Source of the DNA: a virus
DNA: 64,000 nt
Strand: one strand, 5' to 3'
IMG/VR virus record: IMGVR_UViG_3300036770_003386
Location: 57,852-121,851 of that record
Shown here: piece by piece, positions 1 through 64,000 of the stretch
Position numbering within the stretch: the stretch's first letter is position 1
How the letters are laid out: every line of letters begins with the position of its first letter
Made by a program: the position numbers and the translations under genes
Notes under the pieces: model-generated
Databases searched by the model: none
The model's input: only the letters and a program-made list of their open reading frames with translations
What the model was told of the DNA's origin: nothing

Positions 1-3000
1 TAATCCAGGTGGTAAAAATATTGGATATGGGAATGTAACTTTAGTTGCAACTGAACCATCAGTTGAAGTTTGTATATCGTTCGGTCTTAGAGTTACTGGA
101 TCACCAATAATTGTTAATGTTGGTGTTCCAAATTCAACTGTTCTTATTTGCACAGTAACAGTTGCATTTCCTGGATCTTTTTTAGCAAAGAAAAGATCAA
201 CCGAAGTTAAAAATGCACCATTAATGTCATCATTGAATGAATTTAAACCCCTACTAGATCCAACAAGGAATGTTTGTGCTAAAGGATCAGCATGTCTTTG
301 TTGTTGTAGTATCCTTGTTACATTTGTTATATTTTGCGTAATATTTTGCGTAACATTTTGCGTAATATTTTGCGTAATATTTTGAGTTACATTAACTACA
401 GGTTCTGGAAGATTTATTGTTGAAATGTTTTCATTTCTAACGGCATTTAATGTTCTTGTTCTTATATTATTTGTAGTAGTTAATGAAGCATTTATAGTGT
501 GAATTCTAATTATATTTTGATATGTTTGTACAGTTCCCTCAGATAAGTAACTGGTTTCTGCTGATGATATATCAGTTCCATTTAATAATCCATTTTCATT
601 TATTTGACTTGAAGATAATTTAAATGTTTTGTTACCTGTAGGAACTCTTATGACTGGTGGTGGTAATGTATTTGGATCTCTAATAAAGAAAGTTCCAATT
701 AAATCACCATAATTATCTGTAATTAATCTTAAATCTTTAACATATGCTGCGGCACCACTAGTTTCTCCGATTAAAATTGCTCTACGAACTAAGTAACCAG
801 AATATAATCCTTGTGCTTCTTCCGATAGTGAAAATGTATCAATGTTTAATACTGTAGATGATTCACTATATGCTGTTGGTAAAATTTCTGATTTTGAATA
901 TGGATTTACATCGTATGTTTTTGATGGATTATTAAAAGGCCCAGATTTATGATTTGGTTGTGCAAGTCTAAATGTTATAATTGGAACACCATTATCAAAT
1001 CCAACTATATTTTCCCCAACAGTAAAACTACCATCAGTTCCTGGATTTTGTAGTTGTACATCACTAGTTACTTCGATTAATTTTGGAGTAAAATCAATTG
1101 TAGAAATACCATCTAGGAATGAATAATATTGAGTAAATGCTCTTAAATTAGATACAGAAAACTCAGTATTTCTTGATCTCATGAAAGTATCAAATTCACT
1201 TTCAATAAATGATCTTTCTGTTGATCTTGAAGTGCCACTGTCAGAAGAAGTAAATGTTTCTTGAGAAACTGTACCATCACTTAAACTTAATTCTGTCCAA
1301 GTGTCTCTTACTTGACCAACACCCAATCCACCAGATCCAGTTCCTGTAGTATTATCAACATTATTTAAAGTAATCCTCTCAGTATTGACTTTACTTTCTA
1401 AATTCAGACTATTATTGTGTGTAATAACTCTATCGGGAAGTTCAACAGTCCTTATCCAAGTATCTCTAAATGGATTTAATCTAACATCACCAACATATTG
1501 AATAACGTGGAATGGATTTACATTTTCAACTCTTGTTGCCAATGGTTGTTCTATCCAATCAACACTTTCATAATCCAAAGTAATTACTTGTCCCGTCTTT
1601 TTAACTCTATTATCTAATAGTTCAAAATTTTGAGATAAATCTAACTCATAATCCGCAGAATTTGCTAATGGTATAATTTGATTTTTTAAACTATTTTTTG
1701 ATATTAATGGAGTTAATTCATTGTTATCTGAAATTTCTGCTAGAGAATTTCCTAAATCAATAAAATTATCATTTCTAAAAGAATCGGCAAAAAATCCTGT
1801 TTTGAATCTGTTTATACCATCAGCATCCTGTATCTGCAATGTTTGTGTGTCTAATTCTAATAGTGATAATGAAGTTACAACCTCTAAATTTTCTACTCTA
1901 TCTTCAATCTTTCCAATATCTCTCATAGTATATCTTCTATTATCAACTAAAGATACTTTTGCATCACTAGTATCATAAAGATATGGTGGTAATGAAATAG
2001 ATGCTATTTCTAACAAATCTCCTGACTTATAAGGTTCTTTTGGATTAGTTGATGATATTCCTTTTTCAACAACAAAAGATCCATAACTATCCAAATATAC
2101 TTTATCAATTCTTCCAAGATAGAAATTGTAGTTTACTAAACTAGACTCATTTGGGGTAAATATTACTTTTGGACCGTTTCCAAAATTTCTTGATGAAAAA
2201 TCAAAAGGTGAAGATGATGATCCACTAAAGTATGATACTCTTGGTCTAAAGTCCAATGTGTCAGAGGATCTAATATTTAAAAATCCTATGTTTGGTATAT
2301 CTTTACCATAATTTTCATCATTGTAACTTAATATGCTAAATAAGTCTCCCGAATCTGTTGAAGAAACATCATAATGATCAATAACTATAGTGAGTTTTTT
2401 AGTTGGTTCTTGTTCGTTTGAATTTCTTATTATTTTTGAATAATCATAATATTGGTTTTTTTGTCCTTTATCTAATTTAAAAATATTGGTAATATTTTTA
2501 TATCTTCCAAATGACACTGATTCTATTGGTGATGTAATATTAGATTGTTCAAATGATACTTCTTCACCAACTTGGAATTTATTGCCATTTAAATATACAA
2601 TCTCAACACTATTTGGATAAAGAGGATCTTTTTTAACAATTCTTGCTATAGAATTGCTTGTTTTACCTGTTATATTTTCCCCAACTATTGAATTATTATA
2701 AACTCCATATAGAGAAGAAAAGTTTAATCTGTCAAAAGTTGGAAGAGATGAATCCAAAGATTCATAAACTGCCAAAACTCTAATTACATCTGGATATCTT
2801 AAACAAATTTCATTATCTTGAACTCTTAATCCATAATATCTATTAAAAGTTAATCCATCGTTAATAGATGATCCAGAATTAGATCCAGATTGTTCATATT
2901 TTGATAACTCAACATTAACTAAAGTACTCTTTTTATGAACTTTAGTTTTACTTTGTATACCAGTCTTTACAAATGTGCCATTAACAATATAGGTAGTCTT

Positions 3001-5280
3001 ACCATTAGTTATGCCATTAAATGTAATTTGTGTATATTCGGGATTAAAAGTAACTTGGTCATCAGTTAAAGACTCTATAGTTCCATCGTCATAATGAATA
3101 GAATACTTCTCTGCATCAAAAGTGTCAAATTTTATAGATCCAGAATTTCCCGGTAAAGTAAAATCTCCTGTTGATAATGTTAATGATCCTCCAGATATTG
3201 TATTAGAAGATACTGATTGTGCAGAAAATGTTAATTGTGAGTTACTAAGATCTATACTAGAAATATTTGTATTAGGTAATACTGAATATAAATATCCAGA
3301 ATTTTGATCTCTTATTACAGAATTGCCAACTATGAATCTAGATTGTAGATTTGAATCTGTAATGTCACCATTATTTACATTAGATACTGAAGATACACTT
3401 GATAATGTAAAAGTTGTTCCATCAGCAGATACATTAGTAACACTATTATAAGTTTCTGTACTAAATCCAACTCTAGAATATTTTACTATTGTATCAGTCG
3501 ATATTCCACTAAAAGGTTTATTTGCAGTTCTTACTACCCCATCAGATCCTATAGTAATTTGATCTTGACCACTAAAACCAACTGGAATAAAGGATTCTAA
3601 AACAGAATCTGCTAAAAATGCAGGACTTCCAGAAGAATAAACAGATTTAATATCTGATGATTTATAAGACCTTACACCTAAAATCGATCTAGATTGTAAA
3701 GTTATACCATTAATAGAAATATTTTCATTAACTAAAAATGTTCCAGATGTTTGTCTTACAACTGCAAGATTATTACTAGTTCCTGCAGAAACAACATATC
3801 CAGTAGCACCACTGCTATTTCCTGTAATAATTGATCCTGCTGGTAATTCTGTTGCAGTTAATGAATTATTTAAAGTTAAATGTGTATAAAACTGAATATC
3901 ATAAAGATATAAATCCCATTTTGTCCTTGCTCCTTCATAAGCAGCATCAGTAAGTTTACATAAATAAATTCTTGCAGATCCCAATTCAACTCCACCTGGA
4001 GTTGAAGTTGCACCATTTCTTCTCCTACTGTAAAAATAGACTGTAGATCTATTTACAGGAGCTCCGTAAATATTATTGATTCTTAAAATATTACCCATCT
4101 TAAAGGGTACTAAAGCACCAGTAACTGTTTGAGTATCTCTTGGTTTTTCAATATCTAAAATAGTTGTGCTGGTTTTTTCAACGTCATATCCTTTTACATA
4201 TGCTTTGCCAGGACTTATAGTAACACACATTAAATCATCTGAAGGTGTATTTCCTCCAGTTGTAGTATTACCATCAAAGTAAATTCCATTATTACCTAAT
4301 AAATTATTTAATGAATTATTGATAGAAATATTAAAGGGTGTTACTGTGTAATTACCAGATTCATCATAAGTTCTCTGGGCAAGATAGTCTTTTATTAAAT
4401 TGTAATCAGTTTTGTTCTCTATTCTTTTAAGAAATCCATTTTCAACTCTTAGTAATTCTATAAAATCAGTATCATTTATATCAGACAAAGATTTTTTTGT
4501 TAATGATAAATTTATTTTTAAACGATCTGCACCAGGTGCAACAAAGTTTGTAAATCCTTTTGCGTTATCAAATAAAGATTCATCTTCTTTTGTTGTTATA
4601 ATATTCTCAGATACTCTTAACCCAACTCTATATGAAGAAATGTTATTATAATAATCTAATATTAAAGTTTGTTTATTTACATTTACAAAAGTTCCTCTAA
4701 CAAAATATATACCATTATCAATTGAAACTGAAGATCCTAACACAGTTGCATTATCAGATATTAATGATGCAAAGGGAGTTCCATCAGATATTAATACGTT
4801 GTTTATTCCATAAGATACTGGTTGTGTTGATAATAAAGATTCTCCATCCGAAAAGACTGATTGATTGAAACTATTGTCAGAATCTAAGTACTTTACATAA
4901 ATTGTAATATTTTCTACACCACTACTATTCGGAAAAACTACTTCTTTTACAATTGCTGATATCCCAGATACCTCTCCTCTAATTATCTGACCAACATATT
5001 TTTCTATATAGAGTGAAATATCAACTCCGAAAGATGTAGAATTTAATTTTACTGCACAATATTCTGAGTCATATGATACACCACCAGGTATTACCATAGA
5101 ACCTTCTTTGAAAATATGACTTCCAAAAGATTCTATTTGGTTTTGTAAAATAGACTGTATTGTATTTAATTCTCTAGACTGAACTGGCTTTGCCGGATTG
5201 AAAAGAACTTTATAAAAGTTCTTTGTAGAATCAAAGTCATCAAAATATGGATTAACATTGAGATTAGTTTTTTGTGCCAT
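1..5280 (-). CDS. DUF4815-type virion structural protein (3' end outside window)
   Basis: Open from an ATG at 5280 to the left edge, 1760 codons with no stop, so the C-terminus is missing. The N-terminus (MAQKTNLNVNPYFDDFD, then VLFNPAKPVQSRELN and IQSILQNQIESFG) matches what I know of DUF4815 proteins, tail or baseplate-associated structural proteins of T4-like cyanophages. The rest is beta-rich, Ser/Asn/Thr-rich sequence as in fibre and baseplate proteins. Around residues 1630-1650 there are five tandem TQN(I/V) units followed by a QQQRHADPLAQTF segment, as in other phage fibre-type proteins. It begins 3 bases after the gp8 stop, so it is probably co-transcribed with gp8 from the late promoter at 6888. 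The family call is good; the exact virion position is inference. Confidence 0.85.
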   Translation of the reverse strand, partial: MAQKTNLNVNPYFDDFDSTKNFYKVLFNPAKPVQSRELNTIQSILQNQIESFGSHIFKEGSMVIPGGVSYDSEYCAVKLNSTSFGVDISLYIEKYVGQIIRGEVSGISAIVKEVVFPNSSGVENITIYVKYLDSDNSFNQSVFSDGESLLSTQPVSYGINNVLISDGTPFASLISDNATVLGSSVSIDNGIYFVRGTFVNVNKQTLILDYYNNISSYRVGLRVSENIITTKEDESLFDNAKGFTNFVAPGADRLKINLSLTKKSLSDINDTDFIELLRVENGFLKRIENKTDYNLIKDYLAQRTYDESGNYTVTPFNISINNSLNNLLGNNGIYFDGNTTTGGNTPSDDLMCVTISPGKAYVKGYDVEKTSTTILDIEKPRDTQTVTGALVPFKMGNILRINNIYGAPVNRSTVYFYSRRRNGATSTPGGVELGSARIYLCKLTDAAYEGARTKWDLYLYDIQFYTHLTLNNSLTATELPAGSIITGNSSGATGYVVSAGTSNNLAVVRQTSGTFLVNENISINGITLQSRSILGVRSYKSSDIKSVYSSGSPAFLADSVLESFIPVGFSGQDQITIGSDGVVRTANKPFSGISTDTIVKYSRVGFSTETYNSVTNVSADGTTFTLSSVSSVSNVNNGDITDSNLQSRFIVGNSVIRDQNSGYLYSVLPNTNISSIDLSNSQLTFSAQSVSSNTISGGSLTLSTGDFTLPGNSGSIKFDTFDAEKYSIHYDDGTIESLTDDQVTFNPEYTQITFNGITNGKTTYIVNGTFVKTGIQSKTKVHKKSTLVNVELSKYEQSGSNSGSSINDGLTFNRYYGLRVQDNEICLRYPDVIRVLAVYESLDSSLPTFDRLNFSSLYGVYNNSIVGENITGKTSNSIARIVKKDPLYPNSVEIVYLNGNKFQVGEEVSFEQSNITSPIESVSFGRYKNITNIFKLDKGQKNQYYDYSKIIRNSNEQEPTKKLTIVIDHYDVSSTDSGDLFSILSYNDENYGKDIPNIGFLNIRSSDTLDFRPRVSYFSGSSSSPFDFSSRNFGNGPKVIFTPNESSLVNYNFYLGRIDKVYLDSYGSFVVEKGISSTNPKEPYKSGDLLEIASISLPPYLYDTSDAKVSLVDNRRYTMRDIGKIEDRVENLEVVTSLSLLELDTQTLQIQDADGINRFKTGFFADSFRNDNFIDLGNSLAEISDNNELTPLISKNSLKNQIIPLANSADYELDLSQNFELLDNRVKKTGQVITLDYESVDWIEQPLATRVENVNPFHVIQYVGDVRLNPFRDTWIRTVELPDRVITHNNSLNLESKVNTERITLNNVDNTTGTGSGGLGVGQVRDTWTELSLSDGTVSQETFTSSDSGTSRSTERSFIESEFDTFMRSRNTEFSVSNLRAFTQYYSFLDGISTIDFTPKLIEVTSDVQLQNPGTDGSFTVGENIVGFDNGVPIITFRLAQPNHKSGPFNNPSKTYDVNPYSKSEILPTAYSESSTVLNIDTFSLSEEAQGLYSGYLVRRAILIGETSGAAAYVKDLRLITDNYGDLIGTFFIRDPNTLPPPVIRVPTGNKTFKLSSSQINENGLLNGTDISSAETSYLSEGTVQTYQNIIRIHTINASLTTTNNIRTRTLNAVRNENISTINLPEPVVNVTQNITQNITQNVTQNITQNITNVTRILQQQRHADPLAQTFLVGSSRGLNSFNDDINGAFLTSVDLFFAKKDPGNATVTVQIRTVEFGTPTLTIIGDPVTLRPNDIQTSTDGSVATKVTFPYPIFLPPGL
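325..395 (-). repeat. 15-bp tandem repeat coding TQN(I/V) units
   Basis: Five near-identical 15-base units (GCGTAATATTTT-type on the plus strand) lie inside the DUF4815 gene and encode T-Q-N-I/V-T in frame. It is a coding repeat, not a CRISPR array: there are no spacers. A five-residue period suggests a trimeric coiled-coil-like stalk or hinge and could change copy number by slippage. Confidence 0.8.
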
Positions 5281-5283
5281 TTT

Positions 5284-6867
5284 TTAAAATTCTAGAATAA
5301 TTTTAATATCTTCTTTTTGTCTAGAGTTTCTTTGTACTAAAGGTCTGTTATCGATGTAAATAATATCTCCAGATGTTTTATTTATTTCAGGACTTGCAAT
5401 ACCAGAAGTAAAAGATACATCAAGGTTAATTATTTTATTTTGAACTGTTAATGTTGATGCGCTAAACGATGAATCTATCGAACATAAAAATCCACTATCA
5501 ATACCTCTAATTGAACCACCAGAAGAACTAAAGTCAATTGAAGCGTTTGCTGAAGAGGAAATACCAACATAATCAGTTTGATCATATGTTGATTGATTAT
5601 AGTATAATGATCTGTCTTTAAAATATTTTAAAACTTTTGTATCTCTATCATAAGATGCCACATATCCAACTACTTTATCTCCATTCGTCAGAGTTTGTTC
5701 TATTTTTTCACCAACAGTTGGTAAAGTTGTTCCATATGGTATAACTTTTAATGATGTTAAACCAGAAAATCTGTCCGAAGTATAAGATTCTGTGGATATA
5801 AATTTAGTTGGATTTTTTAATATTCCTATTTGAGCAAATTTTGTATCTACCGGGAAATCTTTGGAAGAATCATCAAATCTAGAGTAGATTAAAACCTTAT
5901 CTGATCCCATTTCCCTATATAAATCATATCCATGCCCTCTTGAAGGTGGTATTATTGGTATTAGTTTTGCTGGAAATGGAATAGTGTCTACAGTTTGAAG
6001 TGGACCAAGATCAACAATTCCATAAGTATATCCACTACCACCTGCAGTTACTGTGGTTTTTATTATTTGACCATCTTCGTTTGCTTCAACAAAAACTCTA
6101 CCTCCAGATCCATCACCTAAAATATCTACCTCTCCTGTAGCATAATTACTTCCTTGACTTTCAATATACACAAACTTAATTTGATTATTGTTAAGGGTAG
6201 AATCTCCATTATCTCTAATAGATTGTATTTGGGATAATGTTGAAGTTTCCCAACTATTTGGTAATGGTATATATTCAGTGGAATCAAATTTAATAATATC
6301 TGTAGGGGGAACAGTAAATAGATATTTCCAAATATAACCATCTCCACTATTGCCGGCTCTAGATGGTTCTAAATCTGTAAATAGTGGTTCATCTTGAGAT
6401 TGATTTCCAGTTGTATTGATACCACTAGAACCATTAGATATGCAAATATATACTTGATACTGACTATTCATTACATAATAATTAGAATCATATAATCTAG
6501 CCCTATTAGTAACTGCGGATGGATTTGTGACACTATAATCGTGTCTATACATATCATATCTTACACCTTGCGTCCAATCAATCTTTCTTACACATCTCCT
6601 AATATTTTGAGATGTTACTTTTTTTCCATATAAAATAGTGTCTCCATAATGAGGAAGATAATCAAAGTTGTCAGTAGGATTTGGTAATACTGCACTATCA
6701 GCATCAACTAAATCTGGACTGTCCCAATTTTCACTTCTACCAAATCCATTTATTCCTGGATTTGGTAGACCAACGAAAATATAATAATTATCAGTCCCAG
6801 TATCTATTGAATTAATAAAATTATTTGTATTTAAAATTCTAAATTGGTCTGTAACAAAGGCTGGCAT
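5284..6867 (-). CDS. 8: Baseplate wedge protein gp8
   Basis: 527 residues from an ATG at 6867. Several T4 gp8 landmarks are visible in the right order: FGRSENW near residue 42, a PTDNFDYL/HYGDT segment, RRCVRKIDWTQGVRYDMY, GDGYIWKYLFTVPPTD near 175, EYIPLP, and a C-terminal IIYIDNRPLVQRN...IKIILEF matching the gp8 end. T4 gp8 is 334 residues; the extra length lies largely after residue 230, where two Gly/Tyr-rich units (GSNYATGEVDI and GGSGYTYGIVDL) occur that also recur in the giant neighbour. gp8 joins gp7 and gp10 in the T4 wedge. It sits directly after the giant gene and has its own late promoter. Confidence 0.9.
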   Translation of the reverse strand: MPAFVTDQFRILNTNNFINSIDTGTDNYYIFVGLPNPGINGFGRSENWDSPDLVDADSAVLPNPTDNFDYLPHYGDTILYGKKVTSQNIRRCVRKIDWTQGVRYDMYRHDYSVTNPSAVTNRARLYDSNYYVMNSQYQVYICISNGSSGINTTGNQSQDEPLFTDLEPSRAGNSGDGYIWKYLFTVPPTDIIKFDSTEYIPLPNSWETSTLSQIQSIRDNGDSTLNNNQIKFVYIESQGSNYATGEVDILGDGSGGRVFVEANEDGQIIKTTVTAGGSGYTYGIVDLGPLQTVDTIPFPAKLIPIIPPSRGHGYDLYREMGSDKVLIYSRFDDSSKDFPVDTKFAQIGILKNPTKFISTESYTSDRFSGLTSLKVIPYGTTLPTVGEKIEQTLTNGDKVVGYVASYDRDTKVLKYFKDRSLYYNQSTYDQTDYVGISSSANASIDFSSSGGSIRGIDSGFLCSIDSSFSASTLTVQNKIINLDVSFTSGIASPEINKTSGDIIYIDNRPLVQRNSRQKEDIKIILEF

Positions 6868-6887
6868 ATTAACCTGGTTTTTTTTAT

Positions 6888-6895
6888 TATTTATA
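6888..6895 (-). promoter_or_regulatory. T4-type late promoter upstream of gp8
   Basis: The minus strand reads TATAAATA 21 bases before the gp8 start, the exact T4 late promoter octamer recognised by gp55-type sigma. It lies at the 3' end of the giant gene and would allow gp8 and the DUF4815 gene to be expressed separately from it. Confidence 0.75.
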
Positions 6896-9800
6896 TTATG
6901 TTTTTAAATCTTTTTTAAGAGCACCTGTTCTTCTTAGTCCATATCCTTTTCTTTGAACTGTTGGATGAGTTGTCAAACCAGAATTAATCTCATATCCACT
7001 TACACCTATAGAGACAGGATTAGAAGATCTAGTAAATCCACTAATTTTACCCCAAGAAAACTTTCCTACAGGATTTGACAATGTTCCAGTGGTTGCAATA
7101 CCAACAATATTTGTACTATTTGATATATTACAGGTTATAATTCCAGTAAGTGTATCAATTCCATGTATATAATAAATATTATCCAAGTAAGAAGTTGATA
7201 CTCCAATAATATCACTTTCATTTTGATCTATAGTTGTCAATCCAGTACCAACTTGAGTATCAAAAATATAAATTGGATATCCAACTGAAAGATCTGAATA
7301 AACCTCATCAGATTTAAACAGTTTAAATTCTATGGATAAATCTGTTCCAATACCATTAGTTGTCCCAATACCTGTAATTATTCCATCAAATCCTACAACA
7401 ACATTTGCATTTAAACATTCCTCAAACTCAATATCAGGGTATTCTATTATTACTTGAGGTGGATTTGTGTTTGTGTAACCAAATCCTGGGTTGACAATAG
7501 TTGCATTTGATATAGATCCAGATGAAATAGTTAATGATGCTGTAGCAGTTGTTCCAACACCAACTCCAACTCCATAATAAGGATTTGATATTTTTATGTC
7601 TATAGATCCCCCCGCATAACCAAAACCACTATTTACTATGGAAAGTGATTGTATTGTACCAGCTGCAGAAACAACCGCAGTTACAATACCAACTTCTATA
7701 GACTCATTAGATGGAATAATTAAAAGATTAATTTTTTCTGTGGGAAGTTCTTCTTCATAATCAAAGAAACTTGCATTGTCAACAAATACCTCATTATCTG
7801 ACGATGAAAAGTCTTTTATAATTTTTGCAGTTGGATATACTTGAGGTTCTAAAGAATCTCTAGATTTTGAGTATAAAATGTCATTAATTATAATATCTTC
7901 CTTTTGCTTTATCCAAAATATCGGTTTTTGATTTTCTTCATCCACTCCCTGTTCAGAATATAAATTAGTTTCCATTAAATCTGATGAAATAAAGTCAAAA
8001 ATAGTCCTTGTATTTTGAGTAACTGTATTTTGTAAATTAGAATTATTACTATAAATCTGTACAGTATCACCAATCTGAAGTAATTCATCGACTTCTACTC
8101 TCTGAGAGTCCACATCTCTAGTTCCTACGTAGAAATAAATTTCCACATTATCATCTACTTTGGGGGCTGTTAAAAATCTTACTGATGACCCACCAGTAAA
8201 TTCATATGCAGTTCCTGGTTCTTGAAGAATTCCATTTACAAAAATAACTAACAGTGAATCAAAATCTATAACCTGAGAATCTGGATCATCAATATTTGTT
8301 TGGAAACTTAAAAGTTCATCTTCATAATATAATGGATAGTTTAATCTTGACCCATTTTGGAAACGTCTTATAGAGTCAATTAAATTTAACTCTCCAAATT
8401 GCCATGCAGCAAAATCATCATTATAAGTTTCTAAAACTGCAAGTTTAAATTCTTCTATTGGCTCTGATAAATCTTTTGCTGTTACTAACCCAACTGGTCT
8501 AAAAATATCACCTCTTCTAAAATTGTAACCAGGTCTTGTAATTTTAAAGGATGAAACTTCAAATAATGTAGTACCAATACCAACATTATTAGGACTTGCA
8601 CCAACTTCAACATTCATTAGTAACCCAATTCCAGTTTCAGTTGTCTCACCAATTCCCAATCTTGATACGCCTATAATTGGTAAATTTTCATAACTTGGTG
8701 GTGACACTTGAATTATTGGATTGCTATATCCTGTGCCACCTGCCCCTACAGTAAACGATAAAGTTCCACCCGCCCCAACAGAAGCAGTTATAGTTGCAGG
8801 GTCTCCCATGTGTCCAGACTCAGTAACTCCGATGGAAATAGTACCTCTATATCCAGAACCAAAATTTAAATCTTCGTACCAAGGATATATCGTTCCATAA
8901 CCAATATAATAATGTGGTAAGGTGCTTGTGCCAACTTGAACTGAGAATGATGTTGTACCAATGCCAACAAGATTTAAAGAATAATTATGAGATGGAAAGT
9001 AAGAAACAATTCCTGGATTTGATGGGCAAGTAAATGCTAATCCGACAATTTTTACTTGATTAGCACCAATAAGACCATCTGTAGAAGGTGCAAAAACTCT
9101 TAGTATACCAGTTTCATTATTATATGAAACCGTAGTAAATGCAATTGAATTTCCTGTTGTTGCTATACCAATTATGTCAGTAATAGTACCATTTACATCC
9201 AAAGATGCTTTTACTTTTGCTCCAACCAATGGGGCATATCCAAGACCTGCAGTAGATCCTAAAGAAACAATAATTCCACCTCTTGGTAATTGGTTTTGGT
9301 TTACATCTGATTCGGAAATTGTAATTTCATCATTATCATTTCTTATTCCACTGAAAACAACACTAGTAATTCCAACTGAAGGATTTTCTACAATTTTAAA
9401 ATTATAATCTGTTATATTTTCAGTAAGTGGAGTCTGATAAATTCCATTTATGAATAATATGCCATTTCCAGATGTAGTACCTAAACCAACAGTATTAATT
9501 CCTTGAGACTTTAATATAAATGTTTCGCCTATACCTGTAAACTGTGAAGAGATATCATCAAAAATAACATTTGTAGAGTAATCTTGCCTTAAAAATACTC
9601 TTCCACTAAAACTTGCTCTAGATCTCTCTAAATTTCTTTCATCCTTTGTAACTAAGTCAAATATGTTTCCTCTAGGTGGTTGTGTGAAATATATTTCATC
9701 TTCGAATATGTTATAAGAACCTCTGTAAATTTTAACTTCTGAGTCATCCAGATGTGAAGTTGCCGAAGTTCCAACAAATCCTCTTTCAACTTCTACAATG

Positions 9801-12800
9801 TTCTTATCTCCAGTAAAGAATAATATTGGTCCGGAATTACTAGTTCCAATTCCAACATTTAAAACTCGCATATATTCATCACCTATTTTCAATAAATCAG
9901 TTGGTTTAATTGAACTTATTCCACTTAATGTAAAGAAAGTGGATCCAATGGAAATTTGCCCGTCATTACCCGACAAGGAATGTGCTATACCAGTATAAGT
10001 TAATGGATATTGTGCTAAGTTATTAATAGTAATCAGAGACTTTTCATTTTTTTTGTACATTTCAAATATGTGAGCATTACCTTCACCAAGATCAGTAAAT
10101 GTAACTCCTGTTCCAGAATTTGCATTTGATTCAGTTAATGCAATTTTAAATTCACTATTTGATAACTTAATAGCATAAACACTTGAAGGTAATCTATCTG
10201 TTGAAATTCCAGTATCAGTTATTGATCCAGATGGAATTCCCATGGCACTTTGACCAAGACCAATAAAAGTTGATTTTGGTTTATAAATTAAATTCTCCCC
10301 AGTACTGAAGAAATGATTATTTATTGTAAAAACACCAGTAACAGGATTTAAAACATTAGTGTCGAAAGGATCAAAAGATTTTGCAAATATTGGAGTATTT
10401 CTGTATCTTAATTTGAAGTTTAATCTATCAATGTTATTTGAATTCAATCCAAAATATTTTGCAATGTTTAAATCTTCATACAGTGGAGTTAATGAAAGTG
10501 GTTGAGGAATATTTATTTGATCTAAGAATTTATAAAAAACTTCATTATAATGCTGTACAGTTATAGATTCTCCATTAAATTCATTGTAAGGTGTAAATAT
10601 TACTTCAAATTTGTTTTGATCTACGAAAGAACTAAATGTTCCTATTCCAGAACTGTTACTAACTATTAAAATTGGATATTCTACAATAACGGAATTAAGA
10701 TCATCGTGAATAACCGCCAATTGGTGCAATGAACTAGTATTCCCAACACTAACTTTAACAAAAGATTTTACACTAGAGAAAAGTTCGGAATCATATGAGA
10801 AGATTGTAGAAGATGATGAAACAGTAGATGTCCCAGAGTCTAATATAACAGTTCTCTCACTAGTATCCGATTGTCTTGTTGATTTAAATCTATATGTATC
10901 TATTCCAGAAGAAGTATCATCAAAACAGATAGTTTTTGTCCTAACTGTGATATTATTTTCTGATTGATTTAAATAATTTAATTTTATTAATCCACCACTC
11001 ACTGACAGCCCAAATGATCCTATAAATCCGTAACTAAAATCATTCTCATCGTTTCCATCAAAATAATAATCACTATGATAAACATCATTCCCATCATAAG
11101 TTGCATAAATCTCAACATAATTCATTTCAAAAGTAGTTTTATTTAAAACATGAATTTGTGAATAAAATGAAGAATATAGTGAAGAATCTAATGATAAAAT
11201 ATCTTCAGACTCTTCTGGTAATATTACATTTACTGTGTTGAATATATTGGATGATCCTACAGTTAAAGAAGATTCCGATTCTAATGTAGTTAAAAATCTA
11301 CTTCCTAATATTTTTATTTCATAATCAATATTATATGGGTCTGTTGGTTCAAATAAGAAGTAGTAATTTTTAACATCGTCAACTACTGGAGTTATTTCTG
11401 CAATTTTTGTACCAAATACATTTGAATCTTCCCCAATAACATATAAATTACTTACTGTATTTTTTTCAAGGAAAAATACATCATCATTATTTTTAAGGGA
11501 AATAATTTCAGAAAATTGAACTTCATTTGTACCATCCTCCACTAAATTTTGATTAGCAGATCTTATTTGAATTAAAAATCTTCCATAAAGTTGATCTTTT
11601 GGGAGAGATAAAATAATTTGATTCAATCTTCGTTCATTATCATCAGAACTGGAAAATTCTCTACTTATATCGTCTATTTGTAAAACTCTATTAGTTCTTG
11701 CTTCTACATAATCAGTTAACTTTAAATTTTTAAATCTTATAATTCTAGATACGTCGGAAATCGTATCATAATCACGAACAAAATCTAAATTTTTAATTAC
11801 ATCAACCCTAGATTCGGATATAAAGGATTGTATTGAGTCTATTCTTGAACTTGGTACTAACCCTGTAGAAACTATTCCACTAGTAACTGATGAAATTTGT
11901 GTATCCGCAAAATTTTTGGTTCCAATTGGATGAACCATAGAGTTGACAACGGGAGAAATTTGATCCCAAGTTTTTTCACTCTTTATAGTATATGATAAAT
12001 TTTGGTAATAATCATTATCTGGTAAGTATTGAAAATCATTACTGAGTTTACCTATATCGTCTTCCCAATCTAAAGATTTAATATTTTCTGCTCCAACTAT
12101 AAAAGAACCGCTAACAACAGATAAATTTTCAACTGTAGCTAAATATCCACTAGAAAATCCTTTTATTACATCACCTACATGTAATTGATAATCACCAGAA
12201 AGTTTTAAATAATTTTTATTAGATTTTTCAACAATTAAATCGGTAATAATAATATCATCAGACTGTAAAACAATCGATATTTGTTCTCCTAATTCAAATA
12301 TACTATAGTCTTGTTCAACGCTAAAAATTGGGTAATTGGATTTTTTAACTATAGTAGCAAAAGTATTAATTTGGAATGTTACTGCAATTCCTGGATCACC
12401 ATACAACTCTGGTATTTGAATTACCATTCTTCCAGGGTTTGAATTTGAAGTGTAATCAATTACTTTGAAGAATTGATATCCATGATTTTCAGAATCAAAT
12501 CCAATACCACTATCTGGTATTATTTCAATGTTTTCAATAAATACTTCATCATTAATAGCAAACGGATCATTTGTAAATCCTAAAATAGGAGTTTTTATCA
12601 AACATGTTAATATTCCCGCTCTTGATGATTCAATTCTGTCTATTATAATACCATTAGAATTATCTACAGATTTTATAGTTACCGGAGTTGATGGTAACCC
12701 ATTGACTGGTACTTCAATAGTAACCAATTCTATATTTGCATTACCAAGTCCACCCCCAGACATTTTAGCTCTAAGGAGACCGTTATCTATTTTTTTTCCA

Positions 12801-15800
12801 CTATTAGAATCAACAACAACCAAATTTGGTGCTGATGGATACTTTTTACCACCATTTACAACATTTACTCTTACTAAAGTATTTGAGTTGATTATTTTTA
12901 CATTGTTTGATATATCTGCTTTTGGTGACAATGTTTTGTCATTGGAGTAATCAAATCCAGTATTTTTTAATGATATACTTCTAAGTTTACCAATACTCAA
13001 TGATGATGGAATTACATTTAATCCCCTATCAGAATTTGATGAAGATAGGGAGTAACTTGGGATATCTTTATAATTAATTCCCGGATTAATTATTTTAACT
13101 TTACTTATAGATCCAATTCCAGATGCGGAATTTGTAGTATATGATAATACTTCACAATCATTAGAACTATAAGAAGATTCCTCTGGTGTATCATTCAAGT
13201 TAATATCAAAAGTTGTATCAGTAACATTAAAAATATTATATCTTCCAGAATACTTACTATCAATAAAATTAATTTCTGAAGAATTTTTAATGGTATCCTT
13301 TAATGTTACAAGTTCAGTATTTTTTTCTAAAGTGTAATAAAGTTTTTCTGGATAATTGTCAGAATATTTTAAAGTTATAGTTGCATCACTACCAATACCT
13401 ATGCTATTTACACCCACCAAGGAAAATTCTCCAGTAGAAGCAAAAGATACAAATTCTTTTGATAGAGTTTTATTTGCATATAGTTTAAATGTATACCCTT
13501 CTAATGATGAATCAGATACATTAAAGACTAAATCATTATTTTTTATAACATTTATTTTTGGTTGAACTAAGTTCAATTCTTGAGTTCCAATTCCAACTGA
13601 TGTAAATTCAATAAAGTTTGGTGGTGCTGATATGGAATCTACATATGTTTGACATAGATTGACATTATTTGAATCAATTTTATGAACATAATAAGTTCCA
13701 GTGCTTAGACCTCCAATTACAGATGTTGAAATATAGTAAACTTTATCACCTGTAAATAGACCATGCTCAGATAAAGTTATTTTATTATTTTGCAAATTAA
13801 CTTCTGATGGTGTAAATGATAATAATTTTGTAGTGATTGATTTTATCTCATCATTATATTTCAAATTAATAAATGATGATCCACCAATACCAACACTTTT
13901 TCTTGGTTTGACATCAATATTAACTGTATCATTCAAAGATAAATTATGAGATGTTGAAACTGAAACTGTACTTTTTACATCAATAATATTACACAAAATT
14001 TCATCAAAGGTAGATTCAAATGAATATTTGTAATTATTAGAACCAACTATGCCAGTAAAATATAATCCATTGGTGGTGGTAGTTAATCCAACAGAAGTAA
14101 CTATTCCAATATAATCTTCAGATTTGTTTATTATATACAATTCACGCTCTGTTTCAGATCCAGACAAAATCTGGAAAGAAATGTTACCATCATTACTAAC
14201 CTGAATACCTTGTGTTCCAGATGGTCTTCTTAAAATAACTTTTTGATTTGTTTTAAATCCATGATTTGGTAGATATATTGATTGAGTTGGTATTGGTACT
14301 GTAACTAACTTTAATCCATTATAAAAAGTTTTATTAGTAAAGGTTCCCGACCAAGTACCAATCCCAATAGAATTATTTGGGTTAAAATATCTTAAATAAT
14401 TTTCTACTTGTGTTGGTATATTGTTTTCAACGCTAATTCTTAAAACATCTGACAAAAATGAAACTGTAGAGTTTGCTGTATTTAAACCAGAAGATATAGT
14501 TCTTTCAACTCTTAAAACATTAAGGTCATTAAAATAATTTAATATAGTAAAATATTGCTCATAATCTTCACCAATTATTTTAATAGAACTTCCAATAGAC
14601 ACACGTTTTGGAAAATCCTGTAGATATATGTCAGTGATTATTCCTACAGCACCAAATGGTATACTATTGGATAATTTAGTATTAAATTCTTCTACAAAAA
14701 CAGTATGTTGACCATTTAATTGATCAAAAGATGAAGTTAATCCAGTTATGTTTACAGTAGAATTATTAACTAAATTAAAATTTGGTAAATATTTTACATA
14801 AATTTCAGCATTTGAATTTTTATAAACTTTCGAATTTTCGTATATTCTAACTGTGGATTGTATGCTGTCTACCTCTTTACCTATTATTGATTCTACCGAA
14901 GACTCCAATCCATATCCAGAAGTTTTTTCATTGTCAAAATATAATATATCACCTACTTTATAGTTATTTTCACTATTACTCACTTCTAAAGATTCCACAC
15001 TTCCAGAAGTAGTTGATTCTACATCACATATTTGTCCAAATATATTTGGAATAAAATCATTTCTTCCAAATTTTTGTCCGGATTTATAGGGTAATGTATT
15101 TCTTAATAAGTTTGACTGATTAAAATCAAATTTTTGATTAAAGTCTGGATTGGTGTTTTCTGCTATAAATTTAGATCTATAATATTTTCCAATAAAATAT
15201 GGAAATACTCCTATGTAATTATTTTCTGGGTTTAATTTTGCAGTTGCAAAATAAGCATAAACACCATTTGGGTATTCGGGAGTTTTGCAAAATCTTCCAT
15301 TATATTCATCAAGATCTCCAGAATTTGTAAACTTGTAATCCTCGATAAAGTAACCAAGAGGAAAATCTGAAGTGCTTACTCTATTTTCAACCTCAAATAA
15401 AGAATAACCAGATTCTATTAATTTTATTTCTGAACTAAAATTTTCTGGATCAGAATAACCAAATGGACCATAAATTGGAATTCCATCATAAGACCATCCT
15501 ATAATTGGAGAGTGATTTGTGATAGACTCATTGAATAGAGATTTTAATAATTCTGAATATCCTGTCACTACATATTGAAGAGTATTTTCTTTTGTTTTAT
15601 GCAACAGTTCATAAGATTGATCTCTATATAATTCATACTGTATTCCATATTTGTAACAATTATCTAGTGTTAAAGATCTAATTTTTGGGAGGAATACTGC
15701 ATTTTTTCCAGTGGAAATAACTTTCAAAGTAGTATCATCGGGGTTATATCCATATCCCTGATTTAGCACTGTTACAGAATTTAATCTTCCATTTAGTATA

Positions 15801-18800
15801 TTTGCTCTTAAAAGAGCTCCAACACCACTCTTGCTTTCGATAATTATATCTGGTACGGAATAATAGTTATTTCCATAGTATGAAACTAAAACATCCACAA
15901 TTCTTCCTGCAGATATTACAGGAGTTAATTGTGCAAATTCACCATCCAATATTTTTACATCAGGAACATTTTCTAAATTTAATATAGTAGATCCATAATT
16001 AGATCCTTCTTCATAAAGATAAGTCTGAACTATAGAACCTTTTACAACTGGTGTTGCTACAATAGACCTGATTGATTGACCATCTGGTAAAGTGTATGAA
16101 ACATTTACTGTTATTTCTGGATAGTTAAAATATTGATATCCAGATCCTGTAGATTCAAATTTAATATAATTTTCTCTTAAGTAATTTTGATTATCTGTAC
16201 CACCAATACCAGCATTGCATACCCTAAAGGAATTGTTATCTACCTTTAAAACATAATACTGGTTTGATGTAGACAAACCTGATATTGGTGTTGTCTGAAA
16301 ATCATAAGTAACTAATTCTCCACTAGAAAATCCATGTGAAGTAAAGTTAATTGTATGATTATATGTTGATATACCACTTGGCTTTACAATTAATTTTCTA
16401 TTTATAAAACCTTCTCCACTATCTATAATTTTAAGTGAATCTAATACATTTTTTGGTTCAGTTTTAAATTTATGGATTCCAAAATTACCAACAGTAGTAA
16501 ATCCAACAGTGTTTATTCCAGATACATAATCACCATATGTTGGATAAATTTGTATAGTCTTGGAGTTAATTATTTTTGCGTAAAAAATAGAATTATTCCC
16601 CAAATATCTTCCAGTATCAGAATCTGATCCCTGAAATACTCCTAGTCCTATTTTTTCATTATTAATATTATTAATATCATAAATTACTTTTTGACCATCT
16701 ATAAAGTTGTGATCGGTTAAAAAAGTAATCGTTTCAGATGTTATACTTAAACCACCACCTTCTTCTAAAATTCTTGCATCAAAAAATACTTCTCTACTTT
16801 TTAACTTAGTTACTGGAGACAAAATTGCTCCTTTTCCATTTCCACCAGAAACTTTTATTGTTAATGGTCTATCAATATTGAATTCTTGTGAATCTATGTG
16901 TATTCTTTCAATCTTTCCTTGAACAACAGGTTGTAATTTTGCACTCCCATAAGAAAATTCTAATCTTGGAGGATTAATAACATCATAATCTTCACCAGGA
17001 TTTACTACCATAACAGATTCTAATGGGCCATAATAAATTTTATCATTAGATTTAGGACTAAGAATTTCTACACCATTTGCAAGAATTCCTACTGTTTCAG
17101 TACCAATTTCATCCTTACCGTCATAATAAATGTCAACATTAAGTTTGATTTTTTTTAATAATTTTTGTGGATGTATAGATTCATCTTCAGTTTTTTGTGA
17201 AGAGAGTGTGAAATTATGAGTTCCACTGGGTATGGACTCTAAATATACGAATTTATCTATTGATATAAAAGATCGAGAAAGATATAATTTAATTTGTTTT
17301 TTATCTGAAGATACTGTAATATAGTACAATCCTTCAGAAAGTCCTCCTATAGCAGAATCTGAATATGAATAATATACTCTATCTCCACTTAAAAAAGATA
17401 CTTCATTATTAAAACTTACTGAAGTATATTTTCCTTCTTCACTATCAAAATTAACCAAAGACGATGCATTATATGAAAACAAATCTTTAGTTATTTCATA
17501 TGAAGGTAATGAATTTGATGCGATGTAAACATTTTCATCATCTTCAGTGTATACATTAGTAACATCACAAGTAAGATTATTGTATTTTAATGGAACTATT
17601 GAACTTGTTGAAGTTTTTACTTTTCTTCTAATATCATAATCCTTTAGTGTATTCAGAGAACTTAAATTTGTATTGAATTCTAGTTCTCCTGTTTCTTTGT
17701 CTATTGAAGTTATTTCTACATTACTTAAAGAATCCTCTAATATTTCAGTATTTCTTTCCAAAAATTCTACATAGTCACCCACTTTAAGTGATGAATCATC
17801 AATTTCACTTAAAGTGAAAGCAGTTCTTGAATTTACATTAAAACTACTAAGTTCATATCTAGAACTAGTATTGTAGATAAAAGTATTTGCGATTATTTCT
17901 ACATCTGTCTTAGTTGATTGTGGATTTTCAATTAAATTTCCTAAATGTTTAATATAAATTTTATCCCCTTCTGTAAAGATATAATCAGAATTACTTTCAT
18001 TTCTTATTTGAAGATCATTAACAACGCCTAGAAGGCGAAGGTTGACTCTTTTAGTTTTATCACCATTTTCATATCCAAAATAAGTATCATTAGAATAAAC
18101 ATTAGATGTTTTTTCTATATTAGCATCAATATAGTTCTTATTTGCAGTATAGCATCCAAAAAATTGGTTAATACTTTTATCGGTATAAAAAATTTCAACC
18201 CCATTCTGGAATATACTTCCAGAATTTTCAAATCCAATTGTAGAATCTACTGTAAGGACATTTGCATTATCTGTGGAAGATATTTTTTCTATGACTTTAG
18301 TTGTTGGAGTTACTGTAAATTCTCCACTATTTTCAGAGTTAGAATCATCATAACCTAAAAATATATAAAACTTATAATAAGTCTTATTATTTCTTGTGAA
18401 AATTTCTGCTTCTGATACTGAACCAAATACATTTGAATTATTGTTTTTTGTTACTTGATATCCAGTTAATAATAAAGGATCTTTATCTGTAGATAGATTT
18501 TCAAATAATAATTCTTTTCTACGTCTATAATTCGATGCAGAAGTTTTAAATAAAAATGTTTCTAAATCAACGATCTTTGGATCTATTCCATATAATGCAT
18601 TAAATAGAATTCTGAAAGATTCTTTACTTCCTTTTGCTTGATAGAAAGACTTCGAATTCTTTATAAAATTGTTTACATTTAACTGATCATACAAACTTAC
18701 TTTTTCTAATCCTGGGAGAAAAGTAAATTTAATTTTCTCATAGAATTTTTGTAGAAACAACACACTCAAATTTACAACCTTTGAGTTATTTGAGTGTGTT

Positions 18801-19228
18801 GCTGAATTAGTAGTACTAAAAACTAATTCAGTGTTATAAGATTCAATTCCACTAAATCCTCTTACACATCCAGTAAATCTATCAGATAATCTTTCTTTGT
18901 AAGTAATAATTTCATCATCAATCTGAAGTAATCCATAAGAATTTGGAAAACCTAATGTGTTGTTAACATAAATTACTTCATCTCCGATAGCAACATCTTG
19001 AGTCAGTAAAGTATTACCCGCAACTACTTCAGGAGTTAAATTATCTAATTTAAGATATTCTACTAAATTTTGAACAACATCTACACTTCCTCCTTGGTGC
19101 TCTTGAGAAATGTAGTACTGTTTTAAAAATTCAGAAAATTTTGGGTTTTCTTCTAATATAAATTCTGGTATTTGATTATCAATAATTTCTTGAATTCTTA
19201 CCTTTGATTCAAAATTTGATTGTCCCAT
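6896..19228 (-). CDS. Giant YHYH-motif baseplate/virion protein (4110 aa) in the gp7 position
   Basis: One uninterrupted 12.3-kb frame, ATG at 19228. The N-terminus is helical (VRIQEIIDNQIPEFILEENP, QYYISQEHQGG) and the remainder beta-rich. Near residues 1238-1258 is GWSYDGIPIYGPFGY, the signature of YHYH-domain proteins known in cyanophages. Two modules recur. One is about 45 residues (HGF/LxTGDxVxYxx...GGLSxGxYYVxxID), seen near residues 600-650, 930-980, 1812-1862 and 2965-3000. The other is a G-x-G/N-Y unit (NPGEDY, SGEGF, NQGYGY, GGTGY, NSGFGY). VGIGTT strings are abundant in the C-terminal half. T4 order 25-6-7-8 puts it at gene 7 (1032 residues in T4), but I see no clear gp7 sequence match, so gp7 equivalence rests on position only. 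Structural role: confident. Confidence 0.85.
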   Translation of the reverse strand: MGQSNFESKVRIQEIIDNQIPEFILEENPKFSEFLKQYYISQEHQGGSVDVVQNLVEYLKLDNLTPEVVAGNTLLTQDVAIGDEVIYVNNTLGFPNSYGLLQIDDEIITYKERLSDRFTGCVRGFSGIESYNTELVFSTTNSATHSNNSKVVNLSVLFLQKFYEKIKFTFLPGLEKVSLYDQLNVNNFIKNSKSFYQAKGSKESFRILFNALYGIDPKIVDLETFLFKTSASNYRRRKELLFENLSTDKDPLLLTGYQVTKNNNSNVFGSVSEAEIFTRNNKTYYKFYIFLGYDDSNSENSGEFTVTPTTKVIEKISSTDNANVLTVDSTIGFENSGSIFQNGVEIFYTDKSINQFFGCYTANKNYIDANIEKTSNVYSNDTYFGYENGDKTKRVNLRLLGVVNDLQIRNESNSDYIFTEGDKIYIKHLGNLIENPQSTKTDVEIIANTFIYNTSSRYELSSFNVNSRTAFTLSEIDDSSLKVGDYVEFLERNTEILEDSLSNVEITSIDKETGELEFNTNLSSLNTLKDYDIRRKVKTSTSSIVPLKYNNLTCDVTNVYTEDDENVYIASNSLPSYEITKDLFSYNASSLVNFDSEEGKYTSVSFNNEVSFLSGDRVYYSYSDSAIGGLSEGLYYITVSSDKKQIKLYLSRSFISIDKFVYLESIPSGTHNFTLSSQKTEDESIHPQKLLKKIKLNVDIYYDGKDEIGTETVGILANGVEILSPKSNDKIYYGPLESVMVVNPGEDYDVINPPRLEFSYGSAKLQPVVQGKIERIHIDSQEFNIDRPLTIKVSGGNGKGAILSPVTKLKSREVFFDARILEEGGGLSITSETITFLTDHNFIDGQKVIYDINNINNEKIGLGVFQGSDSDTGRYLGNNSIFYAKIINSKTIQIYPTYGDYVSGINTVGFTTVGNFGIHKFKTEPKNVLDSLKIIDSGEGFINRKLIVKPSGISTYNHTINFTSHGFSSGELVTYDFQTTPISGLSTSNQYYVLKVDNNSFRVCNAGIGGTDNQNYLRENYIKFESTGSGYQYFNYPEITVNVSYTLPDGQSIRSIVATPVVKGSIVQTYLYEEGSNYGSTILNLENVPDVKILDGEFAQLTPVISAGRIVDVLVSYYGNNYYSVPDIIIESKSGVGALLRANILNGRLNSVTVLNQGYGYNPDDTTLKVISTGKNAVFLPKIRSLTLDNCYKYGIQYELYRDQSYELLHKTKENTLQYVVTGYSELLKSLFNESITNHSPIIGWSYDGIPIYGPFGYSDPENFSSEIKLIESGYSLFEVENRVSTSDFPLGYFIEDYKFTNSGDLDEYNGRFCKTPEYPNGVYAYFATAKLNPENNYIGVFPYFIGKYYRSKFIAENTNPDFNQKFDFNQSNLLRNTLPYKSGQKFGRNDFIPNIFGQICDVESTTSGSVESLEVSNSENNYKVGDILYFDNEKTSGYGLESSVESIIGKEVDSIQSTVRIYENSKVYKNSNAEIYVKYLPNFNLVNNSTVNITGLTSSFDQLNGQHTVFVEEFNTKLSNSIPFGAVGIITDIYLQDFPKRVSIGSSIKIIGEDYEQYFTILNYFNDLNVLRVERTISSGLNTANSTVSFLSDVLRISVENNIPTQVENYLRYFNPNNSIGIGTWSGTFTNKTFYNGLKLVTVPIPTQSIYLPNHGFKTNQKVILRRPSGTQGIQVSNDGNISFQILSGSETERELYIINKSEDYIGIVTSVGLTTTTNGLYFTGIVGSNNYKYSFESTFDEILCNIIDVKSTVSVSTSHNLSLNDTVNIDVKPRKSVGIGGSSFINLKYNDEIKSITTKLLSFTPSEVNLQNNKITLSEHGLFTGDKVYYISTSVIGGLSTGTYYVHKIDSNNVNLCQTYVDSISAPPNFIEFTSVGIGTQELNLVQPKINVIKNNDLVFNVSDSSLEGYTFKLYANKTLSKEFVSFASTGEFSLVGVNSIGIGSDATITLKYSDNYPEKLYYTLEKNTELVTLKDTIKNSSEINFIDSKYSGRYNIFNVTDTTFDINLNDTPEESSYSSNDCEVLSYTTNSASGIGSISKVKIINPGINYKDIPSYSLSSSNSDRGLNVIPSSLSIGKLRSISLKNTGFDYSNDKTLSPKADISNNVKIINSNTLVRVNVVNGGKKYPSAPNLVVVDSNSGKKIDNGLLRAKMSGGGLGNANIELVTIEVPVNGLPSTPVTIKSVDNSNGIIIDRIESSRAGILTCLIKTPILGFTNDPFAINDEVFIENIEIIPDSGIGFDSENHGYQFFKVIDYTSNSNPGRMVIQIPELYGDPGIAVTFQINTFATIVKKSNYPIFSVEQDYSIFELGEQISIVLQSDDIIITDLIVEKSNKNYLKLSGDYQLHVGDVIKGFSSGYLATVENLSVVSGSFIVGAENIKSLDWEDDIGKLSNDFQYLPDNDYYQNLSYTIKSEKTWDQISPVVNSMVHPIGTKNFADTQISSVTSGIVSTGLVPSSRIDSIQSFISESRVDVIKNLDFVRDYDTISDVSRIIRFKNLKLTDYVEARTNRVLQIDDISREFSSSDDNERRLNQIILSLPKDQLYGRFLIQIRSANQNLVEDGTNEVQFSEIISLKNNDDVFFLEKNTVSNLYVIGEDSNVFGTKIAEITPVVDDVKNYYFLFEPTDPYNIDYEIKILGSRFLTTLESESSLTVGSSNIFNTVNVILPEESEDILSLDSSLYSSFYSQIHVLNKTTFEMNYVEIYATYDGNDVYHSDYYFDGNDENDFSYGFIGSFGLSVSGGLIKLNYLNQSENNITVRTKTICFDDTSSGIDTYRFKSTRQSDTSERTVILDSGTSTVSSSSTIFSYDSELFSSVKSFVKVSVGNTSSLHQLAVIHDDLNSVIVEYPILIVSNSSGIGTFSSFVDQNKFEVIFTPYNEFNGESITVQHYNEVFYKFLDQINIPQPLSLTPLYEDLNIAKYFGLNSNNIDRLNFKLRYRNTPIFAKSFDPFDTNVLNPVTGVFTINNHFFSTGENLIYKPKSTFIGLGQSAMGIPSGSITDTGISTDRLPSSVYAIKLSNSEFKIALTESNANSGTGVTFTDLGEGNAHIFEMYKKNEKSLITINNLAQYPLTYTGIAHSLSGNDGQISIGSTFFTLSGISSIKPTDLLKIGDEYMRVLNVGIGTSNSGPILFFTGDKNIVEVERGFVGTSATSHLDDSEVKIYRGSYNIFEDEIYFTQPPRGNIFDLVTKDERNLERSRASFSGRVFLRQDYSTNVIFDDISSQFTGIGETFILKSQGINTVGLGTTSGNGILFINGIYQTPLTENITDYNFKIVENPSVGITSVVFSGIRNDNDEITISESDVNQNQLPRGGIIVSLGSTAGLGYAPLVGAKVKASLDVNGTITDIIGIATTGNSIAFTTVSYNNETGILRVFAPSTDGLIGANQVKIVGLAFTCPSNPGIVSYFPSHNYSLNLVGIGTTSFSVQVGTSTLPHYYIGYGTIYPWYEDLNFGSGYRGTISIGVTESGHMGDPATITASVGAGGTLSFTVGAGGTGYSNPIIQVSPPSYENLPIIGVSRLGIGETTETGIGLLMNVEVGASPNNVGIGTTLFEVSSFKITRPGYNFRRGDIFRPVGLVTAKDLSEPIEEFKLAVLETYNDDFAAWQFGELNLIDSIRRFQNGSRLNYPLYYEDELLSFQTNIDDPDSQVIDFDSLLVIFVNGILQEPGTAYEFTGGSSVRFLTAPKVDDNVEIYFYVGTRDVDSQRVEVDELLQIGDTVQIYSNNSNLQNTVTQNTRTIFDFISSDLMETNLYSEQGVDEENQKPIFWIKQKEDIIINDILYSKSRDSLEPQVYPTAKIIKDFSSSDNEVFVDNASFFDYEEELPTEKINLLIIPSNESIEVGIVTAVVSAAGTIQSLSIVNSGFGYAGGSIDIKISNPYYGVGVGVGTTATASLTISSGSISNATIVNPGFGYTNTNPPQVIIEYPDIEFEECLNANVVVGFDGIITGIGTTNGIGTDLSIEFKLFKSDEVYSDLSVGYPIYIFDTQVGTGLTTIDQNESDIIGVSTSYLDNIYYIHGIDTLTGIITCNISNSTNIVGIATTGTLSNPVGKFSWGKISGFTRSSNPVSIGVSGYEINSGLTTHPTVQRKGYGLRRTGALKKDLKT

Positions 19229-19229
19229 A

Positions 19230-21131
19230 TTATTTTCTAATTAGACTTCCGTTGGAGTAACTTGATTGATAATAATCTCTAGTGAATAAAACACCAGAAG
19301 TATTTTCACCAGAAGATATTACATCTTTAATCATATTTATTTTACTTTTTGGAATATCTAAAGAAAGATATAAATCTTTAAGAGCTATTACATCATTTGA
19401 TTCTGGATATGCCTGAATTTCAACTACACTGTCTGGAAGTTCAGTTGCAACAATATTAATTGCATTTAATCTAATTTCTCCAGTTACATAATCAACTATT
19501 CCAGCAGAACTTATGATAGTCCTTGGTAACTGTGTAGGATTTTCAGATAACTTGATTATTGCAATAGTTCCAGTAAGTTTATCTTCTTTTGGAATATCTG
19601 TTAAGTAAACAAATTCATTTTCTGATGGTATTTTAAAACCTGTAGATTTTATATTTGTCCCTTCATGATTAACATGGAATCTATTACCATAACATAATTC
19701 ATACTCTGCAAATTGATTTAATAAGACGTTTAAATTTCTTCTGATTGTTATTTTAGTAATGTTTGAGGTTATGGAGACATCTGTGTTGTCTATTACCTGC
19801 AATAATTTACTATATTTGAATCTACCACCAAATCTATTAACATCTAAAGAATTTGAGTATGATATTAATGAGTTTTCAACTTTTGTCTTTAATGTTTCAA
19901 CACCAGGAGAATTAGATGTATTATAGTAGATATAAGAATCTAATTCGACGTAAAGAACTTTAATATCTACAATTTTTTGATTAATTCCAGTAATTGTATA
20001 TTGCTTAAGTCTTGATAATACATTTTGCTTATCAAATTGAGAAATATATAAACCATCTTTTGGTTTAATTGCTATAGTTATTGATCCAAATTCAGGTGGA
20101 TCCAAATCTTCGCCACCAATTACATTGACTACTTCTGCATTTGGATATATGATATTTTTAATAATTGATTCATAATCGCCAGATGTTACTGCTCTGTATT
20201 GGGATGAATAAAGTCTTGGTGCAAAATAACGAATTGAGTCTACTGATTCTATATTTGAACCATTTTTAGATGATTGATTTGTTGTGATTGTAACAGTATT
20301 TGATGGTGCGATTAAGACCCCATTTGAATTTTTAACTGATCCTACAAATGAGAAGTCAGACGCCCCATTACCATCTCTACCATCAGTTACAATATAATTT
20401 ACCGTAATAACTGATCCATTCTCAAGAGATTTTCCAAAAACACCGTCACCAAACAGAAGTTCATATTTCTCATCTTTTACTTCTTGTATTAAAAATATTT
20501 CTGATTCACTATTTACAGTAATTATATTATCTACAAGTGAATATTTTTTACCAATTCCTGTATCACTAATACCCTTTACATAGACGCGAATAGTGCTGGT
20601 ATCTACATATGGGTTTGGAATAATGAATTTTTGATCTAATGAACTATCAACAGTAAAGGTCAGGGATAAAAATCTCCCTTGATAAATTTCAATATTTTCA
20701 AATGATGCGACACCATTTGAAACTGTTCTAGTAATTTCTTCTGGTATTGAAAATATATAAGAAGTATTATCTACTGCACCAACACAAAGTAATTCTGGTT
20801 GAAGAGCAAGAGTTGTGGTCTCACTATTGGTTTCTATATCAAACGATACTACTGCAGTTGAACATTTTCTGGATCTGGGTACATATCCAATATTTCTTGC
20901 AAGAGATACTACATTTTCACGAAGAGTTGCAGAATCTAAAAATACCTCATTAACAGATAAGTTTGAATTAAATGCATTAATATAGGTATTATATGCTAAT
21001 GTATCAATTAGAACTGAAAAATTAGATCCCTCAAAGTCAAAATCAGTAAAGTTACTGTTTGCTCTTAAATAATCCTTTATCGAAGATTTTATCTGATCAA
21101 AATCTAAGTTGGTATAATTGGTGAAAGGCAT
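19230..21131 (-). CDS. 6: Baseplate wedge protein gp6
   Basis: 633 residues, close to T4 gp6 (660). The N-terminal block (NYTNLDFDQIKSSIKDYL, then FEGSNFSVLIDTLAYNTY, NEVFLDSATLRENVVSLARNIGYVPRS) is the typical gp6/gpJ-like start of contractile-tail wedge proteins. In T4, gp6 dimers join neighbouring wedges into the ring around the hub. It starts 1 base after the gp25 stop and ends 1 base before the giant gene start, so the three form a tight late operon. Confidence 0.95.
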   Translation of the reverse strand: MPFTNYTNLDFDQIKSSIKDYLRANSNFTDFDFEGSNFSVLIDTLAYNTYINAFNSNLSVNEVFLDSATLRENVVSLARNIGYVPRSRKCSTAVVSFDIETNSETTTLALQPELLCVGAVDNTSYIFSIPEEITRTVSNGVASFENIEIYQGRFLSLTFTVDSSLDQKFIIPNPYVDTSTIRVYVKGISDTGIGKKYSLVDNIITVNSESEIFLIQEVKDEKYELLFGDGVFGKSLENGSVITVNYIVTDGRDGNGASDFSFVGSVKNSNGVLIAPSNTVTITTNQSSKNGSNIESVDSIRYFAPRLYSSQYRAVTSGDYESIIKNIIYPNAEVVNVIGGEDLDPPEFGSITIAIKPKDGLYISQFDKQNVLSRLKQYTITGINQKIVDIKVLYVELDSYIYYNTSNSPGVETLKTKVENSLISYSNSLDVNRFGGRFKYSKLLQVIDNTDVSITSNITKITIRRNLNVLLNQFAEYELCYGNRFHVNHEGTNIKSTGFKIPSENEFVYLTDIPKEDKLTGTIAIIKLSENPTQLPRTIISSAGIVDYVTGEIRLNAINIVATELPDSVVEIQAYPESNDVIALKDLYLSLDIPKSKINMIKDVISSGENTSGVLFTRDYYQSSYSNGSLIRK

Positions 21132-21132
21132 T

Positions 21133-21543
21133 TTATCTCGTTGCCTCTAGGATGAAAGTAAACTCTTGTGTTGGAAAGTCCTGTCCAATAATATCGAAGA
21201 TTACAGTAACTTCTAAAGCATTATTATCAAGTTCTGGATCTACTGTAACCCGAACATTTTCAACTCTTGGTTCATATGAATTAATCGCTATGAGAATTTG
21301 GTCTTCAATAATAGATACCGTTGCATAATCAACGATTCCAAATAGACTTGATCTTACATCTGAACCAAAATCTGGATTAAAAAATCTTTCTGTAGGTATT
21401 GTTTCTACAATATTACGAACAGATCTTATAATCGCCCTTTCATTTTTTAGAATTGGCAAATCTTTAGTTACTGGATGTGGTTCAAAAGACAAACTAATGT
21501 CCTTAAATGATCTAGATATCCTTGTAATTGGATTAATTGCCAT
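21133..21543 (-). CDS. 25: Baseplate wedge protein gp25 (gp25/TssE family)
   Basis: 136 residues, the usual gp25 length (132 in T4). The family hallmark EPR is present at residues 91-93 in AINSYEPRVENVRV, preceded by ERFFNPDFGSDVRSSLFG. In contractile injection systems the EPR loop contacts the sheath-starting region of the baseplate. It opens the 25-6-giant-8 operon and follows a late promoter 24 bases upstream. Confidence 0.95.
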   Translation of the reverse strand: MAINPITRISRSFKDISLSFEPHPVTKDLPILKNERAIIRSVRNIVETIPTERFFNPDFGSDVRSSLFGIVDYATVSIIEDQILIAINSYEPRVENVRVTVDPELDNNALEVTVIFDIIGQDFPTQEFTFILEATR

Positions 21544-21566
21544 TTGAACAGGACTTTTTCTTCAGT

Positions 21567-21574
21567 TATTTATG
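21567..21574 (-). promoter_or_regulatory. Late promoter for the gp25-gp6-giant operon
   Basis: The minus strand reads CATAAATA about two dozen bases before the gp25 ATG, fitting the NATAAATA late consensus of T4-like cyanophages. It overlaps the 3' end of the preceding 83-residue gene, as is common in compact phage genomes. Confidence 0.7.
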
Positions 21575-21575
21575 G

Positions 21576-21827
21576 TTATTTCCAAGAAATACCATAATTT
21601 GGTTCTGTACCATATTCCCAATCATCATAGTCATTCGAATTTCTAATTTTTTGGTGCAATTCAGACTGTTCTTTTAAATGATGTTGATTTTTTGGGATAT
21701 CATCATGCATAATTTCTTGTATCACCTTAGGTTTTTTACTTAAACTCCCATAATCAGATGTCAATGATGTGGTTCCCCACATTTGATACATGTAATTTTT
21801 GTCTCTATCAACGGGCAAATTGGACAT
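21576..21827 (-). CDS. Conserved-looking small hydrophilic protein
   Basis: 83 residues from an ATG. Aromatic and charged (MYQMWGTTSLTSDYG, DDWEYGTEPNYGISW), no membrane segment and no motif I can name. It is directly upstream of gp25 and downstream of the AdoMet decarboxylase gene, so it is likely a late or virion-associated gene; that is position-based inference. The leader between 21828 and 21894 contains a short hairpin-like TAAAACAGAA run but no clear promoter. Confidence 0.7.
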   Translation of the reverse strand: MSNLPVDRDKNYMYQMWGTTSLTSDYGSLSKKPKVIQEIMHDDIPKNQHHLKEQSELHQKIRNSNDYDDWEYGTEPNYGISWK

Positions 21828-21894
21828 TTTAGCTCCTGTTTTAGTGAATAAAACAGAACTTTTATAAAGGAGGTTGCTATCTCCTTATTTTTAT

Positions 21895-22221
21895 TTAACG
21901 ATTTAGTTCTCTGATGTTATAATTGTCAGAATTTAAGTATTTTAACAGTTCAAGAGCAATTAATCGAGGATTTCCATCCCCACAAGTATAAACATCAATT
22001 GCAAGACATCCATTTTCTGGCCATGTATGGCAAGAAACATGACTTTCTGCAAGCGCAATGACGATTGTACAACCTTGTGGAACAAAACAGTGGGAAAACG
22101 TGTTTAAAATAGTCATTTTTGCACGTTCTATTCCACTAATCATAACATTTTGAAGAGAAATACTGTCATTGATAAGTGAAAAATCTACATCATAGACTTC
22201 TAAAAGCAGATGTCTGCCCAT
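21895..22221 (-). CDS. speD: S-adenosylmethionine decarboxylase proenzyme (class 1B)
   Basis: The enzyme decarboxylates AdoMet for spermidine synthesis and is a recognised cyanophage auxiliary gene. The self-cleavage site ALAES-HVSCHTWPE is intact. Counting from the ATG at 22221 (108 residues), the pyruvoyl-forming Ser is 60, with His 65 and Cys 80, the same spacing as the Thermotoga enzyme's Ser63/His68/Cys83. The reading frame extends to a TTG at 22251, but I prefer the ATG: it has a GGAAC upstream, whereas the TTG would be almost leaderless behind the late promoter at 22258. The product is cleaved between Glu59 and Ser60 into two chains. Role in phage: probably polyamine supply for DNA packaging or host metabolism (inference). 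Confidence 0.92.
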   Translation of the reverse strand: MGRHLLLEVYDVDFSLINDSISLQNVMISGIERAKMTILNTFSHCFVPQGCTIVIALAESHVSCHTWPENGCLAIDVYTCGDGNPRLIALELLKYLNSDNYNIRELNR

Positions 22222-22256
22222 TGAATGTTGTTCCAATTCAGTATTGTGCAAAAAAA

Positions 22257-22895
22257 TTATTTATTTTGATCTAAATTATTAATTTCATATATGTAATGAT
22301 CAGAGGTCTCTAATTTTCTTTTGTTTTCTACAGAATATATTGTTAGATCAATTTCATATCCTGGATTTTTATCAATTCTGTTAAATGTCCAGGCATTGTC
22401 ATACCAAATAATGCGATTATTTGGATATGCATAATAATTTCCAGTTTCAACTTTGAATAAATGGGCACATTTGTGCTCTGGTGTTTCAGAAAAGTTTAAA
22501 TCTGGTATACCTTTATTCTCCCATGACCAATCTAAGGTGAACATATAAGTTCCTAGAACTTTTTTTCCATCTGGGCGAATTAATTCTGCTTGTAATCCAG
22601 AAAGACGCGATCTTTTTTGTACATCAATATAGGGTGAAAAACAGTCCCAATACATAATGTCTTCAAGTGGTTCAATCACAGCATTAGGTTTCCAACAAAA
22701 AGCGTGAAGTGGCCTACGAGTCCAATTCACGCCGTTCTCAAGAAACGCCTCAAACAGAGGCACTCTTTTTTCAATACTTGCAACAGAATGTATATCACAT
22801 TTAGTTACTTCACCATGACCTTTTTTATGATTGAATAAGAACTCATTTCTTATGTAACAAGACCAATCTGGAAGGTTATGGTTTAAATATGCCAT
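22257..22895 (-). CDS. Uncharacterised cyanophage protein, 212 aa
   Basis: The ATG at 22895 is chosen over an upstream in-frame start at 22970 because it has a strong AAGGGG ribosome site 5 bases before it and begins 1 base after the stop of the 50-residue gene. The sequence is rich in Trp, Cys, Tyr and His (LPDWSCYIRNEFLFNHKKGHG, MYWDCFSPYIDVQKRSR, IIWYDNAWTFNR), suggesting a compact soluble fold. I do not recognise a family. It lies between the small basic protein and speD. Confidence 0.8.
   Translation of the reverse strand: MAYLNHNLPDWSCYIRNEFLFNHKKGHGEVTKCDIHSVASIEKRVPLFEAFLENGVNWTRRPLHAFCWKPNAVIEPLEDIMYWDCFSPYIDVQKRSRLSGLQAELIRPDGKKVLGTYMFTLDWSWENKGIPDLNFSETPEHKCAHLFKVETGNYYAYPNNRIIWYDNAWTFNRIDKNPGYEIDLTIYSVENKRKLETSDHYIYEINNLDQNK
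22258..22265 (-). promoter_or_regulatory. Late-type promoter before speD
   Basis: The minus strand reads AATAAATA just after the stop of the 212-residue gene and about 37 bases before the preferred speD ATG. It fits the relaxed late consensus; since AT-rich sequence gives such matches by chance, confidence is moderate. Confidence 0.5.
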
Positions 22896-22896
22896 A

Positions 22897-23049
22897 TTAC
22901 CCCTTTCCTTGACCTCTATACTTCTTTCGTGCTCCATTACGAGAAGACGCGGCATACTTAGTACCACCACCTTCTCCTTGACGAGACTTTTTAGGTGGGC
23001 CTGGATTATAACCAGTCTTATTCAAACCACCTTTTGCTTTAACTGCCAT
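22897..23049 (-). CDS. Small basic Gly/Lys/Arg-rich protein, 50 aa
   Basis: Starts MAVKAKGGLNKTGYNPGPP and ends KKYRGQGKG. It is strongly basic, Gly-rich and probably disordered, the composition of a nucleic-acid-binding peptide. Similar peptides recur in T4-like cyanophages as I remember them. It begins 14 bases before the 53-residue gene's stop and shares a TAAT-ATG junction with the 212-residue gene, so it is co-translated with its neighbours. No function is assigned. Confidence 0.75.
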   Translation of the reverse strand: MAVKAKGGLNKTGYNPGPPKKSRQGEGGGTKYAASSRNGARKKYRGQGKG

Positions 23050-23063
23050 AAGACTTAATCTCC

Positions 23064-23225
23064 TTATATAATTTCAGTGTGTATTTCATGAGGTGCAGGA
23101 GTTCCATTTTCGTAAAACTCCTGCGATAAATCCATCATCACATCCAAATAGTCTTCTTCTGAAAGATCGGAATAAATTTTGCGACCATTGCAGTAGATGT
23201 TATATTTTTCGTGATTATTTGTCAT
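23064..23225 (-). CDS. Small acidic protein, 53 aa
   Basis: The ATG at 23225 is 4 bases after the glycosyltransferase-like gene's stop. A longer frame to 23360 would overlap that gene by 130 bases and is rejected. Layout: KYNIYCNGRKIYSDL, then an acidic helix EEDYLDVMMDLSQEFY, then TPAPHEIHTEI. This resembles a short cyanophage family I have seen only as hypothetical. Confidence 0.75.
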   Translation of the reverse strand: MTNNHEKYNIYCNGRKIYSDLSEEDYLDVMMDLSQEFYENGTPAPHEIHTEII

Positions 23226-23229
23226 AAAC

Positions 23230-23988
23230 TCAAATAACTCTTGTTTTTTCGTGACCAACGCGAATACGAGGATCGCACCAAATTTCAAATCCTGCTTCTT
23301 TTGCATCCAGACAGAATGACACATCTTCGCCACACATGTCTTGAACTTCTCCAGATTCAAAGACTTGCATCTTAGGAGCGAACCAAGGGTACTTCATTTC
23401 AGGATGTTCAAAGACTCCTCTCTTAATCATCAACCAACCAAATCCAGCATAATCAACTGTAAATGGTTTACGACGCTTACTAATACTTTCGATAGTCTCA
23501 TGATTCATGACACCACCATTTGAACGGAAATCTTCTTCTTCCATCCAGTGTGCAACTGATGTGGTGTGTCCATCTTCGGTACAATACCAACCACTTGCAA
23601 TATCTTTGTCCAGAAGAATCAATTGCCAGAACTTTTCGGTATTGAAAACGATGTCAGAGTCAATCCAAAGTTGCCAATCATAATTTAATTTACCATCCCA
23701 AGGAAGTTGATCTGGTCCACGAAGTACATTTGCTCCCAGACACTTACATCTGGCAAAATTAACCATGGATGAATAGTCTTGTGAGATTTGAATACTTGCT
23801 CCTGCTTGCACTAAGTCAAAACAAAGTTGTACGAAGTTTTTTAGGTAAGTATAAGAAACTCCTCTTCCAGGTAAGCAAAAGACAACGGATTTTCCTTTGA
23901 CCATTTCTTTTGCTAAATTATAATCCCATTCTTGAGTGCTTTGTGAAACAATTGGTGTTTTTGCCTTTACAGTAAATCCTTTAGCCAT
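23230..23988 (-). CDS. Glycosyltransferase-like protein (GT-A type)
   Basis: 252 residues. GT-A features: an early SVVFCLPGRGVSYTYL strand-turn-helix, a metal-binding-type WIDSDIVF (DxD near residues 110-112), AGFGWLMIKRGVFE in the acceptor region, and GEDVSFCLDAKEAGFEIWCDP (ED near 221) followed by a conserved His (VGHEKTRV). This order matches nucleotide-sugar transferases; donor and acceptor cannot be read from sequence. In T4-like cyanophages such genes may modify virion proteins or host surface molecules. It stands at the head of a small cluster running down to speD. Confidence 0.75.
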   Translation of the reverse strand: MAKGFTVKAKTPIVSQSTQEWDYNLAKEMVKGKSVVFCLPGRGVSYTYLKNFVQLCFDLVQAGASIQISQDYSSMVNFARCKCLGANVLRGPDQLPWDGKLNYDWQLWIDSDIVFNTEKFWQLILLDKDIASGWYCTEDGHTTSVAHWMEEEDFRSNGGVMNHETIESISKRRKPFTVDYAGFGWLMIKRGVFEHPEMKYPWFAPKMQVFESGEVQDMCGEDVSFCLDAKEAGFEIWCDPRIRVGHEKTRVI

Positions 23989-24037
23989 AATTGAATGATT
24001 TTTTACTTCAATATCATACCAAGTATATAGTGTTTTG

Positions 24038-24229
24038 TCAATGAGATGAATTCAATACTAATTCCTTTGATCGTAGAACTTCCTCATAAGAAAGATCGTT
24101 TTTCTTTGAGTCATCTGTGATTGAAAGAAACTCTGATATCATTTTCCATGTTAAATCAAACTCATCTTTTGTTAATGAGTGATAGATGCACTTGTCTTTT
24201 AAGTATATGTGATAGAGTGTTTCAGTCAT
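24038..24229 (-). CDS. Small protein, 63 aa
   Basis: MTETLYHIYLKDKCIYHSLT, then DEFDLTWKMISEFLS. A beta-hairpin plus helix with no catalytic motif, of a type frequent among cyanophage small genes. Its start overlaps the 3' end of the AbrB-like gene by 8 bases, so the two are translationally coupled. Confidence 0.75.
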   Translation of the reverse strand: MTETLYHIYLKDKCIYHSLTKDEFDLTWKMISEFLSITDDSKKNDLSYEEVLRSKELVLNSSH

Positions 24230-24398
24230 TTTCTTTTTCTGAAAGTATAATTTCGTTGCCGTCGATTGTGAATTCTATTTCTGTATCCTCATACCATGAG
24301 AGATCGTTTATAATCCACTCAGGTATTCTAACATAATATTCACCATTTATTGGATCGACCTCTAGGGGTCTAAAATTTTCCGGAGATTTTTTTTTCAT
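24222..24398 (-). CDS. AbrB/MazE-like swapped-hairpin protein
   Basis: 58 residues from the ATG at 24398; the frame extends only to a TTG at 24419 and neither start has a good ribosome site. The core GEYYVRIPEWIINDLSWYEDTEIEFTIDGNEIIL is the classic AbrB-type pattern (strand, IP turn, helix, strand-turn-strand) used for DNA binding by antitoxins and regulators. A second copy of this fold forms the C-terminus of the gene at 47395. Likely a small DNA-binding regulator; target unknown. Confidence 0.65.
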   Translation of the reverse strand: MKKKSPENFRPLEVDPINGEYYVRIPEWIINDLSWYEDTEIEFTIDGNEIILSEKEND

Positions 24399-24419
24399 GT
24401 AGGGGATTTCATTTTTCAA

Positions 24420-24662
24420 TTTTATATAGGAATTCTTTTACTTTGGGGTCAGTACTATACTTCCGGAATTTTTTGTTTTTGAAGTATTGTTTGCCTTATA
24501 TTTACTTTTATAGATTGACAAGGTTCCTTGACTTATTATACGCCCCCCCATGACCCCCCCGCTTACGCCATCGCGGCGCAAAGGCACTGCCAAACACGAA
24601 CGAACGCAGGCGATTAAGGCGGCAGAGTATCAACAACTGCCGCCCCACTAAGTGTAACTAAC
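24420..24662 (-). promoter_or_regulatory. Intergenic region with -10 box, hairpin and composition break
   Basis: No gene fits these 243 bases. The minus strand has a TATAAT at 24535-24540 pointing at the AbrB-like gene and a GC-rich hairpin (GGCGGCAG/CTGCCGCC, 24618-24644) just downstream of the next gene's stop. GC content rises sharply at about 24540, where runs of seven C occur. Confidence 0.55.
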
Positions 24663-24989
24663 TCATGAGAAGTAGGTGCCCACGATGACAGTTCCATCGT
24701 AGCAGTATTTCATAACTACCCCACTGAAATAGGTGTCGGAAGTGTAACCATCCCACCCATAAAGGTGTTCGTGAGGTGCAGCAATGACCCGAATAAAGTC
24801 ACTCACAGAATACCAAACTCCGCGATACTTGAAGAACTCAGTGTCATCAAACTCGTCATCAGTAAGGTAATCAAACTGTTTGCGGAGTTGACTATACAAA
24901 CTGCCGGGGTTCAATGCACCGAATCCAGGCAACCATTGCCCCATAGTGCAATCGCGTGGGATGAAATTAGACTTGATTGTGACAGTCAT
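24663..24989 (-). CDS. Uncharacterised protein, 108 aa
   Basis: The internal ATG at 24989 (MTVTIKSNFIPRD) is preferred to the frame's 25088 start, which would overlap the DUF6011 gene. It contains GQWLPGFGALNPGSLYSQLRKQFDYLTDDEF and YRGVWYSVSDFIRV. It is soluble, with no recognised motif. It is bracketed by hairpins on both sides. Confidence 0.65.
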   Translation of the reverse strand: MTVTIKSNFIPRDCTMGQWLPGFGALNPGSLYSQLRKQFDYLTDDEFDDTEFFKYRGVWYSVSDFIRVIAAPHEHLYGWDGYTSDTYFSGVVMKYCYDGTVIVGTYFS

Positions 24990-25021
24990 GATCGGAAAGT
25001 GTAGGGTGAAAGGTGGAAAGA

Positions 25022-25044
25022 AAGGGCGGAAGATTGCCGCCCTT
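25022..25044 (-). terminator. Hairpin between small genes
   Basis: AAGGGCGG/CCGCCCTT, 8 bp with a 7-base loop, followed on the minus strand by TTCTTTCC. It sits between the DUF6011 gene stop and the next ATG. Possible weak intrinsic terminator. Confidence 0.5.
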
Positions 25045-25053
25045 AAGTGTAAC

Positions 25054-25473
25054 TCAGAGACCGAACTTTTCTCTGCAGATAGGACCAATCCCCAACTCGA
25101 TTGAAAGGGAGTTAGTTAACTCTCTGCCGCAACATGAGCAGGAACCTGTATTCTGCCCGTAAAGTTTAGCGGCAGAGTAAGGATCAGCGGCGACAGATTG
25201 CACTCGCTTGATGAGATCAATCTCACCCAAATTTGTGGCGTTCGATGTAATCCAACCCAGGTAAATGTTACTCAGTGTGCCCCACTGATTGACCTCTTTA
25301 TCGTGAGAGAAAACATAACATTTACCAGCATACTTGCTGGGTTTAACTATAAAGTTTGTGAAGCGCATTGTGATCCTTTTCAGACCACGATTCTGTGCCT
25401 CTTCGATTGCATTTATGATCCCGCTAAAGTTGTATTGAGCGGGCGCATTGTGACGGATGATAGGATGGCGCAT
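25054..25473 (-). CDS. DUF6011-like zinc-binding protein
   Basis: 139 residues. The C-terminal block CSCCGRELTNSLSIELGIGPICREKFG carries the CxCCGRxLT...GIGPxC signature of DUF6011, a short zinc-binding module common in phage and actinobacterial proteins. The N-terminal 100 residues (INAIEEAQNRGLKRITMRF, KCYVFSHDKEVNQWGTL) form a separate domain like those fused to DUF6011 elsewhere. Biochemical function unknown. The frame starts after a GC-rich hairpin. Confidence 0.75.
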   Translation of the reverse strand: MRHPIIRHNAPAQYNFSGIINAIEEAQNRGLKRITMRFTNFIVKPSKYAGKCYVFSHDKEVNQWGTLSNIYLGWITSNATNLGEIDLIKRVQSVAADPYSAAKLYGQNTGSCSCCGRELTNSLSIELGIGPICREKFGL

Positions 25474-25506
25474 TGTGCTTACCTTTGGTGTGGTTTGTGT
25501 GAAATA

Positions 25507-25526
25507 GGGAGGCGATTGTGCCTCCC
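25507..25526 (-). terminator. GC-rich hairpin
   Basis: Perfect 7-bp stem GGGAGGC/GCCTCCC with a 6-base loop between the 81-residue gene and the DUF6011 gene. It lacks a long U-run on the minus strand (TATTT follows), so termination would be weak. Confidence 0.5.
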
Positions 25527-25536
25527 TCAGTGTAAC

Positions 25537-25782
25537 TTACCAGGCGTCAGATGTGAACACCCGATAATAGTCTAGACCATTAAGTTGACAGAAGTGTTCT
25601 GCCAACTCCTCAAATACCTCATCCCCGATGTCATCAAACTCATCAGAATCAACAACGAAACTGACAACTTTTGCGCTAGGGATGACATAATGAAACCCGC
25701 GATCTGAGGGGTGGAAATACTCTACAACCGTTTCGATTTGCGTCGGGTTGGTTGTATGCTGCCCGACAATGAGAGTAGTCAT
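25537..25782 (-). CDS. Uncharacterised acidic protein, 81 aa
   Basis: MTTLIVGQHTTNPTQIETVV..., a beta-rich first half and an acidic helix (DEFDDIGDEVFEELAEHF), ending DYYRVFTSDAW. No family is recognised. It is the first gene downstream of the 25.8-26.3 kb repeat-rich gap, so its promoter should lie in that gap. Confidence 0.65.
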   Translation of the reverse strand: MTTLIVGQHTTNPTQIETVVEYFHPSDRGFHYVIPSAKVVSFVVDSDEFDDIGDEVFEELAEHFCQLNGLDYYRVFTSDAW

Positions 25783-25838
25783 AGGTCTTGAAAGTGTGGG
25801 GTGAAAGTGTAACTAAATGGCGAAACTTGAAACTATTA

Positions 25839-25889
25839 AATACGGCGACGGGTGATCAGTACACCCGCGCTCCGCCCCGTCGCCGTATT
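25839..25889. repeat. 14-bp inverted repeat, GC-rich
   Basis: AATACGGCGACGGG (25839-25852) pairs perfectly with CCCGTCGCCGTATT (25876-25889). The loop itself contains a smaller GGGTG/CACCC hairpin, so two alternative foldings are possible. Confidence 0.85.
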
Positions 25890-26176
25890 CGGTTTTCAAG
25901 GTTCGCTCCGCTCACTGTAACCGATCGGCAGCGATCCCACAAGCGCCAAACGGTATCACCCGATACCAAACGGCAAACTCATCTCATAAGCGATTCTGAT
26001 TGGTCAGGTCTTGACAGATCGGGCGATGCCGTGGTATCTGCTGCAGCGATTGAATGTTAATTATAATTAAACAACGATTGCAGAATATAAAGAATCAAGA
26101 ACCGATTGCAATTGCACCTGAATTAGAATTAAGAACCGATTAGGATTGCAAACTATAAAGAATAACTGTCCTTTGG

Positions 26177-26235
26177 GAAGTTCATTGTGATTAGAATTAA
26201 CCACACCACTGACTATAAGAATCACAATGAACTTC
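26177..26235. repeat. 16-bp perfect inverted repeat
   Basis: GAAGTTCATTGTGATT (26177-26192) and its exact reverse complement (26220-26235), separated by 27 bases. Confidence 0.9.
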
Positions 26236-26269
26236 AGAAAAGAAAGTATAAAGAATTACAAACTCGAAA

Positions 26270-26319
26270 AGTATAAAGAATTAAGATCTAGGTGTGATTG
26301 ATTCTTAATTCTTTATACT
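26270..26319. repeat. 17-bp perfect inverted repeat containing TATAAAGAATT
   Basis: AGTATAAAGAATTAAGA (26270-26286) and its exact reverse complement (26303-26319), loop 16 bases. On the minus strand it follows the 43-residue gene and is followed by TTTTC, so it could also terminate that transcript. Confidence 0.9.
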
Positions 26320-26339
26320 CTCATTCTTCATTCTTTTCT

Positions 26340-26471
26340 TTATACTAATTCTGCAGGTGATCCACATGATCTATAAAACTCTATCATTCTTTGCGCTTCC
26401 TCAAGTGTAGCGAATGATTGAATGTTCCAGGATTGAGAATAAGGTCGAAAGTAGCGAATTGCGAATCGCAT
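26340..26471 (-). CDS. Small protein, 43 aa
   Basis: Too short for a 60-codon filter but convincing: ATG at 26471, MRFAIRYFRPYSQSWNIQSF, then ATLEEAQRMIEFYRSCGSPAE, a strand plus amphipathic helix. It is read toward the repeat-rich gap. No function is assigned. Confidence 0.6.
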   Translation of the reverse strand: MRFAIRYFRPYSQSWNIQSFATLEEAQRMIEFYRSCGSPAELV

Positions 26472-26541
26472 GATAATAAACTCGATGTGAATGTGTGTAT
26501 GATCTAGACATGTTGTTACATCATCTCGATCATGTTGTGTG

Positions 26542-26603
26542 TATCTCGTCGAGAGTATTGTGTGCGCTCTCGACGAGATTATGATGCGCGATCTCGACTA
26601 GAT
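26542..26603. repeat. CTCGTCGAG dyad cluster, locus 1
   Basis: ATCTCGTCGAGAG (26542-26554) and its exact reverse complement CTCTCGACGAGAT (26566-26578) form a 13-bp inverted repeat with an 11-base loop; a variant ATCTCGACTAGAT follows at 26591. The same motif recurs at 29.97-30.05 kb and 34.18-34.36 kb. Confidence 0.8.
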
Positions 26604-26720
26604 TTTGTTTTGCCTCCCTAATGCTGCCCAGGTGACTGCATTTGCGCTGTGAATCTTGACGCTGTTACGGACCCATACGATCTGGCGGGTCTGTAGGTTG
26701 CTGGCGATGTTGAGAGTCAT
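26598..26720 (-). CDS. Small protein, 40 aa
   Basis: ATG at 26720, MTLNIASNLQTRQIVWVRNS, VKIHSANAVTWAALGRQ. The leader is the CA-rich CACCACAAACACC type found before several genes of this block, which supports the start. A GGGAG/CTCCC hairpin (26741-26760) lies between it and the upstream winged-helix gene. Confidence 0.55.
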   Translation of the reverse strand: MTLNIASNLQTRQIVWVRNSVKIHSANAVTWAALGRQNKI

Positions 26721-26777
26721 GGTGTTTGTGGTGTGAATGGGAGACCCTTGCGGATCTCCCAGAATCATAGCATGGAT

Positions 26778-27038
26778 TCAACCGATCAAGGCAGCGATCA
26801 GGCGGTCACGCTTGCGGATCGCGGTGGAATGAATGAACCACAGATCACGCTTGCCGTTGTCGGTACGGGTGGCACCCAGGATGCCGCTGCGCTCCATTTC
26901 AACCATGAGAGCGTGAATGGTGCCCTTGTGCTTGGTAGGGTTGAGACCCATGCCCCTGACGATCTGAGAGCAGGTTTGCGGTCCCTGCTGAATCAGGGTG
27001 GAGCGAACGGCGGTGCGAATGATGGTGCGGAAGTTCAT
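26778..27038 (-). CDS. Winged-helix-like DNA-binding protein, 86 aa
   Basis: The ATG at 27038 (MNFRTIIRTAVRSTL) is used instead of 27092 because the conserved CA-rich leader ends exactly there. Helix-turn-helix pattern: CSQIVRGMGLNPTKHKGTIHALMVEMERSGIL, then the wing GATRTDNGKRDLWF, close to MarR/ArsR-type wHTH layout. Probably a transcription regulator of this block. A TTGACT-17-CATACT promoter reads into it (about 27053-27089). Confidence 0.65.
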   Translation of the reverse strand: MNFRTIIRTAVRSTLIQQGPQTCSQIVRGMGLNPTKHKGTIHALMVEMERSGILGATRTDNGKRDLWFIHSTAIRKRDRLIAALIG

Positions 27039-27052
27039 CGGAGTGGTGTGGT

Positions 27053-27090
27053 GAACTGAAGGTAGTATGAACGCAAACGGCACCAGAGTC
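27053..27090 (-). promoter_or_regulatory. Sigma-70-type promoter of the wHTH gene
   Basis: On the minus strand TTGACT is followed after 17 bases by CATACT, then CTTCAGTTCACCACACCACT and the ATG. The leader has no purine-rich ribosome site. Confidence 0.55.
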
Positions 27091-27193
27091 AAGAGGGTGA
27101 ACCATAAGGATTACTGATCGGTCAAAGGGTTGACATAGGGTGCGGGTGCCGTGCTAAGATGAAGGTAGAACCTTTTTTTGGTGGAGTTAGGTA

Positions 27194-27219
27194 TAAAAAA
27201 AGGGAGCGAAGTTGCTCCC
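27194..27219 (-). terminator. Intrinsic terminator
   Basis: Minus strand GGGAGC-aacttc-GCTCCC followed by seven T, 10 bases after the stop of the 83-residue gene: a textbook rho-independent terminator. Confidence 0.85.
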
Positions 27220-27225
27220 AATTCT

Positions 27226-27477
27226 TTATAGCATCTCAATCAATCGCATCATGGTAGTGATCTGAACTGGTGTCTGCCAGCAAATAACATCATCCAACAT
27301 GTTGCCATTTGGGCGCATCACAGCGACCTCAAATGTATCATGCTCAATGTCACCATAAAGACCCGAATCTTTGGGACCTGATACAACCGAAATGGTCCAA
27401 CCATTCTCAAAGGTATGCTGTGCAATTGTTGCACCTTTGATCGCATGATCCCGAAAGGTCAGAGAAGAGAAGTTCAT
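27226..27477 (-). CDS. Uncharacterised protein, 83 aa
   Basis: MNFSSLTFRDHAIKGATIAQ, then HTFENGWTISVVSGP, GLYGDIEHDTFEVAVMRPNG and a C-terminal helix. A beta-sheet protein of unknown role. It is a single-gene unit, with a cassette promoter in front (27478-27560) and a strong terminator behind. Confidence 0.7.
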   Translation of the reverse strand: MNFSSLTFRDHAIKGATIAQHTFENGWTISVVSGPKDSGLYGDIEHDTFEVAVMRPNGNMLDDVICWQTPVQITTMMRLIEML

Positions 27478-27560
27478 CGGTGGTGTGGTGTGAACTGAGA
27501 GAATCCTATAGCATCATGGGCACCATGCGACCAGGTTGTGCCAGTTGTCAGACTGTCCGC
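27478..27560 (-). promoter_or_regulatory. Promoter-hairpin cassette 1
   Basis: Box GACAGTCTGACAACTGGCAC (27538-27557), imperfect hairpin, -10 TATAGG (27505-27510), leader CAGTTCACACCACACCACCG, then the ATG at 27477. A 12-bp palindrome CCGCCATGGCGG lies just upstream (27558-27569). Confidence 0.6.
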
Positions 27561-27729
27561 CATGGCGGTCTGATGGGTCTGTGGCGCCTGTAGACTATGG
27601 GGACAATCGGCACCAACGGCAGCAGGGTCGCTGCCTGATCAAAGGTCGCCACCGCCCCTGCCATAAAATAATGCCGCCCAAAGTATAAAAAAAGGAGGCA
27701 GATTGTGCCTCCTTAATTATACTTTAAGA
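27561..27729 (-). other. Spacer with hairpins and terminator
   Basis: No ORF. Contains CCGCCATGGCGG, a GGCAGC-type hairpin near 27618-27637, and at 27692-27714 a 9-bp hairpin (AAGGAGGCA/TGCCTCCTT) followed on the minus strand by seven T, an intrinsic terminator for the 90-residue gene. Confidence 0.6.
27692..27714 (-). terminator. Intrinsic terminator
   Basis: 9-bp perfect stem with a 5-base loop and a T7 tract on the minus strand, 16 bases downstream of the 90-residue gene stop. Confidence 0.85.
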
Positions 27730-28002
27730 TCAGACTTCGATCTGTTCGATGTCACCATGCTTCAGGGCACGATTAAACTCACGCCCCCAACTTGTTGCCG
27801 CTTTTGCTTCATCATCAGAGAGAAGATTGAACCAGCGTTCACACTCTCCTTCATCTTCCCAAGCGTAGCGATAAACTTTATCGCTGCTGTTAAATGTAAC
27901 CAACAGATCGTAGCAGTTATCATCAACTGCGACAATCTCAAGGTGAGCAATGGCGCTGCTGGTGACGGCGGCGCTGATCGAAAGGTCGGTGGCAGTGGTC
28001 AT
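27730..28002 (-). CDS. KTSC-like protein, 90 aa
   Basis: Pattern: a strand (CYDLLVTFNSSDKVYRYAW), an acidic helix, then SDDEAKAATSWGREFNRAL. This matches the KTSC layout (F-x-S-G-x-x-Y-x-Y then L...S-x-G-x-x-F-N) though diverged. KTSC modules are common short phage/bacterial domains of unknown activity. A second KTSC-like gene is at 32056. Flanked by cassette 2 and a strong terminator. Confidence 0.55.
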   Translation of the reverse strand: MTTATDLSISAAVTSSAIAHLEIVAVDDNCYDLLVTFNSSDKVYRYAWEDEGECERWFNLLSDDEAKAATSWGREFNRALKHGDIEQIEV

Positions 28003-28097
28003 CGGTGTCTGTGTGGTTGATTCGTTAAGTCTACAGCATGGGCGGCGGATCTGGTGAGATCAGCGCCGCCCAGTGGACAGTTCTCAGACTGTCACAG
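28003..28097 (-). promoter_or_regulatory. Promoter-hairpin cassette 2
   Basis: Box GTGACAGTCTGAGAACTG contains the TGA stop of the upstream gp88-family gene. The hairpin GGGCGGCG/CGCCGCCC (28040-28071) is followed by a weak -10 (TGTAGA) and a CA-rich leader. Confidence 0.6.
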
Positions 28098-28821
28098 ACA
28101 GTTTCTTACTGTAACCACTAAATTGATGCTTAGAACGACGAGCACGAATTGCCTTGCCATAGATAGAACCTTTAGGTTGAGTTCCATGCACTAACAGCGC
28201 GAAAGGTTTATCACCAAAACAATGCGAATCGTCGTGATCAACTTCTAATCCTGCTGCGTTTGCTTCCTCTTCAGTCATGAAGACTTTCGCATAACGATTA
28301 AACAATCCTGCATCAATTAGATGATCCCACTTGCCACCATATGATGCGGTGAAGTAGAAGTTAGCAGGAAGATTAAAGTTCAGGAACAGTTGCAAACTCT
28401 TAGAGTAGCAGTAGAATTTAAGATCAGGATTGCGGATTGCAACTTCAATCCAAGCATCCAAATATGCACCAGAAAAGAAATCGCCAGACTCATGAATTCT
28501 CACAAGTTTGGTATTCTTTGTGCGGTGCTCTTGGATGCCTTGGTTGATAAGATCCACAGCAGATCCATCCTGCAGAGCATCAACAATCAGGCGCAAATTG
28601 TTGGCGCGATTCTCAAACGCTGCATCATATTGCACCTCAGAAGATGCAGCGAAGCAACGGAAGATAGTGTGCTCGCCGTCTTGAATGGTACGCTTGCCAT
28701 TGTCATCAACAACAGCAAAAGACTTGCAAAACAATGCACCTGGGCAGGTTTTACCTGCTGGCAGGTTAAAGATTAGGGTTTGCTTGCCGAGTTTGGCGTT
28801 GCCTTTGGTGAAGTTCAGCAT
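28084..28821 (-). CDS. Gene product 88-family protein
   Basis: 245 residues. The N-terminus LNFTKGNAKLGKQTLIFNLP, AGKTCPGALFCKSFA, IQDGEHTIFRCFAASSE and the central VRIHESGDFFSGAYLDAWIEVA are hallmarks of the gp88 family known first from mycobacteriophages, with conserved Cys residues (CPG..CKS, RCFA) that may bind metal. A C-terminal YGKAIRARRSKHQF is basic. The family function is unknown; its radical-SAM-like or nuclease role in the literature is unproven as far as I know. It starts after cassette 3 and its last codons form the first box of cassette 2. Confidence 0.85.
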   Translation of the reverse strand: MLNFTKGNAKLGKQTLIFNLPAGKTCPGALFCKSFAVVDDNGKRTIQDGEHTIFRCFAASSEVQYDAAFENRANNLRLIVDALQDGSAVDLINQGIQEHRTKNTKLVRIHESGDFFSGAYLDAWIEVAIRNPDLKFYCYSKSLQLFLNFNLPANFYFTASYGGKWDHLIDAGLFNRYAKVFMTEEEANAAGLEVDHDDSHCFGDKPFALLVHGTQPKGSIYGKAIRARRSKHQFSGYSKKLSVTV

Positions 28822-28908
28822 GGTGGTGTGGTGTGAACTGCGATCATCCTACAGGGCAGGTTGGGGGCATCGCTGCCCCCGCTGTGCCACTTCCCCAACT
28901 GTCACCAG
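28822..28908 (-). promoter_or_regulatory. Promoter-hairpin cassette 3
   Basis: Box GTGACAGTTGGGGAAGTGGCAC, then a perfect GGGGGCA/TGCCCCC hairpin (28863-28880), TGTAGG/TAGGAT -10 region, and leader CAGTTCACACCACACCACC before the ATG at 28821. Confidence 0.6.
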
Positions 28909-29366
28909 AGACCTTCTTTAGTCAAACGCACCACAAAAGCGTTAGCGATTGCACCACAATGGGGGCAAATTGTGGCGTATTTGATCTCACTCTTCAGAGA
29001 ATACTTCGTAGAATCGTTATAGTAACGACCAAACTTGAAGCGATAGATTGCACTGAGAGTTTTGAGCAGTTGGCGTTGCTCAATGCTGCCAACTTTATGA
29101 TACATTCCGATGAAATGGCGGAAGTCTGGGAAATAAGACTTAGCGCAACTTTCAAGTTTGTTGATAACTTGCTCCGCCAATTCTTGACCCAAATGTGGTG
29201 TCAATTCTTGAATGGCAAACTTATTGAATGGCAGCAGTTCTTCATCCAAAGTAGAAGAAACTGGTTTTGCCATTGTTTCAGAAACCATGCCTAAGATCTT
29301 GGCGATCTCATCAATTTGTCCCTGAACTTGGTTGCCATTGATAACAACTTGGATGGTGTTGTTCAT
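28902..29366 (-). CDS. Uncharacterised protein with C-terminal zinc-like motif, 154 aa
   Basis: The ATG at 29366 (MNNTIQVVINGNQVQGQ) is used; the frame extends to 29552 through promoter-like sequence. A helical middle (LTPHLGQELAEQVINKLESC) leads to SEIKYATICPHCGAIANAF, with one CPHC pair. No family is recognised. The stop overlaps the first box of cassette 3. Confidence 0.65.
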   Translation of the reverse strand: MNNTIQVVINGNQVQGQIDEIAKILGMVSETMAKPVSSTLDEELLPFNKFAIQELTPHLGQELAEQVINKLESCAKSYFPDFRHFIGMYHKVGSIEQRQLLKTLSAIYRFKFGRYYNDSTKYSLKSEIKYATICPHCGAIANAFVVRLTKEGLW

Positions 29367-29584
29367 CTTGGTGGGGTGGTGAGTCGGCGTCAGTGGTGCG
29401 CCGTTGACGGAATGATGCCCCGCCAGAACCGAGCACCACAACCACCTTTGTGCCACCTTCTGAACTGGCACAGACCTAGCGTTTTTTGTCCCGTCTGGCA
29501 GTATCTTATAGGGACAATCAGATGAGGGGAGGGGTATCCCTGTAGACGACAATACATCGCCACCGCTCCTGCCTTGAAATACTC

Positions 29585-29614
29585 ATTCTCAATAAGACCT
29601 TGCTTATTGAGAAT
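29585..29614. repeat. 12-bp perfect inverted repeat ATTCTCAATAAG
   Basis: Arms 29585-29596 and 29603-29614, loop ACCTTG. An 11-bp related repeat (ATTCTCAATAA / TTATTAAGAAT, one mismatch) occurs at 34570-34597 next to the GIY-YIG gene. Confidence 0.85.
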
Positions 29615-29617
29615 AAG

Positions 29618-29646
29618 AAAAAGGGGATGGACACCACTCCATCCCC
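29618..29646 (-). terminator. Intrinsic terminator
   Basis: 8-bp stem GGGGATGG/CCATCCCC, 8-base loop, T5C tract on the minus strand, downstream of the 62-residue gene. Confidence 0.75.
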
Positions 29647-29744
29647 CCAGTTTCACCTTGACCCCTATGTGCTATGATTATCGGTGCTCTTACGCGCAGG
29701 GTGACTTTTCAACAAGCGGGAGGCAAACCCCTTCCTCCCTTGTC

Positions 29745-29933
29745 TTAGAATTGTATCATCCAGTCTGGGTCATTGTCAAGCGAGACCCAGAAGAAGTAGC
29801 GTTTGTTCATGGATGCAAGGAACATCTTGTTTCCTTTGCTTTGCTCAATGATACAGTGAGCATTGTTCCCCATCATGTTAGCAAAGCGGTTCTTTGCTTT
29901 CTTGGAGATGGGTGTGACTGTTGCGGTTTGCAT
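29745..29933 (-). CDS. Small basic protein, 62 aa
   Basis: ATG at 29933. MQTATVTPISKKAKNRFANM, HCIIEQSKGNKMFLASMNKRYFFWVSL, DPDWMIQF. Probably a small beta-sheet protein; no motif. Downstream lies a double hairpin region. Confidence 0.6.
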   Translation of the reverse strand: MQTATVTPISKKAKNRFANMMGNNAHCIIEQSKGNKMFLASMNKRYFFWVSLDNDPDWMIQF

Positions 29934-29974
29934 GATCTCAATCTCGATGTGTGCAATCTAGTTGGTGATGCAGG

Positions 29975-30048
29975 TCTCGTCGAGATCATGTGTGCCACTA
30001 GATGCAGTGGCACATCTCGTCGAGTTTCTAGAACTGGATCTCGTCTAG
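29975..30048. repeat. CTCGTCGAG dyad cluster, locus 2
   Basis: TCTCGTCGAGAT (29975-29986) and ATCTCGTCGAG (30014-30024) flank a perfect 8-bp hairpin GTGCCACT/AGTGGCAC (29992-30013); a variant GATCTCGTCTAG follows at 30036 inside the 48-residue gene. Confidence 0.75.
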
Positions 30049-30174
30049 GGTTGGAGCAGAATCTTGACTAGATTCACTGCTGTCCATCCCAGCACACAGT
30101 GCATCGAGAATCTCCAGAATCCGTTGCCCATTTTGTCCTTGGCGAAGTTGAGAAATCAGAAGTTGCTTAGTCAT
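30028..30174 (-). CDS. Small protein, 48 aa
   Basis: ATG at 30174, a few bases past the stop of the 59-residue gene. MTKQLLISQLRQGQNGQRIL, EILDALCAGMDSSESSQDSA. A helical N-terminus and acidic Ser-rich tail; similar short proteins occur in other cyanophages as I recall. Confidence 0.6.
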   Translation of the reverse strand: MTKQLLISQLRQGQNGQRILEILDALCAGMDSSESSQDSAPTLDEIQF

Positions 30175-30176
30175 AA

Positions 30177-30356
30177 TCAAACACAAAGATAAGGGAAATT
30201 AGAATCAACAAGTCCAGGAACTGCAGAACTCGTTACTTTAAGTTCAGTTCCATCATCGTACCAACCGTCATTAGAAGAATCATAGACGAGAACCTCTCTG
30301 TCGAGTTGATCCTTGTCGAGAGTCTGAATCATCTGGAGGAGTTGTTGGTAGGTCAT
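30177..30356 (-). CDS. Small acidic protein, 59 aa (MTYQ family, copy 2)
   Basis: MTYQQLLQMIQTLDKDQLDR, EVLVYDSSNDGWYDDGTEL. It is a clear paralogue of the gene immediately upstream (MTYQELLQQLQQLTEEQLNQ, DVCICDS). The stop of that gene and this ATG overlap as TGATG, so both are translated in tandem: a small local duplication. Confidence 0.7.
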   Translation of the reverse strand: MTYQQLLQMIQTLDKDQLDREVLVYDSSNDGWYDDGTELKVTSSAVPGLVDSNFPYLCV

Positions 30357-30553
30357 CAGAAACGAATGATAGGGTGATCAACATCGAGGACATCACATTC
30401 CTCAGTTGCAAATACAAACTCTACACCATCCTGATAATACTCTGCGTCAGTATCATCACCACAGTCAAACTTAGAATCGCAGATGCAAACATCCTGATTC
30501 AGTTGTTCTTCTGTGAGTTGCTGTAACTGTTGCAGAAGTTCTTGGTAGGTCAT
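30356..30553 (-). CDS. Small acidic protein, 65 aa (MTYQ family, copy 1)
   Basis: The ATG at 30553 is used rather than 30811, because the extension would run through cassette 4 and the next gene. MTYQELLQQLQQLTEEQLNQ then an acidic CDSKFDCGDDTDAEYY and FVFATEECDVLDVDHP. The family appears in many cyanophages; function unknown. Confidence 0.7.
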   Translation of the reverse strand: MTYQELLQQLQQLTEEQLNQDVCICDSKFDCGDDTDAEYYQDGVEFVFATEECDVLDVDHPIIRF

Positions 30554-30634
30554 GAGGTGTCTCAGGAACAAAGGTAGTATGGCAGGGATCTTGGGGAAGA
30601 TCAAGACCCCTGTGTGCCAGTTGTCAGACTGGTT
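30554..30634 (-). promoter_or_regulatory. Promoter-hairpin cassette 4
   Basis: Box CAGTCTGACAACTGGCACAC holds the upstream TGA. Hairpin GGGG/CCCC (30593-30610) carries the -35 TTGATC (30599-30604) in its loop; 17 bases further is the -10 CATACT (30576-30581). A clear copy of the cassette. Confidence 0.75.
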
Positions 30635-30881
30635 TCTTGATTTGAAGAAACACCATTTGAATCGGTTCACCTTGAATGTGAAAGAACACATAATTGGGGT
30701 GAACTTCAATGTCACCATCAACAGTGGAAAAATCAACATAATCATTCCCATCATTGTCGGCAATGTAAGGATTGTCATCCGTATCATAACCAACAAAGTA
30801 GAGCGTATCATTCACGCAGACAGCATAAGCATCTGCCAGAAGATTGTGAAACTGTTCAAGAGTGATGGTGGTGTTAGTCAT
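30624..30881 (-). CDS. Uncharacterised acidic protein, 85 aa
   Basis: MTNTTITLEQFHNLLADAYA, TLYFVGYDTDDNPYIADNDG, DGDIEVHPNYVFFHI. Asp/Asn-rich loops and a beta-sheet C-terminus. Last gene of a six-gene run in which every stop overlaps the next start; its stop is inside cassette 4. Confidence 0.7.
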   Translation of the reverse strand: MTNTTITLEQFHNLLADAYAVCVNDTLYFVGYDTDDNPYIADNDGNDYVDFSTVDGDIEVHPNYVFFHIQGEPIQMVFLQIKKPV

Positions 30882-31033
30882 TTCAGGAGTTGGGTGAAGT
30901 TGTCAACGACAATTTGGCAGGCAAGATCTTGAACCTCTGAGAGGTAGTCTACCTCACCGAACTGTGATTCTAGCAGGCAGATCAGGTCATTCTGGATCTG
31001 TTCACGAACTGAAATAATGTCAGTTTGGGTCAT
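30878..31033 (-). CDS. Small helical protein, 51 aa
   Basis: MTQTDIISVREQIQNDLICL, LESQFGEVDYLSEVQDLAC. Predicted all-helical. Its stop and the next ATG overlap as ATGA; its ATG overlaps the upstream stop as TGATG. Confidence 0.65.
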   Translation of the reverse strand: MTQTDIISVREQIQNDLICLLESQFGEVDYLSEVQDLACQIVVDNFTQLLK

Positions 31034-31362
31034 CACACGTTGGCGGGGTGATTGACAATTTGGTCTTCAATTTGGTTAGCAAGTTCTTCCATGAACTCAC
31101 GGTCTTCGCCATCCTCAAACTGTGCGTTGTTTCGCACAATTCGCATCAGGAAGTCAATCTGTTCGTCGGTGAAGTGATACTCTTTGAGTGTGTCACAGGG
31201 GAGAATTGAAGTGGCAAAGTCTAAAGAAATCTTGCTTCTTGCTGACAGTTGATGAAGTTTAACATCATCAACATTCAGAACTACATTTTCAGTTTTTGGT
31301 AGAAGTTCTTGAAAAGATTTCAGTGTGAGATAGATGTAATCCAGTTTCTCTTGTGAAGTCAT
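31033..31362 (-). CDS. Uncharacterised helical protein, 109 aa
   Basis: The ATG at 31362 (MTSQEKLDYIYLTLKSFQ) is chosen over 31398, since it overlaps the stop of the upstream 42-residue gene (ATGA). Contains FHFTDEQIDFLMRIVRN-type helix (YHFTDEQIDFLMRIVRNNAQ), a phrase also seen in the 52-residue gene at 40739 (FHFTDEQIDVLLEAL), so the two may share a fold. Confidence 0.7.
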   Translation of the reverse strand: MTSQEKLDYIYLTLKSFQELLPKTENVVLNVDDVKLHQLSARSKISLDFATSILPCDTLKEYHFTDEQIDFLMRIVRNNAQFEDGEDREFMEELANQIEDQIVNHPANV

Positions 31363-31487
31363 TTTCTCAGAGGAGAATTGAAGTAACGAGTGAAGCATAG
31401 CACCAGAATGATGCCAGTGGAGATGACACCGACCAGTCCGAGAACTGTCACAGTGTCGCCAGCGAAAGTGTAAGTGTCAGGTGTCAT
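31359..31487 (-). CDS. Single-pass membrane peptide, 42 aa
   Basis: MTPDTYTFAGDTVTVLGLVG, then a hydrophobic span VISTGIILVLCF and a basic tail RYFNSPLRK. One transmembrane helix with the basic end probably cytoplasmic. Coupled by ATGA overlaps on both sides. Confidence 0.65.
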   Translation of the reverse strand: MTPDTYTFAGDTVTVLGLVGVISTGIILVLCFTRYFNSPLRK

Positions 31488-31609
31488 TTCTTATCAGGAG
31501 GATGAACGGATGAAGGATCATAAAGACCACCATAACCGCTGCGGTCTTCAAGATACCAGAGGATAGAAAAGGTGGAGAGAATTACTCCACCCAGAATCAA
31601 TGTTACCAT
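31484..31609 (-). CDS. Single-pass membrane peptide, 41 aa
   Basis: MVTLILGGVILSTFSILWYL is a transmembrane helix, followed by a polar EDRSGYGGLYDPSSVHPPDK tail. Pairs with the next 42-residue membrane peptide; both are coupled by overlapping stop/start codons, hinting at a two-subunit membrane element. Confidence 0.65.
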   Translation of the reverse strand: MVTLILGGVILSTFSILWYLEDRSGYGGLYDPSSVHPPDKK

Positions 31610-31776
31610 CAATCCTCCTCATCAAAGAGAGCATGAATCTTGTTCCTGATAGCATAAACATCTTCAGGATTGAACAGATCATCATCGAGTGCATTACCGA
31701 TGAAGTTGTAGATCAGATCCCACTGATCTTCGGTGAAGAGTTGGCGGTAGACTTGCTTGGAGAGTGTGTCTGCCAT
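31609..31776 (-). CDS. Small acidic helical protein, 55 aa
   Basis: MADTLSKQVYRQLFTEDQWD, LIYNFIGNALDDDLFNPEDV. First gene of the coupled six-gene run 31776 to 30624, directly behind cassette 5. Confidence 0.7.
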   Translation of the reverse strand: MADTLSKQVYRQLFTEDQWDLIYNFIGNALDDDLFNPEDVYAIRNKIHALFDEED

Positions 31777-31860
31777 GGGGTTGGTGTCTCAGGAACAAAG
31801 GTAATGTAGAACGGATTGGGGGGAAAGTCAACCCCCCAGTGCCAGTGCTCAGAGTGTCAC
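31777..31860 (-). promoter_or_regulatory. Promoter-hairpin cassette 5 (clearest copy)
   Basis: Box GTGACACTCTGAGCACTGGC includes the upstream stop. Hairpin GGGGGG/CCCCCC (31818-31837) presents the -35 TTGACT (31826-31831) in its 8-base loop, and exactly 17 bases on is the -10 TACATT (31803-31808). Leader CCTGAGACACCAACCCC, then the ATG. Confidence 0.75.
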
Positions 31861-31983
31861 ATCACTCTGAAGGAACTGTTCCCAAGACTGCTCCTCTTCT
31901 TCTCCATCCCACAGTTCGGGAATGTCGAAGATCTCACCAGGAGCATCTTGAATCTCAGACCAAAAATCGGTGTCGAAGTCCAT
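31849..31983 (-). CDS. Small acidic protein, 44 aa
   Basis: MDFDTDFWSEIQDAPGEIFD, IPELWDGEEEEQSWEQFLQS. Net charge strongly negative with aromatic residues, a composition seen in DNA-mimic or inhibitor peptides, but no specific match. Its last codons (DVTL, stop) are the first box of cassette 5. A single-gene unit between two cassettes. Confidence 0.6.
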   Translation of the reverse strand: MDFDTDFWSEIQDAPGEIFDIPELWDGEEEEQSWEQFLQSDVTL

Positions 31984-32066
31984 AAGAGGTGTGGTTGACG
32001 ACAAGGGAACAATAAACGAAAAAGGGGGCGTTGCCGCCCCCCAGTGTGCCAGTTATCAGACTTCCA
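31984..32066 (-). promoter_or_regulatory. Promoter-hairpin cassette 6
   Basis: Box GTGGAAGTCTGATAACTGGC includes the upstream TGA; perfect GGGGGCG/CGCCCCC hairpin, then -10-like TATTGT (32010-32015) and a short leader to the ATG at 31983. Confidence 0.6.
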
Positions 32067-32277
32067 CAAGTGCTTCGCTCTTGCGGGCGCGGTGAATGTA
32101 GGAACCCACCGAACCCTCAGGATCAGCAATCACTTGCTCCAGACTTGCAATGAAACCTGAAGGATCAGCAGCACGGAAGGTGTACTGCTTTTCACCACTG
32201 GTAAACTGGATGTTCACCTGATCACCGTCCACGCTCAGGTCAGAGATGGCGGTGCTGTTGATTTTGAAGTTACGCAT
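32056..32277 (-). CDS. KTSC-like protein, 73 aa
   Basis: The ATG at 32277 is used; the longer frame would run back through the tRNA-Leu gene. MRNFKINSTAISDLSVDGDQ, VNIQFTSGEKQYTFRAADPS, then a helix and GSVGSYIHRARKS. The order S-x-I, F-x-S-G-x-x-Y-x-F, S-x-G-x-x-I fits the KTSC fold. Immediately downstream of the tRNA pair. Confidence 0.65.
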   Translation of the reverse strand: MRNFKINSTAISDLSVDGDQVNIQFTSGEKQYTFRAADPSGFIASLEQVIADPEGSVGSYIHRARKSEALVEV

Positions 32278-32323
32278 GATGTTGTTTTGGATTTTGTAGG
32301 ATAATAGGCACACTGTGTGCCAG
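32278..32323 (-). promoter_or_regulatory. Promoter-hairpin cassette 7, abutting tRNA-Leu
   Basis: The conserved ACTGGCACA begins at the 3' end of tRNA-Leu. Perfect hairpin GGCACA/TGTGCC (32307-32321), -10 TATTAT (32301-32306). Here the upstream partner is a tRNA instead of a stop codon. Confidence 0.6.
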
Positions 32324-32407
32324 TAGGGCGAGGGAGACTTGAACTCCCACGGGCATAAGCCCAACAGATTTTAAGTCTGGTGTGTCTACCGATTCCACCA
32401 CCGCCCC
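32324..32407 (-). tRNA. tRNA-Leu (UAA)
   Basis: 84 bases. Acceptor GGGGCGG pairs with TCGCCCT (G-U at the ends), D-arm GTGGAATCGGTAGACAC as in tRNA-Leu, anticodon loop CTTAAAA with anticodon TAA, a long variable arm (GGGCTTATGCCC) typical of class II tRNAs, and T-arm GGGAG-TTCAAGT-CTCCC. CCA is not encoded. Expressed from the palindromic promoter just upstream. Confidence 0.93.
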
Positions 32408-32415
32408 GTGGTATG

Positions 32416-32448
32416 TGACAATCATAGCAAGACCTGCTATGATTGTCA
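32416..32448. promoter_or_regulatory. Palindromic promoter between two tRNA genes
   Basis: TGACAATCATAGCA (32416-32429) and its exact reverse complement (32435-32448) form a 14-bp stem with a 5-base loop. On the minus strand the same bases give TTGACA (32444-32449), 17 bases, TATGAT (32421-32426), a near-perfect sigma-70 promoter for tRNA-Leu. The plus strand gives GTGACA-17-TATGAT, so it is nearly symmetric. Confidence 0.8.
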
Positions 32449-32450
32449 AG

Positions 32451-32524
32451 TGCAGGTTGTCAGGATCGAACTGACCTCTGCCGATTTATGAGATCGGTCC
32501 CTTCAACCAGATGGGTAAACCTGC
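32451..32524 (-). tRNA. tRNA with CAU anticodon (Met or Ile2)
   Basis: 74 bases. Perfect 7-bp acceptor GCAGGTT/AACCTGC, D-arm CCC...GGG with GG in the loop, anticodon stem CCGAT/ATCGG with loop CTCATAA, T-arm GTCAG-TTCGATC-CTGAC. Elongator Met versus lysidine-modified Ile cannot be decided from the anticodon alone; the first pair G-C argues against initiator Met. CCA is not encoded. Its 5' 22 bases overlap the end of the HNH gene. Confidence 0.9.
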
Positions 32525-32934
32525 TCGCTTAAGAACTCTTCCCAACTGCCCCCATAGTGTAGCATATGATGGCAGTTATGGCAAAGGAGATCGCATTTAT
32601 CAACTTCCTCCTTGATAAGTTCCCATCGTCGATTTGCGAAACTTCTCCCATCAAGTTTTAGTTCTTTTTGAGATGGATCTCGATGATGAAAACATAAAGT
32701 TGCTGGTCTATCTTCACCGCATGTTTGACACTTACCACCTTTGTATTGAAGTGCTTTCCATTTGTTGGAATATGCTCTTCCTTTTTGTTCGGTATAAGTG
32801 TTCCTGTCCTTGATTACGGGATCGTTTTTATACCTCCATTTGGCACGACAACTTTCATTACAATAAAGTTTTGCTCTGCCACCCTTTCTTTCGTGTTGGG
32901 GAACCTCTAATCCACAAGATTTGCAGACAATCAT
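32503..32934 (-). CDS. HNH endonuclease with N-terminal zinc finger
   Basis: 143 residues. N-terminal CKSCG...CNESCRAKW finger, then CQTCGEDRPATLCFHHRDPSQ, and EVDKCDLLCHNCHHMLHYGG: HNH core with H-H-(R)-D-P and the CxxC pairs that hold the structural zinc. Such free-standing HNH genes are commonly mobile and often sit beside tRNA genes; here the stop codon lies inside tRNA-CAU. Starts 28 bases after the 155-residue gene and probably shares cassette 8. Confidence 0.85.
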   Translation of the reverse strand: MIVCKSCGLEVPQHERKGGRAKLYCNESCRAKWRYKNDPVIKDRNTYTEQKGRAYSNKWKALQYKGGKCQTCGEDRPATLCFHHRDPSQKELKLDGRSFANRRWELIKEEVDKCDLLCHNCHHMLHYGGSWEEFLSEQVYPSG

Positions 32935-32961
32935 TTTTTATGAAGATAAACATATACCTAA

Positions 32962-33429
32962 TTATGCTGTCACATAGTTAGGAATCTCTACGAGTTCCAC
33001 AGGTGCCTTATAGTTGTTCTTATAGCACTTCCAGTTATCGTCGAGATTATACAGATAAGCGTACTCTTCCCCACAAAGATTTCCAGATACAAACTCGTCG
33101 AAACTTGTATGAGCGATCTCTAGTTCCTCACCACGCTCTGTGTAATAGAGTGGTTGAGGTTCACGATCATCCTCATACATCAGATAACCTGCGGCATCAT
33201 GAACATATTCTCCCTTCTCATCGCGGACGGGAATATCATGATTCCATGTGCCACGAGTTCGAAGATGTGACATTGAACCACCGTCGATGAGTTCTTTTAC
33301 ATCTTCACGGTTCTGATAGTGTTCTACCAGGATTTTTCCGTTGTGTGATACATAACCATCCCAGTGGCAGTAAACACTAACCACAGTGTGGTCAGGAAGT
33401 TCGATACCAATGCGTGAGCGAGTTGCCAT
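32962..33429 (-). CDS. Uncharacterised protein, MATRxRIGIE family, 155 aa
   Basis: MATRSRIGIELPDHTVVSVY, CHWDGYVSHNGKILVEHYQN, LIDGGSMSHL, EEYAYLYNLDDNWKCYKN. A widespread phage/bacterial family of unknown role with an N-terminal beta-sheet. A second copy at 45776 (MATRGRIGIELSDGSVLSSY, HHWDSYPEWLG) keeps the order of all blocks, including EEYAYLYTL. Placed behind cassette 8. Confidence 0.8.
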   Translation of the reverse strand: MATRSRIGIELPDHTVVSVYCHWDGYVSHNGKILVEHYQNREDVKELIDGGSMSHLRTRGTWNHDIPVRDEKGEYVHDAAGYLMYEDDREPQPLYYTERGEELEIAHTSFDEFVSGNLCGEEYAYLYNLDDNWKCYKNNYKAPVELVEIPNYVTA

Positions 33430-33510
33430 GGTGTGTTGGTGAACTGTGAGAATTATAGGGCACTCAGAGAGGTGTCTGTGTGCCCCGTGGACAGTTTTCA
33501 GAGTGTCACA
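33430..33510 (-). promoter_or_regulatory. Promoter-hairpin cassette 8
   Basis: Box GTGACACTCTGAAAACTGTC overlaps the upstream stop; hairpin GGGCAC/GTGCCC (33458-33485); -10 TATAAT (33452-33457); leader CAGTTCACCAACACACC before the ATG. Confidence 0.65.
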
Positions 33511-33688
33511 GAAGGTCTTCGTACTCCCCAGAGTCCAGAGCGTCCTCCAGGGCGATCACAAGACCGTCGAAGTCCTCTGACGATGGTAGCACACCGATGA
33601 GGAGATCGACAAGACCACCGTACTCCTCACGGAGTTCGTTCAGGTACTCAGTGCGGTTTGCGTAACCGTTCTCAACGTAGATCGACAT
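33506..33688 (-). CDS. Small acidic protein, 60 aa
   Basis: MSIYVENGYANRTEYLNELR, EEYGGLVDLLIGVLPSSEDF, ending in an acidic helix. Pattern of a helical protein; no family recognised. Ends LL-stop in the first box of cassette 8. Confidence 0.65.
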   Translation of the reverse strand: MSIYVENGYANRTEYLNELREEYGGLVDLLIGVLPSSEDFDGLVIALEDALDSGEYEDLL

Positions 33689-33722
33689 GAGTGGTTCAGG
33701 TGTTGAACGAGTTCAATCTACA

Positions 33723-33950
33723 TCAGAAAAACGTGAGTTGTGTCATCCCATCAGACAGTTCAGGTTTTGGCATAAGGAGACTCCTCAACCGTTCCAGATG
33801 TGATATCCTGTCGTGCTCTTTTGCCTCTTGACAAAAATCAACAGGTACACCATGCTCAGTGTTAAAGAACCCATAAGAATCCACATTGGCTTTATATAAT
33901 GCCGAATCCTTATAATAATACACCCAGTTCTCATCAATGAAAAATTTCAA
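33723..33950 (-). CDS. Uncharacterised protein, 75 aa, TTG start
   Basis: KFFIDENWVYYYKDSALYKA, then VDFCQEAKEHDRISHLERLR. The first codon is TTG; it overlaps the TGA of the 47-residue gene as TTGA, which supports coupled initiation at this rare start. No family recognised. Confidence 0.6.
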   Translation of the reverse strand: MKFFIDENWVYYYKDSALYKANVDSYGFFNTEHGVPVDFCQEAKEHDRISHLERLRSLLMPKPELSDGMTQLTFF

Positions 33951-34090
33951 AATGGATCAAACTCCTCTGTGCTTACGTGTACACTCTCATCACCTTCTAA
34001 CTCTAGAAGATCTTTCCAGTCTATATCATACACATCTAGATCATCATAACAGTCTATATCTAGAGTGACAATGACCCTGCGTTTCTGCAT
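33947..34090 (-). CDS. Small acidic protein, 47 aa
   Basis: MQKRRVIVTLDIDCYDDLDV, YDIDWKDLLELEGDESVHVS. A strand followed by an acidic helix. The DLD/DLL repeats again use GATCTAGA-like codons similar to the local dyad motif. Confidence 0.6.
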   Translation of the reverse strand: MQKRRVIVTLDIDCYDDLDVYDIDWKDLLELEGDESVHVSTEEFDPF

Positions 34091-34127
34091 TAGCATAAGA
34101 ACTCGATGTAATGTGTACTAGATTCTA

Positions 34128-34283
34128 TCATGCATAGTGTCGATATGCAAGATCTTGATAATCTTGCCCATCGCGTGCATAATCCTCGTCGAGATCTGAT
34201 GTGCCTAGTTCGGCATATGTATCTTCGTCGAGATCTGCATAATCATTGCTGTATGTATAGTCGAGATCGTAGTCGTCGTACAT
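34128..34283 (-). CDS. Tyr/Asp-rich peptide built on DLDE repeats, 51 aa
   Basis: MYDDYDLDYTYSNDYADLDE, then SDLDEDYARDGQDYQDLAY. Highly acidic. Three DLD units are encoded by the GATCTCGACGA sequence that elsewhere is a non-coding dyad, so the repeat has been captured as coding sequence. Promoter TTGAAT-17-TACAAT lies 24 bases upstream. Likely disordered; role unknown. Confidence 0.55.
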   Translation of the reverse strand: MYDDYDLDYTYSNDYADLDEDTYAELGTSDLDEDYARDGQDYQDLAYRHYA

Positions 34284-34361
34284 AACTCGTCGAGATAACT
34301 GTGTTTATTGTACCATAAAACTCGACTAGATTCAAGCGAGTGTGCCAGTCTCGTCGAGATT
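34184..34361. repeat. CTCGTCGAG dyad cluster, locus 3
   Basis: Copies at about 34184, 34224, 34286 and 34349 plus variants CTCGACTAGAT (34321) and AGTCGAGAT (34258). Some lie in the 51-residue coding sequence, others in its promoter region. Confidence 0.75.
34307..34335 (-). promoter_or_regulatory. Sigma-70-type promoter of the DLDE peptide gene
   Basis: Minus strand TTGAAT (34330-34335), 17 bases, TACAAT (34307-34312). A dyad copy (CTAGTCGAG) lies inside the spacer, a natural position for an operator. Confidence 0.6.
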
Positions 34362-34713
34362 CATATAAGAATATATAGGTCTTATGATAAAAAATGTCAT
34401 ATAACGCTAACATTGTATAAGATTTTGCAAGTCTTATGTGGGTCTTATGCGGGGTGTGCCAGTTTTTTGAGTGTCCTGGGGCTTGACAAACTGCGCGTCT
34501 TATGGTATGCGGGCAAAGGTCACAAGACTCAGACACATTTATAAGGATTCTCAACAATTACTCTAAATGATTCTCAATAAACATTTTTATTAAGAATGTT
34601 ACAAAAAGAACAATATGATTTAATCGAAGAATAACGGAAAATAATCAAATTGCATTGTGTATTATAAAATAACAAGTGTGTTCTCTAAATAAACAATAGT
34701 GTTTTATTGTAAA
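34362..34713. other. Spacer around the divergent GIY-YIG gene
   Basis: No gene. Contains four GTCTTATG repeats (34382-34505), a partial cassette box (GGACACTCAAAAAACTGGCAC, about 34457-34477), a plus-strand promoter, an inverted repeat (34570-34597) and a small hairpin ACAATA/TATTGT directly before the endonuclease ATG that could mask its start. Confidence 0.55.
34483..34511 (+). promoter_or_regulatory. Plus-strand promoter facing the GIY-YIG gene
   Basis: TTGACA (34483-34488), 17 bases, TATGCG (34506-34511). The only promoter-like sequence on the strand of the only plus-strand gene. Confidence 0.5.
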
Positions 34714-35454
34714 ATGGCACAAGGAATCATCTACCTAATCATCAATAAACAAACTGGGCACAAATACGTTGGTCAAACAACAAACGCAATGAATAAAATA
34801 TGGCAAGAGCATATCTCAGAAGCATTGAGAATGTCATCTTCTCCATTACATCGTGCTATGCGTAAGTATGGTAATCACAACTTCATGATTAAAGAACTTG
34901 ATGAATGTGATGATAGTTTATTAAATCAAAAAGAAGAATACTGGATTAAACAATATAATACCTCTAAAAGTGAAGAAGGATATAATATTATAAGTGATGA
35001 TGATAAAGTAGAAGTAAAAATAGAAATACCAGTACCAATACCTGAAAAAAAGATAGAAAGAACAGAACCCTGGGGATTTCAACTAAAAGAAAATAGAGGC
35101 AATGGTAAACACAGTTCAAAAAGAGTAATGGGAATCAATGTAGAAACTGGTGAACAAAAAATATGGGAAAGTATAACTGCGGCTGCATTAGAAGTTAATG
35201 GAAAATCTGGTAACATACATGGAGCAATTAAACATGGATGGAAAGCATATGGTTACAGATGGAAGAAATTAGACAATACACCAAATAAAACTCCTATAAG
35301 AGGAGTTCATAAAAGAACATGGGAAGAAATAAGATTTGAAAGTATTAATGCAGCAGGTAGATATTTTGGATCTAGCAATATGAGCGGCATACAAAATAGT
35401 TTACGTAATCCTCACAAATACACCTACAAGCAATATTACTGGTTTTATAATTAA
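34714..35454 (+). CDS. GIY-YIG homing-type endonuclease
   Basis: The only plus-strand gene. MAQGIIYLIINKQTGHKYVG gives the GIY...YVG catalytic start, with QEEYWIKQYNT further on (the Glu that binds metal). C-terminal half has two NUMOD1-like DNA-binding repeats: GINVETGEQKIWESITAAALEV, and GVHKRTWEEIRFESINAAGRYF with GYRWKKL/YYWFYN ends. Start at 34714 is preferred over 34699. It ends 4 bases from the convergent GNAT gene. A typical free-standing homing endonuclease, likely laterally acquired given its opposite orientation and AT-rich flanks. Confidence 0.9.
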   Translation: MAQGIIYLIINKQTGHKYVGQTTNAMNKIWQEHISEALRMSSSPLHRAMRKYGNHNFMIKELDECDDSLLNQKEEYWIKQYNTSKSEEGYNIISDDDKVEVKIEIPVPIPEKKIERTEPWGFQLKENRGNGKHSSKRVMGINVETGEQKIWESITAAALEVNGKSGNIHGAIKHGWKAYGYRWKKLDNTPNKTPIRGVHKRTWEEIRFESINAAGRYFGSSNMSGIQNSLRNPHKYTYKQYYWFYN

Positions 35455-35972
35455 ACAGTATAACGACCCAGTTCCCGATTGAAGAATCTTCTTAACTTTT
35501 TGAGTCTTGAATCATGAATCTTTTCTTTTGTGGTACGATAAATATCATCCTCATATCTGGACGATTCAACATCCTGCATTGCCTTGGATTCCATCTGAGG
35601 ATAACGAATATAAGTGTCTCTGGTGGTAAAGTCACGATTTCTTCCCTTATTGGGTTGGAATCCATGAGACTGATAGAACTTCTGAAGTTTTGCCTTCTTT
35701 CCTTTCTCTGGTGCCAGAGTTAATGTAATTCTTTTCTTTTGTTTGTCCGCATACTTTGAGAGTCCTTTCATAATGCGAGATCCAATACCACTGTTTCTTT
35801 CTTCAGGTGGAATCCAAATATTGTTCAGACGAATATCACCAGATCGATCATGAGAAGCATCAACATTCACACCATGATGCTTTTTACCATAGGCACGGGA
35901 AATCTTATTCAGAACTTCTTGTGGTGGTTTTGCATCTTTTGCCTCTTGTACAAACTGAGAGAATGTTTTCAT
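35451..35972 (-). CDS. GNAT acetyltransferase with capsid-targeting-like N-terminus
   Basis: 173 residues. The first 11, MKTFSQFVQEA, closely match the T4 internal-protein capsid-targeting sequence (MKTYQEFIAEA), which the gp21 protease cuts after a (I/L)xE site. A GNAT core follows: RLNNIWIPPEE, acetyl-CoA loop RNSGIGSRIMKG (59-70), RITLTLAPEKG and LQKFYQSHGF (96-105). So this looks like an enzyme packed in the head and injected. Known: T4 does this with Alt and internal proteins. Inferred: same route here. Third gene of a late operon. Confidence 0.8.
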   Translation of the reverse strand: MKTFSQFVQEAKDAKPPQEVLNKISRAYGKKHHGVNVDASHDRSGDIRLNNIWIPPEERNSGIGSRIMKGLSKYADKQKKRITLTLAPEKGKKAKLQKFYQSHGFQPNKGRNRDFTTRDTYIRYPQMESKAMQDVESSRYEDDIYRTTKEKIHDSRLKKLRRFFNRELGRYTV

Positions 35973-36655
35973 GAATTTGTAAATTCGTATTCGGTATCTG
36001 ATGGTAGTGGAGTTAATCTTCCCTTACCTTTTCTTTTTTGTTTTGTATTTAATTGTCGTCCGACTTGAGCAAATTGTTTTCTAGTTTTAGGATTCATCTC
36101 ACCAAATCCTGCTCTTTGATATAATTTAGATCTTGTATTTTTCTTTGTCTCACCCTTTTGATCATCATACTTATTATTTTCAGTTGGACGATTGGTGACA
36201 ACTGATCCATGTGGAAGACGATGTTCTACATCTTGTTTCCATACATCTTTTGCCGCACGAACTAATTCATTTCTTCTTTCTGGATCTTTTTCCAGTTCTG
36301 ATGGTTTATCACTATGATTCCAAGTGACATTGAAAACTCTCTTTCCATCTTTTGTTCTTCCATGATGAGTCACATTATAATAAATTCCCGATTCTTTATC
36401 ACCCACTGACATCCATCCTGGGCCACCAGTAACATCACTCTGTGCAGAAGAATGACGATTTAATTCTGGATTGTCTGCTCCGTGTCGAACATATCTTTTT
36501 GTTCTCATTTGTTGCAGTGCTCTCTTTGTTTTTGATGAATATGGTCTTTCATCACGATCTTCTGCCTTCTGTTCTGGGGTTTTTCCTGATGGTAATTTAT
36601 CATCAGGAGCATAATACTTTTCTGCAATTGTAATGAATTCTGAGAATGTTCTCAT
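35969..36655 (-). CDS. Basic protein with capsid-targeting-like N-terminus, 228 aa
   Basis: Begins MRTFSEFITIAEKYYAPD, the same F-x-x-F motif as its neighbours. Body is polar and Lys/Arg-rich; GGPGWMSVGDKESGIYYNVT and VFNVTWNHSD look like a small folded domain, and LPHGSVVTNRP...RSKLYQRAGFG resembles the end of a GNAT-type fold (Y-x-x-x-G-F), but the acetyl-CoA loop is not evident. Stop and start overlap with the genes on both sides (ATGA). Candidate injected protein. Confidence 0.7.
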   Translation of the reverse strand: MRTFSEFITIAEKYYAPDDKLPSGKTPEQKAEDRDERPYSSKTKRALQQMRTKRYVRHGADNPELNRHSSAQSDVTGGPGWMSVGDKESGIYYNVTHHGRTKDGKRVFNVTWNHSDKPSELEKDPERRNELVRAAKDVWKQDVEHRLPHGSVVTNRPTENNKYDDQKGETKKNTRSKLYQRAGFGEMNPKTRKQFAQVGRQLNTKQKRKGKGRLTPLPSDTEYEFTNS

Positions 36656-37965
36656 TGCCTTTTCTTTGGTTGTGTTTTTGATCTTTTTGTTTTACCTTTT
36701 GCTCTAAATGTTGTTGATGGATTGCGATCAATAGACTTATTCGCAGTCTCTTTATCAATCATAATATAAGATCCTTCTGGTTGTCCTTCTCTTGGTGTGA
36801 ATCCACCATGTGCATTTGGCACTCTGACAACTTTTGCACCTTGTTTAAATGCTGACTTTGCCTGATCGGAAGCACTGGTTGGTTTTCCTTTCTTATCGGC
36901 AATATCATCATCAGATGCAGATGACATCCACGACTTAATCTTCTTACCAAAATCTCTTGGTGAATCAGTGCTTGTGACTTTGGGATTGACAAGTCTCAAA
37001 TTGACTCTTGAATGTGAATAATCAGATCCAACTCTGGATGATGGTGTCGTATAAACAATATCCTTTCTTTCATCTGGATGATAAGATCCTGTTGAAGGAG
37101 AATCTCTGAATCCAGATCTCATAATCTCACTCTTATTTGATGCTGTCGTATAATGTGCAGTGCGAAGAACTCTCATTCTTCTTGCTTCATTGATGAATTC
37201 TTCAAATGTTTTTGTACTTCTTTCAAAATCTCTAATATTGTTGGATGCAGATCTTAAAGTTTTTTTTCCTTGAAGTTCTTTAAGTTTTTTTTGATTTTGA
37301 GATTTTGATGCATATTTACCAGACAATCTTGAACTTTCATCTCTATAAGATTCTCTTTTTTTCGCTCCTCTTTTTTCACGATGAACTAATCTTCTTGTCT
37401 CAGTGTGCTTATCAATGTCACTACCTGGTTCAAATCCAGTTTGCCTTTTATGCCTTACAAATTCTTTTTCGATTGGTGACAGTTTTTGATAATTATCAAC
37501 CTTTGCCTCACTCACATAACCACCACCCATTGCTTTACGAATTGCATCAACTGCTTGAGTACGAAGTTGTCTTCTTTTTTCTCCCTTACGAACTAATCCT
37601 TGTTTTTGTGCTTCGATATTTGTGCGTTCTCCTCTTTTCTTCGCTTTTTGCAGTTTTTCATATTTACCTTCTGGTTTATCACCAGAGAATTCTGCCCATC
37701 TACGATCTTCTGGTGATGATCCTGCTTGTGGTTTCTTTTTTCCTCTTTCTCCACGATGGGCGCTCTTTCTCTGGCGATCTAATGAATCGGCATAAGGTCT
37801 TGTACCTGGTCTTGCCCAAGTAATGGTTTCTCTTTCAAAATCCTGATGAGTATCTCCACCACTAAAGCGCCCTCTTCTGGAGGACGCTTTTCTCATTGCA
37901 GTAGTTTTTATACTTTCTCCTTTTTTTTCTAAGTATTGATCTTGTTTATTACCTTCGTTGATCAT
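36652..37965 (-). CDS. Basic protein with internal cleavage-like motifs and C-terminal ADP-ribosyltransferase-like domain
   Basis: 437 residues. Residues 1-150 are Lys/Arg/Ser-rich and probably disordered; VSE-A at 151-154; then a second basic stretch; TKTFEEFINE-A at 251-261 is the same targeting/cleavage motif found at the N-terminus of the two following genes. Residues 267-320 (LRTAHYTTASNKSEIMRSGF, DIVYTTPSSRVGSDYSHS) resemble ADP-ribosyltransferase folds (H-Y-T for H-G-T, Y305 and a later Y). The final glutamate would be in GSYIMIDKETAN. In T4 the packaged ADP-ribosyltransferase is Alt. First gene after the late promoter at 37987. ART call is tentative. Confidence 0.65.
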   Translation of the reverse strand: MINEGNKQDQYLEKKGESIKTTAMRKASSRRGRFSGGDTHQDFERETITWARPGTRPYADSLDRQRKSAHRGERGKKKPQAGSSPEDRRWAEFSGDKPEGKYEKLQKAKKRGERTNIEAQKQGLVRKGEKRRQLRTQAVDAIRKAMGGGYVSEAKVDNYQKLSPIEKEFVRHKRQTGFEPGSDIDKHTETRRLVHREKRGAKKRESYRDESSRLSGKYASKSQNQKKLKELQGKKTLRSASNNIRDFERSTKTFEEFINEARRMRVLRTAHYTTASNKSEIMRSGFRDSPSTGSYHPDERKDIVYTTPSSRVGSDYSHSRVNLRLVNPKVTSTDSPRDFGKKIKSWMSSASDDDIADKKGKPTSASDQAKSAFKQGAKVVRVPNAHGGFTPREGQPEGSYIMIDKETANKSIDRNPSTTFRAKGKTKRSKTQPKKRQ

Positions 37966-37986
37966 TTGTAGAAATACTTTTGTGAG

Positions 37987-37994
37987 TATTTATA
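37987..37994 (-). promoter_or_regulatory. Late promoter of the capsid-cargo operon
   Basis: Exact TATAAATA on the minus strand 22 bases before the ATG at 37965. Late expression fits genes whose products are packaged into heads. Confidence 0.75.
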
Positions 37995-38033
37995 ATTATC
38001 GGGAAAGGGGAAAAACAAGAAAAAGAAGTCGTT

Positions 38034-38234
38034 TCATTTCAAATTACGAAGTTCATTGGCAAGTGACAGCAGATCATCTTTGTTGACGACGACCATGCTG
38101 TTCTGAGTATTATACTGTGGAATGGTGTCCAATGCAAGAGTCAAAATCTCTGCAGTCAGTTTTTCTTCTGTATCTGCTCCTGCATTTCGTGCATCCCAAA
38201 TGGACTTCATCAGTTTTTCGGCATTTTCTTTCAT
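38034..38234 (-). CDS. Small helical protein, 66 aa
   Basis: MKENAEKLMKSIWDARNAGA, DTEEKLTAEILTLALDTIPQ, then NKDDLLSLANELRNL. Two amphipathic helices joined by a short strand. Similar proteins occur in cyanophages without assigned function. Starts 2 bases after the HNH gene stop. Confidence 0.7.
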   Translation of the reverse strand: MKENAEKLMKSIWDARNAGADTEEKLTAEILTLALDTIPQYNTQNSMVVVNKDDLLSLANELRNLK

Positions 38235-38235
38235 A

Positions 38236-38712
38236 TTAGTAAATATAAGATTTCCATTCAGTCACATTGGACTTATGAAGTTTCAGTGTGATTTTATTTT
38301 CCATTGGTTTTGGAATTCTTCGCAGTTTCATACCAGTTTGTTCCAATATTGTATTTCCTTTTTTGGTGTTACAGGTAGAACATGCAACAACCATGTTTTC
38401 CCAGGTATCTTGTCCACCACGGGATCTTGGTACAATATGATCAATTGTTAGTTTTTTCTGTGACCCACAATACTGACATGTATGATCATCCCGTTGATAG
38501 ATCAGTGCTCGGGTGGGTTTTTGAATCATAATGCGGCTCAGTGGAATTTTAACATACTCAATGAGTCGTATGACTCTTGAAGAAAGAACTTGTGCCTTTT
38601 CCTTCAAAAGTAATACGACTGCACGTTTCCAATTTGTAAAATTAATTGGTTCATAACTTGCATTGAGTACAAGAACCGTATGATGGGGATGTAATTGTAA
38701 GTATTCCATCAT
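38236..38712 (-). CDS. HNH endonuclease, cyanobacterial type
   Basis: 158 residues. VLNASYEPINFTNWKRAVVL at the start and RDDHTCQYCGSQKKLTIDHI, VPRSRGGQDTWENMVVACST, CNTKKGN: full HNH motif (DH, N, and CxxC pairs). The N-terminal phrase is typical of cyanobacterial chromosomal HNH proteins and their phage relatives. T4-like cyanophages often keep this gene; possible roles are packaging nicking or mobility. The start may be either of two adjacent ATGs. Confidence 0.88.
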   Translation of the reverse strand: MMEYLQLHPHHTVLVLNASYEPINFTNWKRAVVLLLKEKAQVLSSRVIRLIEYVKIPLSRIMIQKPTRALIYQRDDHTCQYCGSQKKLTIDHIVPRSRGGQDTWENMVVACSTCNTKKGNTILEQTGMKLRRIPKPMENKITLKLHKSNVTEWKSYIY

Positions 38713-38740
38713 TTTTCTATGACTTACAATCTATCTAGGT

Positions 38741-38986
38741 TCATTTACCAAAACGGGTTTTCCAAAGATCATAAGAACGATTTCGCATTTCCTCAAGCAT
38801 TTCATAACGCTGTCGAATTTCAGAGTCTTTAGGAAGATCATAAATGCAAGGAATTGCAAGATACATTCCATCCGCAGCATGACACAAAATAGAGTTCAGA
38901 AGATCATGCTCTTCGTAAGTAAATTCCATCGTGATAGGTTGCTGATCACAATAGTTTTCTTCGGTGAGTTCAGAAAAAGAGTTCAA
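38741..38986 (-). CDS. Uncharacterised protein, 81 aa, TTG start
   Basis: The first codon is TTG with a good GGAG seven bases upstream. Sequence EFTYEEHDLLNSILCHAADG and LPKDSEIRQRYEMLEEMRNR is helical. No family recognised. A -10 TATAAT lies 25 bases upstream. Confidence 0.65.
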   Translation of the reverse strand: MNSFSELTEENYCDQQPITMEFTYEEHDLLNSILCHAADGMYLAIPCIYDLPKDSEIRQRYEMLEEMRNRSYDLWKTRFGK

Positions 38987-39010
38987 GGAAGTTCTCCAAT
39001 TGACAAACGT

Positions 39011-39016
39011 ATTATA
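39011..39016 (-). promoter_or_regulatory. -10 element before the 81-residue gene
   Basis: Minus strand CTTTATAATAC, the same context (TTATAATAC) as many cassette -10s, but without the hairpin and box. Confidence 0.5.
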
Positions 39017-39053
39017 AAGGATTTAATTTGAAAATGGATCGGTACTGTACCAC

Positions 39054-39203
39054 TTAGAAAACTGGAACAACCTCAACATCAAAATACCCTTGTTCCTTAA
39101 CATGCTTTTCCCACATACAAGCATCTTCAACTTTATAGAAAGTTGCGATTTGTTTGGAAGTTGCCTTCTTTTTGTTCTTGGTGTAGATAACCTGGTACTT
39201 CAT
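39054..39203 (-). CDS. Small basic protein, 49 aa
   Basis: MKYQVIYTKNKKKATSKQIA, TFYKVEDACMWEKHVKEQGY. A strand-helix-strand of the kind common among cyanophage small genes. Its 5' 70 bases overlap the end of the upstream membrane-protein frame. Confidence 0.65.
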   Translation of the reverse strand: MKYQVIYTKNKKKATSKQIATFYKVEDACMWEKHVKEQGYFDVEVVPVF

Positions 39204-39405
39204 GGGGATTTTTAATAAAAACTTCAATTTTTGTCTGTCTATTCCAATGTCGTATTACACCAGCAACAATGAAACAATTGGTAATCAAATAAGTTGCAAA
39301 GATGACCGTTCGGATCAGTGCAATCCTGTCAAACTCTTTATCACATTTAGATGCTTTTCCACCCAGTGCTTTTGCCCACCATCTCCATGGGTTCTTAGGT
39401 TTCAT
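39133..39405 (-). CDS. Single-pass membrane protein, 90 aa
   Basis: MKPKNPWRWWAKALGGKASK, then one transmembrane helix LIRTVIFATYLITNCFIVAG. The first 60 residues are cyanophage-like. The last 24 residues overlap the next gene out of frame; a frameshift or readthrough that lengthened the tail is possible. Confidence 0.65.
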   Translation of the reverse strand: MKPKNPWRWWAKALGGKASKCDKEFDRIALIRTVIFATYLITNCFIVAGVIRHWNRQTKIEVFIKNPHEVPGYLHQEQKEGNFQTNRNFL

Positions 39406-39646
39406 AAACAGTTTCTCTTGATTTAATGTATTCTAATTGTTTCCACTGACTTGAATAACAAAGAACGAGTAATCTTTCGTTTGCATGAAGACAACATGCC
39501 TCATAGTTTTCGCAATCTTTAAGGCGCACTGATTTCTCTATTGTAATGTATTCCTCACATTTGAAATACACCCAACCTTCCACGCCCTTACCATTATTCC
39601 ACTTTACATAATCATTTATTTTCGGAATATAAAACATTGAAGACAT
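39395..39646 (-). CDS. Uncharacterised Cys-containing protein, 83 aa
   Basis: MFYIPKINDYVKWNNGKGVE, GWVYFKCEEYITIEKSVRLK, then CENYEACCLHANERLLVLCY. Looks like a small beta-barrel (SH3-like KINDYVKW...GWVYF) with a Cys cluster. Starts 1 base before the next upstream stop. Confidence 0.7.
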   Translation of the reverse strand: MSSMFYIPKINDYVKWNNGKGVEGWVYFKCEEYITIEKSVRLKDCENYEACCLHANERLLVLCYSSQWKQLEYIKSRETVYET

Positions 39647-39879
39647 TAGGTAGTAAAAATATCAACAATTCTTGATTTTTCTTCATCAACAAGTGCAAAT
39701 TTATGAGCATTGACTACTCGTTCCATAATTCGGGAGTCATAAATGTTATCATACTCATCGCTCCATTTTAACAGAAGATCATGACATTCATTATCATTCT
39801 CTGCGATGATACTTATGACACCACCATATTCGGAAGAAGGAAAAGGAACCCAATAATCAACAATGTAAAGATACTTCAT
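39646..39879 (-). CDS. Small protein, 77 aa
   Basis: MKYLYIVDYWVPFPSSEYGG, VISIIAENDNECHDLLLKWS. Alpha-beta composition, end KSRIVDIFTT. A cyanophage small-protein type without function. Stop/start overlap with the following gene. Confidence 0.7.
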   Translation of the reverse strand: MKYLYIVDYWVPFPSSEYGGVISIIAENDNECHDLLLKWSDEYDNIYDSRIMERVVNAHKFALVDEEKSRIVDIFTT

Positions 39880-39892
39880 TTGTTTGTGTAAA

Positions 39893-40063
39893 TTACTCCT
39901 TAATTTTAGATGAAACTGTAAGGTTTGTCAACTGTCTTTGAAGTTCGACTTGTATTTTAATCAGACGAATATTAAAATACTTTTGATACTCATTTTCTTT
40001 CAACAATGAAGTCAGATTGTCAATTTGTTGCAGTGCCAGAAGAAGTTGAGTCTTTTGATTCAT
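39893..40063 (-). CDS. Small coiled-coil-like protein, 56 aa
   Basis: MNQKTQLLLALQQIDNLTSL, LKENEYQKYFNIRLIKIQVE. All-helical with Leu spacing. Stop of the previous gene and its ATG overlap as TAATG. Confidence 0.65.
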   Translation of the reverse strand: MNQKTQLLLALQQIDNLTSLLKENEYQKYFNIRLIKIQVELQRQLTNLTVSSKIKE

Positions 40064-40266
40064 TACATAAACTCTGTAAGATAGTAATCAACTGTAATTT
40101 CTAATTCTTCTGCTTTCTTTTCAATTTCCATTTCGATTACCTTTTTGCTCATTTTTTCATACTCTTCATATTCAGATCGATTTTTAAAATTCAATTCTTC
40201 AACCTCCGAATGTTTCATGAAATCAATAAATGCATTTAAAAATTGAACAATTTCTTCTTCGTTCAT
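40063..40266 (-). CDS. Small acidic coiled-coil protein, 67 aa
   Basis: The ATG at 40266 overlaps the upstream stop (ATGA), so it is preferred to the frame start at 40278. EEEIVQFLNAFIDFMKHSEV and a long Glu/Lys helix YEEYEKMSKKVIEMEIEKKA. Confidence 0.7.
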   Translation of the reverse strand: MNEEEIVQFLNAFIDFMKHSEVEELNFKNRSEYEEYEKMSKKVIEMEIEKKAEELEITVDYYLTEFM

Positions 40267-40418
40267 TTTGATGTACAATTAGAACTATCCATAATAGTTA
40301 ATTCGCAAATTGATGGATGATCATACATCATTGATGAACTTTTTTGTTCAATTAAAAATACACCAACTCCAACCAAAGTTCCAATTATAAAAACAAGGGA
40401 ATAATGAAAGGATTTCAT
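40263..40418 (-). CDS. Membrane peptide, 51 aa
   Basis: MKSFHYSLVFIIGTLVGVGV is an N-terminal transmembrane helix (possible uncleaved signal anchor), followed by a short polar domain with two Cys (CELTIMDSSNC). Confidence 0.6.
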   Translation of the reverse strand: MKSFHYSLVFIIGTLVGVGVFLIEQKSSSMMYDHPSICELTIMDSSNCTSK

Positions 40419-40421
40419 AAT

Positions 40422-40571
40422 CTAATTTTGAATGACTGTGGTTTGTGTTAAAATAGCACGGCGTGCCGAATATGCTTCAAATTGTGTTGAAAACGATGCA
40501 ATGGTCTGGTGTGTATCAGACCAGACCAAATACCATCTACTCACAAACTGCCGAATGTAAATGGATTTCAT
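40422..40571 (-). CDS. Small basic protein, 49 aa
   Basis: MKSIYIRQFVSRWYLVWSDT, FEAYSARRAILTQTTV. ATG overlaps the stop of the 53-residue gene. No motif. Confidence 0.55.
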   Translation of the reverse strand: MKSIYIRQFVSRWYLVWSDTHQTIASFSTQFEAYSARRAILTQTTVIQN

Positions 40572-40729
40572 ACAGTTGGAGTAACGTCGATCTCTTTAAT
40601 GTTCAATCCACAGAGTTGATTGTAGACACGATTGAGAATAATTTTAGCAGCAGACTTTGCCTTGGATTTCTCATACCAGATGGTGCAAAGTCCATCAAAT
40701 GTTTCAACGTAAATGCGATAGTTTTTCAT
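40568..40729 (-). CDS. Small basic protein, 53 aa
   Basis: MKNYRIYVETFDGLCTIWYE, KSKAKSAAKIILNRVYNQLC. Strand-helix pattern; overlaps the next gene by ATGA. No family recognised. Confidence 0.6.
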   Translation of the reverse strand: MKNYRIYVETFDGLCTIWYEKSKAKSAAKIILNRVYNQLCGLNIKEIDVTPTV

Positions 40730-40738
40730 TAGTCGTTG

Positions 40739-40897
40739 TCAGTTGGAATATGATTGTAGTTTGGTCACATATAGTTCACGGGCACATTTGTGTTCCTCAT
40801 CAGTATAGTTCCCGTTGTCTATTGTCCAGATCAGTGCCTCCAAAAGAACATCAATTTGTTCATCAGTGAAGTGAAACTCTTTACGGGTGTTAGACAT
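40739..40897 (-). CDS. Small helical protein, 52 aa
   Basis: MSNTRKEFHFTDEQIDVLLE, ALIWTIDNGNYTDEEHKCAR. Shares the FHFTDEQID phrase with the 109-residue gene at 31033. Start 9 bases upstream of the next gene's leader. Confidence 0.65.
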   Translation of the reverse strand: MSNTRKEFHFTDEQIDVLLEALIWTIDNGNYTDEEHKCARELYVTKLQSYSN

Positions 40898-41052
40898 AAT
40901 CAATTAGAGTTGATGAGTTGAGTGTAAGAAATCAGTACAGGAGAGAGAATGAACCACAGAAGCGACGAACCCACTGGAGAGTATCATAATGGGAGCGAGG
41001 ATTGCTCAAGGAGGGCAGAGTCACGGGGTCAATTCCCTTGATTACCTTGTAA
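40898..41052 (-). promoter_or_regulatory. Spacer with two possible promoters
   Basis: No gene. Minus strand TGTATAAT (about 41051-41058) at the end of the metalloprotease gene and TTGAGC-17-TGATAC (about 40984-41012) before the 52-residue gene. Confidence 0.4.
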
Positions 41053-41532
41053 TTATACAGCCCTCATCAGGCGATTGGGGAACCACTGTGCCACTTGTTG
41101 ATCCGTCCACCCGCTCTTCTCAAACAGGTACTCCAGATATAGTGTCTCTTCTTGCTCCCGTGCCTCTATTTCGTGTGGTTGATACCAATATTCGTAATTT
41201 TCGACAGGTTCTTTACCATAACACATTTTTCCACGACGCATCCGCAGTGAACCATATACCCACTGCCTTAGATGTGTAAGTTCATGTAAAAGAGTTTTTA
41301 TATAAGTTTCTTCATCCATATAAGTATCCAACTCAATCAAAAACTCACGAGGACGATAAGATTCTCCCACATAGTCACAATAACCTACTACATTCTCACG
41401 CTTCAGACCACGATGAAGAATCTCCACCTCAATCTTATGGCGTGGAAGAAAACGATTTAAAAACCAAGAGGTAACATCCTCACAGAGGCGCTTGCGAAAA
41501 CCATATCCAGAAGTGTAAATGATACTTTGCAT
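41053..41532 (-). CDS. SprT-like zinc metalloprotease
   Basis: 159 residues from the ATG at 41532. LLHELTHLRQWVYGSL holds the HExxH zinc motif, and QPHEIEAREQE supplies the likely third ligand, as in SprT/WSS1-type peptidases. ILHRGLKRENVVGYCDYVGE and FLIELDTYMDEETYIKTLLH complete the fold. Likely cleaves protein, but substrate is unknown; phage roles suggested for such proteins include removing DNA-bound host proteins (inference). Confidence 0.85.
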   Translation of the reverse strand: MQSIIYTSGYGFRKRLCEDVTSWFLNRFLPRHKIEVEILHRGLKRENVVGYCDYVGESYRPREFLIELDTYMDEETYIKTLLHELTHLRQWVYGSLRMRRGKMCYGKEPVENYEYWYQPHEIEAREQEETLYLEYLFEKSGWTDQQVAQWFPNRLMRAV

Positions 41533-41600
41533 GACCAATGAGTAAACCAAAGAAATGACGAGACAAAAATCAAACGATCAAAATTACTGTACTTCATAAA

Positions 41601-42011
41601 TTAACAAGCAAATGTAAGGCCTCCAATGGCAGCACCAGCAGCAGTCGCCCAACCATAATTATCAGGATAGGCACTCGCAGCAGCACGACCGATTGCACCA
41701 CCAAGAACAGTTCCTAAAAGAGTTCTTGTAGGATTACAGTTTGGATTTGTTCGTCTTCCATAACCGCCATAACCATAACCACCGCCACCATAATACTGAT
41801 TAGTGGGTCTCCATCCTTGATTTACATTGTTGCAAGGAACATTATAGGTCTGAACACTTACACCACCAGGAACATAATTACCATACTGATCATATCCACC
41901 AGGTTGATAAACTTCCTGATTTTGAGTACAAACAGCGAACTGATTGACTTGCTGTGCCTGTACGGGAACAGAAAACAATGTAAGTGGAAGAATGAGAAGA
42001 AGTTGTTTCAT
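41601..42011 (-). CDS. Secreted glycine-zipper protein
   Basis: 136 residues. Signal peptide MKQLLLILPLTLFSVPVQAQ with an AQA-type cleavage site. Gly/Tyr-rich middle (YYGGGGYGYGGYGRR), then TLLGTVLGGAIGRAAASAYP and WATAAGAAIGGLTF, a glycine zipper of the 17-kDa antigen type. It would insert in or beneath the outer membrane and could alter the envelope at infection or lysis (inference). Confidence 0.8.
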   Translation of the reverse strand: MKQLLLILPLTLFSVPVQAQQVNQFAVCTQNQEVYQPGGYDQYGNYVPGGVSVQTYNVPCNNVNQGWRPTNQYYGGGGYGYGGYGRRTNPNCNPTRTLLGTVLGGAIGRAAASAYPDNYGWATAAGAAIGGLTFAC

Positions 42012-42014
42012 TTT

Positions 42015-42470
42015 TCAGCGAGCGTAGAGGTATGAAGATGCCCAGTCAGCATTCTCAAGCAACCATTCACGATGCTCAATAATGCGGAGATCATAGCGAA
42101 CACCCTTAGCAGGCGATTTCCAACTGGCACTTTTATAAATCTGACCAGTCTTCTTATCTATAAAGCAGTGGACGCTTCTGCTCCCATTTGCATTCATAAT
42201 AATTTTGTGATACTTGCGACCAGTCTCGGGATAGAACTCATAGTCACAAATGCCTTGCTTGAGTTTTTCAATACAAGTGAGATGATAACATTCCTCAGCA
42301 TCACTAATACCACCCAGACTTTCCAGAGAACGCTGATGTGAACGAATTGAATAGTTGATGTAGTTCTGACGCAGTGCTTCACAGAGAGCGTAAGTGTGAC
42401 CCAGAACTGCAAGAGCAATGTTCTCTCGTGCTTCTTGCTGGGCAGCGTAGTCAGCGAAGATGGTGGTCAT
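42015..42470 (-). CDS. Uncharacterised cyanophage protein, 151 aa
   Basis: N-terminal helical part (ALAVLGHTYALCEALRQNYI), and a C-terminal block ETGRKYHKIIMNANGSRSVH, CFIDKKTGQIYKSASWKSPA, KGVRYDLR that recurs across T4-like cyanophages. Cys/His pair only. Lies behind cassette 9. Confidence 0.75.
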   Translation of the reverse strand: MTTIFADYAAQQEARENIALAVLGHTYALCEALRQNYINYSIRSHQRSLESLGGISDAEECYHLTCIEKLKQGICDYEFYPETGRKYHKIIMNANGSRSVHCFIDKKTGQIYKSASWKSPAKGVRYDLRIIEHREWLLENADWASSYLYAR

Positions 42471-42545
42471 CTGTTTGCTTGTGAACTGAATGTATTATAG
42501 GGCATTGTTCAAAGATCAGTGAAAGACAATGTGCCAGTTCAAAAA
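42471..42545 (-). promoter_or_regulatory. Promoter-hairpin cassette 9
   Basis: Box CACTTTTTGAACTGGCAC, long stem CATTGTC/GACAATG, -10 TATAAT (42494-42499) and a short leader to the ATG. Confidence 0.6.
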
Positions 42546-42549
42546 GTGG

Positions 42550-43194
42550 TTATTTTAATGGATAAATGAAGATATGTTTTCCTGGAGTCTCAATATATTT
42601 TGCTTCCCCAGATTCAAGAGCATCTTTAACTTTTTGAGCAAATGGTTTTAATCGTTTATTTCCTTTTGTATCTACATGATATGTGCGAATACATTTATCA
42701 TGATATATTTTACCTTGATAATTAATTACTCTTCCTTTAGCAGTAAGTCCGTGATATTCAAAATTTGATGCTTTATAAATTGTACCTTGATGATTATGAA
42801 ATGTATCGGCGTATGAAATCACTATTTTATAATTTGTATTTTTCTTTAACCATTTTAAAGTCTTGCCAATAAAATAGGATTCTGTATTTCTTGGTGTATT
42901 ATCAATACAACAAAGTCTACGAAGTTCTATAATTTCACTTTCAGAATTTACATACTTTTTCCATGTATTTGCCATTCCCAGAGGTCCATAAATCATTGCA
43001 CCAATAAGTTGGTTATTATAAAATAATCCAAAGACATGGGAAATTCGCAAACCATTAACATTTGATGAATAGTGCCAAGTTTCTACAAAATCTCTTACAT
43101 ATTGAATCGTAGTAAGTTTGACAACGAAATCCTTTACATTTGCATCCCTACAATCAATTTCTTCATAAAGTAGGAATGATAGTGGATTCAACAT
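42550..43194 (-). CDS. Mom-like DNA modification protein (GNAT fold)
   Basis: 214 residues. FVETWHYSSNVNGLRISHVF, GLFYNNQLIGAMIYGPLGMA, SEIIELRRLCCIDNTPRNTE, SYFIGKTLKWLKKNTNYKIV, ISYADTFHNHQGTIYKASNF. This order is the signature of phage Mu Mom and its relatives, which modify adenine in DNA and protect phage DNA from restriction. The acceptor chemistry in this relative is not read from sequence. Its 5' end overlaps the stop of the predicted nuclease by 32 bases, so the two are co-translated. Confidence 0.85.
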   Translation of the reverse strand: MLNPLSFLLYEEIDCRDANVKDFVVKLTTIQYVRDFVETWHYSSNVNGLRISHVFGLFYNNQLIGAMIYGPLGMANTWKKYVNSESEIIELRRLCCIDNTPRNTESYFIGKTLKWLKKNTNYKIVISYADTFHNHQGTIYKASNFEYHGLTAKGRVINYQGKIYHDKCIRTYHVDTKGNKRLKPFAQKVKDALESGEAKYIETPGKHIFIYPLK

Positions 43195-43717
43195 CGTAAT
43201 ATGTTTCTTGTATTACTTTAATTATTGTATCATAAACATCTGAATAATTCAAATCAATTTTTGACCAGAAAGAATTTCCACCAAGATATAGAATATTGTC
43301 TTTGTCATATTCATAGGATTTTCCAAGTGCCGTGACAAAAAATGGTTTAGTTCCATTTTTCTTTGTTGTATCAATTAACTTTTTAATTGAGTCTTTTACA
43401 TGTGTTCCTGTTTGAGTATTTTTATTTAATTTCATCTGACCTTCCCCAAATTCAGTGCGGAGATCAATATCAGAAATTTTTCTATTTTTGGTATCAGTGT
43501 TTATTACATTTTTTCCACATTTAGCAGCAACTTCTTGGAGTGAATATCCAAGACAAGTTGAAAATGTTCTTTCAAATGTACAAATAACATTAAGTTTTGG
43601 AACTGCTGCTTTAATAATATTCAATTTTTTCTTATCTTCTTTAATATTTTTTTTAATTTTAGCAATAGTTTTGCTTTTAATCGGGAGAAGAATATTGTAA
43701 ATTTGAGAATCAATCAT
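43163..43717 (-). CDS. Predicted PD-(D/E)xK-type nuclease, possible restriction enzyme
   Basis: 184 residues from the ATG at 43717; the frame start at 43762 falls in a cassette-like box and is not used. DIDLRTEFGEGQMKLNKNTQ supplies D85, E92-x-Q94 and K96, an arrangement like the E-x-Q variants of type II restriction enzymes. TCLGYSLQEVAAKCGKNVIN precedes it. It is coupled to the Mom-like gene. Together they look like a modifier and nuclease pair. The nuclease call rests on the motif only. Confidence 0.6.
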   Translation of the reverse strand: MIDSQIYNILLPIKSKTIAKIKKNIKEDKKKLNIIKAAVPKLNVICTFERTFSTCLGYSLQEVAAKCGKNVINTDTKNRKISDIDLRTEFGEGQMKLNKNTQTGTHVKDSIKKLIDTTKKNGTKPFFVTALGKSYEYDKDNILYLGGNSFWSKIDLNYSDVYDTIIKVIQETYYDVESTIIPTL

Positions 43718-43771
43718 TTTTTTCTTTTTTGTGAGAAGAAAACCCACCAAGAAGCAGGTCATGTGCCAGTT

Positions 43772-43924
43772 TCAATATTGGTTTTGTTTTTGTCTTTCAA
43801 CTGCCTGGTCAAGTGCAAACTTTTGTATCAGTTGCACAGGGCCGTTGAATACTTGTGCAACAGTGGGAACACCAACTGTCGCAACAATAATACCAAAGAT
43901 AGTTCCAACAATGAAGTTAAACAT
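43772..43924 (-). CDS. Membrane peptide, 50 aa
   Basis: MFNFIVGTIFGIIVATVGVP is a transmembrane helix, followed by QVFNGPVQLIQKFALDQAVE. A T4-like cyanophage small membrane protein. Overlaps the SPFH-like gene stop as TAATG. Confidence 0.7.
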   Translation of the reverse strand: MFNFIVGTIFGIIVATVGVPTVAQVFNGPVQLIQKFALDQAVERQKQNQY

Positions 43925-44337
43925 TACTTTTTAACTGCAGGAGCTTGAATGTCAAAGGTAGGCACAGGAGCACCACCATTACTCGGAACCATATAAACAG
44001 TTCGGTTGGTGTTCTCTTCACCTTGAGTAATCCACAAATACTGAAGATAGGCAGGATTACCTTTCAGACTATCACCGATGATTTGGTTTGCTTTGGCAAC
44101 ACCTTGCGCACGAATCACCTCAGCATCAGCAAGTTGTTGTGCAGAATCTTTCTTGGCTTGTGCTTCAAGAACTGCAACTTGACGAGTATATTCTGCCTTC
44201 TGAAGTTCTGCTTTACCTTGCAGAGATTGTGCCCACACATTGTAGAGCGGACCAACCACAGCGTTGATAATAAACAGAGAAAGAATAAAAGAAACGCCAA
44301 TGATACTGGCATTACGAAGTGTGTTGTCTTGTGTCAT
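43924..44337 (-). CDS. SPFH/prohibitin-like membrane protein
   Basis: 137 residues. One N-terminal transmembrane helix (SIIGVSFILSLFIINAVVGP), then a long charged coiled coil AELQKAEYTRQVAVLEAQAK, KDSAQQLADAEVIRAQGVAK and ANQIIGDSLKGNPAYLQYLW, as in the C-terminal part of band-7 proteins. The SPFH domain itself is absent, so it is a shortened relative. Prohibitin-like proteins occur in several cyanophages and may protect membrane complexes. Confidence 0.7.
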   Translation of the reverse strand: MTQDNTLRNASIIGVSFILSLFIINAVVGPLYNVWAQSLQGKAELQKAEYTRQVAVLEAQAKKDSAQQLADAEVIRAQGVAKANQIIGDSLKGNPAYLQYLWITQGEENTNRTVYMVPSNGGAPVPTFDIQAPAVKK

Positions 44338-44356
44338 AATTTACCTCAAATAAAGT

Positions 44357-44779
44357 TCAGGGAGTAATCCAATCATAACTACCAGGAGTTTCTACACTCT
44401 CAGACCCATCATACTCATCAATACGATAAGGACCAGAGACTTCAGCAATAGCAAGTTTAGCACACATTCCGTTTGCTTTGTCACCCAGTTCTTCTACAAC
44501 TTGAACAAGAATAGGATCGTGACGGGAAATATTATGGTCACTCCAAGTTTGTTTGGAATACTGTTCGTTAAAAGCAATACGTTCTTCTAATGGCAAAGAA
44601 TGCCAATCTTTTGGTCTTGTAAGACGTTCTTCTGGTGAAACCAACCAAACAGTGAACATATCCATGAAGTCACCATCTTCAATCCAAACTTCTTTGCCTT
44701 GAAGTTCCCAGTAACGCTTACATGCTTCACGGGACAAATTGAACCCACCGTAGCAGGCATTATATACTACTTTAGACAT
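44357..44779 (-). CDS. Uncharacterised phage protein (MSKVVYNACYGGF family)
   Basis: 140 residues from the ATG at 44779, using MSKVVYNACYGGFNLSREAC, a phrase shared by many large-phage proteins. Followed by RYWELQGKEVWIED and a conserved middle SDHNISRHDPILVQVVEELG, then KLAIAEVSGPYRIDEYDG. A soluble enzyme-like protein with no known function; probably conserved in several phages. Confidence 0.75.
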   Translation of the reverse strand: MSKVVYNACYGGFNLSREACKRYWELQGKEVWIEDGDFMDMFTVWLVSPEERLTRPKDWHSLPLEERIAFNEQYSKQTWSDHNISRHDPILVQVVEELGDKANGMCAKLAIAEVSGPYRIDEYDGSESVETPGSYDWITP

Positions 44780-44781
44780 GA

Positions 44782-45267
44782 TCAAAGTTTGAATGGAGAA
44801 ACAATAATACGAGGTTCAACATAAACAGGGCGGGTTTTGCCACTGCCAGAAGGATCAGAACACATCACCCAAGTACCTTCTGCACTGGAAGGAGAGAACA
44901 AACCATTAGGATCTGCTTGAGGAAGAGTTGTACCAGTGTATTCATACTTCTCTGGATTGGTATATTGTGTGGCAGCAGGAAGACCATAACCAATAGAGTT
45001 ACACAGAAACACTGGACGACCAGTAGTTTCGGGAACAGTGTAAGTATAAGTCACCAGACCATCCTGATCACGCATTTCAATAATCTGCTTCAGCAATTTA
45101 CGTTCACGGAAGTTCTTGATGGCAGGCATACCAGTTTGAGCATTACCTTCTTTGAGGATGCGTTCTTGTTGCACTCGTTGCTTATCATCAGAATCTCCAT
45201 ATTCATCACACCCAACAAGAGTTACACTCAGAAGTGCGATTGAAGCAAGAGCAATAAAAGGTTTCAT
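44782..45267 (-). CDS. Phage lipoprotein
   Basis: 161 residues. Lipoprotein signal MKPFIALASIALLSVTLVGC with lipobox LVGC and Asp/Glu after the Cys. Then an acidic linker and a beta-rich domain TYTYTVPETTGRPVFLCNSI with YVEPRIIVSPFKL at the end. Would be anchored to a membrane and exposed to the periplasm. Similar phage lipoproteins are thought to block superinfection; that is inference. Confidence 0.8.
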   Translation of the reverse strand: MKPFIALASIALLSVTLVGCDEYGDSDDKQRVQQERILKEGNAQTGMPAIKNFRERKLLKQIIEMRDQDGLVTYTYTVPETTGRPVFLCNSIGYGLPAATQYTNPEKYEYTGTTLPQADPNGLFSPSSAEGTWVMCSDPSGSGKTRPVYVEPRIIVSPFKL

Positions 45268-45269
45268 AA

Positions 45270-45587
45270 TCAGTTAGGAAGATTGGAGATAAATGATTGG
45301 AGGTCGGTAGGCATAGCATCAGCAGGAACTTCTACGGCACGATGACGAATTATATCGGCAAGTGCTTTCTTATGTTCAGGATCTGCTTTGATGTATTCAA
45401 ACTGCATATTTTGCAATTCTTGAACAGCACCAGTTCGGAAGGACTTTGACTGTTCAAAAGTATTCCTACGAACATTTTCATACTTAGGAGCAAAGAATGA
45501 AGTGAAGATCAGTTCATGGTAGGCGATGCCCCAAGTTAGAGCACCGATACCAATTACACCACCAAAGATAGCAAGAATAGGTTTCAT
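45270..45587 (-). CDS. Single-pass membrane protein, 105 aa
   Basis: MKPILAIFGGVIGIGALTWG transmembrane helix, then helical KYENVRRNTFEQSKSFRTGA, VQELQNMQFEYIKADPEHKK. Overlaps the next gene by ATGA. Same operon as the lipoprotein and SPFH-like genes. Confidence 0.7.
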   Translation of the reverse strand: MKPILAIFGGVIGIGALTWGIAYHELIFTSFFAPKYENVRRNTFEQSKSFRTGAVQELQNMQFEYIKADPEHKKALADIIRHRAVEVPADAMPTDLQSFISNLPN

Positions 45588-45772
45588 TTAGAAGATGCGT
45601 TAGATTTGAAAATAGCATTAGCAAGGAAGATAATAGCAAAGTTCTGCCAGAAGGTCAATGATACACCAAACCATGACAGAATCAGTCCAAGCAACCATGC
45701 TTCAAAAAGAAGTCCAACAGTTGCAAGGACAATCACACCGAAAGCAAGACCAAAGAAAGTAGAAGTTTTCAT
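45584..45772 (-). CDS. Two-pass membrane protein, 62 aa
   Basis: MKTSTFFGLAFGVIVLATVG and a second hydrophobic helix WLLGLILSWFGVSLTFWQNF, ending with AIIFLANAIFKSNASS. Highly hydrophobic membrane peptide; holin-like size but no holin motif, so function is left open. Confidence 0.65.
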   Translation of the reverse strand: MKTSTFFGLAFGVIVLATVGLLFEAWLLGLILSWFGVSLTFWQNFAIIFLANAIFKSNASSK

Positions 45773-45775
45773 AGT

Positions 45776-46183
45776 TCAAACAGCAAGGGCACCAGAGGGG
45801 ATTTCGACAATTTCGGGATACTTGCTCCCGAACTCATTACGATTATAGCACACCCACTCACCATTCAGGGTGTAAAGATAGGCATATTCTTCACCTTCTG
45901 CAAGATAATCGTATTTGTTTGCATCAAGACGAGGAGGACAATCTTCACCCCGATAGGAGTAGTAGTTAGCACCATATTGGGTTTTCTGATCGGACCCGAA
46001 CACTTCATCAGTCCAGGCACAAGACATATCACCACCATCAATCAGTTCGGCGGCAAGTTCTTTGCTATTGTAGTGCGTCTTCAGGATGCGACCCAACCAT
46101 TCAGGATAGGAATCCCAGTGATGATAGCTGCTCAGAACACTTCCATCAGAAAGTTCGATTCCGATTCTTCCGCGAGTTGCCAT
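45776..46183 (-). CDS. MATRxRIGIE family protein, second copy
   Basis: 135 residues, paralogue of 32962. MATRGRIGIELSDGSVLSSY, HHWDSYPEWLGRILKTHYNS, ELIDGGDMS, EEYAYLYTLNGEWVCYNRNE. The fact that a cassette precedes both copies suggests the gene and its promoter were duplicated together. Confidence 0.8.
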   Translation of the reverse strand: MATRGRIGIELSDGSVLSSYHHWDSYPEWLGRILKTHYNSKELAAELIDGGDMSCAWTDEVFGSDQKTQYGANYYSYRGEDCPPRLDANKYDYLAEGEEYAYLYTLNGEWVCYNRNEFGSKYPEIVEIPSGALAV

Positions 46184-46262
46184 TGAGGTGTCTGTCGATT
46201 ACCCACATATTATAAGGGGTCCCCAGTGCCCTGAGAACCCCCTGTGTGCCAGTTTATCAACT
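46184..46262 (-). promoter_or_regulatory. Promoter-hairpin cassette 10
   Basis: Box GGACAGTTGATAAACTGGC, GGGGT/ACCCC stem, -10 TATAAT (46209-46214), then AGACACCTC to the ATG at 46183. Confidence 0.65.
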
Positions 46263-46266
46263 GTCC

Positions 46267-46479
46267 TCAATCATCATAACAACGACACTCTAATGCACCA
46301 GGATGAGCATCACAAAAAAGTTCCAATGGTGTAGGATCGTGAGTATCTTTAGGATGATTTACTTTATAAGACTCTAGTGCTTCTAATTCTTCTTCTGTGT
46401 GTCTTCTTGCTTGAGGTGAGGTTTGTGGATTATCCAGAATTTCCTTATCCTTCTGGATGTGTTGGTCGATTGTATCCAT
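46267..46479 (-). CDS. cp12: CP12-like Calvin-cycle inhibitor
   Basis: 70 residues. The C-terminal LELFCDAHPGALECRCYDD holds the CP12 pair Cys56 and Cys65 and the CR-x-YDD end that binds GAPDH and phosphoribulokinase. The N-terminal Cys pair of host CP12 is absent, as in phage homologues. Helical acidic middle ARRHTEEELEALESYKVN. Known: host CP12 shuts down the Calvin cycle; phage CP12 is thought to divert NADPH to nucleotide synthesis. Sits between cassette 10 and a weak late-type promoter. Confidence 0.85.
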   Translation of the reverse strand: MDTIDQHIQKDKEILDNPQTSPQARRHTEEELEALESYKVNHPKDTHDPTPLELFCDAHPGALECRCYDD

Positions 46480-46500
46480 TGTTTTGTATCGTGATGATAA

Positions 46501-46508
46501 TATTTATT
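46501..46508 (-). promoter_or_regulatory. Late-type promoter before CP12 gene
   Basis: AATAAATA on the minus strand 21 bases before the CP12 ATG, overlapping the previous gene's end. A weaker match to the late consensus. Confidence 0.4.
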
Positions 46509-46685
46509 TTATTGAGGTGTGCTATCACCTTTTCCTTCAAGAGATCTCACAAACAGTTCAGTAAACAATTCCATTTTTTGTGGGCAAACTGTAGCAGGAT
46601 TATCATTAATCGCATTTTTAAGAGCAACCAATTCATTCCATTCTTCTGTGCTGAGTTCTTTTGTTCCAGTTTTTGCGAGAGTCAT
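46509..46685 (-). CDS. Small helical protein, 58 aa
   Basis: ATG at 46685: MTLAKTGTKELSTEEWNELV, ALKNAINDNPATVCPQKMEL. Helical cyanophage small protein. The longer frame from 46718 lacks a start site. Confidence 0.7.
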   Translation of the reverse strand: MTLAKTGTKELSTEEWNELVALKNAINDNPATVCPQKMELFTELFVRSLEGKGDSTPQ

Positions 46686-46764
46686 AAGTTTCCTGCGATG
46701 TGTCCCAAATGTTAGCATTCTAACATATTATTAGTTATAATTTTAACAATTTCTTTGGGATCAT

Positions 46765-47163
46765 TTAATCTTTCTTCATAAAATCTTCAAGGGCATCAAG
46801 ATCATCTTTGAGTTCTTTCTCTTGCTTCTGATCGTGATAATAAGACCAGAGTGAATTATGAACGGTCATCAATTCACTAATCCAAAACCCAGCAGGATAG
46901 ATTCCCAGAGCATCTTGCAATCCTCTGTGAGATGTTCCTTCTTGTTCTGCCTTACACATAATATAACAAATTGCCTGAACCATATCAAGTTTGTCTGATT
47001 CAGGAAGCATAAAATACTTTCCTACTGCTTTTTCTAGACTTTCTTGATGTACCTTCTGCATTTCCTTATAAGCATCAGAACTCCACCATTCTTTCAAACT
47101 ATCTCCAAGAGTGTTTGGTTTATTGAGTTCTTCTGAATTCACTACTGGTTTTTCTTCTGTCAT
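46765..47163 (-). CDS. Uncharacterised helical protein, 132 aa
   Basis: ATG at 47163 (MTEEKPVVNSEELNKPNTLG) right after the upstream gene. Core NTLGDSLKEWWSSDAYKEMQ, DMVQAICYIMCKAEQEGTSH, LQDALGIYPAGFWISELMTV; conserved in cyanophages as far as I remember. No enzymatic motif. Confidence 0.75.
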   Translation of the reverse strand: MTEEKPVVNSEELNKPNTLGDSLKEWWSSDAYKEMQKVHQESLEKAVGKYFMLPESDKLDMVQAICYIMCKAEQEGTSHRGLQDALGIYPAGFWISELMTVHNSLWSYYHDQKQEKELKDDLDALEDFMKKD

Positions 47164-47167
47164 TGTG

Positions 47168-47392
47168 TTAATCTCCAAACATTGTCCCAAAAAATCCAGC
47201 GTCTCCTGGTTTACGATTCTCAAGTTTATCTAGAATCGCATCAGTACTTTGTAGTGACTCAATACGACTGATAAGGTCTGCTATAACTGAGCATACCATT
47301 GGTCGTTCTTGACGAGCAGCGAAAGAAAGTGCGTTACGAAGACTTTGTTCCGCTTCTTTAAGTGATTCTTCAACTGATTTTGATAACGCCAT
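47168..47392 (-). CDS. Helical protein, 74 aa
   Basis: MALSKSVEESLKEAEQSLRN, ALSFAARQERPMVCSVIADL, ending GDAGFFGTMFGD. A two-helix bundle ending in a Gly/Phe tail; present in other cyanophages. Confidence 0.75.
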   Translation of the reverse strand: MALSKSVEESLKEAEQSLRNALSFAARQERPMVCSVIADLISRIESLQSTDAILDKLENRKPGDAGFFGTMFGD

Positions 47393-47394
47393 AA

Positions 47395-47904
47395 TTAAAC
47401 TTTTTTAAGAATAAACGATCCGTCCAAATTATCTATCCATTCAACTTTGTCTCCTTCTTTTAAATTTGCTGCTTCTAGAAGATCTTCTGGAAAAGTAACA
47501 AAATATTCACCATTTACTTCTTCCTCCTCAACAGGTAGAATCCACTTTACGACTTTATCTTTCTTTTGATTTGCAATTTGATACTCCAAATCACTATGCC
47601 CCCAAGGTCTCATACCATCATCAGTTTCTTCCCAGAAAGAAGTCCAAGCACCTTTACATTCTGGTGATGGGTCATCTTTCGCACAAGACTTTTGTGCTTT
47701 TTCTGCAACTGGACGATGACCACTCAACAGTTCCAGAAGTCCAGAAGCACGACTAATACGATCCTTATGATAATAATAATCTTCACGAACTGCTTCACGG
47801 ATAGCAGAATAGATTTCGTGTGGTGAAGCATCTCCACTCATCGCATCGTGAACCCACTCCTGTAACTTTTCGAGTGAGTATTTTTTATAATCAAAGTCAG
47901 TCAT
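47395..47904 (-). CDS. AbrB-like domain protein with a CP12-like cysteine motif
   Basis: 169 residues from the ATG at 47904. N-terminal helical region (EKLQEWVHDAMSGDASPHEI, YYYHKDRISRASGLLELLSG), then SCAKDDPSPECKGAWTSFWE, which resembles the N-terminal Cys pair of CP12 (C...EC.xAW). The C-terminus GEYFVTFPEDLLEAANLKEG, DKVEWIDNLDGSFIL is an AbrB-type swapped hairpin. Fusion of a redox-type motif to a DNA-binding fold is unusual. The CP12 link is only motif-based. Confidence 0.7.
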   Translation of the reverse strand: MTDFDYKKYSLEKLQEWVHDAMSGDASPHEIYSAIREAVREDYYYHKDRISRASGLLELLSGHRPVAEKAQKSCAKDDPSPECKGAWTSFWEETDDGMRPWGHSDLEYQIANQKKDKVVKWILPVEEEEVNGEYFVTFPEDLLEAANLKEGDKVEWIDNLDGSFILKKV

Positions 47905-48076
47905 TTTCATAGTCCTTGATTGCTTGCTCTATTATAACCTGAATCTCCTTTGAGGTCAACCCATTCAACCAGGACCAATTTGGGTCTTGTTTGTCCCATT
48001 CTGCTGTATAAGACCCATCAGCATTTTGTATGATACGAAAACTATCAGTCTCTTGGTTTGGGTTTGTTGCACTCAT
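47897..48076 (-). CDS. Small protein, 59 aa
   Basis: MSATNPNQETDSFRIIQNAD, GSYTAEWDKQDPNWSWLNGL, TSKEIQVIIEQAIKDYE. A beta-turn-helix; the F-x-I-x-x-N-x-D-G-S pattern also appears at the 57-residue gene at 50273. Overlaps the next start by 8 bases. Confidence 0.65.
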   Translation of the reverse strand: MSATNPNQETDSFRIIQNADGSYTAEWDKQDPNWSWLNGLTSKEIQVIIEQAIKDYEND

Positions 48077-48212
48077 TACAATAATATGAATAACCGTGTT
48101 TGAATGATTTTACCACCTGATAATGCTCTGAGTCAAGTGGTTTTGTTTCACCACATTTAGAACAAACTCTACTTGTTGTCGTATCCGAGTTGCTACCAAT
48201 CTGCCTTCTCAA
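48045..48212 (-). CDS. Small zinc-ribbon protein, 55 aa, TTG start uncertain
   Basis: The zinc-binding part VCSKCGETKPLDSEHYQVVK then YYCNECNKP shows two CxxC knuckles. The frame has no ATG after the overlapping 58-residue gene; a TTG at 48212 gives 55 residues and overlaps that gene. The longer in-frame ATG would put 50 residues of nonsense-like sequence first. Could be a product of frameshifting from the overlapping gene. Confidence 0.5.
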   Translation of the reverse strand: MRRQIGSNSDTTTSRVCSKCGETKPLDSEHYQVVKSFKHGYSYYCNECNKPKPRD

Positions 48213-48369
48213 TCTTACGGAGTTTCTTAAGTTCTTTGTAAAGTTCCTTGATTTGCTGATAAGCGTCTTCTGGTGAGATCTTATCCGCGATTTCAAGTCC
48301 TGCAATGAGGGCGACTTTATCACCAAAACGAGCAAGGGATCGTTCAAATTCGGTGAGGGTTTCATACAT
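48193..48369 (-). CDS. Small helical protein, 58 aa
   Basis: MYETLTEFERSLARFGDKVA, LIAGLEIADKISPEDAYQQI, ending KELKKLRKIEKADW. A cyanophage-type helical protein. It overlaps the upstream stop by 8 bases. Confidence 0.7.
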   Translation of the reverse strand: MYETLTEFERSLARFGDKVALIAGLEIADKISPEDAYQQIKELYKELKKLRKIEKADW

Positions 48370-48628
48370 CGTAGTTAATTTTACAGTGCTCTGTAATAAT
48401 ATCTATGCGTGCATCAACGGCATCAACCGAATTCATAATTTCATAAAGAACATTTGTAGTCTCAATGTTTTCTTCTTCAAGTCTCTTAATATCCAAAAGT
48501 GCTCCTGAATACTTTTCTTGAAGTTCCTTTACTGCAATTTCTAATTGTGAGAGACGATCATAAACATCATCCATCGGAACTTCATCCAATCTACCCCACT
48601 TTTTTTGAAACCAATTTGGGTCCATCAT
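48362..48628 (-). CDS. Coiled-coil protein, 88 aa
   Basis: MDPNWFQKKWGRLDEVPMDD, VYDRLSQLEIAVKELQEKYS, GALLDIKRLEEENIETTNVL. A classic heptad coiled coil with a polar tail. Two adjacent ATGs; the first overlaps the upstream stop. Confidence 0.75.
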   Translation of the reverse strand: MMDPNWFQKKWGRLDEVPMDDVYDRLSQLEIAVKELQEKYSGALLDIKRLEEENIETTNVLYEIMNSVDAVDARIDIITEHCKINYDV

Positions 48629-48762
48629 AATACACCAATTTCCCTCAAATAGTTATTGTACCTTATAAAAGATTGAATACGAATAGGAACACCTAGACTT
48701 TCACAACACCTACAATATGAAACGAATTCGTACCAGGGACTTGTAGGATCTGTATCACTCAT
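48625..48762 (-). CDS. Small Cys-containing protein, 45 aa
   Basis: MSDTDPTSPWYEFVSYCRCC, ESLGVPIRIQSFIRYNNYLR. One Cys-rich turn (YCRCCE). ATGA-type overlap with the following gene. Confidence 0.6.
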   Translation of the reverse strand: MSDTDPTSPWYEFVSYCRCCESLGVPIRIQSFIRYNNYLREIGVL

Positions 48763-48971
48763 AGTTTGCCTCCCACGACACCTTCGTGAGTTTTTTCGGG
48801 TTCAGTGAAACCTTCTTGAAGTGATTTAAGAAACCATCGCGTAGCACTTATACAAGAGTCTTGTGTTAAAGAAGTGATAATACATTTATCCTCTTTATCA
48901 TAAGAATCCCAAGTTCCCCACTTTTGCTCTACAACATAAAAAGCATCATCAATCAGTGTTTTTTCAGTCAT
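48759..48971 (-). CDS. Uncharacterised protein, 70 aa
   Basis: TLIDDAFYVVEQKWGTWDSY, DKEDKCIITSLTQDSCISAT, RWFLKSLQEG. No motif recognised. Its stop overlaps the next start. Confidence 0.65.
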   Translation of the reverse strand: MTEKTLIDDAFYVVEQKWGTWDSYDKEDKCIITSLTQDSCISATRWFLKSLQEGFTEPEKTHEGVVGGKL

Positions 48972-49134
48972 ATTTGGAACTCAGTTTGTAATCTTTCTTT
49001 TTCAGTTTGTAGCGGTCAATGTGTTGCTGGCGATGTGCTTCTGTTTGGAAGTAACATTTACGGGTTTCTTTGCCGTCTTTATGAACTAATTTGTAAGGAA
49101 ATTGGTCAAAAGGAAATTCTTCCGTGTGTTCCAT
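48964..49134 (-). CDS. Small basic protein, 56 aa
   Basis: ATG at 49134, MEHTEEFPFDQFPYKLVHKD, GKETRKCYFQTEAHRQQHID. Likely a beta-hairpin then helix; phage type. The frame extends to 49185 but the downstream ATG has the plausible leader. Confidence 0.65.
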   Translation of the reverse strand: MEHTEEFPFDQFPYKLVHKDGKETRKCYFQTEAHRQQHIDRYKLKKKDYKLSSKYD

Positions 49135-49181
49135 AATATTGGTGAGTGATGTGTGTAGTATAAGACAAGATTGCTTAAAAG

Positions 49182-49655
49182 TCAATCTCCAAGCGTATGA
49201 ATGACTGGTTTTTCGTGTGCTAGGATGCGATAAAGATCTTCATTCTGTGCTGCTGATACAGGCACAAATTCAGTCTTATCATTAAACTCATCGTCACGAA
49301 TTGCCTGATTGATGACGATAGAACCTTCTTCACCAGACCAAGAGCGATGATAGGTCATTTTAGGAATCACAAGAGCACCAGAAGAACGATTAAGATGAAC
49401 GATATGATAAGGATAACGCCACTCGGGATTCACCAACTCAAAGGTTCTACTTCCAGACAAAACACGATTATGGTCTACCTGATGATAATGAATATAAAAC
49501 TGCTTTGCTCCTACAATATCATCAGGAGGAGAGATGGCGGCACCAGTATGAACCACTAAATCTTGTGCGTTACAATCTTCTACCGAAATATCATAGAAGA
49601 TAACGGCATCTGTCTCACGAAATACTCTGTGCTTTTTGAACTGAACTTCCGACAT
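49182..49655 (-). CDS. Cupin-like protein
   Basis: 157 residues. FYIHYHQVDHNRVLSGSRTF, ELVNP, HIVHLNRSSGALVIPKMTYH, RSWSGEEGSIVINQAIRDDE. Contains the repeated strand-turn-strand and the H-x-H...H pattern of cupins. Substrate unknown; sugar epimerase or enzyme-like function is possible. Confidence 0.65.
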   Translation of the reverse strand: MSEVQFKKHRVFRETDAVIFYDISVEDCNAQDLVVHTGAAISPPDDIVGAKQFYIHYHQVDHNRVLSGSRTFELVNPEWRYPYHIVHLNRSSGALVIPKMTYHRSWSGEEGSIVINQAIRDDEFNDKTEFVPVSAAQNEDLYRILAHEKPVIHTLGD

Positions 49656-49879
49656 TAGAATCCTTTTGCTTTTGATTTTTGTTTAATATCTAGCACCTCA
49701 ATATGACTCAAAAAGTTCCCATTGCGATTCCACCATAAGACCTGTGCGTCCTCATAATTATCAAAGACCTGATAGGTTCCATCATCATAAACAACCTTAT
49801 AATGATGGCGAGTATAAGGTTTCTCGCAGTGTAGTTTGAATGATTTTATCTCTTGTTGATTGTTGTCAATAACACCCAT
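49655..49879 (-). CDS. Small protein, 74 aa
   Basis: ATG at 49879, MGVIDNNQQEIKSFKLHCEK, PYTRHHYKVVYDDGTYQVFD, NYEDAQVLWWNRNGNFLSHI. YKVVYDDG is a beta-hairpin common in small cyanophage proteins. A TTG at 49885 is also possible. Confidence 0.65.
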   Translation of the reverse strand: MGVIDNNQQEIKSFKLHCEKPYTRHHYKVVYDDGTYQVFDNYEDAQVLWWNRNGNFLSHIEVLDIKQKSKAKGF

Positions 49880-49938
49880 AACCAAATCTCCAATAATACA
49901 AGTACAATAATTTCAACAAAAACTGGTGGTAATGTCAT
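49846..49938 (-). CDS. Very short membrane peptide, 30 aa
   Basis: MTLPPVFVEIIVLVLLEIWL then WVLLTTINKR: a single transmembrane helix with a basic end. The start overlaps the upstream stop (ATGA), which supports reality, but it overlaps the next gene by 34 bases. Confidence 0.4.
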   Translation of the reverse strand: MTLPPVFVEIIVLVLLEIWLWVLLTTINKR

Positions 49939-50111
49939 AGAAACTTTTTACCCTCAGTATCAAACTTAGTCCATTTAGCAATGTTAAGACACATTGAAAG
50001 TGTTGAATGTTCTCTATTATATAAGTCCCAATCTTGTTTCATTTTAGCATTATATCTGCGACGATAAGCACAACACCAGACATTAAAAAAGATTTTATCC
50101 TTTTCGGTCAT
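49935..50111 (-). CDS. Small basic protein, 58 aa
   Basis: MTEKDKIFFNVWCCAYRRRY, NAKMKQDWDLYNREHSTLSM, CLNIAKWTKFDTEGKKF. No motif. Overlaps neighbours by short coupling junctions. Confidence 0.65.
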   Translation of the reverse strand: MTEKDKIFFNVWCCAYRRRYNAKMKQDWDLYNREHSTLSMCLNIAKWTKFDTEGKKFL

Positions 50112-50301
50112 ATTCTATCACAATTCTTTTATGTTCGGTGGTTCTGGTGATACAAGTCTCATAAGATAATTTTCCACCAAGTGCTTCTGCTGCTGCTTCA
50201 AGAAGTAAATCTATATTAATAGCAATCTTATCCCCATCAAGTGAAAACTTTTCAAGGTCTTCAATAAATTCTTCAACTGCTCGTTTTTGTGGTTCCTTCA
50301 T
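50095..50301 (-). CDS. Small helical protein, 68 aa
   Basis: MKEPQKRAVEEFIEDLEKFS, LDGDKIAINIDLLLEAAAEA, LGGKLSYETCITRTTEHKRI. Two helices and a strand; no family recognised. Confidence 0.65.
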   Translation of the reverse strand: MKEPQKRAVEEFIEDLEKFSLDGDKIAINIDLLLEAAAEALGGKLSYETCITRTTEHKRIVIEYDRKG

Positions 50302-50446
50302 CTTCTTTTAATTTATCAAGGTATTCAGTAAGTGCTTGAATGAAGTCTTGTTCAGTCCAGTCATTCATTATGCTTTCTACTGGGTCAAATTCATTCCAAG
50401 AAATCTCAAACGATCCATCTTCTTTTTCAGTTACTTTAATTGTCAT
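50273..50446 (-). CDS. Small acidic protein, 57 aa
   Basis: MTIKVTEKEDGSFEISWNEF, DPVESIMNDWTEQDFIQALT, EYLDKLKEDEG. Strand-turn-helix; the DGSFEISWNE phrase resembles ADGSYTAEWDK in the 59-residue gene at 47897, so they may be distant paralogues. Confidence 0.65.
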   Translation of the reverse strand: MTIKVTEKEDGSFEISWNEFDPVESIMNDWTEQDFIQALTEYLDKLKEDEGTTKTSS

Positions 50447-50649
50447 TTTTCGCAGTGTAAAAAGTAGTAATAACGAGCAGCATTTGTGGGCGAATATTGG
50501 ACTACCTCACATCCTTTGTAGTTATCTACCACCGCAAACTTTTGGTCTGGTGGTGTTGGTTGTGCTTCTAACCAGTTCGCAGAAGTATTCATAAGAAATA
50601 CTAGCAGAGAAATACTAAAAACAGCAGTGAAAATAAAAGGTCCTTTCAT
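50443..50649 (-). CDS. Secreted or anchored small protein, 68 aa
   Basis: MKGPFIFTAVFSISLLVFLM, then ANWLEAQPTPPDQKFAVVDN, YKGCEVVQYSPTNAARYYYF. A signal or anchor followed by a conserved disulfide-type CE...C. Phage families with this layout are common; role unknown. Confidence 0.65.
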   Translation of the reverse strand: MKGPFIFTAVFSISLLVFLMNTSANWLEAQPTPPDQKFAVVDNYKGCEVVQYSPTNAARYYYFLHCEK

Positions 50650-50888
50650 TATTCATATTCTCCCAGTCTATAAAATGCTCTAAAACCTTTAGCAAGAGCA
50701 CCTTCTGGTAAGTCCCGATAATCTGGGTCATAATATTGAACCATTCCCAAAATTGCGGTTGCTGTTTCTACTGGGTCTGGGATTTCTCCACTCCATTTTA
50801 CAAGAAACCCACCATCCCCACCAATATGTTCTACAAGATGTACCATTACTTTTTCCCAAGAATTATTGGGCAAATCATTGAAGTTCAT
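50649..50888 (-). CDS. Uncharacterised protein, 79 aa
   Basis: MNFNDLPNNSWEKVMVHLVE, HIGGDGGFLVKWSGEIPDPV, ETATAILGMVQYYDPDYRDL. The first gene behind cassette 11. Small alpha-beta protein of unknown role. Confidence 0.7.
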   Translation of the reverse strand: MNFNDLPNNSWEKVMVHLVEHIGGDGGFLVKWSGEIPDPVETATAILGMVQYYDPDYRDLPEGALAKGFRAFYRLGEYE

Positions 50889-50974
50889 AATGTTTCTGTG
50901 TGTATGAAGTCATTATACAACAAAAGGCACCCGATTTCAAGTGCCCTTGTTCCAGTTTATAAAGTGTTCTTATG
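50889..50974 (-). promoter_or_regulatory. Promoter-hairpin cassette 11
   Basis: Box GAACACTTTATAAACTGGAAC; hairpin GGGCAC..GGTGCC; -35 TTGAAA (50935-50940), 17 bases, -10 TATAAT (50912-50917). The homing-type gene is inserted directly upstream of the box. Confidence 0.75.
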
Positions 50975-51791
50975 ATATTACTTCAACTTTTACTATATCC
51001 TTATGTTTTTTATATTTTCTAGTATAAACATTATATGCACTACTATAAACATATCCATTTTCTTTTGCCCAACCAGTTAATCCCCAAGTAGTAATTTCAC
51101 TACCATCATTAAAAGTTATTTTCCACAACTTTGACGAATGATTTTTTTCACCTTTTTGTGCTTCCTTCATTTTTAAGATTTGTTCTTTGGGAATAATTTT
51201 TCCTTTTTGAGATTTGCTTATTTTATCTCTTGTTTCTTGAGTAACAATTCTCCCTTTATTTGATTGACTTATTTTATTTTTTATTTCTTGTGAAAGTTTT
51301 TTGCCTTTATTAAACTTACTTAATTTATCTTTTGTTTCTTGCGAATGACTTTTTCCAGTATTTGATTTACTTATCTTTTTTCTAGTTTTTTCAGGTAAGG
51401 ATTTACCATAATTATGGTGATTTTTACCACTTTTTACTGCACTTAGTTTTTTCTTATGGTCTTCACTTAGTTTTTTAGACCTGAATTTAGAAATAACTTC
51501 GGCAGAGTGTTTATAACCAGAACATCCATCTCCACCATCAGTTTTGTTTCTCAAAATACCAGTTCTTAAATCTTTTCTACCGAACACTGAAATCATATAA
51601 ATTTCGTGTTTGAATGCTTCTTCTTCGGTTAAATTTTGTTTTAAGTAGATTATTCTAGATTTATCTTTTGGTCGTCTAACTTCAGTTTTATCTTTATTGT
51701 ATAATCTTCTTCCCGTACCTTTACCTATGTAATAAGGTGTTCTATCTTCACGCAAATATGCGTAAGTATAAAATCTGTTAAGATTTTCCAT
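50970..51791 (-). CDS. GIY-YIG-like endonuclease with NUMOD3 repeats
   Basis: 273 residues. Start FYTYAYLREDRTPYYIGKGT fits the GIY-YIG-type nuclease start (YxxAYL...YYIGKG). Then a run of NUMOD3-type helix-turn units: HSAEVISKFRSKKLSEDHKK, LPEKTRKKISKSNTGKSHSQ, ETKDKLSKFNKGKKLSQEIK and ETRDKISKSQKGKIIPKEQI, each ending with a basic K/S-rich loop that contacts DNA. C-terminal KITFNDGSEITTWGLTGWAK, ENGYVYSSAYNV is a NUMOD-type tail. Late promoter and terminator lie just upstream. Likely a mobile gene. Confidence 0.9.
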   Translation of the reverse strand: MENLNRFYTYAYLREDRTPYYIGKGTGRRLYNKDKTEVRRPKDKSRIIYLKQNLTEEEAFKHEIYMISVFGRKDLRTGILRNKTDGGDGCSGYKHSAEVISKFRSKKLSEDHKKKLSAVKSGKNHHNYGKSLPEKTRKKISKSNTGKSHSQETKDKLSKFNKGKKLSQEIKNKISQSNKGRIVTQETRDKISKSQKGKIIPKEQILKMKEAQKGEKNHSSKLWKITFNDGSEITTWGLTGWAKENGYVYSSAYNVYTRKYKKHKDIVKVEVIS

Positions 51792-51818
51792 AACTGCTCT
51801 TAACTTGGTGGTTATTAT

Positions 51819-51826
51819 TATTTATA
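51819..51826 (-). promoter_or_regulatory. Late promoter of the NUMOD3 endonuclease
   Basis: Exact TATAAATA on the minus strand 28 bases before the ATG. An isolated late gene in an early region fits free-standing homing endonucleases of T4-like phages. Confidence 0.65.
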
Positions 51827-51831
51827 CAGGA

Positions 51832-51853
51832 AAAGCACCACAAAAGGTGCTTT
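51832..51853 (-). terminator. Terminator hairpin
   Basis: AAAGCACC/GGTGCTTT, 8-bp perfect stem with loop ACAAAA, followed by TCC. It isolates the endonuclease gene from the upstream antitoxin-like gene. Confidence 0.6.
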
Positions 51854-51893
51854 ATCCCAACCTGAAAAGAACCACCAAGTCAGGCAATATTAT

Positions 51894-52235
51894 TTATTCT
51901 TCATCCCACGGAGCACGACGATTTAGAAGTTTTTTCAAACTTTCTATTTGTTCTGGGTCTGGATTGTTTATTCTCTCTACAAGGGCATCAAAATCCTTCT
52001 CAGGCAACACAATGCGTTCAGGTTTTGCACCTTTACCCCAATACTGCTCAAATGCCCATTGATAATTCATATCAATATACCCACCATTCAATGAACTCCA
52101 AAAAGAATTCCAAAGATAATAATCATCAAATCTAAATCCTTTGTGTGACATCAACCTGTACCACCACCATATCGGAGTATACTTAATCGGTTTAAATCCG
52201 ATTATCCACTTGTTTAAGAACACTGGAAAGTTCAT
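51894..52235 (-). CDS. Protein with TacA/DUF1778-like antitoxin C-terminus
   Basis: 113 residues. N-terminal aromatic region KWIIGFKPIKYTPIWWWYRL and WNSFWSSLNGGYIDMNYQWA. C-terminal RIVLPEKDFDALVERINNPD, PEQIESLKKLLNRRAPWDEE follows the DUF1778 antitoxin end (LSxxDFxAL...NP...L..LL.RRAPW). In TacA-type antitoxins this end wraps round and blocks the GNAT toxin. The DNA-binding head is replaced here, suggesting an antitoxin mimic. No toxin is adjacent. Confidence 0.55.
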   Translation of the reverse strand: MNFPVFLNKWIIGFKPIKYTPIWWWYRLMSHKGFRFDDYYLWNSFWSSLNGGYIDMNYQWAFEQYWGKGAKPERIVLPEKDFDALVERINNPDPEQIESLKKLLNRRAPWDEE

Positions 52236-52465
52236 TTCTTACTCATCATATAAGTGTAATAAGGGTCTCTGCCCCTTAAATTATAAGGATCAAAACCTTC
52301 TTGGGACATAATGTATTCATCCATCATTTGGTGATAACCCCAGTTGAGCTCGTCAAAGAAAGCACAACGATCTATATTGTCATTATAATCCAAACGGAAC
52401 ATAATGGCAATATAGATGCTGTCAAATCCATCAAGTATAGAACTAACCCATTTTGACAATTTCAT
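52232..52465 (-). CDS. Uncharacterised protein, 77 aa
   Basis: ATG at 52465: MKLSKWVSSILDGFDSIYIA, IMFRLDYNDNIDRCAFFDEL, NWGYHQMMDEYIMSQEGFDP. The frame extends to 52513 with less typical sequence. No motif. Confidence 0.65.
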   Translation of the reverse strand: MKLSKWVSSILDGFDSIYIAIMFRLDYNDNIDRCAFFDELNWGYHQMMDEYIMSQEGFDPYNLRGRDPYYTYMMSKK

Positions 52466-52730
52466 CCAACTCCTTCTCATCAAAGATACTCTCCACATAT
52501 GTATCAAAATCAAGGGCAGGTTCTGACATCACATAATGACCAATATCTTCCCAACCTTGAACATGATTGCTCACATAATCTTGAATAGCAAGGAAAATCT
52601 TTGCTGCTCGTTGTTTGTCGTGAGAGGTTTGAACTTTATGGGGATGAGAAACAATATTTGTAATCACATCAAAGAGTTCTTCCAGTTGAATGGAAAATGC
52701 TTTTTGATTTTGATTGATTTCAAGTGTCAC
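52443..52730 (-). CDS. Uncharacterised helical protein, 95 aa, GTG start
   Basis: First codon GTG, overlapping the upstream stop (GTGA). TLEINQNQKAFSIQLEELFD, KQRAAKIFLAIQDYVSNHVQ, DTYVESIFDEKELDEIV. Helical; no family recognised. Confidence 0.65.
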   Translation of the reverse strand: MTLEINQNQKAFSIQLEELFDVITNIVSHPHKVQTSHDKQRAAKIFLAIQDYVSNHVQGWEDIGHYVMSEPALDFDTYVESIFDEKELDEIVKMG

Positions 52731-52921
52731 GGGGTTTCATCACTCCAATAGTATTTCAGTTTATCACCATCTGCGGAAATATTCAAGTGATAAATCTTTT
52801 TGTCTTGTGTGTAAATTCCCACCCACAGGCTCCGTTCATTCATACTTTCCAGGTGAAACATTTCCACTTCTTCCAGCACGATTTCATCTGGGTTTTCTTC
52901 CCACCTTACAAGTTTAGTCAT
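52727..52921 (-). CDS. Small protein, 64 aa
   Basis: ATG at 52921: MTKLVRWEENPDEIVLEEVE, MFHLESMNERSLWVGIYTQD, KKIYHLNISADGDKL. Beta-sheet protein; no motif. Overlaps neighbours. Confidence 0.65.
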   Translation of the reverse strand: MTKLVRWEENPDEIVLEEVEMFHLESMNERSLWVGIYTQDKKIYHLNISADGDKLKYYWSDETP

Positions 52922-53121
52922 TTTGCCTCCCAATACTTACCATCAGGGCCACAAAGAAACTCATACTGCCTCTCATAAGCACAACGATAACCATTAGTCA
53001 TTTGGGACACAAGGTTCAAATCATTAGGACGAAAACACAAATCCCAATTATCATTTTTTCTAAGAATGTTTTCTACCCAATTCATACGATAATACTTACA
53101 ATCCTTACAGAGTTTAGTCAT
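52918..53121 (-). CDS. Cys-rich small protein, 67 aa
   Basis: MTKLCKDCKYYRMNWVENIL, DNWDLCFRPNDLNLVSQMTN, GYRCAYERQYEFLCGPDGKY. Four or five Cys (CKDC, C, C, C), probable zinc-binding module common in phages (KxCKDCxxY). Confidence 0.7.
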   Translation of the reverse strand: MTKLCKDCKYYRMNWVENILRKNDNWDLCFRPNDLNLVSQMTNGYRCAYERQYEFLCGPDGKYWEAK

Positions 53122-53327
53122 TTTTCAAGTTCTTCCGCAAGTTCATAAAGCATTCTAGCATCAACTACCATATCTTCACCATCACCAAAATGATAGTATT
53201 GATACTCATTAGCAATTTCTCTAATGGCAGTGGATAATGCTTGTCTTACATCTTCACCATCCTTTACACCATTATCAATCAGTTCCCCACAAAATGCTTT
53301 CCAGATTGTTTGTGCTTTTGTGTTCAT
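53118..53327 (-). CDS. Small helical protein, 69 aa
   Basis: MNTKAQTIWKAFCGELIDNG, VKDGEDVRQALSTAIREIAN, MVVDARMLYELAEELE. Helical; no motif. ATGA overlaps at both ends. Confidence 0.65.
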   Translation of the reverse strand: MNTKAQTIWKAFCGELIDNGVKDGEDVRQALSTAIREIANEYQYYHFGDGEDMVVDARMLYELAEELEK

Positions 53328-53473
53328 TTAGTTTTTACACCTCTTCTTCTATCGTGTTCAGCAACTCGTGCCTTATCAACATTTCTACCCCAAATATCAT
53401 ATCCTTGTGTTTGAATGAACTTTTTGTTCCTTTCATCTTTCTTTTCAAATCTGTTCATTTCAATATCCTCCAT
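53324..53473 (-). CDS. Small charged protein, 49 aa
   Basis: MEDIEMNRFEKKDERNKKFI, QTQGYDIWGRNVDKARVAEH. Highly charged; no motif. ATGA overlap with the next gene. Confidence 0.6.
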   Translation of the reverse strand: MEDIEMNRFEKKDERNKKFIQTQGYDIWGRNVDKARVAEHDRRRGVKTK

Positions 53474-53475
53474 AA

Positions 53476-53628
53476 TCAGTTGTAGTAAGCAGAAGAAACC
53501 CAACCAGGAATACCAGCACTATCAAGATAAGAATTGATGCGTTCTACTTCATTCTGTGCTACTTTTTCATCAGTAGTTTCATAAAGAAGTTCAGTTTCTC
53601 CATTGGTGGTTTGATAGATGTAGAACAT
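53476..53628 (-). CDS. Small protein, 50 aa
   Basis: ATG at 53628: MFYIYQTTNGETELLYETTD, EKVAQNEVERINSYLDSAGI. Longer frame to 53838 runs through cassette 12 and is rejected. Strand-helix; no family recognised. Confidence 0.65.
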   Translation of the reverse strand: MFYIYQTTNGETELLYETTDEKVAQNEVERINSYLDSAGIPGWVSSAYYN

Positions 53629-53710
53629 TTGAAGTTCCTTTGTGTGTATGAGGATATTATAAGGCATCCAGAGGCACCCAGAGCATCCCCTGTGCCAGTT
53701 CGTCAAGTGT
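53629..53710 (-). promoter_or_regulatory. Promoter-hairpin cassette 12
   Basis: Box AACACTTGACGAACTGGCAC, -10 TATAAT (53656-53661), leader TCATACACACAAAGGAACTT. The hairpin between them is less regular in this copy. Confidence 0.65.
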
Positions 53711-53719
53711 TTTCTATTC

Positions 53720-53842
53720 TCAATACAAACCATCCCTTCTTCGTCTGTTTTTTCTTTTCCTATCCATAAAATATTCAAGAACACCAAATCCCATAGAAAT
53801 AATAATATATGGAAGTAGGAGTATCGCAATATATTCAATCAT
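53720..53842 (-). CDS. Single-pass membrane peptide, 40 aa
   Basis: MIEYIAILLLPYIIISMGFG, VLEYFMDRKRKNRRRRDGL: a transmembrane helix with a strongly basic cytoplasmic tail. Starts 9 bases after the upstream stop. Confidence 0.6.
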   Translation of the reverse strand: MIEYIAILLLPYIIISMGFGVLEYFMDRKRKNRRRRDGLY

Positions 53843-53850
53843 CAGGTGTC

Positions 53851-54150
53851 TCAACTATAATTGTAATGTAAATGGGTCTCCCACGTAAAAGCAGGTTGAT
53901 CTTCACGAGCAATCATCTCTATAACATAATCTGGAACCAGTTTACCATACTTGTCCAAGAATTCGTCTTGTGTGAGTTCATCAAATCCGTGCATATAATG
54001 GTCGCAATCAACAAACTTTGCGAACCTTTCTTTCTCACGATCTCTACCATCAATAATTTGATAGTTACGGCAGATTGTTAAGAAGAAAGACCTACCTTCA
54101 CCAGTGGCACAATAATCAATCGCAAAGAAACGATAAAATGGTTTAGTCAT
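53851..54150 (-). CDS. Uncharacterised protein, 99 aa
   Basis: MTKPFYRFFAIDYCATGEGR, SFFLTICRNYQIIDGRDREK, ERFAKFVDCDHYMHGFDELT. Cys/His-containing alpha-beta protein; phage family without known function. Confidence 0.7.
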   Translation of the reverse strand: MTKPFYRFFAIDYCATGEGRSFFLTICRNYQIIDGRDREKERFAKFVDCDHYMHGFDELTQDEFLDKYGKLVPDYVIEMIAREDQPAFTWETHLHYNYS

Positions 54151-54314
54151 TATCCTATAAAGAGATTTGTAGAAATATCGTAAAAGTATTGAGGTGGTTC
54201 GTCTGGTTTCTTTTCTGGTTCGGGTTGATAAGAACTTTGTGGTTTTTGTTGAGTTTTTAGATACTCTTTGAGTTCTTCCACACTCATTTCATAGAGTTTT
54301 GGTTGTTCAGTCAT
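54150..54314 (-). CDS. Small acidic/proline-rich protein, 54 aa
   Basis: MTEQPKLYEMSVEELKEYLK, TQQKPQSSYQPEPEKKPDEP, PQYFYDISTNLFIG. An N-terminal helix and Pro/Glu/Lys linker. TAATG overlaps both neighbours. Confidence 0.6.
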   Translation of the reverse strand: MTEQPKLYEMSVEELKEYLKTQQKPQSSYQPEPEKKPDEPPQYFYDISTNLFIG

Positions 54315-54439
54315 TAGAGAGTAACAGCATACATTAGAAGAAAAAATGACGATAGAAAAAGTAAGATTGTTGGTTTATCTTTTACATATAGTCCAATAAA
54401 AATGTTTGCGATGAGAAGATAAAGTTGTGTGTTAGTCAT
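54314..54439 (-). CDS. Membrane peptide, 41 aa
   Basis: MTNTQLYLLIANIFIGLYVK, DKPTILLFLSSFFLLMYAVT: two hydrophobic stretches. TAATG overlap with the next gene. Confidence 0.6.
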   Translation of the reverse strand: MTNTQLYLLIANIFIGLYVKDKPTILLFLSSFFLLMYAVTL

Positions 54440-54450
54440 TTTCTTTTACC

Positions 54451-54666
54451 TCATTTCTTATTCATAAACTCATTATAAGCATCCATAGCATTTTCAATTT
54501 GTTCTTTTAAGTGAACAACTTCGTCTAACGATATGATATTTCTTTGAGTAGATTGTAAATCGGACAATTCTAACTCAAACGCAATTTCTTTTTTCTCAAA
54601 TGCTTCGGTAAAATTGTTATTACCATAACGAGTTGGAAATAGTTGAAGTTTAATTTTTTTAGTCAT
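54451..54666 (-). CDS. Small protein, 71 aa
   Basis: MTKKIKLQLFPTRYGNNNFT, EAFEKKEIAFELELSDLQST, SLDEVVHLKEQIENAMDAYN. Strand plus helix; no motif. Confidence 0.65.
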   Translation of the reverse strand: MTKKIKLQLFPTRYGNNNFTEAFEKKEIAFELELSDLQSTQRNIISLDEVVHLKEQIENAMDAYNEFMNKK

Positions 54667-54974
54667 TCTTTTTCTCCTTTCAGTTTTCTAACTCTTTCAA
54701 GAAACTCATCTGCTTGGTTACGAAGACCTTCAATCAATCCCTCAATATCTTCAATCGCAATGTGATTATACTCCCGATTAAGATATTCACAACGAATCGC
54801 ATCAATCATACTTTCCATAGCAATAATCTGTTGATACTCTGGTGTGATTATGCCCCAAGGAAATGCAGAAGTTGCAAGATTGTGAAAGTCATTATATCGT
54901 TGAAGAACACGATTACTCTTTTCTCTCCGTTCGGCTTCCTCAAAAAATTCGTCAGGATAAAATCGGTCTTCCAT
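54663..54974 (-). CDS. Uncharacterised helical protein, 103 aa
   Basis: ATG at 54974: MEDRFYPDEFFEEAERREKS, NRVLQRYNDFHNLATSAFPW, GIITPEYQQIIAMESMIDAI, LIEGLRNQADEFLERV. Helical with a hydrophobic middle. First gene behind cassette 13; its longer frame runs through the cassette. Confidence 0.7.
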   Translation of the reverse strand: MEDRFYPDEFFEEAERREKSNRVLQRYNDFHNLATSAFPWGIITPEYQQIIAMESMIDAIRCEYLNREYNHIAIEDIEGLIEGLRNQADEFLERVRKLKGEKE

Positions 54975-55052
54975 AGTGGTTCCTTTGATTTCCTCTATTA
55001 TACAACAAAAAAGGGCACCTGTGAAGTGCCCGTGTGCCAGTTTGTTAGGTGT
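54975..55052 (-). promoter_or_regulatory. Promoter-hairpin cassette 13
   Basis: Box GAGGACACCTAACAAACTGGC (stop TAA of the 49-residue gene inside it), hairpin GGGCAC/GTGCCC (55013-55031), -35 TTCACA at its loop, 17 bases, -10 TATAAT (54997-55002). Confidence 0.75.
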
Positions 55053-55194
55053 CCTCTTTCTTTTGCTTTTCAATAAGTTCTCTTAGCCTTGCTCTACCAT
55101 AATCTGTGAGTTCTTTTTTGGCATTTCTCAACTCTTCCACTTCCTTATCAGAAAGAAAGAAACCATCAGGAAGATGCCCATATCCTTCACTCAT
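55045..55194 (-). CDS. Small helical protein, 49 aa
   Basis: MSEGYGHLPDGFFLSDKEVE, ELRNAKKELTDYGRARLREL. Ends EDT-stop, the codons being part of the cassette 13 box. Confidence 0.65.
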   Translation of the reverse strand: MSEGYGHLPDGFFLSDKEVEELRNAKKELTDYGRARLRELIEKQKKEDT

Positions 55195-55366
55195 CTCTAA
55201 TTTTCCTCAACCATTGAGCAAAGTTATTCCAGTGTCCGTCATTCACTTCTGTTTGGAGGTCAGCAGCACGGTTGTCTTGGTTCATTTTATCAACCAAATA
55301 ACTTATCTCACAGTGAATAAGATACCGATGCATTTTTAACATCGTATCAATTTGTTCGTCAGTCAT
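55187..55366 (-). CDS. Small protein, 59 aa
   Basis: ATG at 55366: MTDEQIDTMLKMHRYLIHCE, ISYLVDKMNQDNRAADLQTE, GHWNNFAQWLRKIRDE. TAATG overlap with the upstream gene sets the start. Helical. Confidence 0.65.
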   Translation of the reverse strand: MTDEQIDTMLKMHRYLIHCEISYLVDKMNQDNRAADLQTEVNDGHWNNFAQWLRKIRDE

Positions 55367-55593
55367 TAGAAATAATCCTTCCTCACACATTCTGTTTCAA
55401 GGTCTTCTACTCGGTCTTGTAAATCCATAATAATCTCAAGAATTTTTAAAGCATCAAGATTTCCATTCTCATCAGCAATCAAAGAGAGATATGATTGATT
55501 TATAATCTCTCTTTGTTCTTCATATGGTTTGTAATGCCACTCTTTTCTTTGTTTTTGAGTATATGTATTCCAATCTGCTGGATTGTATCTCAT
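55366..55593 (-). CDS. Uncharacterised protein, 75 aa
   Basis: ATG at 55593: MRYNPADWNTYTQKQRKEWH, YKPYEEQREIINQSYLSLIA, LKILEIIMDLQDRVEDLETE. Ends in a coiled-coil helix. TGATG overlap with the upstream gene. Confidence 0.65.
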   Translation of the reverse strand: MRYNPADWNTYTQKQRKEWHYKPYEEQREIINQSYLSLIADENGNLDALKILEIIMDLQDRVEDLETECVRKDYF

Positions 55594-56225
55594 CGCAACA
55601 TTCCCTTCATTTCTTTCAAACAATCGTTGTAGCCTTCTATACTACATTCAACAAAAGTATTCTGACTTCCTGCTGCTGATTGAGGTTCAGGCAACCATTC
55701 GGCAACTGCCTCTACAATATCACCACAAGCATCTTCGGAAAACCCCCATTTGTCTTTTAAGATGTTCCAGAGTTTTTGAGATTTGCGTTCCTCTACCATC
55801 CTATTAATTACTTCATCCATAGGTTTTGGATTATCCTTTCTGTCCCATTCTACTTCATCATACCAATCGGGTTCATCAGGACAATATGGTTCATCATACT
55901 TCCCCTTCTTCACATCATTAAACCAAAGTCCTTCAAGAAGACGATGAGTTTCGTCATCTTGAACGAATACCAACTTTGTGCCTTCAAGAACCTCATACTT
56001 TTTCATATACCAATAAACATCACCAGGAGCTTCAAGACGATAATAATTCTCACCATTATAAAAGACAACCTCAAACTTCCCAGCAAGTTCAAGTTTCATT
56101 TTGATTTGAGGATAAGCACTCTTGATTTTACCAAAAACTTCTTTTGTCTCTTCATTATACTCAACATACTTATCAATCAGTTTGAGTTCTTTCAGAGTGA
56201 GATTGAGTGTGATAGGTTCAGTCAT
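55590..56225 (-). CDS. Paralogue family protein, 211 aa (GYND/GWNN family)
   Basis: ATG at 56225: MTEPITLNLTLKELKLIDKY. C-terminal block LWNILKDKWGFSEDACGDIV, EAVAEWLPEPQS, GYNDCLKEMKGML is also found in the genes at 56647 and 61056, ending with GYNDAI or GWNNCL and a helix. The middle NGENYYRLEAPGDVYW and CPDEPDWYDEVEWDRK differ. Function unknown; the shared end suggests a common binding partner. Confidence 0.7.
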   Translation of the reverse strand: MTEPITLNLTLKELKLIDKYVEYNEETKEVFGKIKSAYPQIKMKLELAGKFEVVFYNGENYYRLEAPGDVYWYMKKYEVLEGTKLVFVQDDETHRLLEGLWFNDVKKGKYDEPYCPDEPDWYDEVEWDRKDNPKPMDEVINRMVEERKSQKLWNILKDKWGFSEDACGDIVEAVAEWLPEPQSAAGSQNTFVECSIEGYNDCLKEMKGMLR

Positions 56226-56403
56226 TTTCAGGTTCTCCAACATACTTTTGTGCGTTGAGTGTTCTCCACATTATAATCTGCTCAAAACATTCTCCAAGAT
56301 TGTGACAAACGAAACTATCTTCATCAATTCCATCAGGGCCATCCCAGATTGTAGCAGTGCATCCCTTTGTGGGATGTGAAGTCATAGTGATTTCAATCTT
56401 CAT
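56218..56403 (-). CDS. Small protein, 61 aa
   Basis: MKIEITMTSHPTKGCTATIW, DGPDGIDEDSFVCHNLGECF, EQIIMWRTLNAQKYVGE. Strand-helix with two Cys; phage family without function. Confidence 0.65.
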   Translation of the reverse strand: MKIEITMTSHPTKGCTATIWDGPDGIDEDSFVCHNLGECFEQIIMWRTLNAQKYVGEPEND

Positions 56404-56650
56404 TATTCGTCAGTCCTACTTGTTCTTCCAGTTTAGCATACTTTCCTCGCATAAAACCTTCATAGAACGATGCGTAAATCCATTTTCTCATCAGGTCTTC
56501 ACGGGTCTTTGGGTCTTCAACGGCACAGTCTCCCGCAAACCATTCAACAGTCCAAGTCCATTCAGTATGATTTCCATAAAACCATTCGTTGAAGGATGTT
56601 TCAATCTCCTCAACAAACTCCCAGTCTTGTATTGGGTATTGTTTAGTCAT
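56393..56650 (-). CDS. Uncharacterised protein, 85 aa
   Basis: MTKQYPIQDWEFVEEIETSF, NEWFYGNHTEWTWTVEWFAG, RKWIYASFYEGFMRGKYAKL. Trp-rich and acidic at the N-terminus, helical at the end. A helical end (YEGFMRGKYA) similar to the GYND family in pattern only. Confidence 0.65.
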   Translation of the reverse strand: MTKQYPIQDWEFVEEIETSFNEWFYGNHTEWTWTVEWFAGDCAVEDPKTREDLMRKWIYASFYEGFMRGKYAKLEEQVGLTNNED

Positions 56651-56931
56651 TTGAATAAGTTCTCATTTACTCTGCGAATAGCATCATTATAACCCACAAA
56701 ATACTCTGGTAGTCCAACACCTTTTTTATATTCAGGAATATTCTCCCTAATCAAATCTCTTACCCTATCAGTCATCTCATCACACTCAACACTATCACCA
56801 AGTTTAGTTTTTAGTAATCCCCAGAGTTTATCATAAAAACTTTGAGGTTCTACTACTCGTTGATACTTCACTCCCATAATGGTTGCGTATTCTCCTTCTA
56901 TGAGAACTTTTGAGATGTCGGTTTCAGTCAT
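56647..56931 (-). CDS. Paralogue family protein, 94 aa (GYND family)
   Basis: MTETDISKVLIEGEYATIMG, VKYQRVVEPQSFYDKLWGLL, CDEMTDRVRDLIRENIPEYK, YFVGYNDAIRRVNENLF. Shares (V)xGVxYxxVxPP and the GYND helix end with the 142-residue gene at 61056. Confidence 0.7.
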   Translation of the reverse strand: MTETDISKVLIEGEYATIMGVKYQRVVEPQSFYDKLWGLLKTKLGDSVECDEMTDRVRDLIRENIPEYKKGVGLPEYFVGYNDAIRRVNENLFK

Positions 56932-57116
56932 TAGAGGTCAAGTGGTTGTGAGTTGTCCTTGTGCCATTGTTTGGTCCAAACCAACCATTTTTCTATGTTT
57001 GGAGACATTTCAGCACTATAATGTTCCCCATTTTCCGAGATGGCATCCAAAAAATGAATACCTGTCTTGGGGCAGATTACTCGTGATACTTGTGTGAATT
57101 TTACTTTTTCAGTCAT
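56931..57116 (-). CDS. Small protein, 61 aa
   Basis: ATG at 57116: MTEKVKFTQVSRVICPKTGI, HFLDAISENGEHYSAEMSPN, IEKWLVWTKQWH. Beta-hairpins; no motif. Confidence 0.65.
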   Translation of the reverse strand: MTEKVKFTQVSRVICPKTGIHFLDAISENGEHYSAEMSPNIEKWLVWTKQWHKDNSQPLDL

Positions 57117-57451
57117 CACCAATCTCCTAAATCAGGTTCAATATCACCCAGAAGTTCTTGAGCAAACTTCAAAGTTCCCCTCTCAAAGTATCCATCACGG
57201 AAGTCATCTGTGCGTCCTCTACTTTTATACCAAGACAGAATGCCGTGCCCAACATCATCTCTTTTTATAATCGTCATATTCTGTTCGTCACACCACACTC
57301 TACCTTCCTCTCCCATCTCACGAAGAGCGTTGAGTGTAGCACAGTTCCAGTTGTTTTCAAGGAAGTTTCCGTCCTTATCAAAACCACACTCAGGAGCATC
57401 ACCACTCCAAGTTTGTCCTCTTTCAATACATCGGGGGCATTTGTAAGTCAT
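57116..57451 (-). CDS. Cys-rich protein, 111 aa
   Basis: MTYKCPRCIERGQTWSGDAP, ECGFDKDGNFLENNWNCATL, NALREMGEEGRVWCDEQNMT. Four Cys (CPRC, C, C) likely to bind zinc. The middle and end WYKSRGRTDDFRDGYFERGT are helical. Known in cyanophages as unnamed. Confidence 0.7.
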   Translation of the reverse strand: MTYKCPRCIERGQTWSGDAPECGFDKDGNFLENNWNCATLNALREMGEEGRVWCDEQNMTIIKRDDVGHGILSWYKSRGRTDDFRDGYFERGTLKFAQELLGDIEPDLGDW

Positions 57452-57452
57452 T

Positions 57453-57620
57453 TCAGTTCAAAATACCAAGAGCATAAAGTTGTCGTTCAATCCTTTGACT
57501 TGGTGTTCCAGTAAAGGCACCAACAAGTTCAGGATTTAGAGTATCAAGTTTAATAGCAAGTTCCCAACACTTCTCAAGTTCTTCTTGATAATCTTTGAGA
57601 AGTTCTTCTTGTTCAGTCAT
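57453..57620 (-). CDS. Small helical protein, 55 aa
   Basis: MTEQEELLKDYQEELEKCWE, LAIKLDTLNPELVGAFTGTP, QRIERQLYALGIL. First gene behind cassette 14. Confidence 0.65.
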   Translation of the reverse strand: MTEQEELLKDYQEELEKCWELAIKLDTLNPELVGAFTGTPSQRIERQLYALGILN

Positions 57621-57705
57621 CAGGTGTCTGTGTGTATGAGAATATTATAAGGCATCCACAGGGTTTATGGAGTGTCCTTGTGCCAGTTCTTCAAGTGTCC
57701 TTCAG
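57621..57705 (-). promoter_or_regulatory. Promoter-hairpin cassette 14
   Basis: Box GGACACTTGAAGAACTGGCAC (upstream TGA inside), -10 TATAAT (57644-57649), leader TCATACACACAGACACCTG. The stem region is weak in this copy. Confidence 0.65.
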
Positions 57706-57882
57706 TCCAATCAGTTTAGCAAATTCAGGAGTAATGGTGAGGTTTTGTTCTCTTACAAGATTACGAACTTCTTTACGGAGATGAAGATACTTATCTCTGT
57801 ATTCTGTGAGATACTTTTGTGCTCGGTTCTTTTCATCAAAGTCGCACTGGTGTTCGTAGGTTCTACTTTCGTAGTATCTCAT
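57691..57882 (-). CDS. Small charged helical protein, 63 aa
   Basis: MRYYESRTYEHQCDFDEKNR, AQKYLTEYRDKYLHLRKEVR, NLVREQNLTITPEFAKLIGL; ends KDT-stop in the cassette 14 box. Helical. Confidence 0.65.
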   Translation of the reverse strand: MRYYESRTYEHQCDFDEKNRAQKYLTEYRDKYLHLRKEVRNLVREQNLTITPEFAKLIGLKDT

Positions 57883-58115
57883 TGACTTTTCAATTGACGG
57901 ATTTCACTTTCAAGTTCATAAATGCGTTCAGACATTTGGTGAAGAAACATAATCAACGAACGACTACAAATGGTCTCACCACTATCTTCTGAAATTGCAG
58001 AAATAATGTCTTCTGCTTCCGAGTTGTTATAAGGAAAGAACTCTTTTGCGTGTGCTTCGGGATATTGAATGCCCCAAGTCGTTGCGGGAATAGTTCGCTC
58101 AAAAAGTGTAGTCAT
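57879..58115 (-). CDS. Small protein with coiled-coil end, 78 aa
   Basis: MTTLFERTIPATTWGIQYPE, AHAKEFFPYNNSEAEDIISA, LHQMSERIYELESEIRQL. Starts in a Cys/His-free strand region, ends in a coiled coil. Confidence 0.65.
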   Translation of the reverse strand: MTTLFERTIPATTWGIQYPEAHAKEFFPYNNSEAEDIISAISEDSGETICSRSLIMFLHQMSERIYELESEIRQLKSQ

Positions 58116-58312
58116 TTCAGTTGCTCCAAAACACCAATAAAAGTATCAATACAATCTTTGGGAATGTGAAAAGGTTCCCCTGTTTTAGTTTCTTCAACTC
58201 CGTGAGTTGTATATTGATTAATCTCTACAAGACCTTGACCATCATCAGTAAATTGGTAGAACCAACCATCTTCGTGGTGAATACGGATTTCTTGGGTGAT
58301 AGAGTAAGTCAT
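58112..58312 (-). CDS. Small protein, 66 aa
   Basis: ATG at 58312: MTYSITQEIRIHHEDGWFYQ, FTDDGQGLVEINQYTTHGVE, ETKTGEPFHIPKDCIDTFIG. Beta-sheet plus helix; no motif. Confidence 0.65.
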   Translation of the reverse strand: MTYSITQEIRIHHEDGWFYQFTDDGQGLVEINQYTTHGVEETKTGEPFHIPKDCIDTFIGVLEQLK

Positions 58313-58539
58313 TTGATCGTCACAGTTTGATTTTTGATTTGGCAAAGACGGGAAAGATTATCACCCGCAGTAGCAACTTGGAAGAAGTTGTAGTTAGTCC
58401 CACACTGTTCGTTGAGTGCTTGTTGAGTTGTAATGACTTTCATAACTCCTATGATGGGAGCAACAGTAATAACCAAAACAGCACCACCAGCAACCAAAAC
58501 AATCCAAGCATCCATAAGATCAAAGTTGTTGCGTTTCAT
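58309..58539 (-). CDS. Single-pass membrane protein, 76 aa
   Basis: MKRNNFDLMDAWIVLVAGGA, VLVITVAPIIGVMKVITTQQ form a transmembrane helix, then a polar end CGTNYNFFQVATAGDNLSRL with two Cys. First gene behind cassette 15. Confidence 0.65.
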   Translation of the reverse strand: MKRNNFDLMDAWIVLVAGGAVLVITVAPIIGVMKVITTQQALNEQCGTNYNFFQVATAGDNLSRLCQIKNQTVTIK

Positions 58540-58623
58540 TAGTCCTCTGTGTGTACAAGAGTATTATAAGGCAAAAAGGGGTCTTGTGGAGACCCCCTGT
58601 GCCAGTTTGAGAAGTGTCCTCAA
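58540..58623 (-). promoter_or_regulatory. Promoter-hairpin cassette 15
   Basis: Box GGACACTTCTCAAACTGGCAC, perfect hairpin GGGGTC/GACCCC with T5 tract (58573-58596) that acts as terminator, -10 TATAAT (58563-58568), leader CTCTTGTACACACAGAGG. Confidence 0.75.
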
Positions 58624-58970
58624 ACCCAAGTTCTTACACTTGCCTTTGGATGTTCTTTACAAGCACTCAAAACCTTCTCTACAAAAGGAACAAAGTCTTT
58701 GTAAGTTCCCCAACTATTAGGTGAGTTGAACTTTTTATAATACTCTGGATTTTCTTTGAGTTTCTTCAACCCTTCTTCCAGAGGAGCAATCAGTTTATCC
58801 GCAGTTGGATTTTCACAAAGGTCATATGGATGCCATAAAGCAGTATAAATCCCTGCTTCTTCTGCCATCTTATTCAGGTTGTGAGTGATATTAGAAGAAA
58901 ACAATTCAACTTTATGAGGTTCTTTTCCACCAGTATCAACTTCAACTTCTAACCAAATATCAAGAGACAT
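58620..58970 (-). CDS. Uncharacterised phage protein, 116 aa
   Basis: ATG at 58970: MSLDIWLEVEVDTGGKEPHK, VELFSSNITHNLNKMAEEAG, IYTALWHPYDLCENPTADKL, IAPLEEGLKKLKENPEYYKK. This phrase set (SxNITHNLxxMAxEAGIYxALWHP) occurs in many phages as a conserved family with no assigned activity. It lies between cassettes 15 and 16. Confidence 0.8.
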   Translation of the reverse strand: MSLDIWLEVEVDTGGKEPHKVELFSSNITHNLNKMAEEAGIYTALWHPYDLCENPTADKLIAPLEEGLKKLKENPEYYKKFNSPNSWGTYKDFVPFVEKVLSACKEHPKASVRTWV

Positions 58971-59053
58971 AATGGGTTCTGTGTGTATGAGAGTATTATA
59001 AGGCATCTGGGATGCCGTGAAGCACCCACTGTGCCAGTTTGAGAAGTGTCCTC
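58971..59053 (-). promoter_or_regulatory. Promoter-hairpin cassette 16
   Basis: Box GGACACTTCTCAAACTGGCAC, hairpin GGCATC/GATGCC (59002-59016), -10 TATAAT (58995-59000), leader TCATACACACAGAACCCATT. Confidence 0.75.
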
Positions 59054-59441
59054 AATCTTTAATAAGTTCTACAAGGTCATAAAACTCATTATAAACTTCT
59101 TCAAGACCATTAGAGTGTCCCTTTTCCCAAGCAAGGTCAAATGCCTTTTGCCTTTTAGGATTATCAGTCACATTAAAGTTCTCAAAAAGGTCATTCACAA
59201 ACTCCTCGTGAAGTTTATGCTTTTCATCTGTATATTGAAGTTGGTGTGCTTTGTATCCTTCTTTATCAAGAACTACCTGAATCACAGCATCAGGATACTC
59301 TTCTTCTAATTCAGGTTTAGTTTTTTCATAGTCATGCCCAGACCAAAGAACTTCACCCTTATCATAAACATAATACTTGATGTAATCCTTTTTGTTGGGA
59401 TAAGCAGTTTGTGATTTGGAGTAATAATCAAAGGGTTTCAT
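59052..59441 (-). CDS. Uncharacterised acidic protein, 129 aa
   Basis: MKPFDYYSKSQTAYPNKKDY, IKYYVYDKGEVLWSGHDYEK, QYTDEKHKLHEEFVNDLFEN. A strand-rich start and helical tail. Ends IKD-stop in cassette 16. Confidence 0.7.
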   Translation of the reverse strand: MKPFDYYSKSQTAYPNKKDYIKYYVYDKGEVLWSGHDYEKTKPELEEEYPDAVIQVVLDKEGYKAHQLQYTDEKHKLHEEFVNDLFENFNVTDNPKRQKAFDLAWEKGHSNGLEEVYNEFYDLVELIKD

Positions 59442-59451
59442 TTCAGTTTCC

Positions 59452-59778
59452 TCAAAATTGATGTTTAATTTCTTCTTCTGTTGCTATCTCCACAATAGGA
59501 TAACTCACATCTTCATAATCATACAATTGAAAATCTTTAATCAGGTCTGTAACAACATTATCACACAGATAATCAGCAAAAAATCCTGTATCAAGTTCTC
59601 CGTCATTTGTAAGCATATCATTCTTATGCTTTTCAGGGTCAAACCTCACATAAAAAGTTACTTTATAACCTTTTAGATTTTCCAAAGCATTCTTCACATT
59701 CTGTTGTTCCTTATGCTTTTGGATTTGAAGTTCAAGTTCGTTGAGTTGTTCTTCGGTCAGTTGCGAAAGGTCAATCAT
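59452..59778 (-). CDS. Uncharacterised protein, 108 aa
   Basis: MIDLSQLTEEQLNELELQIQ, KHKEQQNVKNALENLKGYKV, TFYVRFDPEKHKNDMLTNDG. Coiled-coil N-terminus, beta-sheet middle. First gene behind cassette 17. Confidence 0.7.
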   Translation of the reverse strand: MIDLSQLTEEQLNELELQIQKHKEQQNVKNALENLKGYKVTFYVRFDPEKHKNDMLTNDGELDTGFFADYLCDNVVTDLIKDFQLYDYEDVSYPIVEIATEEEIKHQF

Positions 59779-59862
59779 CAGGTGTCTGTGTCTATGAGAG
59801 TATTATAAGGCAAAAAGAGCACCTTTGGAGTGCCCCTGTGCCAGTTATTCAAGTGTCCTCAC
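59779..59862 (-). promoter_or_regulatory. Promoter-hairpin cassette 17
   Basis: Box GAGGACACTTGAATAACTGG gives upstream codons EDT-stop, hairpin GGGCAC..GTGCTC with T5, -10 TATAAT (59802-59807). Confidence 0.75.
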
Positions 59863-60001
59863 CCAAGTTCTTATAAATCGCATCCATCCATATCTTATCA
59901 ATATATTTCCGTTCTTCATCAGTAATCATATTTGCTCTCATCCACTCTTCAAAGGTGATGTTATTATCATCCAAGTATTTTTGGAGTTCTTCAAAGTTCA
60001 T
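59849..60001 (-). CDS. Small acidic protein, 50 aa
   Basis: ATG at 60001: MNFEELQKYLDDNNITFEEW, MRANMITDEERKYIDKIWMD. Ends GEDT-stop inside the cassette 17 box. Helical. Confidence 0.65.
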   Translation of the reverse strand: MNFEELQKYLDDNNITFEEWMRANMITDEERKYIDKIWMDAIYKNLGEDT

Positions 60002-60242
60002 AAAGCATAACCTCAAAGGTGATTTCATTAACCATAATATTCCCATCATTTACCATACTCATACTGACTACCTTTGCTTTTCCTTGTTTGATTTTCTCTG
60101 CGACTTGTTGAAAAGAAACATTCACACTATCAGGGTCATAAGTTGTGAGTTTTGATAGTTTTGGTTTCTCTACTGGTTTTGGAGGCTCTGGTGGTTTTGG
60201 ATTGTGGATTTCATTATATTTTTCAATTAGAGGATTAGTCAT
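59991..60242 (-). CDS. Pro-rich small protein, 83 aa
   Basis: MTNPLIEKYNEIHNPKPPEP, PKPVEKPKLSKLTTYDPDSV, NVSFQQVAEKIKQGKAKVVS. A proline-rich hinge then a strand-helix-strand fold. Overlap with the next gene. Confidence 0.65.
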   Translation of the reverse strand: MTNPLIEKYNEIHNPKPPEPPKPVEKPKLSKLTTYDPDSVNVSFQQVAEKIKQGKAKVVSMSMVNDGNIMVNEITFEVMLYEL

Positions 60243-60769
60243 CATACATCAATCCACTTGAACCCCAAGAGTTTGTCCATACAAAAACGAACTACAAAAT
60301 TCGGTTTTTCATCCATAAAATACTTAAAATACTTACGGTTACCGAATGTATAATAACCGACTTCTTTACCACCTTCTTTAATTATAAAACTGGAAGTAAA
60401 ATTATTTGTTCCAAGATTATCACTATAAATTAATCTATGTTTTTCTGGAAATCTTCCATTTTTACGAGCATACTCAAAGTCCTCAATAATTCTATTGAAC
60501 CTTTGATTGTAGTAATACTCTTGATGACATTTGAGTTCAGCAAACTTATGCTTGATACTCTCAATATGTTTATCAATCTTCTCATCAAATTCCTGTGAGA
60601 TTTCTTCTAATGACTTGCGTGGTTCTGGAATATCAAGATAAGGTTTGATTACATCAAAATACTCAAAATCTTCGGTGTAATAAAAAGCACCACAAACATA
60701 GGGAAGAATACTTTGAGGTGCTCCTTTGAGTTTCTTTGGATTGAGTTTGTATCCTATTTTTTCAGTCAT
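60242..60769 (-). CDS. Uncharacterised protein, 175 aa
   Basis: ATG at 60769: MTEKIGYKLNPKKLKGAPQS, EISQEFDEKIDKHIESIKHK, FNRIIEDFEYARKNGRFPEK. Contains a long coiled coil and a beta-rich end GYYTFGNRKYFKYFMDEKPN. No family recognised. Confidence 0.7.
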   Translation of the reverse strand: MTEKIGYKLNPKKLKGAPQSILPYVCGAFYYTEDFEYFDVIKPYLDIPEPRKSLEEISQEFDEKIDKHIESIKHKFAELKCHQEYYYNQRFNRIIEDFEYARKNGRFPEKHRLIYSDNLGTNNFTSSFIIKEGGKEVGYYTFGNRKYFKYFMDEKPNFVVRFCMDKLLGFKWIDV

Positions 60770-61059
60770 CACCACTCTGTCTCCACCATAACATAATTCC
60801 TCAAATAATCGGGAAGGTTTTCTTTCAAGTATTCTAACATATAATCCTGTAAATCATAAGCAGTTGGAGAACATTCTTCAATCAACACACCATACTCCAA
60901 ATCCTCATCGTGAATACTATACTTCACCCATACATCCACCACTCGTAGGTCAGCATAATTTACACCACCAAATCGTTCTGTCGAATTCTTATGGAGTTCC
61001 AGGGCTTTATTAGCAACCTCTTGAATGAGGATTAGATTTTCTTTGATGGTGTCGTTCAT
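60769..61059 (-). CDS. Uncharacterised protein, 96 aa
   Basis: ATG at 61059: MNDTIKENLILIQEVANKAL, ELHKNSTERFGGVNYADLRV, EYGVLIEECSPTAYDLQDYM. The ADLRVxDVW pattern resembles a small strand-helix fold. No family recognised. Confidence 0.7.
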   Translation of the reverse strand: MNDTIKENLILIQEVANKALELHKNSTERFGGVNYADLRVVDVWVKYSIHDEDLEYGVLIEECSPTAYDLQDYMLEYLKENLPDYLRNYVMVETEW

Positions 61060-61484
61060 TTGAGGTTCTCCCGAATAGTTTTTAGACAATTGTTCCAACC
61101 ATCATCTGTAAATTTAGTGCTATTTTCTACGGAAGAAGGCAACCAAGCATCAATCCTATGCACAAGTACTTCACAAGTTGGTTGATTATCATCATCACAC
61201 CACTCACGGATAATCTCAAAGAGTGTCTGTGGTTTAGGTGGTTCCACTTTCTTATATTCTACACCGTCAATTTTCACCGTATCTTCATCAAGTCGTTGAA
61301 AGACTTTCATAGTATAATCCATAGCACTTCCGTATTTTTTCTGTTCTACGATGATTTCGGGATTAGTCATTTGAGATTTCTTATAAAGACAATATTCTGG
61401 TTCAAAACAACCACCTTGAGTTGCGTTGGTTTCTACATCTACTGGTGCATAACAGAACCCACAATCCCAGTATTTACATTTCAT
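61056..61484 (-). CDS. Paralogue family protein, 142 aa (GWNN family)
   Basis: N-terminal Cys-rich MKCKYWDCGFCYAPVDVETN, QGGCFEPEYC, then DTVKIDGVEYKKVEPPKPQT, CEVLVHRIDAWLPSSVENST and GWNNCLKTIRENL. The middle and end match the 94-residue gene at 56647 and the end of the 211-residue gene at 55590. The Cys region is an added zinc-like domain. Confidence 0.7.
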   Translation of the reverse strand: MKCKYWDCGFCYAPVDVETNATQGGCFEPEYCLYKKSQMTNPEIIVEQKKYGSAMDYTMKVFQRLDEDTVKIDGVEYKKVEPPKPQTLFEIIREWCDDDNQPTCEVLVHRIDAWLPSSVENSTKFTDDGWNNCLKTIRENLK

Positions 61485-61756
61485 TTGGTTCCATCACAAT
61501 AGATATGAGGATAAGTGTCAGGATACTTCGCAGGTGGTTTTGAAACTATAGGAGGAATTGTATAAGGAATAGGATTTGGATTTGTGAGAGGAGTATAAGG
61601 AGTGTTATAAAGTAGTGGAGATTTACTCAAATACTCTTCTACGATGTTACAGTCCCAACCATCTGCATAAATCTCCTTACCATAATCAACAGCATCTGGT
61701 CGTGCGGGAAAGGAAGCAACATAAGTTCCTTTGTGATAGAGTGAATAAACTTTCAT
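61481..61756 (-). CDS. Pro-rich small protein, 91 aa
   Basis: ATG at 61756: MKVYSLYHKGTYVASFPARP, DAVDYGKEIYADGWDCNIVE, then a Pro/Thr/Tyr-rich stretch and HIYCDGT. The first half is a strand-helix fold; the tail is unusual. No motif. Confidence 0.65.
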   Translation of the reverse strand: MKVYSLYHKGTYVASFPARPDAVDYGKEIYADGWDCNIVEEYLSKSPLLYNTPYTPLTNPNPIPYTIPPIVSKPPAKYPDTYPHIYCDGTK

Positions 61757-61758
61757 AA

Positions 61759-61920
61759 TCAATCAGTAGTTTTAGAAGAACTATAATAGGATTGAAGCAA
61801 AACAGCAACAAAAAGAAACCATCCCCAACCAGCAATCCCGTGAAAAGCAAGAATGGTTGCTCCAATCACACAAGCAATAGAAGGTAGATTAACAAGAAGT
61901 AGAATAAGTGCGTGGTTCAT
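61759..61920 (-). CDS. Small membrane protein, 53 aa
   Basis: ATG at 61920: MNHALILLLVNLPSIACVIG, ATILAFHGIAGWGWFLFVAV, LLQSYYSSSKTTD. Two hydrophobic helices with GWGWF between them, a small membrane protein type known in T4-like cyanophages. Confidence 0.75.
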   Translation of the reverse strand: MNHALILLLVNLPSIACVIGATILAFHGIAGWGWFLFVAVLLQSYYSSSKTTD

Positions 61921-62004
61921 CGGTTCTTTGTTTGTAGAGTTATTATACGACAAAAGGCACCTGATTTCAAGTGCCTTTGTGACGGTTTCTCAAGTGTCCT
62001 CACC
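61921..62004 (-). promoter_or_regulatory. Promoter-hairpin cassette 18
   Basis: Box GAGGACACTTGAGAAACCGTC (upstream EDT-stop), 8-bp perfect hairpin AAAGGCAC/GTGCCTTT (61953-61978) with -35 TTGAAA (61965-61970) in the loop, 17 bases, -10 TATAAT (61942-61947). Confidence 0.8.
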
Positions 62005-62280
62005 AAACTCCTTTTTGAGTTGTTCATATGCCTTACGACGATTTTCTTTTCGTTCTTCTTCCAGTTTCATTCTCTTTTCATACTCTTCATCATTTTCAAG
62101 TCGGGTTTTGTAGACATAGTATTCTCTTTGATTATCGTAATTATAATCATAATCAATACCTTCCCAACCATCTTCCTTACACTTTTGAAGAGTAGAAATG
62201 ATATCGTCTATTTTACCATCAAACTCACCACACAAATAAAAATCTTTCCTTTCTTTGATTGTAATGCGTTCAGCAGTCAT
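61990..62280 (-). CDS. Charged coiled-coil protein, 96 aa
   Basis: MTAERITIKERKDFYLCGEF, DGKIDDIISTLQKCKEDGWE, GIDYDYNYDNQREYYVYKTR, then a long Glu/Lys coiled coil. Clear paralogue of the 109-residue gene at 63104 (same DGKLEDII...DAGWEGLEY..W block). Ends GEDT-stop in the cassette 18 box. Confidence 0.75.
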   Translation of the reverse strand: MTAERITIKERKDFYLCGEFDGKIDDIISTLQKCKEDGWEGIDYDYNYDNQREYYVYKTRLENDEEYEKRMKLEEERKENRRKAYEQLKKEFGEDT

Positions 62281-62362
62281 CAGTCCTCTGTGTGTATAGA
62301 AGTATTATACAACAAAGGACACCTGATTTCAAGTGCCCTTGTGCCAGTTTAGTAAGTGTCCT
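62281..62362 (-). promoter_or_regulatory. Promoter-hairpin cassette 19
   Basis: Box AAGGACACTTACTAAACTGGC, stem GGGCACTTG/CAGGTGTCC, -35 TTGAAA (62327-62332), 17 bases, -10 TATAAT (62304-62309). Confidence 0.75.
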
Positions 62363-62751
62363 TATCGTCCAAACCTATTGTAAAGGAACACTCTTCCACC
62401 TCCCGTAGGAACAGTAACCACAATTTCATAGCCCAGTTTAGTAATCATAGTTGCCAGATTGCTTCCGTGACTTTTAGCACTACAAGAAGTATGAGGATAA
62501 TGGTCAATAAACTCCACACTCTTACAAGGATTTTCAAGTGCTTCTGTGATTGCTTTGTGATAAAGAATGGTAGTTCTACCCGTGCCTCTGGTTGTTGCTT
62601 CTTCGTATTTTTGAAGAACATCATCAATTAAACTCATAGTATCACCACAGTTGTTGATAGAACACCATTTGTACTTATCAACAAGACTTTGAATTATTTT
62701 GAGTGCCTCGTAAAGTTCTTGAGCAAGTCGTTGTTTGTAGTCAGTAGTCAT
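62362..62751 (-). CDS. Uncharacterised protein, 129 aa
   Basis: MTTDYKQRLAQELYEALKII, QSLVDKYKWCSINNCGDTMS, TTRGTGRTTILYHKAITEAL, VVTVPTGGGRVFLYNRFG. TGRTTILYHKA could be a weak nucleotide-binding turn, but the P-loop is not complete (no GxxxxGK). Function open. Confidence 0.6.
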   Translation of the reverse strand: MTTDYKQRLAQELYEALKIIQSLVDKYKWCSINNCGDTMSLIDDVLQKYEEATTRGTGRTTILYHKAITEALENPCKSVEFIDHYPHTSCSAKSHGSNLATMITKLGYEIVVTVPTGGGRVFLYNRFGR

Positions 62752-62753
62752 TT

Positions 62754-63017
62754 TTATTCTCCTCCAATATGAGATGTTGGTTTTTCGTCAGGATTGCGAC
62801 TTACAGAAGCACACCATTCTCTACCGTCATATACTCCTGGAAAGTATGTTCTTTTATGTGTCCAAAGAGTGAATGGTGTTCCTTCACTACATCCATAACC
62901 ATCATCAAACTCTTTGAGTAGTTCTTCTTCTGTGAGAGTGGAACTTACAACATCATCAAAGGTTTCTTTATGTTTCTTCATTTCGTGTTGAATGAGTTCT
63001 TTCCAGTTAGTGTTCAT
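62754..63017 (-). CDS. Uncharacterised protein, 87 aa
   Basis: MNTNWKELIQHEMKKHKETF, DDVVSSTLTEEELLKEFDDG, YGCSEGTPFTLWTHKRTYFP. GxPFTLWTxxRVYFP is a phrase shared by unnamed phage proteins. Lies behind cassette 20. Confidence 0.75.
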   Translation of the reverse strand: MNTNWKELIQHEMKKHKETFDDVVSSTLTEEELLKEFDDGYGCSEGTPFTLWTHKRTYFPGVYDGREWCASVSRNPDEKPTSHIGGE

Positions 63018-63110
63018 TTACAATCCCTTTGGTTGATTATAAAATCATTATACGACAAAGGACACCTGAAATCAAGTGCCCGTGTTCCAGTTCGTAAAGT
63101 GTCCTACAGA
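63018..63110 (-). promoter_or_regulatory. Promoter-hairpin cassette 20
   Basis: Box AGGACACTTTACGAACTGGAAC, 9-bp stem GGGCACTTG/CAGGTGTCC, -35 TTGATT (63070-63075), 17 bases, -10 TATAAT (63047-63052). A second AT-rich TTATAATC follows it. Confidence 0.8.
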
Positions 63111-63433
63111 CCCAAGAGTTTTTTGTCGGCATCACTCAAGGAAGCAAGGTCTTTCTTGAGTTGTTGAAGTTTTCGTTCCTTTGCTTTTGCTTTTTCTGCT
63201 TTTTCTTTCTCCAGTTGTTTTACTCGTTTATTATACTCTTTGTCGTTTTCTTCCCGATGCTTGTAGAGATAATAGTCACCATCCTCATATGGTTCCCAAT
63301 TATATTCAAGTCCTTCCCAACCAGCATCTAACTTTGCTTGAAGTGCGGCAATAATGTCTTCAAGTTTTCCATCAAAATCTTCCCAATATTTTTGGGTTTC
63401 TTTGACTTGAATTCGTTCAGGTTGGTTAGTCAT
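63104..63433 (-). CDS. Charged coiled-coil protein, 109 aa, paralogue
   Basis: MTNQPERIQVKETQKYWEDF, DGKLEDIIAALQAKLDAGWE, GLEYNWEPYEDGDYYLYKHR, then a long Lys/Glu coiled coil and SLSDADKKLLGL. Same two-part layout as the gene at 61990; the pair brackets two unrelated genes, and each has a cassette downstream. Confidence 0.75.
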   Translation of the reverse strand: MTNQPERIQVKETQKYWEDFDGKLEDIIAALQAKLDAGWEGLEYNWEPYEDGDYYLYKHREENDKEYNKRVKQLEKEKAEKAKAKERKLQQLKKDLASLSDADKKLLGL

Positions 63434-63636
63434 AATGTCGAATTAAACTCATATTCGTGTGCGATTGCTATTTTTTGGAGGTCTTTGATTTGAGTTTCAA
63501 GACTATCAATTCTATCAATAAGTTCCCCAAAAAGACCAATTAAACATTCATAGTCAATAGTTTCTGTAGTTTCACCATCTTCTCTACTAGAATAAGTGAA
63601 ATAGCATAGTTCTTTCTTTAGATTTCTTTCAGTCAT
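63430..63636 (-). CDS. Uncharacterised protein, 68 aa
   Basis: ATG at 63636: MTERNLKKELCYFTYSSRED, GETTETIDYECLIGLFGELI, DRIDSLETQIKDLQKIAIAH. Ends in a coiled coil. The frame extends to 63705 but the ATG at 63636 overlaps the upstream gene by 8 bases in the usual way. Confidence 0.65.
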   Translation of the reverse strand: MTERNLKKELCYFTYSSREDGETTETIDYECLIGLFGELIDRIDSLETQIKDLQKIAIAHEYEFNSTL

Positions 63637-63805
63637 TTTTTTTATGTTCGAGCAGTTGGAACTTATGCATATGAGATTTTGATTCAAGTTCTTCTGTGCG
63701 TTCAAATAATTCTTTTAGAACATCAAAAAGTTTCTCCTTATAATTTTCATCATTATCTTCACCATCAAAGATAAAAGATAGTTTTTCCCAATAGTCATTA
63801 GTCAT
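63629..63805 (-). CDS. Small acidic helical protein, 58 aa
   Basis: MTNDYWEKLSFIFDGEDNDE, NYKEKLFDVLKELFERTEEL, ESKSHMHKFQLLEHKKND. Helical; no motif. Coupled overlaps at both ends. Confidence 0.65.
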   Translation of the reverse strand: MTNDYWEKLSFIFDGEDNDENYKEKLFDVLKELFERTEELESKSHMHKFQLLEHKKND

Positions 63806-63950
63806 TTTTCAGTTTCAGCACATTATTGATTTGAGTGCGGATTTTTGATGCCTTTTGTTCCGTTTCTTCCAACTCTTCCATAAGCATTCGTAGAGTTTTG
63901 GTTTTCATAATTGTGTTGATGTAGTTGTTGTTCATAGTTGTGTTAGTCAT
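63798..63950 (-). CDS. Small helical protein, 50 aa
   Basis: MTNTTMNNNYINTIMKTKTL, RMLMEELEETEQKASKIRTQ. Coiled-coil helix. Overlaps neighbours by short junctions. Confidence 0.6.
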   Translation of the reverse strand: MTNTTMNNNYINTIMKTKTLRMLMEELEETEQKASKIRTQINNVLKLKND

Positions 63951-64000
63951 TTTTGTAATACCTCTATAATAAGTTTTAGATTGTCGTTAATATCAAGAAG
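63947..64000 (-). CDS. 3' end of a small gene cut by the window edge
   Basis: An open frame from the right edge reads LLDINDNLKLIIEVLQK and stops at 63947-63949, overlapping the next ATG as ATGA. Consistent with the local gene pattern. Confidence 0.5.
   Translation of the reverse strand, partial: LLDINDNLKLIIEVLQK

What the first reader, a model, noticed from the sequence alone, without database searches (positions are those of the whole stretch)
35451..37994. Candidate injected-effector operon with T4-like capsid-targeting motifs
Seen: three coupled genes behind an exact TATAAATA late promoter carry M/T-(K/R)-T-F-x-x-F-(I/V)-x-x-A motifs: MKTFSQFVQEA (GNAT), MRTFSEFITIAE, and internal TKTFEEFINEA (437-residue protein). 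Known: T4 internal proteins and Alt use an N-terminal capsid-targeting sequence (MKTYQEFIAEA) cut by the gp21 protease after (I/L)xE, and are injected with DNA. Inferred: the phage packs an acetyltransferase, an ART-like protein and a third protein into the head, acting on the host before any phage gene is expressed.
Basis: partly seen in the sequence, partly recalled or inferred. Interest (0 to 1): 0.85.

Follow-up and report, generated by a model that had tools for sequence, protein, structure and literature searches.

The report
Cyanophage head-import tags on effectors
A virus of cyanobacteria seems to stamp the front of several unrelated enzymes with the same short address label that phage T4 uses to load proteins into its head, so the enzymes would probably enter the next host cell together with the viral DNA; related viruses carry the label on many more proteins, some already detected in their particles.

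Summary
The motifs are real and far beyond chance. The window is part of a 121,851-base T4-like cyanophage contig (gp23 ~80% identical to P-SSM2). Three ATGA-coupled genes follow an exact TATAAATA. Two start with the motif; the third has it internally because an upstream gene is fused to an ART-like gene that, in relatives, starts with its own MKTF motif. The contig holds three more motif genes (one just downstream of gp23, one NMNAT-like enzyme) and a gp21-type protease. In 144 related loci 265 ORFs start with the motif against 0.1 expected, on 18 unrelated body families. The conserved positions (4, 7, 8, 10) are those controlling targeting and processing of T4's capsid targeting sequence. 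PHROG 'internal head protein' profiles match these N-termini, weakly. Published virion mass spectrometry of S-CREM2 detected an NMNAT-like enzyme, a SAM lyase and a kinase that carry the motif. Best reading: a T4-style head-import tag is used across cyanomyoviruses to load swappable effectors, including the ART+GNAT pair known from polyvalent proteins. Not shown for this phage: presence in virions, cleavage, injection, host targets.

The parts
37987..37994 (-). TATAAATA, T4-type late-promoter-like motif, 22 nt before the first gene
   Evidence: Exact match; 10 of 14 copies in the contig lie 21-36 nt before an ORF start
36652..37965 (-). 437-aa fused protein: basic MINEG module plus ART-like module
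   Evidence: ORF; the two modules are separate genes in L005, L014 and L016; net charge about +47, rank 5 of 130
37183..37215 (-). Internal capsid-targeting-like motif TKTFEEFINEA (first codon ACA instead of ATG)
   Evidence: aligned to the N-termini of homologous separate genes
36655..37182 (-). ART-like domain; His21 and Tyr55 (numbered from the motif) invariant in 33 homologues
   Evidence: a distant homologue matches PARP and ART-PolyVal below cut-off
35969..36655 (-). 228-aa protein of unknown family, possibly a degenerate GNAT-like fold
   Evidence: ORF; family of 21 aligned; model pLDDT 77 with only weak acetyltransferase fold matches
36620..36655 (-). N-terminal motif MRTFSEFITIAE; candidate cleavage after IAE (residues 10-12)
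   Evidence: F7 and E12 invariant in 21 homologues
35451..35972 (-). 173-aa GNAT acetyltransferase
   Evidence: PF13508 4.6e-8 over residues 47-107; homologous domains inside DarB-like/PLxRFG proteins
35940..35972 (-). N-terminal motif MKTFSQFVQEA; candidate cleavage after VQE
   Evidence: F7 and E10 invariant and position 4 F/Y in ten homologues down to 37% identity
35454..35591 (-). C-terminal tail of the GNAT (residues 128-173), absent from most homologues and resembling the end of another motif protein (L011:8684-8971)
   Evidence: Alignment, body clustering

Best explanation
The three genes are late genes of a T4-like cyanophage whose products are sent into the forming head by a capsid-targeting sequence of the T4 internal-protein type. 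The first 10-12 residues (aromatic at 4 and 7, I/L/V/M at 8, Glu at 10 or 12) would dock on the scaffolding core, the gp21-type prohead protease would cut after (I/L/V)xE, and the freed protein would stay with the packaged DNA and enter the next host with it. The cargo here is a GNAT, an ART-like protein and a third protein. ART and GNAT are a pair often found side by side in 'polyvalent' injected proteins of other phages, so this looks like a polyvalent effector split into separately tagged, swappable genes. Shown: motif, positions, spread, protease gene, promoter motif, gene fusion. Indirectly shown: motif-bearing proteins of related phages are in virions. Inferred: cleavage, injection, host modification.
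For: Motif at N-termini of 18 unrelated body families, 265 vs 0.1 expected; 43 vs 1 for the reversed pattern; same pattern recovers T4 ipII and ipIII; conserved positions equal those mapped experimentally in the T4 CTS; three more motif genes in this contig, one directly downstream of gp23; gp21-type protease; late-promoter motif; PHROG internal head/virion protein profiles match residues 1 to ~25; S-CREM2 virion-detected SAM lyase, kinase and NMNAT carry the motif and rank first among 4,438 candidate starts with a matrix trained without them, gene-level p 0.013 strict, 6.5e-4 with the looser pattern; virion-detected NMNAT of S-SZBM1 begins MRFRQFIIEA; three candidates among the most basic proteins; ART and GNAT adjacent as in polyvalent proteins.
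Against: No virion data for this phage. In S-SZBM1 two of three motif genes were not detected in virions. The looser pattern was chosen after seeing the S-CREM2 N-termini. PHROG matches are weak (E about 0.005). In the 437-aa protein the motif is internal. The 102-aa motif protein is not basic. NMNATs of P-HM1 and HTVC008M lack the motif.
Confidence: 0.78

Rival explanations
1. The tagged proteins do enter the prohead, but serve as core or DNA-condensing assembly proteins and do not act as effectors in the host.
For: Several are small and strongly basic; the 78-aa member lies beside the capsid genes.
Against: Cargo includes enzyme domains (GNAT; NMNAT, SAM lyase) with no obvious assembly role, and it varies strongly between phages, as expected of arms-race proteins.
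Confidence: 0.15
2. The motif is only a shared start region spread by recombination within a duplicating gene cassette, without a sorting role; the proteins act in the infected cell.
For: Neighbouring cassette genes are clearly shuffled and fused.
Against: The motif also sits on genes elsewhere in the genome and in distant phages, with protein but not codon conservation, and on virion-detected enzymes.
Confidence: 0.06
3. Published virion detections of these enzymes are contamination by abundant infected-cell proteins, so the virion link is spurious.
For: The S-CREM2 and S-SCSM1 authors raise this possibility.
Against: NMNAT-like enzymes recur in four virion studies, and in S-CREM2 the detected enzymes gp6, gp14 and gp154 share the motif, which contamination would not explain.
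Confidence: 0.05

Closest known systems
T4 internal proteins IPI/IPII/IPIII with capsid targeting sequence cut by gp21
   Same: N-terminal tag of about 10 residues with the same critical positions (4, 7, 8, 10); unrelated basic bodies behind it; gp21-type protease; late expression.
   Different: Here in cyanophages, on many enzymes (GNAT, ART-like, NMNAT, SAM lyase, kinase), in shuffled cassettes, and also inside fused proteins.
T4 Alt (injected ADP-ribosyltransferase)
   Same: An ADP-ribosyltransferase-like protein with a head-targeting tag.
   Different: Alt has an R-S-E active site (PMC5512222); here invariant His and Tyr of the H-Y type. No Alt homology found.
Polyvalent proteins (DarB-like, PLxRFG)
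   Same: The GNAT domain is homologous to one inside such proteins, and ART and GNAT are neighbours.
   Different: Separate small genes each with its own tag, not one giant polypeptide.
Virion-associated enzymes of cyanomyoviruses (S-CREM2, S-SZBM1, S-SCSM1, S-SM1)
   Same: In S-CREM2 and S-SZBM1 several carry the same N-terminal motif and were detected in virions; this contig encodes an NMNAT member.
   Different: Published without a sorting signal in the text read; bodies unrelated to the window's three proteins.

Membership tests
T4-type CTS-tagged internal proteins | N-terminal ~10-residue tag, aromatic at 4 and 7 | tested here: met
   GNAT and 228-aa proteins; internal in the 437-aa fusion
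T4-type CTS-tagged internal proteins | Protease site (I/L)xE at residues 8-10 | tested here: met
   VQE and INE fit with V or I at 8 and E at 10; the 228-aa protein has IAE at 10-12
T4-type CTS-tagged internal proteins | gp21-type prohead protease encoded | tested here: met
   PF03420 at G000 40986-41435, E 1.4e-37
T4-type CTS-tagged internal proteins | Late expression | tested here: inconclusive
   Promoter motif present and well placed; no expression data
T4-type CTS-tagged internal proteins | Profile similarity to known internal head proteins | tested here: inconclusive
   phrog_2667, 8111 and 8765 match the N-termini of homologues, E about 0.003-0.09; the window members themselves do not pass
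T4-type CTS-tagged internal proteins | Present in the virion with the tag removed, and injected | not testable with these tools
   Only indirect: motif-bearing proteins of S-CREM2 and S-SZBM1 detected in virions
GNAT acetyltransferases | Pfam GNAT profile above cut-off | tested here: met
   PF13508, PF13673 and PF00583 above cut-off
ADP-ribosyltransferases (H-Y type) | ART fold and H-Y-acidic active site | tested here: inconclusive
   Top PDB folds are ARTs but E >= 0.013; H21 and Y55 invariant, acidic residue at 154/156 nearly so; PARP profile below cut-off
Polyvalent proteins | Several effector domains in one polypeptide | tested here: not met
   Separate genes; only two-module fusions
T4 Alt family | R-S-E active site | tested here: not met
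   Conserved residues are His and Tyr instead

The most novel reading that the evidence does not exclude
A head-import code shared across cyanomyoviruses loads a large, swappable set of injected effectors, and the fused members with internal motifs are true polyproteins that the prohead protease cuts into separate effectors inside the head. Internal copies keep the targeting and cleavage residues and are often preceded by a further x-E (VSE|, FRE|, VKE|).
Probability: 0.3. Interest if true: 0.87.

Novelty: new variant of a known kind. Interest (0 to 1): 0.76.

Why it matters
Enzymes keep turning up in cyanophage virions (NMNAT, SAM hydrolase, kinases) without an explanation of how they get there, and two of the papers suspect contamination. 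A ten-residue tag that marks them would explain the loading, make the injected set of many cyanophages predictable from sequence, and name candidate first-strike proteins (acetylation, ADP-ribosylation, NAD and SAM metabolism) of viruses that infect major photosynthesisers. It can be tested by re-searching existing mass-spectrometry data for new N-termini. I found no paper in the searched library that reports such a tag in cyanophages; subscription papers were not searchable.

Tried and rejected
Distant DNA similarity of the locus to phage records: only the neighbouring HNH gene and a 58-base piece of the small gene upstream. tblastn of the 228- and 437-aa proteins against phage records: none. 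Pfam/PHROG for the 228-aa protein: nothing convincing; its viral fold matches are mostly uncharacterised. PDB sequence search for both unknowns: nothing. The position matrix trained on MKTF-type tags underscored tags of other cyanophages that lack T3, so a looser pattern at the T4-critical positions was added; both results are given. S-SZBM1 gave a weaker association (1 of 3 motif genes detected). S-CREM2 Cas9-like gp12 has LRFASFMAEA at residue 17, a CTG codon, so I did not count it. The idea that the motif is a DNA or RNA element was rejected because the codons vary.

Full report
WHAT IS THERE. The window is bases 57852-121851 of a 121,851-base linear virus contig. Its major capsid protein is about 80% identical to that of Prochlorococcus phage P-SSM2, so it is a T4-like cyanophage fragment; the host is not known directly. 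On the minus strand a TATAAATA at 37987-37994 precedes three genes that overlap by ATGA: 437 aa (36652-37965), 228 aa (35969-36655) and 173 aa (35451-35972).

MORE THAN CHANCE. In 144 loci around homologues (1.26 Mb; some loci overlap or repeat a contig) 265 ORFs start with M[KR][TSN][FY]xx[FY][ILVM]; shuffling residues 2-12 of the same starts gives 0.1. Counting distinct 12-mers only, 104 of 2,464 match. The proteins fall into 18 families that are unrelated behind the first 13 residues by BLAST. One search used the motif among its patterns, but the enlarged GNAT and 228-aa searches did not, and most of the 18 families came in only as neighbours. In 14 phage records the DNA pattern occurs 43 times and the reversed pattern once. 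Applied to T4 the pattern finds ipII, ipIII, the uncharacterised gene 61.1 and one internal codon of nrdC.11.

ELSEWHERE IN THE SAME PHAGE. The contig has three more motif genes (contig coordinates): a 78-aa protein directly downstream of gp23 (MKTFKQFINEA, 38135), a 102-aa protein (MKSFQQFLSES, 49868) and a 428-aa NMNAT-like cytidylyltransferase (MKLFSTFITEA, 10716; PF01467). It encodes a gp21-type prohead protease (PF03420, E 1.4e-37, near 41 kb). Its gp23 has a candidate cleavage site EFLHE|S ending at residue 54; T4 gp23 is, from memory, cut at FLTE|A. The promoter motif occurs 14 times, 12 on the minus strand, 10 of them 21-36 nt before an ORF, mostly in the structural region. Several of those genes I name only by position.

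THE TAG. Experiments in T4 showed that ten residues suffice, that positions 4 and 7 matter most for targeting, and 8 and 10 for processing (PMC9026906). In 33 ART-like homologues position 4 is F/Y, 7 is F, 8 is I/L and 10 is E without exception. In ten GNAT homologues down to 37% identity F7 and E10 are invariant and position 4 is F/Y. In the 228-aa family F7 and E12 are invariant, so the processing site would be IAE at 10-12. PHROG profiles named internal head protein and internal virion protein match the N-terminal residues of homologues from profile position 1, at weak E-values. Four of the contig's motif proteins, the three here and the 78-aa one, rank 5th to 14th of 130 in positive charge per residue; the 102-aa one does not.

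VIRION EVIDENCE FROM RELATIVES. In S-CREM2 (PMC10665884, Table 3) virion-detected enzymes begin MKDFDSFLEE (SAM hydrolase gp6, Pfam S-AdoMet lyase), VKRFDAFLTEE (kinase gp14) and MKNFSSFLTEA (cytidylyltransferase gp154); gp13 and gp136 begin similarly. A matrix trained only on the window phage and its relatives ranks gp154, gp14 and gp6 first among 4,438 candidate starts. With the looser pattern 5 of 5 annotated starts that match are among the 52 virion proteins of 219 ORFs, p = 6.5e-4; strictly 3 of 3, p = 0.013. The looser pattern was set after the N-termini had been seen, so the strict figure is the fairer one. In S-SZBM1 the virion-detected cytidylyltransferase begins MRFRQFIIEA, but two other motif genes were not detected. 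Cytidylyltransferases were also found in virions of S-SCSM1 and S-SM1 (T4-GC190). I did not read the N-termini of those two; other GC190 members begin VKSFGQFLTEA and MKKFSAFLNEA, while P-HM1 and HTVC008M lack the motif. The published reports do not mention the motif in the parts I read.

THE CARGO. The 173-aa protein is a GNAT; several of its tblastn hits in other phages lie inside DarB-like and PLxRFG proteins, i.e. polyvalent proteins, where one GNAT family typically neighbours an ART (PMC5512222). The C-terminal part of the 437-aa protein is ART-like: model pLDDT 84; the best fold matches are NatT, a diphtheria-toxin homologue and PARPs with weak E-values; a distant member matches PARP and ART-PolyVal below cut-off; His21 and Tyr55 are invariant. 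The 228-aa protein has no family; its model gives only weak acetyltransferase matches. Other cargo in relatives includes a SAM lyase and a P-loop kinase. Head-packaged ARTs are an established theme in myoviruses (PMC9503650).

FUSION AND MOSAICS. In relatives the basic MINEG module and the ART-like protein are separate genes; here the ART start codon is ACA and the reading frames are joined, leaving the motif inside. Similar junctions with an internal xKTFxxF(I/M)xEA recur in relatives (18 distinct internal matches, at least one of them spurious; one shuffle gives 7 counting duplicates against 37 observed). In L010 the ART-like protein is fused to the 228-aa body instead. The GNAT here carries an extra tail related to another motif protein. 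These are either leftovers of gene shuffling or functional internal cleavage sites; I give the second about 0.3.

VERDICT. Packaging and injection in this phage, cleavage, and host targets remain to be shown. It is a new variant of a known kind.

Noticed in passing
L163:567-731 (T4 AF158101 18966-19130, gene 61.1): T4 gene 61.1, 54 aa of unknown function, begins MKTFKEFIKED and so looks like a further capsid-targeted internal protein of T4 itself.
   Followed up: partly
L002:10530-10653 (minus strand); S-CREM2 gp12 and gp14 in L025: A second shared module of about 45 residues (LGLxxDGHGxWxDxxTGxxxAKT) follows the tag in the NMNAT of this contig, and occurs in the virion-detected kinase gp14 (twice) and Cas9-like gp12 of S-CREM2; it might be another packaging or ejection element.
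   Followed up: partly
S-CREM2 gp12, L025:7704-10313 (minus strand): A protein annotated as Cas9-like nuclease and detected in virions has LRFASFMAEA at residues 17-26, tag-like but not at the annotated start. No Pfam family was found.
   Followed up: partly
window 6896-19228 (minus strand): A 4,110-residue ORF followed by 633- and 136-aa ORFs in the order seen for gp7, gp6 and gp25 in phage B23; named by position only.
   Followed up: no
window 34699-35454 (plus strand), 38236-38712 and 32503-32934 (minus strand): Homing-type endonucleases (GIY-YIG and HNH) surround the cassette and may help to explain its shuffling.
   Followed up: no
L069:4212-4586 and L115:2773-3399: Further tagged cargo in relatives: a possible SprT-like peptidase (weak) and a P-loop kinase of the AAA_33 type.
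   Followed up: no
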